From assembly GCA_900546735.1 (NCBI GenBank), contig URDW01000004.1, positions 1-30,609 on the forward strand: 30,609 bases of DNA, given 5' to 3'. How positions within the stretch are numbered: position 1 is the stretch's first letter; each line of letters starts with the position of its first letter. Both the position numbers and the translations under genes were made by a program. The notes below the pieces were generated by a model, which was given only the letters and a program-made list of their open reading frames with translations, was not told the DNA's origin and made no database searches. This DNA comes from an uncultured Oscillospiraceae bacterium (GTDB lineage Bacteria > Bacillota > Clostridia > Oscillospirales > Acutalibacteraceae). This document shows, piece by piece, positions 1 through 30,609 of the stretch.

Positions 1-9
1 AAGGCAAAA

Positions 10-93
10 GTATTCTTAAATTGGGTACAAAAACCAAGCCCCTGCAAGGGGCAATCATTTTTGCGCCCATTATCAAATTTTATTTAAGAATAC
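10..93. repeat. nested interrupted palindrome
   Basis: Three nested inverted pairs share one centre. The outer pair is an 11-base perfect match at 10-20 and 83-93 (GTATTCTTAAA against TTTAAGAATAC). The middle pair at 22-33 and 58-69 matches at 10 of 12 positions. The inner hairpin is GCCCC (38-42) and GGGGC (48-52). Together they could fold into one long interrupted stem of about 85 bases. No gene covers this stretch. It might be a terminator-like RNA, a small palindromic repeat or part of an element end; the sequence does not decide. Confidence 0.5.
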
Positions 94-191
94 CTTGCCG
101 CATATTTGGTAGACTCCTCAAATCAGGATAATAATAGTATATCATAGTGCGCTCTAAAAAACAAGAAATTATTTTACCCGATTCCCCAAAT

Positions 192-229
192 AAAACCGGA
201 GGGCATTCACTGGAACACCCTCTGGTTTT
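192..229 (-). terminator. terminator of the mob gene
   Basis: The arms AAAACC-GAGGG and CCCTC-GGTTTT (one mismatch each side of the middle, loop of about 14 bases) lie just past the relaxase stop codon. Read leftward, the hairpin ends in a T-rich run, so it fits intrinsic termination of the leftward mobilization operon. Confidence 0.65.
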
Positions 230-234
230 GGTGA

Positions 235-1422
235 TTATCGTGCGCCTACCCTTGTTTTTTGCCTTGCGGCCCGTTTCCGTTTCTTTTCAGCCTGTTCCTG
301 CTGGTAAGCGGCCTCTAATATTCTGTCCACTTGTTCTGGGCCAAAGGCCCTTTTGACCCGCTCATAGTCAGCGGAGACTTGCCGCATGGCCTTGTTTTCC
401 AACTTGACCTCCTGCAATCGATCAGACAGGCGGATGTTGCTCTCCCTCACCCGGCCATAGTCCCCTTGCAGACGCTCAAATTTCCCCCGCAGCTCCACAT
501 AGGCCAGATACAGGGAGCGCAGCACCTTGACGATTTGGGCCAGCAGGGGCTTTGCCTTTTTCTCTCGGTAGGCCCGGCCTGTTTCCAGCGTTCCCGGCTC
601 CGGCAAAATCTCCTCCGGATTGGCGGAGAAATCCGCTGCCAACCGCTCCATATTTTTCACCGCCGGGGCAAGTTCTTTGAGCCGCCGTTCCTGGCTCTCC
701 ACCTGGTTTTCTTTCTCCGCCTTGACCGTCTCCAGAACGGCGATCTCCTTTGCCCGCTGCTCTTTCTTGTAGTCCAGCACAGACAAGTGCTTGTCGTGGG
801 TGCCTTTGTCCTCCCACTCAATCCCGTGGCGCTCCATGACCAGGGAAAGCTGCTCCTTTTCCGAGCGCACCCACTGGCTCCACTCTGTGTCCCCTCTGGT
901 GCCGCCCTGGAAACCCTGGGCCGCTAACGCCTGTTTCAAAGATACCCTCGTGTCCAGCCCTCGCTTGCTCCCGGTGGTGAATGGTACAAAGTCAATGTGC
1001 AGATGGGGCGTAGCCTCGTCCATGTGGAGGTGGGCAGAGAACACCCGGAGTTGGGGGTTGCGCTCTTGAAAGCCCTTCATGTACTCGTCCAAAACCGCTG
1101 CCGCAAGCTGTCCCTCCTCGCTGTCGGCGCTCATATCATCTCGATTGCCCACTTGCAGGATGATTTCATGGAACGGCTTTTCCTGCTTGCCGGAGCGGAT
1201 CTTCTCATAGTAATCCTCTATCCTTCTGTCGGCCCTGGTTTGTTTAGCGTTGTACCGTTCCAGAGCCTCGTCAAAGAGTTCATGGTACACCGCCTTGATA
1301 TTCTCCTGGCAGTAGGTTATATTCAAGTGGGAGCGTTCCGGGTCAGTGTTCTTGGCGTGGAATTTTCTACTGTTATGGTTCACCGATCCTTGGCCCACCA
1401 TGGCGCTGATTGTCCTTTTCAA
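235..1422 (-). CDS. mob: MobV-family relaxase (Pre/Mob plasmid recombination/mobilization protein)
   Basis: This protein should nick the transfer origin and pilot the DNA strand when a helper element supplies the conjugation pore. Visible support: the N-terminal MobV signature around residues 5-30 (AMVGQGSVNHNSRK) and the metal-binding HxDExxPHxH motif at residues 133-142. The C-terminal half is charged and coiled-coil-like, as is usual for Pre/Mob proteins. The 395-residue length fits the family. The start is a TTG codon at 1422, preceded by GGAGGAGGGATTGAT; no ATG fits the conserved N-terminus, so I prefer TTG. It is the last gene of the leftward operon and is separated from rep by 446 bases of repeat-rich DNA that probably holds its oriT. 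The alternative name Pre (site-specific recombination) describes the same family. Confidence 0.9.
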   Translation of the reverse strand: MKRTISAMVGQGSVNHNSRKFHAKNTDPERSHLNITYCQENIKAVYHELFDEALERYNAKQTRADRRIEDYYEKIRSGKQEKPFHEIILQVGNRDDMSADSEEGQLAAAVLDEYMKGFQERNPQLRVFSAHLHMDEATPHLHIDFVPFTTGSKRGLDTRVSLKQALAAQGFQGGTRGDTEWSQWVRSEKEQLSLVMERHGIEWEDKGTHDKHLSVLDYKKEQRAKEIAVLETVKAEKENQVESQERRLKELAPAVKNMERLAADFSANPEEILPEPGTLETGRAYREKKAKPLLAQIVKVLRSLYLAYVELRGKFERLQGDYGRVRESNIRLSDRLQEVKLENKAMRQVSADYERVKRAFGPEQVDRILEAAYQQEQAEKKRKRAARQKTRVGAR

Positions 1423-1654
1423 ATCAATCCCTCCTCCCTTTTCCGCCGCGCAAGCGGCGAGCCTTTGTTACTTTCTGCGAAAGTAACGCAAAAGCACTTT
1501 TGACAGCCTGACGGCCATCAAAAGCGCATTTGCGCCCTACGGGGTGGTGTGGGGGCTTTGCCCCCGGCAACTGCGGTTGCCTCCCCCAGCAGGGCCGCCC
1601 TTTGAAAAGGGCACCCTGCACCCCGCCTAAACTTTGTCACTCGCCGTTGGGCAG

Positions 1655-1681
1655 GGTGGAAAGGCCAGGGGCCTTTCCACC
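1655..1681. repeat. perfect 12-base stem-loop
   Basis: GGTGGAAAGGCC at 1655-1666 is followed by loop AGG and the exact reverse complement at 1670-1681. There is no T-run, so it is not an ordinary terminator. It lies in the candidate origin region of the mobile element. Confidence 0.6.
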
Positions 1682-1705
1682 GCCCGGCAAGTGTTTTCCG
1701 TGGGC

Positions 1706-1778
1706 CGAAAGTCAAGGGGTACGGGTTGTATTGACTTGCGGCAATCTCCACCCGCAGGTATGCCCCCCTTGACTTTCG
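1706..1778. repeat. 14-base perfect inverted repeat
   Basis: CGAAAGTCAAGGGG at 1706-1719 is repeated as its exact reverse complement at 1765-1778, with 45 bases between. It sits between the relaxase and Rep genes and beside the iterons, which suggests protein binding or a strand-specific fold at an origin. Confidence 0.6.
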
Positions 1779-1788
1779 CCCCCGCTCC

Positions 1789-1873
1789 CCGTGACAGCCG
1801 TGACGACCGTGACGATGTTTTACACACCGCCTCCGCACTCCGAAAAGCTGTCACAGCTGTCACGGTCGTCACG
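1789..1873. repeat. 9-base iterons in two opposed groups
   Basis: Three direct copies of CCGTGACRR stand at 1789-1797, 1798-1806 and 1807-1815. After about 30 bases, three copies of the same unit (with small changes) stand in the opposite orientation at 1846-1873. The last one runs into the rep stop codon. Tandem 9-base units at one face of the helix beside a Rep-type gene look like initiator-binding iterons, so this may be an oriV or an autoregulatory site. Confidence 0.6.
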
Positions 1874-3023
1874 CCTGGGGTTCCTCCAACGTGAGCTTGA
1901 TACTCCGCCCGGCATGGGTTCGGGCGCTTTCATAGTGGATGTGGTACTCATAGGACAGCCGCCACGCCCGGACATTCAGCCGCATAGCCAGGGCATTGGG
2001 TTTCATATCCAGCCCCAGGGCGGCGACAAGTTCCGTGGCCGTCCCTCTCCACTCTGGCCGTTCCGCCGTTACCAGGGCGGCAACAGCCTCCAACACCGGG
2101 TCAGGCGGCTCCTGCCGCAGCTCCGTTTCCCGCCGCTCCAGCTCCCACACAAGCCGTTCCTCGTCCCGCTTGAGGTAGAGGCGCTGGTCTTGCTGATCCC
2201 GCCCAGAAATGTCCAGGGTGGCGGCGTTGTCTGCCCGCCGCTCCTTTTGGAGCAGAAAGGCCCCGTCTGCCGCACCCAATAAGCCGTTGGTGCCGGAGAT
2301 CATATCAAACTTATCATCGGCCTGCTGCTTGCGGGTGTGATGTACAACCAGGAGGCAAACCCCGCTTATATCGGCAAACCGTTTCAGTTTGGTGATTACC
2401 TCATAGTCGTTGGCATAGCTGTACTTCTCTGCCCCGGCCTCCCGGATTTTTTGCAGGGTGTCGATGATAATAAGCCGGGTGTCCGTGTGTTCCCGGACAA
2501 AGCCCTTTAGCTGCTCCTCCAGGCCACCGCCGAGCTGCTTAGCTCCGATGGCAAAGAACAGGTTTCCGGTACTCTCTACTCCAAACATCCGGTACAACCG
2601 CTCCTGTAAGCGACGGTGGTTGTCCTCCAGGGCCAGATAGAGGACTGTCCCCTGGCGCACCTCATACCCCCACAGGGAAAGGCCCATACTCACATGATAG
2701 GCAAGCTGGGCCATGAGAAAGGACTTGCCCACCTTGGGAGCGCCCACAAAGAGATATGTCCCCGCATAGAGCAGACCGTCTACCACAGGAGGTCTGCCGG
2801 GGTACACCTGTTCGTAGAGGTCATTCATAGACACGGTAGGCAGATAGGCCGGGTCATTGACCCGGCTTATCTGCCGCAGGATTTCCTCCAAATCTCTTTC
2901 CGGGGGCTTGTGTTCTGTCACGCCCTCTGCTATACTTTGGTTAGGTTTTTGTGAGAGCGACTGTCCCCCGTCTGCGCCAACAGGCGGATATGGGGCAGTC
3001 GTTTTCTCTTGCAATCTATCCAT
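1869..3023 (-). CDS. RepA-like AAA ATPase (plasmid/element replication protein)
   Basis: This is a RecA/KaiC-fold ATPase of the AAA_25/RepA type, in the same superfamily as hexameric plasmid helicases and replicative ATPases of integrative elements. Walker A is GAPKVGKS at residues 94-101, Walker B is LIIID at 184-188, and a VVHHTRK segment at about 226-232 fits the sensor region. The C-terminal 70 residues look like a small winged-helix DNA-binding part. Start: ATG 3023 with GGAGG eight bases upstream; the preceding gene's stop lies inside this ribosome binding site, so translation is probably coupled. It likely supports replication of the excised circle or primes transfer. The exact enzymatic role (helicase or loader) cannot be told from sequence alone. 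Confidence 0.8.
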   Translation of the reverse strand: MDRLQEKTTAPYPPVGADGGQSLSQKPNQSIAEGVTEHKPPERDLEEILRQISRVNDPAYLPTVSMNDLYEQVYPGRPPVVDGLLYAGTYLFVGAPKVGKSFLMAQLAYHVSMGLSLWGYEVRQGTVLYLALEDNHRRLQERLYRMFGVESTGNLFFAIGAKQLGGGLEEQLKGFVREHTDTRLIIIDTLQKIREAGAEKYSYANDYEVITKLKRFADISGVCLLVVHHTRKQQADDKFDMISGTNGLLGAADGAFLLQKERRADNAATLDISGRDQQDQRLYLKRDEERLVWELERRETELRQEPPDPVLEAVAALVTAERPEWRGTATELVAALGLDMKPNALAMRLNVRAWRLSYEYHIHYESARTHAGRSIKLTLEEPQA

Positions 3024-3026
3024 CTA

Positions 3027-3347
3027 TCAATCCTCCCTCATGCCGTCCATGATGGCGGCGATCAGCCGGATGGTGTCCAGCAACTCCCCATCCACGCCAT
3101 TCCCGGCCTCGATACGCTCCAGTTCTTCCAGAACGGCGGCCAGCTCGTTCCGCAGGGCCTTATACACCCTGGGGTTGCCCTGTACCACCACATCCCGGCA
3201 CAGCAGCCGTCGGGTGATGTAGTCCTGTTTGGTAAGGCCGGAGAGCCGCACAGCGGTTTCAATTTCCCTGTCCTCATCCGGGGACACCCGGAAAGCCACA
3301 GTTTTGTTTCTCCAGCGGTTGTGTCGGTCAAGATTTTTCACTGACAT
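3027..3347 (-). CDS. MobC-like mobilization/ribbon-helix-helix protein
   Basis: The protein has 106 residues. The N-terminal part (KTVAFRVSPDEDREIETAVR, about residues 15-34) has the beta-strand plus helix pattern of ribbon-helix-helix DNA-binding proteins. The phrase LSGLTKQDYITRRLL that follows is typical of MobC-like relaxosome accessory proteins of Firmicutes elements. It probably binds near oriT and helps the relaxase, or acts as a local repressor. It starts three bases after the integrase stop codon (integrase ends at 3351), with GGGGG about eight bases upstream of ATG 3347, and ends four bases before rep. All are one leftward operon. The function is inferred from motif and position. 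Confidence 0.7.
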   Translation of the reverse strand: MSVKNLDRHNRWRNKTVAFRVSPDEDREIETAVRLSGLTKQDYITRRLLCRDVVVQGNPRVYKALRNELAAVLEELERIEAGNGVDGELLDTIRLIAAIMDGMRED

Positions 3348-3350
3348 GAT

Positions 3351-4427
3351 TTAGGCCCCCTTTCGCTCCATGTCCAGTTTGTCCGCCATCTCCGCCTGCC
3401 GGGTGGGGAACAGGTGGGCGTAGCGGTAGGTAATATCAATGCTTTCATGTCCCACCCGGTCAGCGATTGCCAGGGCCGTAAAGCCCATGTCAATGAGCAG
3501 CGAAATGTGGGAGTGCCTCAGGTCGTGTATTCTGATCCGCTTTACCCCGGCCTCTTTCGCACCCCTGTCCATCTCCCGGTGGAGGTAGGATTTTGTCACC
3601 GTGAAAATGCGGTCGGTGGGCTTCACCCCATACAGGCTCTTGATATAGTCTCGCATTTCTTCACAGAGGAAAGCGGGCATTTGAATGACCCGGTTGCTCT
3701 TAGGGGTCTTGGGGTCGGTAATCACATCCTTGCCCTTAATCCGCTGGTAGGACTTGGAGATGGTGACGGTCTGTTTCTCAAAGTCGAAGTCGCCAGGAGT
3801 GAGGGCCAGCAGCTCCCCCTCCCGGACGCCGCACCAGTAGAGCATTTCAAAGGCGTAATAGGAAAGGGGCTTGTCCATCATGGCCTCGGCGAATTTCAGA
3901 TACTCCGCCTTTGTCCAGAACAGCATTTCCCGTCCCTTTGGCTTTCCCATATTGCCCGCCTGGGCAGCGGGATTGACCTTTAGATTGTAGTGCCGTACCG
4001 CATGGTTGAACACGGCGCTCAACTGATTGTGCAGCGTTTTTAAGTACACCGGAGAGTAGGGCTTGCCGTTCTTGTCCCGGTAACCCAGCATTTCATTCTG
4101 CCAGGCGATGACCTCCTTGGAGTGAATGTCGCACATCTTCCGCTTGCCGAAGTACGGCACCAACTTCTTGTAGAGGATATGCTCTTTCGTCCCCCAGGTG
4201 TTTTCCTTGATACGGCCTTTCATGTCCGCCACATAGACAGCCACGAAGTTTTCAAAGGTCATTTCCAGGTCGGCGGTCTGTTGTTGCAGGAATGTCCGCT
4301 CCCACTCCAGAGCCTCCCGCTTGGTGGGAAAGCCCCGTTTCATTTTCTTTACTTTCTTGCCCGTCCAGTCCTCGTAGTAAAAGGACGCATACCATGTGCC
4401 CTTTGCCTTGTCTTTGTATGCCGGCAT
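3351..4427 (-). CDS. int: site-specific tyrosine recombinase (element integrase)
   Basis: This enzyme should integrate and excise the element by strand exchange at att sites. It has an N-terminal arm-binding domain (AYKDKAKGTWYASFYYED, residues 3-20), a SAM-like core-binding domain (about 55-150) and a C-terminal catalytic domain. Catalytic residues seen: Arg202 (GVREGELLAL), His301 and Arg304 (HDLRHSH), His327 (RVGHESI) and the nucleophile Tyr336 (YRYAHL). I place the start at ATG 4427 (358 residues) because GGAGGG lies seven bases before it; an upstream in-frame start at 4463 would overlap the excisionase gene and lacks such a site. It lies just downstream of the xis-like gene, close to the guaA end of the element, as usual for integrases. 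Confidence 0.93.
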   Translation of the reverse strand: MPAYKDKAKGTWYASFYYEDWTGKKVKKMKRGFPTKREALEWERTFLQQQTADLEMTFENFVAVYVADMKGRIKENTWGTKEHILYKKLVPYFGKRKMCDIHSKEVIAWQNEMLGYRDKNGKPYSPVYLKTLHNQLSAVFNHAVRHYNLKVNPAAQAGNMGKPKGREMLFWTKAEYLKFAEAMMDKPLSYYAFEMLYWCGVREGELLALTPGDFDFEKQTVTISKSYQRIKGKDVITDPKTPKSNRVIQMPAFLCEEMRDYIKSLYGVKPTDRIFTVTKSYLHREMDRGAKEAGVKRIRIHDLRHSHISLLIDMGFTALAIADRVGHESIDITYRYAHLFPTRQAEMADKLDMERKGA

Positions 4428-4440
4428 TGTGGTTCCCTCC

Positions 4441-4629
4441 TTATTGTCTGTCCCGCAGCCCATAGAATTTTTCCTCGAAGTAGCGCCTGCTTACCCGTCC
4501 GGGAATGGTGAGAAAGCCTTTTTTCTTCAGCTCCTCGTTCATCTCCCGCACCAGCTTGTAGGCGTAGGGCTTGGAAATGCCCAGCTCCCTGGCGACCTCC
4601 TCTGCTCTCACAAACAGCTCCTTTTCCAT
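4441..4629 (-). CDS. xis: excisionase-like small HTH protein
   Basis: The protein has 62 residues and a helix-turn-helix of the MerR/AlpA-like excisionase type: VRAEEVARELGISKPYAYKLV covers residues about 7-27 (helix, turn with GIS, recognition helix), followed by a possible wing (GFLTIPGRVSRRYF). It probably bends att DNA to favour excision. Start: ATG 4629 with AAGGAGG seven bases upstream; a GTG nine bases earlier overlaps that site and is unlikely. It is the first gene of the leftward operon and its promoter lies in the intergenic region to the right. Function is inferred from fold, size and position beside the integrase. Confidence 0.75.
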   Translation of the reverse strand: MEKELFVRAEEVARELGISKPYAYKLVREMNEELKKKGFLTIPGRVSRRYFEEKFYGLRDRQ

Positions 4630-4662
4630 GGTCAGCACCTCCTTATTTTAGTTTCGCAAATA

Positions 4663-4710
4663 TGTTAATGTCACCATCTTCATTATACATTAACATAAGT
4701 GTTAATGTCA
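4663..4710. promoter_or_regulatory. operator repeats TGTTAATGTCA
   Basis: The 11-base unit TGTTAATGTCA occurs at 4663-4673 and 4700-4710. An inverted ACATTAACA lies at 4687-4695. The inverted pair (4687-4695 and 4700-4708, spacer of 4) lies almost exactly between the -35 and -10 boxes of the leftward xis promoter. This is a strong candidate operator for the divergent XRE regulator. Confidence 0.7.
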
Positions 4711-4711
4711 A
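4682..4711 (-). promoter_or_regulatory. promoter of the xis-int-mob operon
   Basis: On the minus strand, TTGACA (4711-4706) and TATAAT (4687-4682) are separated by 18 bases. Both boxes match the consensus fully. The operator dyad fills the spacer, so this strong promoter should be silent when repressor is bound. Confidence 0.8.
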
Positions 4712-4743
4712 GAATTTATTTCGCATTTTTGTTAAAGATTATC

Positions 4744-4772
4744 TTGCATCTTTCGCTTTTTTGCGCTATACT
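4744..4772 (+). promoter_or_regulatory. promoter of the XRE regulator gene
   Basis: TTGCAT (4744-4749) and TATACT (4767-4772) with a 17-base spacer. The regulator ATG is about 24 bases downstream. The candidate operators lie further upstream, so autoregulation would act by a different geometry than at the xis promoter. Confidence 0.65.
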
Positions 4773-4795
4773 ATTGGCAAAGGCGGTGGGATATT

Positions 4796-5353
4796 ATGAC
4801 AGTCGGAGACAAGATAAAGAAAATCCGCACCTTTCGAGGCATGACACAAAAGGAATTGGGGCTTGCTATCGGCTTTGAGGAAAAGGGAGCGGACAACCGG
4901 ATCGCCCAGTATGAGACGAATTACCGTGTTCCGAAACGGGAACTGCTGGACAAGATGGCCGAGGCGCTGCGGGTAGACCGCCAGAACTTCTACACCATCG
5001 CCCCCGGCTCTGCCGAGGACTTCATGCGGACATTCTTCTGGCTGGACGAGGACAGCCCTGGCGCTATCCGCCTGTTCCAACTTGTCCGCAATCCGGGCAG
5101 AGCAGGGGCCGCTGATGATACCGCTGTACGGTACAATGATAGCGATGACTGGCCCGCACACCCTCCCGTGGGTATGTACTTCCAGTATGGCCTTGTGGAC
5201 GAGTTCATGCGGGAATGGCTTTTTCGTCAGCAGGAGTTACACGCCGGGGAGATCACCAGGGAAGAGTATTTTGAATGGAAACTCAACTGGCCCCATACCT
5301 GCGACGATGGCCTGGAAAGCGAATATTATATCCCTTGGCGGAAAAATAAATAA
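4796..5353 (+). CDS. XRE-family (Cro/CI-type) transcriptional regulator
   Basis: The protein has 185 residues. The N-terminal helix-turn-helix domain (VGDKIKKIRTFRGMTQKELG, then the recognition helix region about residues 30-45, NRIAQYETNYRVPKREL) is a standard XRE/HTH_3 domain. The rest (about residues 70-185) is acidic and rich in aromatic residues, with no peptidase motif I can see, so it is not an obvious LexA-type self-cleaving repressor. It is transcribed divergently from xis-int and lies between that operon and the guaA junction. The TGTTAATGTCA dyad inside the xis promoter suggests it keeps excision and mobilization off. The start ATG 4796 follows GGCGGTGGG. A strong terminator follows at 15 bases past the stop. 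Confidence 0.85.
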   Translation: MTVGDKIKKIRTFRGMTQKELGLAIGFEEKGADNRIAQYETNYRVPKRELLDKMAEALRVDRQNFYTIAPGSAEDFMRTFFWLDEDSPGAIRLFQLVRNPGRAGAADDTAVRYNDSDDWPAHPPVGMYFQYGLVDEFMREWLFRQQELHAGEITREEYFEWKLNWPHTCDDGLESEYYIPWRKNK

Positions 5354-5367
5354 GACAAGCAAAAAAA

Positions 5368-5404
5368 CCGCCCTGCTGAATTTGTCGTTCAGCAGGGCGG
5401 TTTT
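5368..5404. terminator. strong bidirectional terminator
   Basis: A perfect 13-base stem (CCGCCCTGCTGAA at 5368-5380 and its complement at 5388-5400, loop of 7) is flanked by seven A on the left and four T on the right. It ends the regulator gene rightward and probably also ends the purA-guaA transcript leftward, shielding the element from host transcription. Confidence 0.9.
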
Positions 5405-5453
5405 GCTTGTCCTTTTGGGATTTTTCTCTTGAGAATACCGGGCGGACACAAAT

Positions 5454-5481
5454 AGTATCAATCCAGTATCAAGAGCAGTAT
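5454..5481. repeat. phased AGTATCAA repeats near the guaA junction
   Basis: AGTATCAA stands at 5454-5461 and 5465-5472, and a partial AGTAT at 5477-5481. Spacing is 11 and 12 bases, about one helical turn, and the group lies 50-75 bases from the guaA stop codon. This layout fits integrase arm-type or excisionase sites at the element end. Confidence 0.45.
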
Positions 5482-5509
5482 GGACGGGCAAAAAAGCCTG
5501 TATTCATGC

Positions 5510-5550
5510 GGGTTTTCGCCGTTTCGAGCGTCATTCCCACTCCACCGTTC
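5510..5550. other. attR/attL (side unknown): probable attachment-site junction at the guaA 3' end
   Basis: The element genes end next to the guaA stop codon (5531-5533), and the guaA 3' end is a known insertion point for integrative and mobilizable elements. The crossover core presumably overlaps the last codons of guaA (bases about 5531-5548). I could not find a second copy of this core in the first 234 bases, so neither the exact core nor the other end is established. Confidence 0.45.
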
Positions 5551-7063
5551 CAGGGGGTTTGGAGGTGATGTCGTACACCACGCGGTTGACGTGGTCCACT
5601 TCGTTGGTGATGCGGTTCGAGACTTTGGCCAAGAGGTCGTAGGGGATGTGCGCCCAGTCGGCCGTCATGAAGTTGTCGGTCGTCACGGCGCGCAGGGCGA
5701 TGAGCTCGTCGTACGTTCTGTGGTCGCCCATAACGCCCACGGTCTTTACACCGGGCAGCACGGCAAAGAACTGGCTGAGCTCTTTTTCGTAGCCGGAATT
5801 TGCCATCTCTTCGCGGAAGATCGCGTCGGCCTCCTGCAAAATTTTGACCTTTTCCTTGGTGATCTCGCCGATGATGCGCACGCCGAGACCCGGGCCGGGG
5901 AACGGCTGGCGCCACACCAGCTCTTTCGGGATGCCGAGCTTTTCGCCGACCTCGCGCACCTCGTCCTTAAACAGGTCGCCGAGCGGCTCGATCACGTCGT
6001 CAAATTTGATGTCGTCGGGCATTTTCACCTTGTTGTGGTGGGTCTTGATCTTGTCGGCGTCGCCCTTGCCGCTCTCGATACGGTCGGGGTAGATGGTGCC
6101 CTGTGCAAAAAAGCCGCCGTCGGCCTCTTCGCGGATCTTCGCCCAAAATACTTTATAAAACTCCTCGCCGATGATCTTGCGCTTTTCTTCCGGGTCGGTC
6201 ACGCCGGCGAGCTTTTCCAAAAACTGATCGGCGCAGTTGACGCGCACAAAGCGCATGTCAAAGAGCGTGGTGAACGTTTTTTCTACAAAGTCGCCCTCGT
6301 CCTTGCGCATCAGCCCCTGGTCCACAAAAACGCAGGTCAGCTGCTTGCCCACGGCCTTGCTGAGGAGCGCGGCGGCTACGGAGGAGTCTACGCCGCCCGA
6401 AAGGCCGAGCACGACCCTTTTGCTGCCGATTTTTTCACGCAGCGCAGTCACGGTGTTTTCAATGAAATCATCCATCATCCAGTCGCCGGCGCAGCCGCAA
6501 ACGTCAAAAATAAAATTGCGCAGAACCTGTGCGCCGTAAACGCTGTGCGTCACCTCGGGGTGGAACTGCACGGCGTAAATTTTTTTGTTTGCATTTTCCA
6601 TCGCGGCGCAGGGGCAGTCGGCGCTTTTGGCCGTTACGGTGAACCCGGCCGGCGCGGCGGCAATGTAGTCCGTGTGGCTCATCCAAACGGCGCTGAGTGC
6701 CGGCACGTCTTTAAACAGCACGCTGCCCGGTTCGGTCACGGTCATGTCGATCTTGCCGTATTCGCTTTTCTCGGCGCTCGCGACCTTGCCGCCTTTCATC
6801 CAGGCGATCAGCTGGCAGCCGTAGCAGATGCCGAGCACCGGCACGCCGATAGAAAGCAGGTCGGGCGTGTAGTGGGGCGAAGTTTCGTCATATACGGAAT
6901 TGGGGCCCCCGGTCAGGATGATGCCCTTGTAGCCGCCGGAACGGATCGTCTCCAGGTCGGTCGTGTAGGGCAGGATCTCGGCGTAAACGTGGTTGTCGCG
7001 CACGCGCCGTGCGATCAGCTGGTTATACTGGCCGCCAAAGTCAAGCACAAGTATTTTTTCCAA
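5531..7063 (-). CDS. guaA: GMP synthase (glutamine-hydrolysing)
   Basis: It converts XMP to GMP using glutamine and ATP in purine biosynthesis, in the cytoplasm. The class I glutamine amidotransferase domain (about residues 1-190) has Cys80 in GICYGCQ and the His168/Glu170 pair in QFHPE. The ATP pyrophosphatase domain has the P-loop SGGVDSS at residues 222-228. The C-terminal dimerisation domain ends in the conserved PPGTVEWE. At 510 residues it is full length, so the insertion at its 3' end has kept the reading frame intact. AGGAGG lies just upstream of ATG 7063, and purA ends about 30 bases before, so the two genes form one leftward operon. Confidence 0.97.
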
Positions 7064-7093
7064 AGGCTGTACCTCCTGTTTCTGTAAGTTCCC

Positions 7094-8362
7094 TTACCGG
7101 ATCATGATCTCTTCGCGGGCCGGGCCGTTCGAGACCATGTTGATTTTGTAGCCGATCTCGTTTTCAATAAAGGCCACATAGTCTTTTGCCGCCTGGGGCA
7201 GGTCGGCATAATTGCGGATGCCGCGGATGTCGCCGAAGCCTTTGAGCGTTTTCAGCACGGGCTTGGCTTTTTTGAGCTGCGAGGTGACCGGGAATTCCTT
7301 GGTGATTTCGCCGTCGATGTCGTAGGCCACGCAGACCTTGATCTCGTCCAGGTACGACAGGCAGTCGAGCGCAGTCAGCACCACCGTTGTAGCGCCCTGG
7401 CAGTCGAGCCCGTATTTTGTGGCCACGCAGTCGAACCAGCCGACGCGGCGCGGACGGCCGGTCGTGGCGCCGAATTCGCCCTTGTCACCGCCGTGGATGC
7501 GAAGCTGGTCGGCCTCTTCGCCGAAAATTTCAGATACAAATTCGCCGGCGCCCACAGCGCTGGAATACGCTTTTGTAACGACCACAACGTCCTCGATCGC
7601 GTGCGGCGGAATGCCGGCGCCCACAGCGCCGTAGCCGGCCAGGGTGGAGGAGGAGGTCACCATCGGGTAGATGCCGAAATCCGGGTCTTTGAGCGAGCCG
7701 AGCTGGCCCTCAAGCAGAATGTTTTTGCCCTCTTTCAGCGCGTTTCTGAGGAAAGCGGCCGTGTCGCACACATAGGGGCTGATCTCTTCGCGGTAGCGCA
7801 CGCAGTCGCGGTAAAGCTTCTCGGGGTCAAGCAGCGGCTTGTGGTAAACGTGCTCGATCATCAGGTTTTTCACGGTGCAGATGTTCGCAAGCTTTTCTTT
7901 TAACAGTGCGTCGTCAAACAATTCGTTTACCTGGATGCCGATCTTGGCATATTTGTCGCTGAAAAACGGTGCAATGCCGCTTTTGGTGGAGCCAAAGGCG
8001 TTTTTGCCCAGGCGCTCTTCTTCATATTCGTCCAGCAGAATGTGGTAAGGCATCAGCACCTGCGCGCGGTCGGACACAAGCATTTTCGGGGTCAGGCCGG
8101 CCTCTTTCAGGCCGTTTAACTCTTTGATGAATTTGTCGATGTCGAGCGCCACGCCGTTGCCGATGACGTTTGTGGTGTGCTTGTAGCACACGCCGGACGG
8201 CATCAGGTGCAGGGCGAAGCGGCCGTGCTCGTTGATGATGGTGTGGCCGGCGTTTGCACCGCCCTGAAAGCGCACAACAATGTCGCTTTCGCTGGCAAAC
8301 ATGTCGGTGATCTTGCCTTTGCCCTCGTCGCCCCAGTTGGCGCCTACGATTGCTCTTACCAT
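7094..8362 (-). CDS. purA: adenylosuccinate synthetase
   Basis: It joins IMP and aspartate with GTP to give adenylosuccinate, the first committed step to AMP. The GTP-binding loop GDEGKGK is at residues 11-17, and the family signatures VRFQGGANAGHT and GATTGRPRRVGW are intact. The 422 residues match the family. Its partner guaA makes GMP from the same IMP branch point, so the operon governs the two arms together. The transcript starts at a perfect consensus promoter (8450-8478) and carries a hairpin with a T-run before the coding region, which may act as an attenuator. A ribosome binding site, GGAGCGTGTTTTCACC, is weaker in appearance than that of guaA. Confidence 0.97.
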   Translation of the reverse strand: MVRAIVGANWGDEGKGKITDMFASESDIVVRFQGGANAGHTIINEHGRFALHLMPSGVCYKHTTNVIGNGVALDIDKFIKELNGLKEAGLTPKMLVSDRAQVLMPYHILLDEYEEERLGKNAFGSTKSGIAPFFSDKYAKIGIQVNELFDDALLKEKLANICTVKNLMIEHVYHKPLLDPEKLYRDCVRYREEISPYVCDTAAFLRNALKEGKNILLEGQLGSLKDPDFGIYPMVTSSSTLAGYGAVGAGIPPHAIEDVVVVTKAYSSAVGAGEFVSEIFGEEADQLRIHGGDKGEFGATTGRPRRVGWFDCVATKYGLDCQGATTVVLTALDCLSYLDEIKVCVAYDIDGEITKEFPVTSQLKKAKPVLKTLKGFGDIRGIRNYADLPQAAKDYVAFIENEIGYKINMVSNGPAREEIMIR

Positions 8363-8401
8363 GGTGAAAACACGCTCCTGTTTTTCAGATTTTGGGTTTC
8401 A

Positions 8402-8440
8402 AAAAGAAAACAGCGGCGCAAAGAGGTCACTTTGCGCCGC
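8402..8440 (-). promoter_or_regulatory. purA leader hairpin with T-run (possible attenuator)
   Basis: On the minus strand an 11-base perfect stem (8440-8430 with 8423-8413, loop of 6) begins a few bases after the expected transcription start and is followed by TGTTTTCTTTTT. That is the layout of an intrinsic terminator placed before the first gene, or of a 5' stabilising stem. No antiterminator or known purine riboswitch motif was recognised. Confidence 0.6.
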
Positions 8441-8449
8441 CCTGTATTG

Positions 8450-8478
8450 ATTATAATATAATGCCTTTACCTTGTCAA
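8450..8478 (-). promoter_or_regulatory. consensus promoter of purA-guaA
   Basis: TTGACA (8478-8473) and TATAAT (8455-8450) on the minus strand with a 17-base spacer: a perfect sigma-A consensus. The start of transcription should be near 8443. Confidence 0.88.
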
Positions 8479-8506
8479 CAAATTCTTTCGGATTTGGCCG
8501 GCTTTG

Positions 8507-8535
8507 TTGCAAAAAGGGGTGCCGTGTGCTATGAT
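8507..8535 (+). promoter_or_regulatory. promoter of the GH28 gene
   Basis: TTGCAA (8507-8512) and TATGAT (8530-8535) with a 17-base spacer, 28 bases before the ATG of the GH28 gene. It is divergent from the purA promoter. Confidence 0.65.
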
Positions 8536-8562
8536 GAGAAAAAACGGATTTGAGGAAAATTT

Positions 8563-9945
8563 ATGAAGTTTTATAATGTACTGCAATACGGGGCAAAGGG
8601 CGACGGCGCCGCAAACGACGCGTTTGCCATTCAGCATGCCATTGACGACTGCGCCAAAAACGGCGGCGGCACCGTTGTGCTGCCCTCCGGCGCCGGGCGC
8701 GTTTATTACAGCGATTCCATCCGCCTGCGCGCGGGGGTGGAGCTGCACATTCAAAAGGGCGCCACTTTGCGCGCCACGGCCGATATAGACGGCTACATCC
8801 GCCCGAATAAAATGATCAACGACCCGAAAACGGCGCTGATCGGCAACCCGGTCACCGGCAAGCCCAGCTTTGTTTTCCTTTATGCGTTTGAGGCGCACGG
8901 CGCGTCGATCACCGGCGGCGGTGTGATCGATGCCAACGGCCGCGCCTTTGTGCAGCGCAAGGACCAGTACTATGTGACCGGCGATTTTTACCCGCGCCCG
9001 ACGGTCATTTATTTTGAAAAAAGCGACCACATCACGTTCCGTGACATCACGGTCAAAGACGCGCCGTTTTGGACACTGCACCCGGCCGGGTGCGACGACG
9101 TGCTGATCGACTCCATCCGTATTTTAAACCATCTCGATGTGGCCAACAGCGACGGCATCGACCCCGACCACTGCAAAAACGTGCGCATCCTCGGCTGCCA
9201 CATTGAATGCGCCGACGACTGCATCTGCCTCAAAACATCCAAGGGCAACGCCGAGTACGGACCTTGTGAAAATATCGTCATTTCCGACTGCACCCTGGTC
9301 TCGACTTCGGCCGCCATCAAGATCGGCACCGAGGGCGTCGGCGATTTTCGCAACATCCTGGTGCAAAACTGCATCATCAGCCGCTCGAACCGCGGCCTTT
9401 CGATCCAGATCCGCGACGGCGGCAATGTCGAAAACGTCAGCTATTCGAATATTATGATCGAAACGCGCCGCTTCTGCCCGGACTGGTGGGGCACGGCGGA
9501 ACCGATCACGATCACTTCGTTTGACCGCGACGAAAACACGAAGTGCGGCCACATCCAAAACATCCGTTTCTTCAACGTCACGGCGAAAGGCGAAAACGGC
9601 GTGCTGATCCACGGCAGCCGCGACAATGCGATCGAAGACGTCACGTTTGAAAACTGCCGTATCGAGCTGACCAAAACCAGCAAATGGCCCTGCGGCCTTT
9701 ACGATCTGCGCCCGTGCCTGGAATGGGGCGTGGAAAAGTACAGCAATTCCGCGTTCTTTATCCGCCATGCGAAAGATGTGCTGATCGAAAAGACCAAAAC
9801 ATCCTGGGGCAATCTTTGCGAAGATTATAAGCACGCGATCGACGCCGAGGATGTGGAAAACCTGGAACTCGTGCGCTTTTTTGGCTGTGCCGCAGACCCG
9901 GCCGACGAGGATGTACGCCTGCAAAATGTAAAAGTGATCCGTTAA
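8563..9945 (+). CDS. glycoside hydrolase family 28 protein (polygalacturonase-like)
   Basis: The protein has 460 residues and a right-handed parallel beta-helix. It opens with the family phrase YGAKGDGAANDAFAIQHAID (residues 9-28), then NSDGID at 195-200 and the acidic pair Asp218-Asp219 in ADDCICLK; these correspond to the NTDG and DD catalytic motifs of GH28. The canonical GHG segment is replaced by KIGTEGVGDFRN (253-264), and RIK appears as QIR (282-284). The acid residues for inverting hydrolysis are present, but the altered GHG/RIK loops suggest a substrate other than plain polygalacturonate, for example an exo-acting or rhamnogalacturonan-like activity. No signal peptide is visible, so it probably works inside the cell on imported oligosaccharides. 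RBS: GAGGAAAATTT before ATG 8563. Confidence 0.88.
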   Translation: MKFYNVLQYGAKGDGAANDAFAIQHAIDDCAKNGGGTVVLPSGAGRVYYSDSIRLRAGVELHIQKGATLRATADIDGYIRPNKMINDPKTALIGNPVTGKPSFVFLYAFEAHGASITGGGVIDANGRAFVQRKDQYYVTGDFYPRPTVIYFEKSDHITFRDITVKDAPFWTLHPAGCDDVLIDSIRILNHLDVANSDGIDPDHCKNVRILGCHIECADDCICLKTSKGNAEYGPCENIVISDCTLVSTSAAIKIGTEGVGDFRNILVQNCIISRSNRGLSIQIRDGGNVENVSYSNIMIETRRFCPDWWGTAEPITITSFDRDENTKCGHIQNIRFFNVTAKGENGVLIHGSRDNAIEDVTFENCRIELTKTSKWPCGLYDLRPCLEWGVEKYSNSAFFIRHAKDVLIEKTKTSWGNLCEDYKHAIDAEDVENLELVRFFGCAADPADEDVRLQNVKVIR

Positions 9946-9968
9946 ATTTTGTGTGTCTGTATTAAAAA

Positions 9969-9999
9969 GACTCGGGCAAACATTGCCCGAGTCTTTTTT
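9969..9999. terminator. bidirectional terminator between convergent genes
   Basis: An 11-base perfect stem (9969-9979 with 9983-9993, loop ACA) is flanked by five A on the left and six T on the right. It serves the GH28 gene (+) and the GH36 gene (-). Confidence 0.92.
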
Positions 10000-10013
10000 G
10001 TGCCTCTTTTGCG

Positions 10014-11672
10014 TTAATTTACGAGTCTGCCGTTGTGGATGTCAAACTGCAGGGTGATTTTTTGTCCGTCCTCTTCAAATTCGGTGCGCATCACGGTGTC
10101 GCTGATAAGTTCGGCCGAAAGGATGTTGATCTTTTTAGCTTTGAATGCTTCGTGCAGCGCTTCTTTTTGTGCCGGTGTATAATCACCTACGTTATCAGAG
10201 ATGAACAGCAGACTGCCGAATGTGGAGTTGATCTTGGCCAGCAGCTTGCGCTGGTCAAAGTCCATCTGAATGTTGTCGTCGCGCAGCAGGAACACGTCCG
10301 GGTCGTTGCGCCAGGCGCGGCCGTCCAGGCAGCGGCGGAAAATGGAGTTGCAAACGGCGTGCGGGGTCGAAACATCCTCACGCGGCACGTTTTTGCGCTG
10401 CACCCAGTTCAGGCAGATGTCGGCGCCGATACGGCAGTAGTCCACCTTGCCGAAGGCCGGCATCAGCGGCACGCCGCAGCCCAGAATGATTTTGTCACCG
10501 CAGCATTCGCGCAGCAGGTCCATCGCGTCGCACATAATCTCGCCGCGCGTTTTGTTGTGCATCGGCAGCACGCAGGCGCCGTACAAAAAGTCCAGCTTCA
10601 CCATGTCGTAGCCCCATTCGTTTAAGACCACGTCAAACACATGGTGCAGGTAGTCGCGTGCGCCGGGATTGTAAATGTCCAGCGAGTAAAAGCCGCCCCA
10701 GTTCGGGCCGGTGCAGTACGGCTTGCCGTTTTTGCCGTGAATGAACCAGTCGGGGTGGTTCTGGAACAGCACCGATTTTTTCACACCGGCAAACGGCGCC
10801 AGCCACAACCCGGCTTTCATGCCGCGGGCGTGGATATCGTCGGCCACGGCTTTCATGCCCTGGGGGAATTTTTCGGTGTCGGTGATCAGCCAGTCGCCGA
10901 TCGCAGCCTGGTAACCGTCGTCGATCTGGAAGCAGTCGACCGGTTCGCCGAGTTCGGCCAGGTTCGTCAGGTCGCGGCTGACCTGGCGCGATTCAATGTT
11001 GCCGTAATAGTTGTACCAGGTGGTGTAGCCGTTCATCTTGCCGAAGCGGCACGCCGGGGTGCCCATCTCGGCAAAGTAAGCGTCAAACACCTCGTCGTAG
11101 CCGCCGGACATCGTGAACAGCGACAGCAGCTCGCTCGTTTGGTCAAATGTTTTGCCATCCAGCTCTTTGCTGATGTAGATGCGGCTGCGGTTCGAATCGA
11201 ACGTCAGGCAGGTGTAGCCGCTGCGTTCGGAAAGCGAACCGAACAGGTCCACGCGTTCGCCGTCGCGTACATAGCCGAACGACCAGCCGTAAAAAATGCC
11301 GGGTGTGCGCGGATATTTGTGGAAAGTCAGGTCGCCCGAGCGGTTAAAGCCCAGCCGTGCGGCGATCAATGGGTTTCGCATATAGACTTCGGCCAGCTTG
11401 GAAAGCTCGCTCATCTTCTGCTGCGGCGTGTATTCCATGCTGTCGGTCCAGCTTTGGTAGCCGTTTGCAAAAATACGGCTTTTGCTGTTGTAAACGTAGT
11501 GCGTCTGCAGGGTGAAGTCCGTGATCTGCAAAGGCGTTTTCGGTGTGATCTGTGCAGACAGGCAGTGCCCTTTGCGGCGCAGCTTCAGCGTGAAATGCTC
11601 GTTTTCGGCGGCCGTTGCCGTGTAGCTTCTGCCATCAACTTTGTACTTCAGTTTCAGTGTAAATGATTTCAT
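10014..11672 (-). CDS. GH36 alpha-galactosidase
   Basis: This is a retaining GH36 enzyme (552 residues, shorter than the common 700-plus residue forms). The (beta/alpha)8 catalytic domain follows an N-terminal beta domain of about 200 residues. The motif FQIDDGYQ is at about 248-254, the nucleophile is Asp361 in VKLDFLYG, and the likely acid/base is Asp418 in RIGADICLNW. It should release terminal alpha-galactose (melibiose/raffinose-type or mucin-type ends) or possibly alpha-N-acetylgalactosamine; the two cannot be told apart here. It lacks a signal peptide, so it is probably cytoplasmic. I chose ATG 11672 because GGAGGGG lies four bases before it; an upstream GTG/ATG extension to 11855 would overlap the PHP gene with no homology. 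It is the last gene of a leftward operon. Confidence 0.92.
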   Translation of the reverse strand: MKSFTLKLKYKVDGRSYTATAAENEHFTLKLRRKGHCLSAQITPKTPLQITDFTLQTHYVYNSKSRIFANGYQSWTDSMEYTPQQKMSELSKLAEVYMRNPLIAARLGFNRSGDLTFHKYPRTPGIFYGWSFGYVRDGERVDLFGSLSERSGYTCLTFDSNRSRIYISKELDGKTFDQTSELLSLFTMSGGYDEVFDAYFAEMGTPACRFGKMNGYTTWYNYYGNIESRQVSRDLTNLAELGEPVDCFQIDDGYQAAIGDWLITDTEKFPQGMKAVADDIHARGMKAGLWLAPFAGVKKSVLFQNHPDWFIHGKNGKPYCTGPNWGGFYSLDIYNPGARDYLHHVFDVVLNEWGYDMVKLDFLYGACVLPMHNKTRGEIMCDAMDLLRECCGDKIILGCGVPLMPAFGKVDYCRIGADICLNWVQRKNVPREDVSTPHAVCNSIFRRCLDGRAWRNDPDVFLLRDDNIQMDFDQRKLLAKINSTFGSLLFISDNVGDYTPAQKEALHEAFKAKKINILSAELISDTVMRTEFEEDGQKITLQFDIHNGRLVN

Positions 11673-11713
11673 AGCCCCTCCGTGATTTTGCCGTGTATCC
11701 GGCATTTTATAAT

Positions 11714-12667
11714 TTATTCTGTATAAACCGCCGCCGTAACGGCCAGCGGCAGTTTTTGCCCGTTCATCGTGCCCCAAAGCTCGGCACGGTACCAGCTGTG
11801 TTTCTCCAGCTTCAGGTGTATATGGCGTTCGGAAACGGCCGTTTCGCACACACATCGGCCGCCGCGCGTGATGATTTTAATGGATCTGTATTCTATGTTC
11901 GCGTTTTCGCGGTTTTTCTCGCGCGAATGCAGGTCGGTAAAAAAGCTGAAAATGGCGTTGCCGCCCTGTAGCGTGTCGCCCAGGGTATAGGTGCTGCCTT
12001 TTTGGTGGATGCGAAACAGCAGCTTTGCACCGCTCGAGACCACGCTGCGGCCGGCGCGGATCGCCGCAAGCGCGTGTTCAGGCGTGGCCGCGCCGTCAAT
12101 ACCGAGATAGGTGCAGCCGTAAAGGTTTTCCGGCGGCTCGGGCCTGTGCCAGTCGCGCCCGTAGGTCGGCGTGATCTTTATGCCGCGGTCCAAAAGGTTG
12201 GTAAACAGGGCAAGGCCCTGCTCGTTTTCGGGGTTGTCCGGCGTAAATGCGTCGTGCCAGATCTCCAGGTAGTCAAACCGACTCCAGTCCTGCACCCGAA
12301 ATTCCCACCGGCCGCCGGTGCAAATCGGCGACCCAAGCTGAAACGGGTGCGCACAGCCCACAACGGCGCCGGCCGCTTTCAGTTCGGCCACTTTTTCGTC
12401 AATGTTATTGGGCTTGGCGCTGCGCCAGTCCACAAAGTGCCCGGCGTTCAGCACCAGCATGTGGCCGTAGTAAGTCGTCCATTCCATGCCCCCGACCACG
12501 GGCAAAAGGCTTTGGTCTGCCTCGGGCACGCCGCTTGCAGTGTTGTGGTCGGTCAGGGCGATCAAAGCCAGGTGGTCGTCCAGCGCGGCCTGCTGTAATT
12601 CCCGCACGGTAAAGGCGCCGTCTGAATGGCGGGTGTGGCAGTGCAGCTCGCACGGCAGGTAACTCAT
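11714..12667 (-). CDS. PHP-domain metallohydrolase (CehA/McbA-like)
   Basis: The protein has 317 residues. PHP metal-binding motifs are HCHTRHSDG (His9, His11, Asp16), LTDHNT (Asp40, His41), Glu62, His69 and CAHPFQ (His107), with DWH at 172-174. These suit a di- or trinuclear metal phosphoesterase or hydrolase. CehA-like PHP proteins commonly carry an N-terminal beta-sandwich; here the upstream small gene overlaps this one by four bases (ATGA) and could be the separate counterpart. The substrate is unknown. The C-terminal 80 residues are beta-rich. It is followed 41 bases later by the GH36 alpha-galactosidase gene, so a sugar-phosphate or glycan role is possible but not shown. Confidence 0.85.
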   Translation of the reverse strand: MSYLPCELHCHTRHSDGAFTVRELQQAALDDHLALIALTDHNTASGVPEADQSLLPVVGGMEWTTYYGHMLVLNAGHFVDWRSAKPNNIDEKVAELKAAGAVVGCAHPFQLGSPICTGGRWEFRVQDWSRFDYLEIWHDAFTPDNPENEQGLALFTNLLDRGIKITPTYGRDWHRPEPPENLYGCTYLGIDGAATPEHALAAIRAGRSVVSSGAKLLFRIHQKGSTYTLGDTLQGGNAIFSFFTDLHSREKNRENANIEYRSIKIITRGGRCVCETAVSERHIHLKLEKHSWYRAELWGTMNGQKLPLAVTAAVYTE

Positions 12668-13122
12668 GCGCGCACCTCCGTCTCTGTTTTCGTACTGATT
12701 TTTACGGTGTAGTCAATGCGGCAAAGCGCGCAGTGCACGTTCAGGGTCAGGTACCATGTGCCCGGCTGTGTCGGCGCGTTTGTAAAGCCGTAAGAGGACT
12801 GTGCGGCGCCAACGGTATGTATCTGGCGGGGATCCTGCCGGTGCGCCGCGCCGCGGTAGCCGCCCGGGTCGTCCAGCGAAAGGGTGACCAGGTTTTTCAG
12901 CGGCAAATACTGCTTGTATTCGTCGTAACACACGGCGCCGTTGTATTTCTTGAGCGCCGTTTCACAAATCTGCTTTTCAAGCTCCGGGTCAGTCAGTGTT
13001 TTCGGCGAATAGGCAAACTCGATCTGCAGCGCCTGCGTGCCTGCCGGTACGTCAAAGGCAAAGCGCACGTTTGTCTTGTCGTCGTCCCTTGTGAGGATAC
13101 CGCTTTTGTCCAGTAAAACCAT
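12664..13122 (-). CDS. conserved-type protein of unknown function, upstream of the PHP gene
   Basis: I do not recognise a named family. The protein has 152 residues, is soluble, and shows beta-strand-rich alternation (FAFDVPAGTQALQIEFAY near the N-terminus; PGTWYLTLNVHCA near the C-terminus), which suggests a carbohydrate-binding-like or C2-like beta-sandwich. The phrase TWYLTLNV is typical of the last strands of such domains. It overlaps the PHP gene by four bases (ATGA), so the two are translationally coupled. I take ATG 13122 as start, with GGCGGG nine bases upstream; the GTG at 13140 overlaps that site. A strong promoter precedes it at 13155-13183. It probably acts with, or as a partner domain of, the PHP protein. 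Confidence 0.65.
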   Translation of the reverse strand: MVLLDKSGILTRDDDKTNVRFAFDVPAGTQALQIEFAYSPKTLTDPELEKQICETALKKYNGAVCYDEYKQYLPLKNLVTLSLDDPGGYRGAAHRQDPRQIHTVGAAQSSYGFTNAPTQPGTWYLTLNVHCALCRIDYTVKISTKTETEVRA

Positions 13123-13154
13123 TTTTATCCCGCCCACCACTTTGTGCTGTGAAG

Positions 13155-13183
13155 ATTATAGCATGATGCTGCAATTTTTTCAA
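13155..13183 (-). promoter_or_regulatory. promoter of the unknown-PHP-GH36 operon
   Basis: TTGAAA (13183-13178) and TATAAT (13160-13155) on the minus strand with a 17-base spacer, placed 33 bases before ATG 13122. Confidence 0.8.
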
Positions 13184-13201
13184 TCCGGCAGCTGAATTTT
13201 G

Positions 13202-13230
13202 TTGATTTTGTGCTTTTCGGACTTTATAAT
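13202..13230 (+). promoter_or_regulatory. promoter of the PI-PLC-like gene
   Basis: TTGATT (13202-13207) and TATAAT (13225-13230) with a 17-base spacer. The ATG at 13254 follows a GAGGGG ribosome binding site. Confidence 0.75.
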
Positions 13231-13253
13231 AAGATAAGAAAAGAGGGGAAAAG

Positions 13254-14138
13254 ATGATAAAATATGACCTGAACAGCTGGATGCGCCTGCTGCCGGACGA
13301 TTTACCGCTTTATGAACTGTGCCTTTGCGGAACGCACGACTGCGTCACAAAAAATATAGCATTTTCACATTTTCTCTGCTGTCAGTCCATGTCGATCGCT
13401 TCGCAGCTTTCTCTTGGCGTGCGTGCGCTCGACATCCGCGTGCGCCCGGTCGGAAGGCGGCTTTTGATGATACACGGTGCTGTCTGCGCCCGCACCGACA
13501 GCGGTGAAAAGATGGACATGGCCGATGTGCTTGCCCAGTGTTATGCGTTTTTGCGTAAAAACCCCGGCGAATGTATCGTGTTCCAGTTTAAGGATGATGC
13601 CGGGCGCGACTATGAGCAGGCGTTTGCCAATCTTTACTACACCTATATTTCCGATCATGCCGAAATGTGGTTCCTCGAAAACCGTGTGCCGCGCCTGGGT
13701 GAAGCGCGCGGCAAGATCGTGCTGATCCGCCGCTGCAAAAAAGATGCGTCCGACCAAAACCTGACCGATGCAAACAGCGGGCTTGATTTTTCCCGTTGGG
13801 TGGAGCAGGACACGGCTGAACCGCAGCCCCTGCCGCTCGAGTGCGGAAACGGCGTGCGCTTTCTGGTGCAGGACCGCTATAAGTATAAGCCCCAGCCGCG
13901 CTGGCACGACTGCATCCGCCCGTTTCTGGATGCGGCCCGGCCGTTTGGGGGCACATATGTCATCAACTACCTGTCTACAGCCGGCGGGCTGAAAGGGCCG
14001 CGCAAAAACGCTGAAATCATCAATCACTATTTTCTGCAATATCCGCTGGACCCTGAAAAGTACTATGGCACGGTCTATGTGGACTTTCCGAGCGAGGCGC
14101 TGGTGCGCAAGCTGATCGACCGGAATTTTTGTTTTTGA
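13254..14138 (+). CDS. phosphatidylinositol-specific phospholipase C-like protein (PI-PLC X domain)
   Basis: The protein has 294 residues and the PLC-like TIM-barrel fold. Catalytic-type histidines stand in CGTHDC (His28) and LMIHGAV (His74), the pair used for general base and acid in bacterial PI-PLCs; SLGVRALDIRV (53-63) and ECIVFQFKDD are further family segments. It would cleave a phosphodiester of a phosphatidylinositol-like lipid to a cyclic or monophosphate product. No signal peptide is visible, which is unusual because characterised bacterial PI-PLCs are secreted; a cytoplasmic substrate such as a glycerophosphoinositol or another phosphodiester is therefore possible. It has its own promoter and a terminator 28 bases after the stop. 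Confidence 0.85.
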   Translation: MIKYDLNSWMRLLPDDLPLYELCLCGTHDCVTKNIAFSHFLCCQSMSIASQLSLGVRALDIRVRPVGRRLLMIHGAVCARTDSGEKMDMADVLAQCYAFLRKNPGECIVFQFKDDAGRDYEQAFANLYYTYISDHAEMWFLENRVPRLGEARGKIVLIRRCKKDASDQNLTDANSGLDFSRWVEQDTAEPQPLPLECGNGVRFLVQDRYKYKPQPRWHDCIRPFLDAARPFGGTYVINYLSTAGGLKGPRKNAEIINHYFLQYPLDPEKYYGTVYVDFPSEALVRKLIDRNFCF

Positions 14139-14165
14139 TGTGTGCGAAAAACAGATAAACGCAGA

Positions 14166-14198
14166 ATCACCCGGCATTGTGACCCGGGTGATTTTTTT
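14166..14198 (+). terminator. terminator of the PI-PLC-like gene
   Basis: ATCACCCGG (14166-14174) and CCGGGTGAT (14184-14192), loop of 9, followed by a run of seven T. Confidence 0.88.
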
Positions 14199-14212
14199 AT
14201 ATGGCGCGCATG

Positions 14213-14241
14213 TTGACAAGCGCTGTTTTATGTGCTGACAT
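14213..14241 (+). promoter_or_regulatory. promoter of the small XRE regulator
   Basis: TTGACA (14213-14218) and TGACAT (14236-14241) with a 17-base spacer and a TGC just before the -10, an extended -10 context. The -10 itself is poor, so activity may depend on the TG or on a regulator. The tandem palindromes overlap its downstream edge. Confidence 0.55.
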
Positions 14242-14270
14242 GAAGCTGACTTCACATGAAGCGCACTTCA
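14241..14270. promoter_or_regulatory. two tandem palindromic operators
   Basis: Two 14-base dyads, TGAAG-N4-CTTCA, stand at 14241-14254 and 14257-14270, 16 bases centre to centre, between the promoter and the ribosome binding site of the XRE gene. They are likely sites for autorepression by the encoded HTH protein. Confidence 0.65.
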
Positions 14271-14290
14271 TGCTGCGCAAAAGGAGAAAA

Positions 14291-14503
14291 ATGAAAACAA
14301 AGTTGAAAGCATTTCGCACGGCGGCCGGGCTGACCCAGCAGCAGCTGGCCGAACGGGTGCACGTTTCGTCCAGAACGATCATTTCCATAGAAAAAGAGCA
14401 GTACAGTCCATCGCTCATGCTGGCCTACCGATTGGCACAGGTCTTCGGCACAACGGTGGAGGATTTGTGCTGCCTGCAGGAAAATAATGCTCATGTGCCA
14501 TAA
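14291..14503 (+). CDS. small XRE-family HTH regulator
   Basis: The protein has 70 residues and consists almost wholly of one HTH_3 domain: KLKAFRTAAGLTQQQLAERV (residues 4-23) with the recognition helix SSRTIISIEKEQYSPSL following, then AYRLAQVFGTTVEDLCCL. Such single-domain regulators, like those near 65-70 residues in many Firmicutes, control a few neighbours or themselves. ATG 14291 is chosen because AGGAG lies six bases upstream; the longer frame from 14201 runs through the promoter and operators. Two tandem palindromes upstream suggest autoregulation. The target besides itself is unknown; the flavin island begins directly downstream, but composition differs, so a functional link is not implied. 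Confidence 0.87.
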   Translation: MKTKLKAFRTAAGLTQQQLAERVHVSSRTIISIEKEQYSPSLMLAYRLAQVFGTTVEDLCCLQENNAHVP

Positions 14504-14602
14504 AGTAACACACACAAGAATTTGATAGACAGCCACCCATTATTCCGTTATCTTCAGAACACATATACACTTCCGAAATGTTTCCGAAATCTTCGAGAAC
14601 TA

Positions 14603-14631
14603 TTGCAGATGTTCGATATAAGAGGTATTCT
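14603..14631 (+). promoter_or_regulatory. promoter of the ribU transcript
   Basis: TTGCAG (14603-14608) and TATTCT (14626-14631) with a 17-base spacer. The expected start near 14638 is about 16 bases before the aptamer, which fits a riboswitch-led transcript. Confidence 0.55.
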
Positions 14632-14653
14632 TGATATGAACAACTGAATAGAA

Positions 14654-14766
14654 GTGTCTTCGGGGCAGGGTGAAATTCCCGATTGGCGGTAAAGTCCGCG
14701 AGCGTGAAAACGCATGATTTGGTGCAATTCCAAAACCAACAGTATAGTCTGGATAAAAGAAGATAA
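14654..14766 (+). ncRNA. FMN riboswitch (RFN element)
   Basis: The conserved RFN core is present: CTTCGGGGCAGGGTGAAATT, then CCCGATTGGCGGT, AAGTCCGCGAGC and later GATTTGGTGCAATTCC and AACCAACAGTATAGTCTGGAT. These are the joining regions and P2-P6 segments of FMN aptamers. FMN binding should favour the terminator at 14816-14853 and so shut off ribU when flavin is plentiful. The boundaries are approximate because the P1 helix was not resolved base by base. Confidence 0.93.
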
Positions 14767-14815
14767 TATAGGATTTCAAAACAGCCACATCATGTTTTGC
14801 GTTCTATAAATTTTT

Positions 14816-14853
14816 AGCACCCAAAAGGCATTTCCTTTTAGGTGCTATTTTTT
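14816..14853 (+). terminator. riboswitch-controlled terminator
   Basis: A 13-base stem with one mismatch (14816-14828 with 14834-14846, loop CATTT) is followed by a T-run at 14848-14853. It lies between the FMN aptamer and the ribU ribosome binding site, as expected for transcriptional control. Confidence 0.88.
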
Positions 14854-14873
14854 ACGCAATGGAGGAAATTCAT

Positions 14874-15521
14874 ATGAACAGCAAAACTAAAAAAATCACA
14901 ACAATCGGTATGCTATGTGCAATTACATATGTAATCATGGCCGTTGGAAGAATACCTGTCATATTGTTTTTGAAATATGACCCGTCGGACGTTATAGTTA
15001 CTTTAGGTGGATTGATTTGGGGGCCGATGACTTCTTGCATTGTATCGGTTATTGTAGCAACTATTGAAATGATAACAGTTAGTGACACAGGAATTTTAGG
15101 TTGCATTATGAATATTGTTCAAACGGTTTCCTTTGCGTGTACTGCTTCTGCGATTTATAAGAAAAAGCGGACTATGTCTGGCGCAGTAATTGGTCTTTTC
15201 GTTGGGTGTGTAACTACGATTTCAGTTATGATGTTGTGGAATTACCTGATTACACCGCTTTATATGGGATACCCAAGAGAAGCGGTTGTAGAATTACTGC
15301 TCCCGGCATTTCTTCCCTTCAATTTGTTAAAAAGTGTGTTAAATTCTGCGATAACATTTTTGCTATATAAACCTGTAATTACAGCCTTAAGGAAAAGCGG
15401 TTATGTTGCCGTGTCGGAGAAAGAAAATAGTAAACAAAAACGAAATGGGTTAATCTTGCTGGCTGTTATGATTATTATTACTTGTATCCTAATCATTTTA
15501 TCAATGAATGGAATTATATGA
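14874..15521 (+). CDS. ribU: riboflavin ECF transporter substrate-binding component
   Basis: RibU is the membrane S component that binds riboflavin and works with a shared energising module (EcfT and two EcfA ATPases) encoded elsewhere. The 215 residues include about six hydrophobic segments, starting with TTIGMLCAITYVIMAVGRIP and the typical KYDPSDV pocket sequence after the first helix. Control by an FMN riboswitch confirms riboflavin as the likely substrate. I place the start at ATG 14874 after GGAGG; the ATG at 14859 overlaps that site. Codons are strikingly AT-rich compared with both flanks, a sign of transfer. The stop codon overlaps a possible start of the next gene (ATGA at 15518-15521). 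Confidence 0.93.
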   Translation: MNSKTKKITTIGMLCAITYVIMAVGRIPVILFLKYDPSDVIVTLGGLIWGPMTSCIVSVIVATIEMITVSDTGILGCIMNIVQTVSFACTASAIYKKKRTMSGAVIGLFVGCVTTISVMMLWNYLITPLYMGYPREAVVELLLPAFLPFNLLKSVLNSAITFLLYKPVITALRKSGYVAVSEKENSKQKRNGLILLAVMIIITCILIILSMNGII

Positions 15522-15529
15522 GGATAGCT

Positions 15530-16225
15530 ATGAAAGAAAAGGAAAATATGGAACCTATTTATACGATAACGGGAACTGTTGTGCATGGCCGAGGAATCGG
15601 AAAGCACGTTGGGACACCTACCGCAAATATAGAAGTAGACGAACACGCGACTTTACCAGAAACAGGTGTATATGTGGCAAAAATCCTATTGGATAGTCAG
15701 ACATATTATGGTGTTACCCATGTTGGAATGCGACCTACACTTGATAACGATAAAGCCATTTCAATCGAAACTCATATCTTTGATTTTGATAACGATATAT
15801 ACGGGCGTACTATAACTATCTATCTATATAAAAAAATAAGAGAAGTCAGGAAATTTAATGAATTATCCTTGCTGATAGAACAAGTTACAACTGATAGATT
15901 ATCAGCCAGAAAATTTTGGGGATTAAAGCAAACAAATTGTGCCTTATATGTTGATGTCAAAAGACATTGTGTAATGATAGGTGAGCAGGAAGTGTATTTA
16001 TCAGCAAATGAATTTGAGGTCTTTTACATGCTATACTTATCGCCTCAAATTACATTTACAAAGGAACAAATCTATGAAAAGATATGGCATGAACCAACCA
16101 ATAATCATTTACACGCAGTAGAAAACACAGTTTTTCAAATACGCAAAAGGTTGAAACCCCATTGTAAAGGACACGAATATATAAAAACAGTAGTTGGCTA
16201 TGGTTATAAATTTAATTCTGATTAG
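15530..16225 (+). CDS. riboflavin kinase fused to an OmpR-type winged-helix domain
   Basis: The N-terminal half (about residues 8-127) is a riboflavin kinase domain. GTVVHGRGIGKHVGTPTAN (15-33) contains the PTAN Mg-ATP motif. GVYVAKILL, VGMRPTL and the catalytic-type Glu80 in ISIETHIFDFDNDIYG follow in family order. There is no FAD synthetase domain, unlike bifunctional RibF. The C-terminal part (about 138-229) reads as an OmpR/PhoB effector domain: LSANEFEVFYMLY, TKEQIYEKIW, VENTVFQIRKRLK and the final YIKTVVGYGYKF. It should trap imported riboflavin as FMN and may also bind nucleic acid. In size and layout it resembles Bacillus RibR (flavokinase plus regulatory domain acting on FMN riboswitches), but homology of the second domain is not shown. 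ATG 15530 follows GAGGAT; 15518 (ATGA overlap) and 15548 are alternatives. The gene is AT-rich, and its stop is the point where composition changes. Confidence 0.85.
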   Translation: MKEKENMEPIYTITGTVVHGRGIGKHVGTPTANIEVDEHATLPETGVYVAKILLDSQTYYGVTHVGMRPTLDNDKAISIETHIFDFDNDIYGRTITIYLYKKIREVRKFNELSLLIEQVTTDRLSARKFWGLKQTNCALYVDVKRHCVMIGEQEVYLSANEFEVFYMLYLSPQITFTKEQIYEKIWHEPTNNHLHAVENTVFQIRKRLKPHCKGHEYIKTVVGYGYKFNSD

Positions 16226-16375
16226 CAAAGCCAGCCGAGCCAGTCAACGGTCAAGATGAACGGCGCATACCGCGCCGCCGTTGACAGCCCCGCCCGCCTT
16301 TGCTGGCAGGCAATCAAGGGGGCGACAGCAAGGAGTGCTGCCGCCCCGCACTATTATCAGAGAGGGGGAATTTCC
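16226..16375 (+). other. GC-rich structured leader of mobile-element type
   Basis: Directly after the kinase stop codon the composition switches to GC-rich. The stretch can form a bulged stem (GTCAACGG 16243-16250 with CCGTTGAC 16278-16285, and GGCGC 16262-16266 with GCGCC 16272-16276) and a second stem (16319-16330 with 16336-16347). From memory it resembles the leader that precedes sigma-like genes on clostridial conjugative elements; a search is needed to confirm. It ends in GAGGGGG just before the sigma-like reading frame. Confidence 0.5.
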
Positions 16376-16801
16376 ATAACCGAAGATGAAGCCTATAAAG
16401 TGCATATCCAGTACACATTCAATGCCTTTTGCAAGATTGTTATTCGTCACGCCGCCATAGATGTAATTTTGAAGCTGCGCCGGAGGTGGGAACGGGAATT
16501 TTCCCTTGACTATCTGATGAATGAGAAGTTTGTCCAGCTTGCCGAGCCGGAGCAGCCTGAAGAATATCTTTTTACCGCCTGCGGCCAGACTGCCGTTCTG
16601 TACCATGCGGAACTTGCCGCCGCCCTTGCCCTCTTGCCTGAGCAGGCACAGGAAGAAATTTTCCGGTACTACTTCCTGCGCCAGCCGCAGCGCGTGATCG
16701 GCGTACATATCGGCCGGACACGCAGCACAGCGGAGCGGCATATCCAGCTTGCCTTGAAGCGGCGCCGGCGCATTGATTGGCGTAATTCTATCCATTTTTA
16801 G
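16256..16801 (+). CDS. sigma-70-like regulator of mobile-element type (start codon in doubt)
   Basis: From about 16376 the frame encodes a sigma-70-family-like protein of a type seen on clostridial integrative conjugative elements: YTFNAFCKIVIRHAAID and FSLDYLMNEKF, then a region 4-like C-terminus with LLPEQAQEEIFRYYFL and a recognition helix (VIGVHIGRTRSTAERHIQLALKRR). The only in-frame ATG (16256) lies inside the structured leader. An ideal GAGGGGG is placed seven bases before ATA at 16376-16378, where family members would begin with Met. The start may therefore have mutated from ATG, or a non-standard start is used, and the real protein would be about 141 residues. No excisionase or integrase gene follows, so this is probably a leftover backbone piece of the element that brought ribU. 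Confidence 0.65.
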   Translation: MNGAYRAAVDSPARLCWQAIKGATARSAAAPHYYQRGGISITEDEAYKVHIQYTFNAFCKIVIRHAAIDVILKLRRRWEREFSLDYLMNEKFVQLAEPEQPEEYLFTACGQTAVLYHAELAAALALLPEQAQEEIFRYYFLRQPQRVIGVHIGRTRSTAERHIQLALKRRRRIDWRNSIHF

Positions 16802-16852
16802 CATAATGATCATTCTTCAATAATTTGCACTTTTGGATAGCTCTTATAAAAT

Positions 16853-16889
16853 AAAACACGCCGCGCAGAATTTCTGCGCGGCGTGTTTT
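16853..16889. terminator. bidirectional terminator
   Basis: A 16-base perfect stem (16853-16868 with 16874-16889) has four A on the left arm and a long T-run on the right. It separates the sigma-like gene (+) from the GDPD gene (-). Confidence 0.92.
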
Positions 16890-16938
16890 TTGTGATTTTA
16901 AGCGGCACGGGATTTGTGCCTGTTGGTTTGTTGATTTT

Positions 16939-17856
16939 TCAGTACGTCAGGCAGTTGGTCGTAATGGTGTGCACGCCCCAGGAGATCAGCTGCTGCATCA
17001 CTTCGGGGTCGTCGATCGTCCATGCGCCCAGCTGCAGCCCGGCGTCGGCGCATTTCTGCACCATTTCCTGCGTGTTTTCCTCGCGGTTGCCGTCAAAGTC
17101 GATGCCGGCGTTCGGGCCAAGCGCCTTTGCCTCTTCGATCGCCTCGTCATCAATGACTTTTACCAGGTACCAAAGCGGGCAGGTGTCGGTCAGCTCGGCC
17201 ATTTTCTGCAGGTTCTCAATGTGGAAGGAGATGAAATAGGTCTGCTCTTCCATATCGTATTTCTGCACCGATCCCATGATCTCGTCGTAGTGCTCGGTGT
17301 TGTTCTTGCCCTTTAGCTCAATAATGGGCTTCATGCCGTATTCGCGGCAGATCTCCAGGTACTCGTCGAGCGTCGTGATCTTCAGGTTCGGGTAATTTTC
17401 AATGTTGCTGCCGTTGTCCACCGTGTATTCCAGCAGTTCGTCATAGGTCTTTTTTTCAATGAACGCCGTTTTGTCCATCATGCGGTATGTAATGGGGTCG
17501 TGTGTAATGACCCAAACGCCGTCCTCGGTGCGGTACACGTCGCACTCTGCACCCCAGTAACCGGCTTTGCCGGCCTCTTCAAACGCCGGGGCGGTGTTTT
17601 CGGGCGCCATGGCGCTGAACCCGCGGTGCGCGATCATCTGGATCTCGTCGGTCGATTCACCGGTGGCGATGATCTCGTATTCCTTCGGTGTGCAGTAGAT
17701 GTGCAGCCAAATCAGCCCCCCGCAGACGGCCAGAACGAGCAGCCCGGCAATGACCGATGCAGCGATCACGGCGATCTTTTGCTTTTTGGTCAGCTTCTTT
17801 TTGGGCGCGTCCGGCGTTTTTTGTACATTTGGTTTTACGGTTTTGGTTTCAGACAT
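16939..17856 (-). CDS. membrane-anchored glycerophosphodiester phosphodiesterase
   Basis: The protein has 305 residues. A lysine-rich cytoplasmic N-terminus is followed by one membrane helix (about residues 28-50) and an extracytoplasmic GDPD TIM-barrel. Catalytic motifs are IAHRGF (His77, Arg78), PENT (Glu87), ECDVYRTEDG (Glu104, Asp106) and THDP (His119). It should cleave glycerophosphodiesters to glycerol-3-phosphate and an alcohol, releasing phosphorus and glycerol from lipid or teichoic-acid debris outside the membrane. Its start at 17856 lies eight bases inside the end of the nitroreductase gene, with GGAGGG upstream, so the two are coupled. The terminator at 16853-16889 ends the operon. 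Confidence 0.93.
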   Translation of the reverse strand: MSETKTVKPNVQKTPDAPKKKLTKKQKIAVIAASVIAGLLVLAVCGGLIWLHIYCTPKEYEIIATGESTDEIQMIAHRGFSAMAPENTAPAFEEAGKAGYWGAECDVYRTEDGVWVITHDPITYRMMDKTAFIEKKTYDELLEYTVDNGSNIENYPNLKITTLDEYLEICREYGMKPIIELKGKNNTEHYDEIMGSVQKYDMEEQTYFISFHIENLQKMAELTDTCPLWYLVKVIDDEAIEEAKALGPNAGIDFDGNREENTQEMVQKCADAGLQLGAWTIDDPEVMQQLISWGVHTITTNCLTY

Positions 17857-18634
17857 CGTTTACTCCCTCCTTTGCAGCGCTGTCTGAAGGTTCGGGCATG
17901 CCTGCCGGCTGCCCGGTTTCAAAATTGCCGGCAGAGGTCCATCTGCCGTTTATGCCTTTTTCGCGCATGCCCGTTTCAAAGTGGAACTTGGCAATGCCAA
18001 AGTCGATGCTCTGGTCCGAATACGGTTCGGGCACGCCGGCGTGCAGCACGCCGTTTTCAAACTGGAACAGCACCGGCTGCCGGTTGACGGAGGACGGTGC
18101 GTTTTCCACCTGCTGCATGGCGAAAACGTATTCGTCGGGCAGCTTTTCGTCGCATACGGTAAACATTTTCTGGTACGGTTTGGAGGTCTTGTGCGTGACC
18201 CGGCGGATCATTTTTTCTTTTGCCGAAAGTTCTTTTCGCACATAGCCGAATGCAATGGCGGCGTACAGGCGCACTTTTTTCGGCAGCTTGCAAAGCTGAA
18301 AGATCTTTTCCTCTTTAAAAGTGCTGGAAAGCCAGCAGGTGCCGAGGCCGCTGTACACGGCCTCCAGCACCATTTGTTCGCCAAAGTAGCCGCAGTCCTC
18401 GCGCGCCTTTTGCGTGTCCGGGCCGCACACGGCCACAAGCGCAAAGCTGCCGCTGAGCATGGAGGACAGGCCCTTGCCCGTTTCAAACAGCACAAAGTTG
18501 AGCCCGGCCGTTTCGTTGATCCAGTCTACATACTGCTTCAGCACGTCAAGCACCTCGGGGGCGGGCGCTTTGTTCAAAAACGTGCGTCTGGAACGGCGCA
18601 TCTGCATGGCTTCAATATATTCGTGGTTCGTCAT
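17849..18634 (-). CDS. nitroreductase-like protein (putative TM1586-type)
   Basis: The protein has 261 residues and the FMN-dependent nitroreductase fold. The family opening MQMRRSRRTFLNKAPAPEVLDVL (residues 10-32) includes the Arg-Arg-Ser FMN phosphate contacts, and GYFGEQMVLEAVYSGLGTCWL (about 101-121) is the usual core helix. The C-terminal repeat-like second half (PSSVNRQPVLFQFENG) points to the TM1586-type subfamily with two half-domains. The substrate is unknown; such proteins reduce nitro or quinone groups or act as flavin-dependent oxidoreductases. It has its own promoter at 18675-18703 overlapping the asnB stop codon, and its tail overlaps the GDPD start. Confidence 0.85.
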   Translation of the reverse strand: MTNHEYIEAMQMRRSRRTFLNKAPAPEVLDVLKQYVDWINETAGLNFVLFETGKGLSSMLSGSFALVAVCGPDTQKAREDCGYFGEQMVLEAVYSGLGTCWLSSTFKEEKIFQLCKLPKKVRLYAAIAFGYVRKELSAKEKMIRRVTHKTSKPYQKMFTVCDEKLPDEYVFAMQQVENAPSSVNRQPVLFQFENGVLHAGVPEPYSDQSIDFGIAKFHFETGMREKGINGRWTSAGNFETGQPAGMPEPSDSAAKEGVNDV

Positions 18635-18674
18635 TCGTTTTACAGCTCCGTTTTCTGTACTTTTTCACAAGTTT

Positions 18675-18703
18675 ACTATATCACAATACACCTGTGATTT
18701 CAA
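18675..18703 (-). promoter_or_regulatory. promoter of the nitroreductase-GDPD operon
   Basis: TTGAAA (18703-18698) and TATAGT (18680-18675) on the minus strand with a 17-base spacer. The -35 box lies inside the last codons of asnB, and no terminator separates the two genes. Confidence 0.75.
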
Positions 18704-20516
18704 CATTGTAATTTTTGAAGAAAACGTAGATTTGGTAAATGTAGGCCAAAATCTGCGGACCGCGCATCAGCTGGCCGTACCACGGGTCTTGAATGGCGTT
18801 TGCGTCCTGCATCAGCGCGTGCACCGGCGCCGGGTCGATCAGGTCGCAAAGCGGCGTTCCCCGGTCGTTGATCGCTTCCTCGGCCAGCCGGCAAACGGCC
18901 TGAAAGAATATGGGGTTGTGCGTTTTGGGGTAGGGGCTTTTTTTGCGCCAGGCGATGTCGTAGGGCAGCTCGTTTTCAAACGCTTTTCGCACAATGCCTT
19001 TTTCGCGCCCGAAAAGCGACTTCATCTCCCACGGCATGTTGTAGGCGTATTCGACCAGCCGGCAGTCGCAAAACGGCACGCGCACCTCCAGCGAGCTTTC
19101 CATGCTCATCACATCCTTGCGCATCAAAAGCGTCTGCATGAACCACTGCAGGTTCAGCACAAACATTTCGCGCATGCGTTTTTCCCGCGGCGTGTCGCCC
19201 GGCAGACTGTCGGTCATAGCAAGCGTTTCTTCGTAGCGGGCGCGCGCGTAGGCGTCGCCGTGCGGCAAAAGGCCGTTTTTCAGTATCTGCCGGCGCACGT
19301 CGGTGCTGCGTGACCAGGGGAACGTGTCTTCAAACAAAATCGCATCGTTGTGGTACCACGGGTAGCCGCCGAAAATTTCGTCGGCGCATTCGCCGGACAG
19401 GCAGACTTTGAACTCCTTTTTGACCTCGCGGCAAAACAGCAGAAGGCTCGAGTCCACGTCGGCAAACGCCGGGTAGCCCTTGGCCAGCACGCTGTCTTTC
19501 AGGGCAGATGCCACGTCTTCGTTTTTCAGCACAATGTTTTTGTGCCTGGAGCCGATGTAGTCCGCCATCTGGCCGATGTAGTCGGAGTCCTTGTTGGGCT
19601 GGAACAGGCTTTTTTGGAAATATTTGTCGTTGTCCACATAGTCTACTGAAAATGTGTGCAGCGTTTCGCCGCGTTTTTTCATCTCGCTTTGCATCACGGC
19701 GCAGATGACTGAGGAGTCGAGCCCGCCGGAAAGAAAGGCACAGATCGGCACGTCGCTGATCATTTGGCGCCGGATGGCGTCCGTCAGCAAAAAGTGCGTG
19801 TGCTCGATCGTTTCGTCCGGCTCTTCTTTGTGCTCGGCCGCTTTCAGCTGCCAGTAGGGGAATATGGAAAGTTCGCCGTCGCGGTATTTCAGAAAATGGC
19901 CGGGCGGCAGTTCGGCAATGTCTTTAAACACCGTTTTGCCGGGCGTGGAGGCCGGCCCCAGCATAAAGATCTCGTTCAGGCCGTCTTCGTCCACAACGGG
20001 GCGCACAAACGGCATCAAAAGCATGGTCGGCACGCGGCTTGCAAATGAAAGACCGCCGCCGGATGTGCTGTAGTAAAACGGTTTCACGCCCATTTTGTCG
20101 CGCGCGGCGAGCAGCGTTTTCGTTTCGGTGTTGTAAACACCAAAGGCAAAAATGCCGTTGAGCTTGTCAAGAGCCGCCTCCTGCCATACGGCGCAGGCCT
20201 TTAAAACGATTTCGGTGTCGCTGTGCGTTTCAAATGTCTGCCCGGCGTCCTCCAGTTCTTTTTTCAGCTCCGCAGTGTTATAGATCTCGCCGTTGTAACA
20301 AATGATGTACGGCCCAAAGCGCATCGGCTGCCGGCCGTTCTCCGGGTCTACGATCGCAAGCCTGCGGTGCAAAAGCGCCGCATGGTGCTCGGTGTATTCG
20401 CCGTGTCCGTCCGGGCCGCGGCTTTTCAGGCTTTCGCTGATCTTTTCCAGTATGTTTTTTTGCTTTTCCTCTTTTAAGTCGATTTTGGAATTGAGTATAC
20501 CGGCAATCCCACACAT
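18681..20516 (-). CDS. asnB: asparagine synthetase (glutamine-hydrolysing)
   Basis: It makes asparagine from aspartate with ATP and glutamine. The mature protein begins with the catalytic Cys2 of the class II amidotransferase domain (MCGIAGIL), with SRGPDG and HRRLAIVD after it. The synthetase domain carries the ATP pyrophosphatase loop SGGLDSSV. At 611 residues it is full length. ATG 20516 is required because Cys2 must be N-terminal after Met removal; AGAGGTGAT lies seven bases upstream, whereas the in-frame GTG at 20525 overlaps that site. Some family members glutaminate or amidate other substrates in cell-wall work, but this protein has the ordinary AsnB architecture. Confidence 0.93.
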   Translation of the reverse strand: MCGIAGILNSKIDLKEEKQKNILEKISESLKSRGPDGHGEYTEHHAALLHRRLAIVDPENGRQPMRFGPYIICYNGEIYNTAELKKELEDAGQTFETHSDTEIVLKACAVWQEAALDKLNGIFAFGVYNTETKTLLAARDKMGVKPFYYSTSGGGLSFASRVPTMLLMPFVRPVVDEDGLNEIFMLGPASTPGKTVFKDIAELPPGHFLKYRDGELSIFPYWQLKAAEHKEEPDETIEHTHFLLTDAIRRQMISDVPICAFLSGGLDSSVICAVMQSEMKKRGETLHTFSVDYVDNDKYFQKSLFQPNKDSDYIGQMADYIGSRHKNIVLKNEDVASALKDSVLAKGYPAFADVDSSLLLFCREVKKEFKVCLSGECADEIFGGYPWYHNDAILFEDTFPWSRSTDVRRQILKNGLLPHGDAYARARYEETLAMTDSLPGDTPREKRMREMFVLNLQWFMQTLLMRKDVMSMESSLEVRVPFCDCRLVEYAYNMPWEMKSLFGREKGIVRKAFENELPYDIAWRKKSPYPKTHNPIFFQAVCRLAEEAINDRGTPLCDLIDPAPVHALMQDANAIQDPWYGQLMRGPQILAYIYQIYVFFKNYNVEITGVL

Positions 20517-20609
20517 AAATATCACCTCTCATACCCATGATATGCAGCAAGCGGCAAAACGCGCAAAACGCGGCCTTTGGCCATTTGCACAGGGGAACAA
20601 ACGGAAAAC

Positions 20610-20631
20610 GGGCGCTGCTTTTGCAGCGCCC
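20610..20631 (-). terminator. terminator of the SASP gene
   Basis: GGGCGCTGC (20610-20618) and GCAGCGCCC (20623-20631) with a TTTT loop; on the minus strand it is followed by GTTTTCCGTTTG. It lies about 40 bases past the spore-protein stop codon. Confidence 0.75.
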
Positions 20632-20670
20632 GCCGGATCCAATCCTTTAAAACTGTTTTTTGTGGTGGAC

Positions 20671-20862
20671 TTATTTCATGGATTCTTCGTAAGCCTTGAT
20701 CATCTTTTTCACCATCTGGCCGCCGACAGAACCGGCCTGCTTAGACGTAAGGTCGCCGTTATAGCCCTGCTTCAGGTTTACGCCGACTTCCTGGGCAGCC
20801 TCCATCTTAAATCTGTTGAGAGCTTCTTTCGCCTCGGGAACAACACTCTTGTTGCTTGCCAT
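20671..20862 (-). CDS. alpha/beta-type small acid-soluble spore protein
   Basis: The protein has 63 residues. It binds spore DNA and changes it to the A-like, UV-resistant form, and is broken down at germination for amino acids. Signatures: FKMEAAQEVGVNLKQGYNG, which includes the EVGV region near the germination-protease cleavage point, and the C-terminal LTSKQAGSVGGQMVKKMI, the usual clostridial SASP helix. Start: ATG 20862 after AAAGGAG. It has its own terminator and shows that the organism forms endospores. A sigma-G promoter is expected upstream but was not clearly identified. Confidence 0.95.
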   Translation of the reverse strand: MASNKSVVPEAKEALNRFKMEAAQEVGVNLKQGYNGDLTSKQAGSVGGQMVKKMIKAYEESMK

Positions 20863-21004
20863 TCGTGCACACTCCTTTACTCAAGTTTTTGCGTTTGCAA
20901 AAGTATTGTGTGACGGATTCGCCGTTTTACAAATGAAAAATTTTGCCTTTTTGTGCGCATAAAAATATACGCTTTTCCTATGGATTTTCATAGTTTATAA
21001 GTAT

Positions 21005-21033
21005 TTGCTATTTGGAATTGCGGCCGTTATAAT
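21005..21033 (+). promoter_or_regulatory. promoter of the serine hydrolase gene
   Basis: TTGCTA (21005-21010) and TATAAT (21028-21033) with a 17-base spacer, about 80 bases before the ATG. Confidence 0.75.
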
Positions 21034-21112
21034 AAAATTGCAAGAATATTGCAAAAATTTACGTTAAACGCGGGGCGGTGGCGCGCACGGCGTTTGCAGA
21101 AAGGGCGTTTTT

Positions 21113-22198
21113 ATGAAAAAAATAATTTCCGCTTGTTTGGCGGTTTGCCTTGTTGCCGGCATGTGCGCCTGTACGCGCGGCGCGCAGACGGGGGAAGTGC
21201 AGACGGCGCCGTCTGCCGAATCCACCTCGGAAACGACGACACAGCCGTCCTGGCAGTGGCAGAAGTCGTCTCCCGACGAACAGGGGCTGGATCCTGACGT
21301 ACTGGAAGAGGTGCACCGCACGTTTGACTCGTTTCCACTGCTGGCTTCGGTCATTGTGAAAAATGGCTATATCGTGGATGAATATTATAAGGACGGTTAC
21401 GACGCGCAGAGCGTGTTCGTGCTGCACTCCGCTTCCAAAAGTGTAACGAGCGCCCTGGTCGGCATTGCGGTGGAACAGGGGCTGATCGAAAGCGTAGACA
21501 CACCGATTTCCGCCTATTTGCCGCGCGTGCTGGAGCTGGACGACGAACGCTGGCAGCAGATCACGGTGCGCCATTTGCTGACGCACACCTCGGGCATCCA
21601 GACCACAGACGACGCACTTTGGGATGCTTGGCGCGAAAGCCCCAACTGGCTTGAATATATCTATGCGCTGCCGATCGTGTCGGAACCCGGCGCCCGTTTC
21701 AGCTACTCCACCGGCAACACGCATCTGCTGTGCGCCATTTTGCAGGCTGTGACCGGCGAATCGGTCGATTCGTTTGCTAAAAAGTACCTTTTCGGCCCGG
21801 TCGGCATGGAAAGCGCTTCTATTGCGGCAGATGCGCAGGGCATTTCAGACGGCGGCAACGGCGTACAGATGGATATTTATGACATGGCGCGCTTCGGGCT
21901 GCTGTTTTTAAACGGCGGCGACTGGCAGGGCACGCAGGTGGTGCCCGCACAGTGGGTGCAGGATTCCACGACCGTGCAGTTTGCACGCGACTCCGGCAGC
22001 GCCGACTACGGCTATCAGTGGTGGGTGCGTACGTTTGGCGACGCACGTTACGATGCGTATTTTGCCCAGGGACATGGCGGGCAGTATATTTTTGTTGTGC
22101 CGCAGCTGGAGCTTGTGATCGCGTTCACCAGCAATTACGAGGGACGCACCACCATCTACTGGAATTTGGTCAACGATATCGTGAATGCCTGTGCCTGA
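21113..22198 (+). CDS. lipoprotein serine hydrolase (beta-lactamase/PBP4*-like)
   Basis: The protein has 361 residues. A signal peptide (KKIISACLAVCLVAGMCAC, residues 2-20) ends in a lipobox-like MCAC with Cys20 as the lipidated residue, followed by a Ser/Thr-rich linker. The hydrolase domain has SxxK as Ser106-Ala-Ser-Lys109, the helix segment VRHLLTHTSGI, and a YST(GN) element at about 198-202 in the Tyr motif position. The usual KTG triad appears as HGGQY near residue 325-330. This combination is that of class C-like esterases, D-aminopeptidases and PBP4*-type peptidases rather than true beta-lactamases. The substrate is unknown; a cell-surface peptide or ester is likely. RBS: AGAAAGGG. 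Confidence 0.88.
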   Translation: MKKIISACLAVCLVAGMCACTRGAQTGEVQTAPSAESTSETTTQPSWQWQKSSPDEQGLDPDVLEEVHRTFDSFPLLASVIVKNGYIVDEYYKDGYDAQSVFVLHSASKSVTSALVGIAVEQGLIESVDTPISAYLPRVLELDDERWQQITVRHLLTHTSGIQTTDDALWDAWRESPNWLEYIYALPIVSEPGARFSYSTGNTHLLCAILQAVTGESVDSFAKKYLFGPVGMESASIAADAQGISDGGNGVQMDIYDMARFGLLFLNGGDWQGTQVVPAQWVQDSTTVQFARDSGSADYGYQWWVRTFGDARYDAYFAQGHGGQYIFVVPQLELVIAFTSNYEGRTTIYWNLVNDIVNACA

Positions 22199-22217
22199 CG
22201 GCCGGGCGGGCCAAAAT

Positions 22218-22253
22218 GCGGGGCGGCATGTTTTGTGCCGGCTCCGCTTTTTT
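22218..22253 (+). terminator. probable terminator of the serine hydrolase gene
   Basis: A bulged stem (GCGG/CCGC and CGGCA/TGCCG) with a seven-base loop and a following run of six T, about 20 bases past the stop codon. Confidence 0.6.
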
Positions 22254-22326
22254 GTCGGTTTTCGGGTCTTCTTCGCCGCGCATGCGAAAAAGTGTAAATC
22301 GTTCTAAATGCGCCGTATTTCGTTTC

Positions 22327-22355
22327 TTGTCTGCCGCCAAAAAGGGTGCTATAAT
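22327..22355 (+). promoter_or_regulatory. promoter in front of the decayed phosphatase gene
   Basis: TTGTCT (22327-22332) and TATAAT (22350-22355) with a 17-base spacer; AGAGGGG and ATG 22449 follow about 90 bases later. Confidence 0.65.
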
Positions 22356-22448
22356 CAAAATGGCAGTGCTGTATGTAAAAATGGATTTTGCTTTGTGACC
22401 AAATCGTTTTGCAGACGGCGGCCAAAAGATTATAAAGAGGGGATATGT

Positions 22449-22935
22449 ATGAAAAAGAAAAAAGTTTGGTTTCGTTTCGGCGCGGCCGAGCTGGATGGCG
22501 ATGCTTACGGGCGGCTGGGCCGATTACAACGGCATTGACGACAACGGCCAGACAAAAGACCCGGACGTTAAAACGTTTTTGACCAAAATTGCTGAAACGG
22601 GCAGGGCAGTCTCGTTCACCACTTCCTGGCGCGAGCACACGTCCACCAGCTATCAGCCCGACATCGTTTCGGCTATCGAGACCGGCCTGCCGGCGGAGTA
22701 TACGCACCAGATCGATGACGCGGCCACCTATTACCAGGTGCTTTCGTATGTGGCAAAGCCGCAGGGCGCTGAAAAAACGGCGCAGGAGGACTGGCTGATC
22801 ATCATATCTACCGACCACGGCGGCACGGGCACGAGCCATGGCGGCCAGACGCCGTTTGAGCGCATGACCTGGCTGGCGTGCAACAAAACGGTTGAACTCA
22901 GCGAAGAAAACAAAACTTTTGCACTCACCAAATAA
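22449..22935 (+). pseudogene. decayed alkaline-phosphatase-superfamily gene
   Basis: The second reading frame (from about 22477) encodes RPSWMAMLTGGWADYNGI, then TGRAVSFTTSWREHTSTSYQ and DWLIIISTDHGGTGTSHGG: parts of a nucleotide-pyrophosphatase/alkaline phosphatase-type protein. The start (ATG 22449, with RBS and promoter) is in another frame and reads MKKKK before breaking off, so the N-terminal signal and first metal-binding motifs are lost and the frames are joined wrongly. A further internal loss is likely because HQIDDAATYYQVLSYV is followed almost at once by EDWLIII, where complete relatives carry a metal-binding segment. It is therefore read as a remnant with at least two deletions. 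Confidence 0.7.
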
Positions 22936-22993
22936 TTGCAGCGAAAGCTGCCGCTTGGCTGTGAAATACAGAGCTCTGATAAGGGTGCAAAAA

Positions 22994-23025
22994 GCGTTGA
23001 AGCCGTTATGGCTTCAACGCTTTTT
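22994..23025. terminator. bidirectional terminator
   Basis: An 11-base perfect stem (22994-23004 with 23010-23020, loop GTTAT), five A before and five T after. It ends the GH89 operon leftward and the remnant gene rightward. Confidence 0.9.
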
Positions 23026-23082
23026 CTTGTGTTTGCGTATTTGTGTTTTCTGTTTGCCCGGCTTTCAGCGGCGTGCCAGTTT

Positions 23083-25203
23083 TTACAGGCCCCACTTTTT
23101 GGCGTATTTCTTTGCCGGGCCGATCACGTCTGAATTCATGGGCGCGGCATATTCGCGGTATTCCTTTAACCAGGAAAGCTCAAATTGGTTCAGCTTTTTG
23201 CCAAACGGGTAGGTTTTATACCAAAACCGGCCGACGTAGCCGTCGCCTGTGATGAGCAGCGGCATTCTCTTGTTGTTCAGGCAGTTGAGCACATATTCGT
23301 AAAACATTTTCCAGCGCCTGTAGTAATACTCTTTGATCAGCCCGCTCCATTCACGCCAAGCATAGTCGTAAAGCGCCGAGGTGTTTGCACGGATGTCGCC
23401 CCATGAGGTCAAAAGCGTGCGTGCGTTCAAATCAAAGTAGCGTTTTTCTTCATCGTCGCTTGCCAGTGCATGGCAGTCGTTTATCCAGCGGGAAAAGCAA
23501 AATTCCTTCCGGTGCGACAAAAGCGTGTCCAGGTCTGCCAGCAGGCTCAGCTGATCGCGGGCAATTTTTTCTGCGGCTGCGGCGTCTTTTTTCTTACAAG
23601 CGGCGGCAAATTGCGGCTGCGTATCGTAAAAGCGGTTGCTCATGGCCTGGCGCATAAGGTCGCAAAGGTCGTACTGGTATGCGTCAGACGATTTGTATTC
23701 GTCACTGACGGACAAAAACAGGATGACCGCCTTTTCAAATTTTGCCGTGTCGTAATACAGCTTGTTTTTACAGCACGGGCCGGCTTTTTTGGGTACCATC
23801 TGCGGTCTGGAGGCAATGGCGGAGCCGACCCCGTTTTCCTTGTAGCCGTCGCTGCGGTAGCATGTCTCCAGCAGCAGGTCCCAGACCTTTCGCAGGGTAT
23901 CGCTGTACTTGCCGTAACGGCGCAGAATGTATTTGTCAAGCCACTTGTCCAGGTCGATCGGCTTAGCTGCCGTCAGCAGTTCAAACTGCAAATCGTAAAC
24001 AACGGGGTTTTGCTCGATCCCCTCCATGAACATGCCGGTGCCCACCACGTTTGCGCCGCCGTTTTTCAGCTTGCTGTATACGTTTTCACTGTGTTTTTTA
24101 AGCTTGCCCTGCATGGAATTTTTACCGCCGAAGTCGTGCAGCATGCCGGAGATGACCGGGTAGCCCCAGCAGTTTTGGTTTTTCGGCGTTTTCTCGCTGT
24201 TCAGGTCCAGGATCAGCAGCCGGTCTTTCGGCACGGCTTTTACAATGTGTTTGCGCATCGTCCAGGCCTGCATGACCCAAACGGAACCGGCGTCAAAGCT
24301 CTCATAAAGCCGGTTGATGGCCTTGCCCACATCGTTTAAGTATTTTTTGCTGGATTTCGGCGGCGTGCCCTCGTGAAACGGGTCGCAGGCAATAAAGTGG
24401 TGATTGCCGAAAAGCGCTTCCAATTTTTGCAGGTATACGGTGCCGAATTCAAAAAACAGCGGGTCTAGCGGGTCAAGCTGCGCGGTTTTCGGGTAAAGGC
24501 ACCAGCCTCGTTGCATCAGGATCTTTGCCTTTGGGTATTTCTTTTTCAGCAGCGTGGGCACATGGCCGGAAAAGCCCTGCTGAATGGGCTGCATGCCGAA
24601 TTCCAGATACCGGTTCAGGATCTTTCTGCCAAGCTCCAGCCGCTCGTAAACGTACTTTTCGTTTTTCGGGGGCAGATAGCTGTCGATGTTCGTCATCAGC
24701 TGCCAGGCCCAGAACGCCGGGCCGGAAATAAAACCGAGCGCCTCGTCTTTTGTAAAGCCGAATGCCAGCAGCGTTTCGTACCAGACAGCCTCCGTGCCGA
24801 CGACGGCCAGCGGCATGTTGATGCCGTTCATGGCCATGAAGTCGATCTCTTTTTCCCAGCGGGCAAAATCCCACCAGCACATAGAGTAATCGAGCGTGCA
24901 GTAATTCATGTAGACCCTGTACTTCTGCTCGATCTGCTTGCGGTATTCACCGGAAAACATTTCCAGGCGGTCAATATGTATCTGCTGGTTTGCGCACCAC
25001 GAAAGCTGCACGTTGCAGTATTTTTTCAGGTAACAGTAAATGCCGTGAAATGCAGAGATGTAGTTGTTCGCTTTTACCCGGACTTTTCCGTCCTGCGCCG
25101 TGATGCAGAAAAAGTCTTTTTCGCCTTTTTCAAATTGTACGGTAAACGCATCTTTAAAATCCGGCAAGTTTCTTTGCAGAAAGTCTGAAACGGCCTTGTC
25201 CAT
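23083..25203 (-). CDS. alpha-N-acetylglucosaminidase, GH89
   Basis: The protein has 706 residues of the GH89 (NAGLU-like) type. It should release terminal alpha-linked N-acetylglucosamine, as in heparan sulfate or gastric-mucin type glycans. Family features: the N-terminal beta domain with FHGIYCYLKKYCNVQLSW, the barrel segment YRVYMNYCTLDYSMCWWDF, NGINMPLAVVGTEAVWY, the acid/base region CDPFHEG, and the nucleophile region MFMEGIEQN. No signal peptide, unlike most secreted host-glycan enzymes, so it probably acts in the cytoplasm on imported sugars. ATG 25203 follows GGAGG; an upstream extension to 25356 would run into the sulfatase end. It forms a leftward operon with the sulfatase gene. Confidence 0.93.
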   Translation of the reverse strand: MDKAVSDFLQRNLPDFKDAFTVQFEKGEKDFFCITAQDGKVRVKANNYISAFHGIYCYLKKYCNVQLSWCANQQIHIDRLEMFSGEYRKQIEQKYRVYMNYCTLDYSMCWWDFARWEKEIDFMAMNGINMPLAVVGTEAVWYETLLAFGFTKDEALGFISGPAFWAWQLMTNIDSYLPPKNEKYVYERLELGRKILNRYLEFGMQPIQQGFSGHVPTLLKKKYPKAKILMQRGWCLYPKTAQLDPLDPLFFEFGTVYLQKLEALFGNHHFIACDPFHEGTPPKSSKKYLNDVGKAINRLYESFDAGSVWVMQAWTMRKHIVKAVPKDRLLILDLNSEKTPKNQNCWGYPVISGMLHDFGGKNSMQGKLKKHSENVYSKLKNGGANVVGTGMFMEGIEQNPVVYDLQFELLTAAKPIDLDKWLDKYILRRYGKYSDTLRKVWDLLLETCYRSDGYKENGVGSAIASRPQMVPKKAGPCCKNKLYYDTAKFEKAVILFLSVSDEYKSSDAYQYDLCDLMRQAMSNRFYDTQPQFAAACKKKDAAAAEKIARDQLSLLADLDTLLSHRKEFCFSRWINDCHALASDDEEKRYFDLNARTLLTSWGDIRANTSALYDYAWREWSGLIKEYYYRRWKMFYEYVLNCLNNKRMPLLITGDGYVGRFWYKTYPFGKKLNQFELSWLKEYREYAAPMNSDVIGPAKKYAKKWGL

Positions 25204-25342
25204 GGTTGCCTCCGTTAGGTTAAGATTTGTACAGTTGGAACAACGGTACATGTTATGGTTTTTTGGGAGGGTATATGTAAAGCCTTTTGCTGCCGGGCAT
25301 TCTGTCTGCCCGGTGAAAAGCGCCGGCTCCGGCTGTGCTCTG

Positions 25343-27034
25343 TCAGGAACTGGCAATGCGCGGCATCGGGATCGGCTCGTTTTTCAGCCGGTCGTTCAGG
25401 CAGGCGAGCAGCAGCCGCGTTTTTATCTGCAGGCACGCCGGGTTTTGCCACATGTTTTCGCGGCTTTCGGTTTGAAACAGGCCGTCGTTTGCGTCTGCGC
25501 CGTCTGCCGCGATGCGCAGGGTGTAGCCGCCGTCTGTAAAGCCGGTTTCTTCTTCGCCGTTTTTCTGCAGTTCGGCTTTTAGAAAACGGCAAAGCATTTC
25601 GGCCTTCAGCGGCAGTTTGTCTGCTTCGTCCCAAAGGTTGCGGTGCTCTTTCGGGTCGCTTTGCAAATCGTAAAGCTCGCCGTAGGCGTGCCCTTCGTGC
25701 ACGGTGATCTTGCAGCGCGGTTCAATGTATGTGCGCAGGTCAAGCGTGTGCGGCTCGTGCCGGTTTTCGCACACGGCCCACGGCCGGGCCGGCGCTTCCT
25801 TTCCGCTCCACACGGCGCTTTGGTCAAAGCCCTGCATCTGCGGGGGAATCTCAATGCCGCAGCGGTGCAGCAGCGTCGGCGCCAGGTCGCACAGCGACTG
25901 CAGCGCGTCGCTGCGCACGCCGGGCGGGGTAAAGCCCTTGTACCGCACGATCAGCGGCACACGCAGCAGATCTTCGTAGTGAAACAGGCATTTGTGGCGA
26001 AAGCCGTGCTGGCCGAACAGGTCGCCGTGGTCGGTCGTGAAGATCACGATCGTGTTCTCGTCCATTTCAAGCGCTTTCAGTCGGTCCAGGATTTTGCCGA
26101 TGTATTTGTCCATGAACGACACCATGCCCCAGGCATACGCCAGCTGCCGCTTCAGCTCCTTCGGCCGGTAAAGGTGCCGGTACAGCCCGTGTATGCCGTA
26201 GCCGCTTTCCCGGTAGGGTTTAAAGTTAGGCAACGGCTTGAACACCTCGCGGAAGTAAGGCGGGTTCTTCTCGTGCTCTTTAAAGGAAAAAGGGTCAAGC
26301 TCCATGTCGCTTGGGCTGTACATTTTGTCCCACGGGGCCGGCACAAGCTGCGGGTAGTGCGGGTCCGGGAAGCTGGCCCACAGGAAAAAGGGCGAGCCGT
26401 CTTTTTTGTATGTATCCAGCTGCGCGCAGGCGCGCTGGGCAATCCAGGTATTGTAATGGTATTTTTCGGGTATCTTCCATCTGCCCATCGCTTTCTGGCG
26501 CATGCGCCCGGTCGGGCGGAAGAAATATTTGCGCCACTCTTTAAAGCCGTTTTCCTCCATCCACATGGCGTAGTGGTGGCCCACCCAGTGCTCGGCCGTG
26601 TGGTTGCGCAGCAGCTCAATGTGGTCGAATCCGTAAAAAACGTCGTGAAACTGGCGCCAAAAAGCAAAGTCCTGCCCTTTTTCCAGTGTTTCCAGGGAAG
26701 GGTACTGCGGCGTGGAGGCCGTGGGCTGAAAGTGCGCTTTGCCGATCAGCGCTGTTTTGTAGCCGTTTTGCCGCAGAATGCCCGGCAGGGTCGGCACGTC
26801 TTCCGGCAGCTTGGTGCCAAGGCTCCAGCAGCCGTGGTGCGACGGGTACATGCCGGTCAGAATGCTGGAGCGGCTGGGCGAGCAGGTGGGGTTGGTGCAG
26901 TAGGCGCGGTCAAACAGCATGCCTTCGGCGGCCAGACTGTCCAGGTTCGGTGTTTTCAGTTTTGCGTTCTGGCAGCCCAGCATGGAATAATGCTGCTGGT
27001 CAGAGGTGATCAGAAGGATGTTTGGTCTGCGCAT
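25343..27034 (-). CDS. sulfatase (formylglycine-dependent, type I)
   Basis: The protein has 563 residues. RPNILLITSDQQ (3-14) supplies the metal-binding Asp, and the C-x-P-S-R signature is at residues 51-55 (CSPSR), where Cys51 would be oxidised to formylglycine by an anaerobic sulfatase-maturing enzyme encoded elsewhere. GKAHF and FTTDHGD are further metal or sulfate-binding motifs. No signal peptide. Beside GH89 it probably removes sulfate from N-acetylglucosamine or a related glucosamine so that GH89 can act, or acts before it in the same pathway; O- or N-sulfate preference cannot be told. It is the first gene of the operon, with a strong promoter at 27071-27099. Confidence 0.93.
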   Translation of the reverse strand: MRRPNILLITSDQQHYSMLGCQNAKLKTPNLDSLAAEGMLFDRAYCTNPTCSPSRSSILTGMYPSHHGCWSLGTKLPEDVPTLPGILRQNGYKTALIGKAHFQPTASTPQYPSLETLEKGQDFAFWRQFHDVFYGFDHIELLRNHTAEHWVGHHYAMWMEENGFKEWRKYFFRPTGRMRQKAMGRWKIPEKYHYNTWIAQRACAQLDTYKKDGSPFFLWASFPDPHYPQLVPAPWDKMYSPSDMELDPFSFKEHEKNPPYFREVFKPLPNFKPYRESGYGIHGLYRHLYRPKELKRQLAYAWGMVSFMDKYIGKILDRLKALEMDENTIVIFTTDHGDLFGQHGFRHKCLFHYEDLLRVPLIVRYKGFTPPGVRSDALQSLCDLAPTLLHRCGIEIPPQMQGFDQSAVWSGKEAPARPWAVCENRHEPHTLDLRTYIEPRCKITVHEGHAYGELYDLQSDPKEHRNLWDEADKLPLKAEMLCRFLKAELQKNGEEETGFTDGGYTLRIAADGADANDGLFQTESRENMWQNPACLQIKTRLLLACLNDRLKNEPIPMPRIASS

Positions 27035-27070
27035 ACGGCCGGCTCCTTTTCGGTTCAGTATCCCAAGCTC

Positions 27071-27099
27071 AGTATAGCGTAGGCGTGCCGGTCTGTCAA
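27071..27099 (-). promoter_or_regulatory. promoter of the sulfatase-GH89 operon
   Basis: TTGACA (27099-27094) and TATACT (27076-27071) on the minus strand with a 17-base spacer. Confidence 0.85.
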
Positions 27100-27197
27100 T
27101 GTGCAGGGCAAAAGTATTTTGCGCCCGGTGTTCTGGAAATATTGCATAAAACGGCGGTCTGTTTGTTGTAGAAACCGATGAATTTTTGTGCGCCGGA

Positions 27198-27226
27198 TTG
27201 TCAAGCGGAGAATATTGTACTATAAT
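27198..27226 (+). promoter_or_regulatory. promoter of the metallophosphoesterase gene
   Basis: TTGTCA (27198-27203) and TATAAT (27221-27226) with a 17-base spacer. It is divergent from the sulfatase promoter. Confidence 0.78.
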
Positions 27227-27277
27227 TAAATCGGCATTTTGGCATATTTTTTGTGTAAGGACAGAGGGTATATAATT

Positions 27278-28219
27278 ATGATCGGAATGCTTCGCCGGCT
27301 GATTGCCGTGTTTATGACGCTGTTTGTCTTTTTTCCATGGGAGGCCACGGCCATTTCGCCCATGCAGGCCGGGCAGCCGGACGAGATCCGGCTCAATGTG
27401 AGTATTTTCTCAGACGGCCACATGGAAGGCAATAACCGCACGCGCTTCGTCAACCACGCCAATGCGTTTCGCGACATTTCGGGCGCCGAAACGCCGGTAG
27501 ACGCCGCCGTTTTGGTGGGCGACAACACCATGAACGGGCAGGAGGTCGAGTATCTGATCCTCTACGGTCTGATGCACCGGTACTTAACGGTGGACAATGT
27601 GCTGATCGCACCGGGCAACCATGAACTCTGCAAGGAAAACGAGTACGAAAAGTATTTCCGCCGCTTTATGCAGTATAACCGCGATTTTTACGGCTATCCG
27701 AATGAAACGGCCTATTTCAGCCGCGACATCCATGGCTACAAGCTGATTATAATGGCGACCGAAGCAGACAGCAAGGTGCAGGCGTATCACTCGCCCGAAC
27801 AGCTTGCCTGGCTCAAAAGCGAGCTGGCTGAGGCCGCTGCGGCCGGAAAACCGGCGTTCGTGTTCAACCATAACCCGATCGACGGCAAATTTCAGCACAA
27901 GTGGCCGGGCGCCGACGTCGGGCCGCAGGGCGCAGAGCTCGATTCGATCCTGCACAGCTGCGGCACGCAGGTGTTTTACTTCTCCGGCCATCTGCATATG
28001 GGCATTTATGAAAACGGCAACGGTCTGACGCAGGAGGACAATGTGGTCTATGTCAACGTGCCGGGCTTCGGCGAGGAATGCCTGTACGGCGACTTGATCG
28101 ACGCCGGCATGGGCTGGCAGATGGAGGTTTATGACGACCGTGTTGTGCTGCGCCTGCGCAATTTTGCCGAAAGCCGCTGGGTAGACGGCTATACTTATAC
28201 CTATGCACTGACGCAGTGA
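27278..28219 (+). CDS. secreted calcineurin-like metallophosphoesterase
   Basis: The protein has 313 residues. A hydrophobic N-terminus (MLRRLIAVFMTLFVFFPWEA, residues 4-23) looks like a signal peptide with cleavage near residue 25. The five metallophosphoesterase motifs are seen: FSDGH (44-48, Asp46 and His48), VGDN (80-83), GNHE (113-116), FNHNP and SGHLHMG. It should hydrolyse a phosphomonoester or diester outside the membrane with two metal ions; the substrate is unknown. ATG 27278 follows GAGGG, with its own promoter. No terminator with a T-run follows, so transcription may continue into the GH18-like gene. Confidence 0.88.
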   Translation: MIGMLRRLIAVFMTLFVFFPWEATAISPMQAGQPDEIRLNVSIFSDGHMEGNNRTRFVNHANAFRDISGAETPVDAAVLVGDNTMNGQEVEYLILYGLMHRYLTVDNVLIAPGNHELCKENEYEKYFRRFMQYNRDFYGYPNETAYFSRDIHGYKLIIMATEADSKVQAYHSPEQLAWLKSELAEAAAAGKPAFVFNHNPIDGKFQHKWPGADVGPQGAELDSILHSCGTQVFYFSGHLHMGIYENGNGLTQEDNVVYVNVPGFGEECLYGDLIDAGMGWQMEVYDDRVVLRLRNFAESRWVDGYTYTYALTQ

Positions 28220-28304
28220 CCGCCGGCCTGCCGCATATTGCAGGCACGGGGAGTGCGTAGTTCACACTTTTGAATTTTATTCTTTTCTTTGGGGGTTATT
28301 TGCA

Positions 28305-29657
28305 ATGCAGCAGAAAGATGCGACGCTGCCCGCACTTTGTACGCCGCCCGGCGCAAAGCCGCTGCGGTTTGCCTGCACGCGTTTTCCCGCGCTGGAAAAC
28401 GCCGTGCCCGGTGCGGCAAAGGGGCAGCGCGTGCCCGGCGGTGAAGAGGTGCGTTTGGTTTTTTCGCACCAAACGGCGGTCAACACCGTTGCGCTTGGCG
28501 AAATCGGCGCAAACTGTGTGTCGGTTTCTCTTTATGGGGAAGATGCAAATGGGCAGCGGCAGCTGCTTTACCAAAGCGACGGCATCGGCCGGATGCTGTA
28601 CTGTGTGTTCGACACGGCGCAGGTCTGTGCGCTGGTGCTGACGGTGCGCGGGGAGGCCGGCCGGGCAGTGCATCTGCGCTTTTTGCAGGCCTACTGCCTG
28701 CACCGCGGCGCGAAAAAGGATTTTCGCGTAACGGTCTATTATCCGCTGGATACCGGTTCAAACTATTTCAGCAGCCGTACGGACGATCCGGATCTGCTGC
28801 GTGATCTGGATCTTATTACAGATTTGGTCCTGATCGGCGGCGTTCGTTTTTTGAAAAACGGCCAGCTGCAGTATGATGAAAAGACGCTCACGCGCGAACT
28901 GGCGGCGCTTCGCCAAATCATCGGCGGCCGGCCGGTGCGTATCTGGTACTGTATTTTAAATCCGCCCAGTACCAGTGGAAGAGGGCGGCTTTCCAACCGC
29001 GATTCGGTTTTTGCCATTCGCCGCCATCTGGGCACGCTGATTGAAAATATCGTTTCTTTTTGCGAAAAGTATGATTTCTGCGGCATTGACTTTGACTGGG
29101 AATTTCCGTACCTGCCGCACATCTGGCGGCTGCACGGCAAGCTTCTGGTCGAGCTGAAAAAGGCGCTTTTGCCCCGCGGGCGGCTGCTTTCGGCGGCGTT
29201 TGCGCCGTGGAACATCTGGCTGCAGCCTGCGGCGAAAGAAAGCCTGGATTTTGTCAACGTCATGGCTTACGACTGGCCGAAGAACCGGCGCCGCTACCAT
29301 GCGGAGTTTTACAGCTGCCATGTGTTCAGCGCAGCCTATTTCCTGAAGAAGAACTTCCCTAAGAAAAAGCTGTTGCTCGGCGTGCCGTTTTACGGCAACA
29401 CCTGCGACCGTAAAAAGCTGGCGCAAAGGGACTACAGCGGGTTTGATGTGCGTGACGCGTGGCAAAACACGGGCACCTTTGACGGACGGCCGTACTATTT
29501 CAACAGCTGTGCCATGATCCGCAGCAAAGCGGCCTATACGCGCGACTTTGGCTTTGGCGGCGTTATGGTCTGGTGCGGTATGGGCGACCGTGCGCGGGCA
29601 AGCGGTCTGAGCCTGTTTGAGGCGCTGAAAACCGGATTGGACCTTTCATCTGATTAA
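28305..29657 (+). CDS. GH18-like (chitinase/ENGase-type) protein
   Basis: The protein has 450 residues. The C-terminal part (about 140-445) is a GH18 barrel with CGIDFDWEFP at 259-267, giving Asp262, Asp264 and the catalytic Glu266 of the DxxDxDxE motif (the first acidic position is Cys259). VNVMAYDWP and the final GGVMVWCGMGD are the usual substrate-binding strands. The N-terminal 135 residues are beta-rich with no family I recognise, possibly a discoidin-like carbohydrate-binding part. There is no signal peptide, so action on imported chitooligosaccharide or N-glycan pieces is likely. The loss of the first Asp leaves some doubt about catalysis. Start: ATG 28305, with GGGGG about nine bases upstream. 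Confidence 0.83.
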   Translation: MQQKDATLPALCTPPGAKPLRFACTRFPALENAVPGAAKGQRVPGGEEVRLVFSHQTAVNTVALGEIGANCVSVSLYGEDANGQRQLLYQSDGIGRMLYCVFDTAQVCALVLTVRGEAGRAVHLRFLQAYCLHRGAKKDFRVTVYYPLDTGSNYFSSRTDDPDLLRDLDLITDLVLIGGVRFLKNGQLQYDEKTLTRELAALRQIIGGRPVRIWYCILNPPSTSGRGRLSNRDSVFAIRRHLGTLIENIVSFCEKYDFCGIDFDWEFPYLPHIWRLHGKLLVELKKALLPRGRLLSAAFAPWNIWLQPAAKESLDFVNVMAYDWPKNRRRYHAEFYSCHVFSAAYFLKKNFPKKKLLLGVPFYGNTCDRKKLAQRDYSGFDVRDAWQNTGTFDGRPYYFNSCAMIRSKAAYTRDFGFGGVMVWCGMGDRARASGLSLFEALKTGLDLSSD

Positions 29658-29686
29658 CTTCTGCTTTGCCGAAAGGAGGCAAAAAC

Positions 29687-30526
29687 ATGGTCAAAAAATA
29701 TCGGCCGTACATTTTGTTTTTCTACGCTGCGTCGGTCTGTGCGCTGATCGCCGGTGCGTTTGTGGATCTGAAGCTGGACATTTGGCTGAACGATCCCGGC
29801 GACGCGTTTTCGGTCTGGCTGCAGAACACCGGCGAAATGCCGTCGCGCCTGATCTGTCCGTTTGCCGGCACGGTGCTGTTTTACACCTGTGAAAAAAAGT
29901 GGCAAAAGGCGGCCGGTTTTCTGATCGCGATCGGCGGTTCGGCTTACTTTGGCTACTATGTGGGCAAATACTTTTTTGTGGAGCAGTACCGCATGGCGTT
30001 CAGCCTCCTCTGGGGCGTCGGCTTTGGGCTTTTTGTGCTGCTGTTTGCCTCTAAGATCCGCCTTTCAAAAGATACGGCGGCCGCGCTGCGCACGCTGGCT
30101 GTGGCCGGCATCGTGGTCATGGCCGTGCAGCTTTGCGCGATCGAGGGCATGAAATACCTTTGGGGGCGCGTGCGTTTTCGCGACCTTCTGGCCGCCGGCA
30201 GTTACGACGCGTTCACGCCCTGGTATCAAATCAACGGCATCAACGGCAACAAGTCGTTCCCAAGCGGTCACACGGCCGGCGCCGCCATGAGCTACCTTTT
30301 CATGCTTTTGCCGTATGCAAGCGAAAAGTGGCGCAAAAGGTATGTTCTGCTTTTTGCCGGGCCGTTTGTGTACACTTCGGCCGTAGCGTTTACCCGGCTG
30401 GTCGTGGGCGCGCATTATTTAAGCGATGTGGCCATGGGCGGCATCGTGGGCTTTACGACGGTCCTTATCGCCATGGCGGTTTTGGAGAAAAACGGGCAAA
30501 AATGGCATCTTTTGCCGGCTGTTTAA
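29687..30526 (+). CDS. PAP2-family membrane phosphatase
   Basis: The protein has 279 residues and about six membrane helices. The three PAP2 motifs are present: a K-x6-R form at Lys156 to Arg163 (KYLWGRVR), PSGH at 192-195, and R-x5-H-x3-D at Arg237 to Asp247 (RLVVGAHYLSD). It should dephosphorylate a lipid phosphate or undecaprenyl pyrophosphate at the membrane. Start: ATG 29687 with AAAGGAGG nine bases upstream; an upstream in-frame ATG at 29666 overlaps this site. It begins 29 bases after the GH18-like gene and so is probably in the same transcript. A terminator follows at 30548-30568. Confidence 0.92.
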   Translation: MVKKYRPYILFFYAASVCALIAGAFVDLKLDIWLNDPGDAFSVWLQNTGEMPSRLICPFAGTVLFYTCEKKWQKAAGFLIAIGGSAYFGYYVGKYFFVEQYRMAFSLLWGVGFGLFVLLFASKIRLSKDTAAALRTLAVAGIVVMAVQLCAIEGMKYLWGRVRFRDLLAAGSYDAFTPWYQINGINGNKSFPSGHTAGAAMSYLFMLLPYASEKWRKRYVLLFAGPFVYTSAVAFTRLVVGAHYLSDVAMGGIVGFTTVLIAMAVLEKNGQKWHLLPAV

Positions 30527-30547
30527 TTTAAAAGTATAAAAAGAAAA

Positions 30548-30568
30548 GACGGCCAAAGCCGTCTTTTT
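30548..30568 (+). terminator. terminator of the PAP2 gene
   Basis: GACGGC (30548-30553) and GCCGTC (30558-30563) with loop CAAA, flanked by AAAA on the left and five T on the right. Confidence 0.85.
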
Positions 30569-30609
30569 CAGCGTGTCAAAAAAGGTGTGCTTGCAACAAA
30601 TTGTACAGC

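Follow-up and report, generated by a model that had tools for sequence, protein, structure and literature searches.

A flavokinase-winged-helix fusion as a predicted local regulator of its own riboflavin-import operon

What role can a riboflavin kinase play when it is joined to a DNA-binding domain of the type known from response regulators and is encoded directly behind an FMN riboswitch and a riboflavin-transporter gene? This question is raised by a gene in a stretch of 30,609 nucleotides from an uncultured Oscillospiraceae bacterium (GenBank assembly GCA_900546735.1, contig URDW01000004.1), the whole of which is called the window below. The answer that we consider quite likely is that the protein is a trigger enzyme, in which a riboflavin kinase serves as the local transcription factor of its own riboflavin-import operon. 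Since a matching site stands before this operon in nearly all of the examined relatives with an intact fusion, the enzyme probably senses vitamin B2 and controls its own gene. Both the DNA binding and the ligand are predicted from sequence, and it is in this sense that we infer a flavin-linked regulatory role.

The fusion protein, its family and its cassette

The following features of the cassette and of the fusion gene are discussed.

14571..14588, + strand: candidate operator, direct repeat TTCCGAA-ATGT-TTCCGAA with an 11-bp period (conservation across loci)
14603..14608, + strand: inferred -35 element TTGCAG (footprinting; the second repeat starts 21 bp before its TTG)
14626..14631, + strand: inferred -10 element TATTCT after a 17-bp spacer (aligned TATnnT column across loci)
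14652..14768, + strand: FMN riboswitch aptamer, RF00050 (cmscan 109.9 bits, E 5.3e-25)
14815..14847, + strand: terminator-like hairpin with a T run after it (RNA folding energy -16.4 kcal/mol, z -5.57)
14874..15521, + strand: ribU-like ECF transporter S component (PF12822, E 8.2e-18)
15530..16225, + strand: flavokinase-winged-helix fusion gene, 231 aa
15560..15916, + strand: flavokinase domain, residues 11-129 (PF01687; solved homologues)
15617-15628 and 15767-15769, + strand: PTAN motif and catalytic Glu80, within the flavokinase domain
15986..16213, + strand: OmpR/PhoB-type winged-helix domain, residues 153-228 (PF00486; fold match)
16112..16162, + strand: recognition helix, residues 195-211, signature HAVENTxFQIRK (helix in the structure model)

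The hairpin is probably the expression platform of the FMN riboswitch; a simple terminator scan made no report of it, and a consensus promoter scanner likewise returned neither the -35 nor the -10 element. The ribU ORF was listed from 14859, with 14874 as its likely start, and the N-termini of relatives read MNSKTK.

An earlier note on this DNA had described a complete flavokinase domain with PTAN and Glu80, a full Trans_reg_C-like domain, no FAD-synthetase part and a position behind an FMN riboswitch and ribU, and all of this was borne out. The kinase half matches PF01687 with E 8e-39 (133.1 bits, curated cut-off 19.6), and its catalytic set is intact (P30, T31, A32, N33 and E80). The C-terminal half matches PF00486 with E 2e-16 (60.3 bits, cut-off 26.2) over positions 2-77 of the 77 in the profile; its fold matches the PhoB-pho box complex (1gxp) and the GlnR-DNA complex (8hml), and the structure model includes the recognition helix and the strands of the C-terminal hairpin. 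In the Pfam scan of the 231-aa protein only Flavokinase and Trans_reg_C lie above cut-off, hence with no FMN adenylyltransferase domain, no receiver domain and no archaeal kinase family, and NCBIfam models of the bifunctional enzyme match the kinase part only, below cut-off. Residues H195-T200 and F202-R205 of the recognition helix are invariant in 31 aligned members, and this helix is among the best-conserved stretches of the fusion; for the window's nearer relatives, those with a computable dS, dN is well below dS in both halves. From its sequence the window protein is expected to have both activities, as kinase and as regulator.

The domain order, which the note had suggested searching for elsewhere, is not a one-off: a search of 5.8 billion proteins returned 349 homologues, and at least 119 of the 120 listed have both domains, under source names, where given, of 'riboflavin kinase', 'winged helix-turn-helix domain-containing protein' and 'hypothetical protein'. 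In a set of variants of 400-402 aa (P0033-P0040, P0043-P0056) about 190 residues replace the end of the winged helix, the wing hairpin; P0035, which represents 36 contigs and is the sole variant of this length scanned, has no Pfam match in the replacement. Proteins with the winged helix joined to a receiver domain or straight to RibU (P0190, P0196, P0211, P0189, P0201) were set aside as apparent assembly chimeras or deletions. A kinase-domain tree, built on few columns and rooted at the midpoint, sets 36 fusions apart by a branch with support 99/73, slightly below the strict mark, and groups them with two kinase-only proteins at 100/98, separately from 39 RibF-type rows.

The distribution of the fusion across genomes is rare and patchy. 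In the family to which G149 belongs (the Candidatus Limivivens genome with locus L032) it was found in 14 of 397 genomes, 12 intact and 2 kinase-only, and in that of G150 (the Pseudoflavonifractor genome with locus L033) in 4 of 350, with the seed counted in both. Counts of 0/395 for the order of G001 and 0/396 for its class carry little weight, because G001, which is probably not kin of the window, has 28% of the window's sampled words and no match to 12664-18000. Genomes G149-G152, searched in detail, each have a second kinase match too, in a frame as long as a RibF (303-315 aa). G150 also encodes four proteins of 140-151 residues (L062, L070, L074, L078) that consist of an OmpR-type winged helix and a short N-terminal part.

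The GC content of the cassette is 30-40%, compared with 44-62% in its surroundings, and positions 14486-15744 are 97% identical to a Candidatus Enterenecus contig (L035:4957-6215), which ends there, with no match between the two upstream of 14486. The low-GC segment 14486-16225 is by all appearances a recent horizontal transfer, in which repeat, riboswitch, ribU and kinase came as one unit. This unit evidently moves alone: some distant pairs of loci are homologous only from the repeat to the fusion, and between L096 and L113 the homology runs from 1 base before the repeat to the end of the fusion.

A Mob_Pre relaxase, an AAA_25 protein, a NikA-like mobilisation protein and a tyrosine integrase are encoded in series at 235-4463 of the window, with a guaA-like ORF (named by eye) nearby, and this region looks like an integrated mobilisable element. 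A PI-PLC-X-domain protein (24.9 bits, cut-off 23.1) is encoded 5' of the cassette at 13254-14138, and an ORF like sigma-70 region 4, slightly below the Pfam cut-off, lies immediately 3' of the fusion at 16256-16801. In L101 and L113 an HxlR-like regulator and a nitroreductase-like gene (named by eye) adjoin the cassette upstream of the repeat; nitroreductases are flavoproteins. In L102 an azaaromatic (yjdF) riboswitch is present on the minus strand (7839-7959), immediately 3' of the fusion gene.

Among viral contigs, 59 pattern matches to the fusion alignment were obtained, none of them confirmed, and the site-plus-promoter pattern gave 0 matches. A phage collection yielded 9 matching records, all unannotated, 8 of them within or overlapping the riboswitch aptamer and 1 over the winged helix. 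The last of these, the unverified faecal phage scaffold MT835792.1 (L150:2977-3216), carries a winged helix of the fusion subfamily, HAVENTIFQIRKK, at 56% identity; the 6.2 kb examined contain neither a kinase or ribU match nor the exact repeat, which counts against the regulatory reading. A phage origin was dropped.

The direct repeat and its tie to the winged helix

Besides the window, 17 of 21 related loci (L096-L106, L109, L110, L112, L113, L040 and L035) have the exact repeat TTCCGAA-N4-TTCCGAA. The start of the second repeat is separated from the TTG of the -35 element by 21 bp in 18 of 18 site-bearing sequences, and the distance from the repeat end to the -35 is 14 bp in every one; a TATnnT-like -10 follows about 17 bp beyond the TTG in most loci, with a spacer of 16 in L097 and a weak -10 in L100. 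Across 13 non-redundant loci, the 14 bases of both 7-mers are 100% conserved, against a majority identity of 0.41 over the 40 bp that precede the repeat and of 0.54 over the 14 bp that follow it.

The strongest control for the operator is the whole-genome site check. When 20 genomes were scanned for exact sites, exactly one was found in each of 16, always at the fusion operon, and zero in the other four: G151, whose fusion is broken, the kinase-only G578 and G875, and G946, whose fusion is intact but the most diverged. Counted by protein, 17 of the genomes have a winged-helix fusion, one of them truncated by a contig end; 16 have the single exact site and the most diverged has a variant repeat. 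In this last case (L111 in G946) the intact fusion, at 33% identity, has an altered recognition helix, HQVENVVSQLRKK, and the altered repeat, CTCCGTTTTTCCTCCGGT, was read by eye post hoc at the same distance from TTG. At L034 in G151, where ribU is truncated and the fusion is stopped by a stop codon, there is no site and the locus is uninformative. Of 240 genomes of the G149 family, 26 contain the 18-bp pattern; these comprise all 8 of the intact-fusion genomes and 18 of the remaining 232, compared with a reversed-pattern background of 13/240, and a TTG at +32 accompanies 0 of the 18 background sites.

Loci L107 and L108 consist of riboswitch, ribU and a kinase that stops at about residue 130, with neither winged helix nor repeat. 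As these two are sister to each other, the association between repeat and winged helix represents few independent events.

These observations bear on the targets that the earlier note had proposed for a flavin-sensing regulator binding nucleic acid. Its idea of a flavin-linked regulator stands, as an inference from conservation; its proposed targets, riboswitch RNA (considered below) and the promoter of host rib genes, find no support. A host rib-gene regulon was rejected, as the exact-match scan gave no further sites beyond that of the own operon in each of the 16 genomes, and seven other FMN-riboswitch loci in four of the searched genomes (L042-L045, L047-L049) are without it. Moreover, lumazine synthase was found in only 2 of the 20 genomes, so that by this marker most of them are without de novo riboflavin synthesis, although some of the 18 genomes without it may be incomplete.

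Loci without an intact riboswitch and kinases with altered catalytic residues

The FMN riboswitch precedes the fusion in the window and in 15 of 21 related loci, which would agree with a mode of action like that of RibR of B. subtilis, described as a monofunctional flavokinase that takes part in the regulation of riboswitch-controlled rib genes (PMC12542839). On such a reading the C-terminal half would bind the riboswitch RNA and the protein would override the riboswitch. We hold this to be extremely improbable, since 5 of 18 site-bearing loci without an intact riboswitch retain both the fusion and the repeat, since the kinases without a winged helix, which have no repeat, keep the riboswitch, and since the C-terminal half, whose fold is a DNA-binding one, goes together with a DNA repeat that precedes the inferred transcription start. 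Binding of riboswitch RNA, as put forward in the earlier note, is thus not supported. In the five loci, promoter and repeat remain, the leaders of L097, L100 and L112 have no riboswitch and those of L098 and L099 have remnants, loss having been called by the gathering threshold together with a reading of the leaders. RibR, which was set against the fusion by description only, is described as binding RNA and as acting on the RFN element, whereas the winged helix of the fusion is of a DNA-binding type and is tied to a promoter repeat.

Catalytic residues have also changed. In 119 aligned sequences of length 215-285, a set enriched by a search seeded with the decayed L110 protein, T31, N33 or E80 is altered in 23; 8 of these (P0028, P0030, P0070, P0126, P0130, P0132, P0140, P0176) are apparently fragmentary or chimeric and were put aside, and 15, several of them near-copies, are credible. 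Among the replacements are D or G for N, A or S for T, and D or G for E. HAVENT is retained in 13 of the 15, the others being P0155, with HPVENT, and P0123, the L111 protein, with an altered motif. T31, N33 and E80 have as counterparts T208, N210 and E268 of the FAD synthetase of C. ammoniagenes, whose replacement by Ala or Asp blocks FMN production, with traces of very slow activity in E268D, and no Gly or Ser replacements are among the mutants listed in that source (PMC2573891). The L110 protein, one of the 15, is 34% identical to that of the window over the kinase and 59% over the winged helix; it has PAAG for PTAN, and its locus retains the riboswitch, the exact site and the recognition helix. 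As judged from these sequences, riboswitch and catalysis look dispensable, while the DNA-binding half does not.

These data also weigh on another explanation, by which the fusion would be an accessory riboflavin-trapping kinase only, with a winged helix that is vestigial or structural and a repeat that serves another host regulator. All catalytic residues are indeed present in the window copy, and OmpR-type winged helices are abundant in the genomes searched. This explanation is nevertheless very improbable: few parts of the protein are as well conserved as the recognition helix, loci without the winged helix also have no repeat, the exact form of the repeat is found nowhere else in the 16 genomes, and L110 retains site and helix despite its decayed kinase half.

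Predicted mechanism and relation to known regulators

In the trigger-enzyme model, two winged helices would bind head-to-tail to TTCCGAA-N4-TTCCGAA, two helical turns upstream of the -35. Tandem binding to direct-repeat DNA is described for PhoB effector domains (PMC3348028), and the 11-bp repeat fits two domains on one helix face. The flavokinase domain would act as ligand sensor, in that bound riboflavin, alone or together with ATP, or bound FMN and ADP would alter DNA binding or the contact with RNA polymerase. As the kinase module is described to change conformation upon ligand binding (PMC5428420), it would be a natural sensor. The FMN riboswitch further 3' would be a second, independent brake in most copies, and catalytically active copies would also trap imported riboflavin as FMN.

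As to the direction of control, we lean towards activation, not repression, on the position of the site and the weak -35. The -35 fits TTGACA at 3-5 of 6 positions, 9 of 13 loci having C, against the consensus, as its fourth base, and a site wholly upstream of such an element suggests class-I-like activation of a mostly weak promoter. The same protein on the same site could instead be a flavin-dependent repressor, whose flavin-bound form lowers transcription of the operon, as the riboswitch already does. In favour of this, 3 of the 13 non-redundant promoters (L101, L102 and L099) match the consensus at 11/12 positions and would need no activator, being equal in this to that of L108, which has no winged helix and has a perfect TTGACA as its -35. 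Repression is still the unlikely direction, although it deserves serious consideration: RNA polymerase would not be directly blocked by a protein on a repeat that ends 14 bp upstream of the -35, and the C at position 4 is at odds with it.

BirA and NadR are enzymes of vitamin or cofactor metabolism that also act as transcription factors; their enzyme and DNA-binding domains are unrelated to those of the fusion. In place of the receiver domain of PhoB/OmpR response regulators the fusion has a riboflavin kinase, and its repeat lies wholly upstream of the -35, whereas PhoB sites overlap the -35 (PMC3348028), a difference that counts against the model. With RibF the fusion has a homologous kinase module in common, but RibF has an adenylyltransferase module that the fusion is without, and the two are separate in the kinase tree. 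Archaeal RbkR, described as bifunctional, both gene regulator and enzyme (PMC8305020), is likewise a single protein with a DNA-binding half and a riboflavin-kinase half. It combines an N-terminal HTH with an archaeal CTP-dependent kinase, whereas the fusion has a PF01687 kinase, a C-terminal OmpR-type half and a bacterial host; RbkR is taken as the nearest functional analogue, with the fusion convergent and not homologous. A preprint on riboflavin in Lachnospiraceae describes second ribU paralogues and riboswitch-linked ribU, and the terms 'winged', 'transcriptional regulator' and 'DNA-binding' are missing from its main text (PMC12934955). Among the listed titles and abstract openings from the open-licence PMC literature, no description of a bacterial flavokinase-winged-helix regulator was found; PMC7221443, PMC7772410 and PMC4739770 are listed there as containing both of the terms sought.

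What is new from the sequence comparisons is the likely DNA target of the fusion. We know of no earlier flavin regulator in bacteria that binds DNA and is based on the common flavokinase, and if the proposed role is true, the fusion would be the first, with a compact predicted target of a single site. On a wider scale, it seems to us somewhat better than an even guess that a lineage of bacterial riboflavin kinases has turned into flavin-sensing transcription factors able to control ribU alone, in place of the FMN riboswitch, with catalysis lost repeatedly once sensing sufficed, so that the idea of RbkR would have been invented independently a second time with unrelated folds. The relatives display kinase alone, kinase with winged helix, presence and absence of the riboswitch, and changed active sites with the DNA-binding half kept, a range of states in which the step from enzyme to sensor, and that from RNA switch to protein switch, can be tested directly. 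The finding would thereby bear on the control of vitamin B2 uptake in bacteria that depend on its import.
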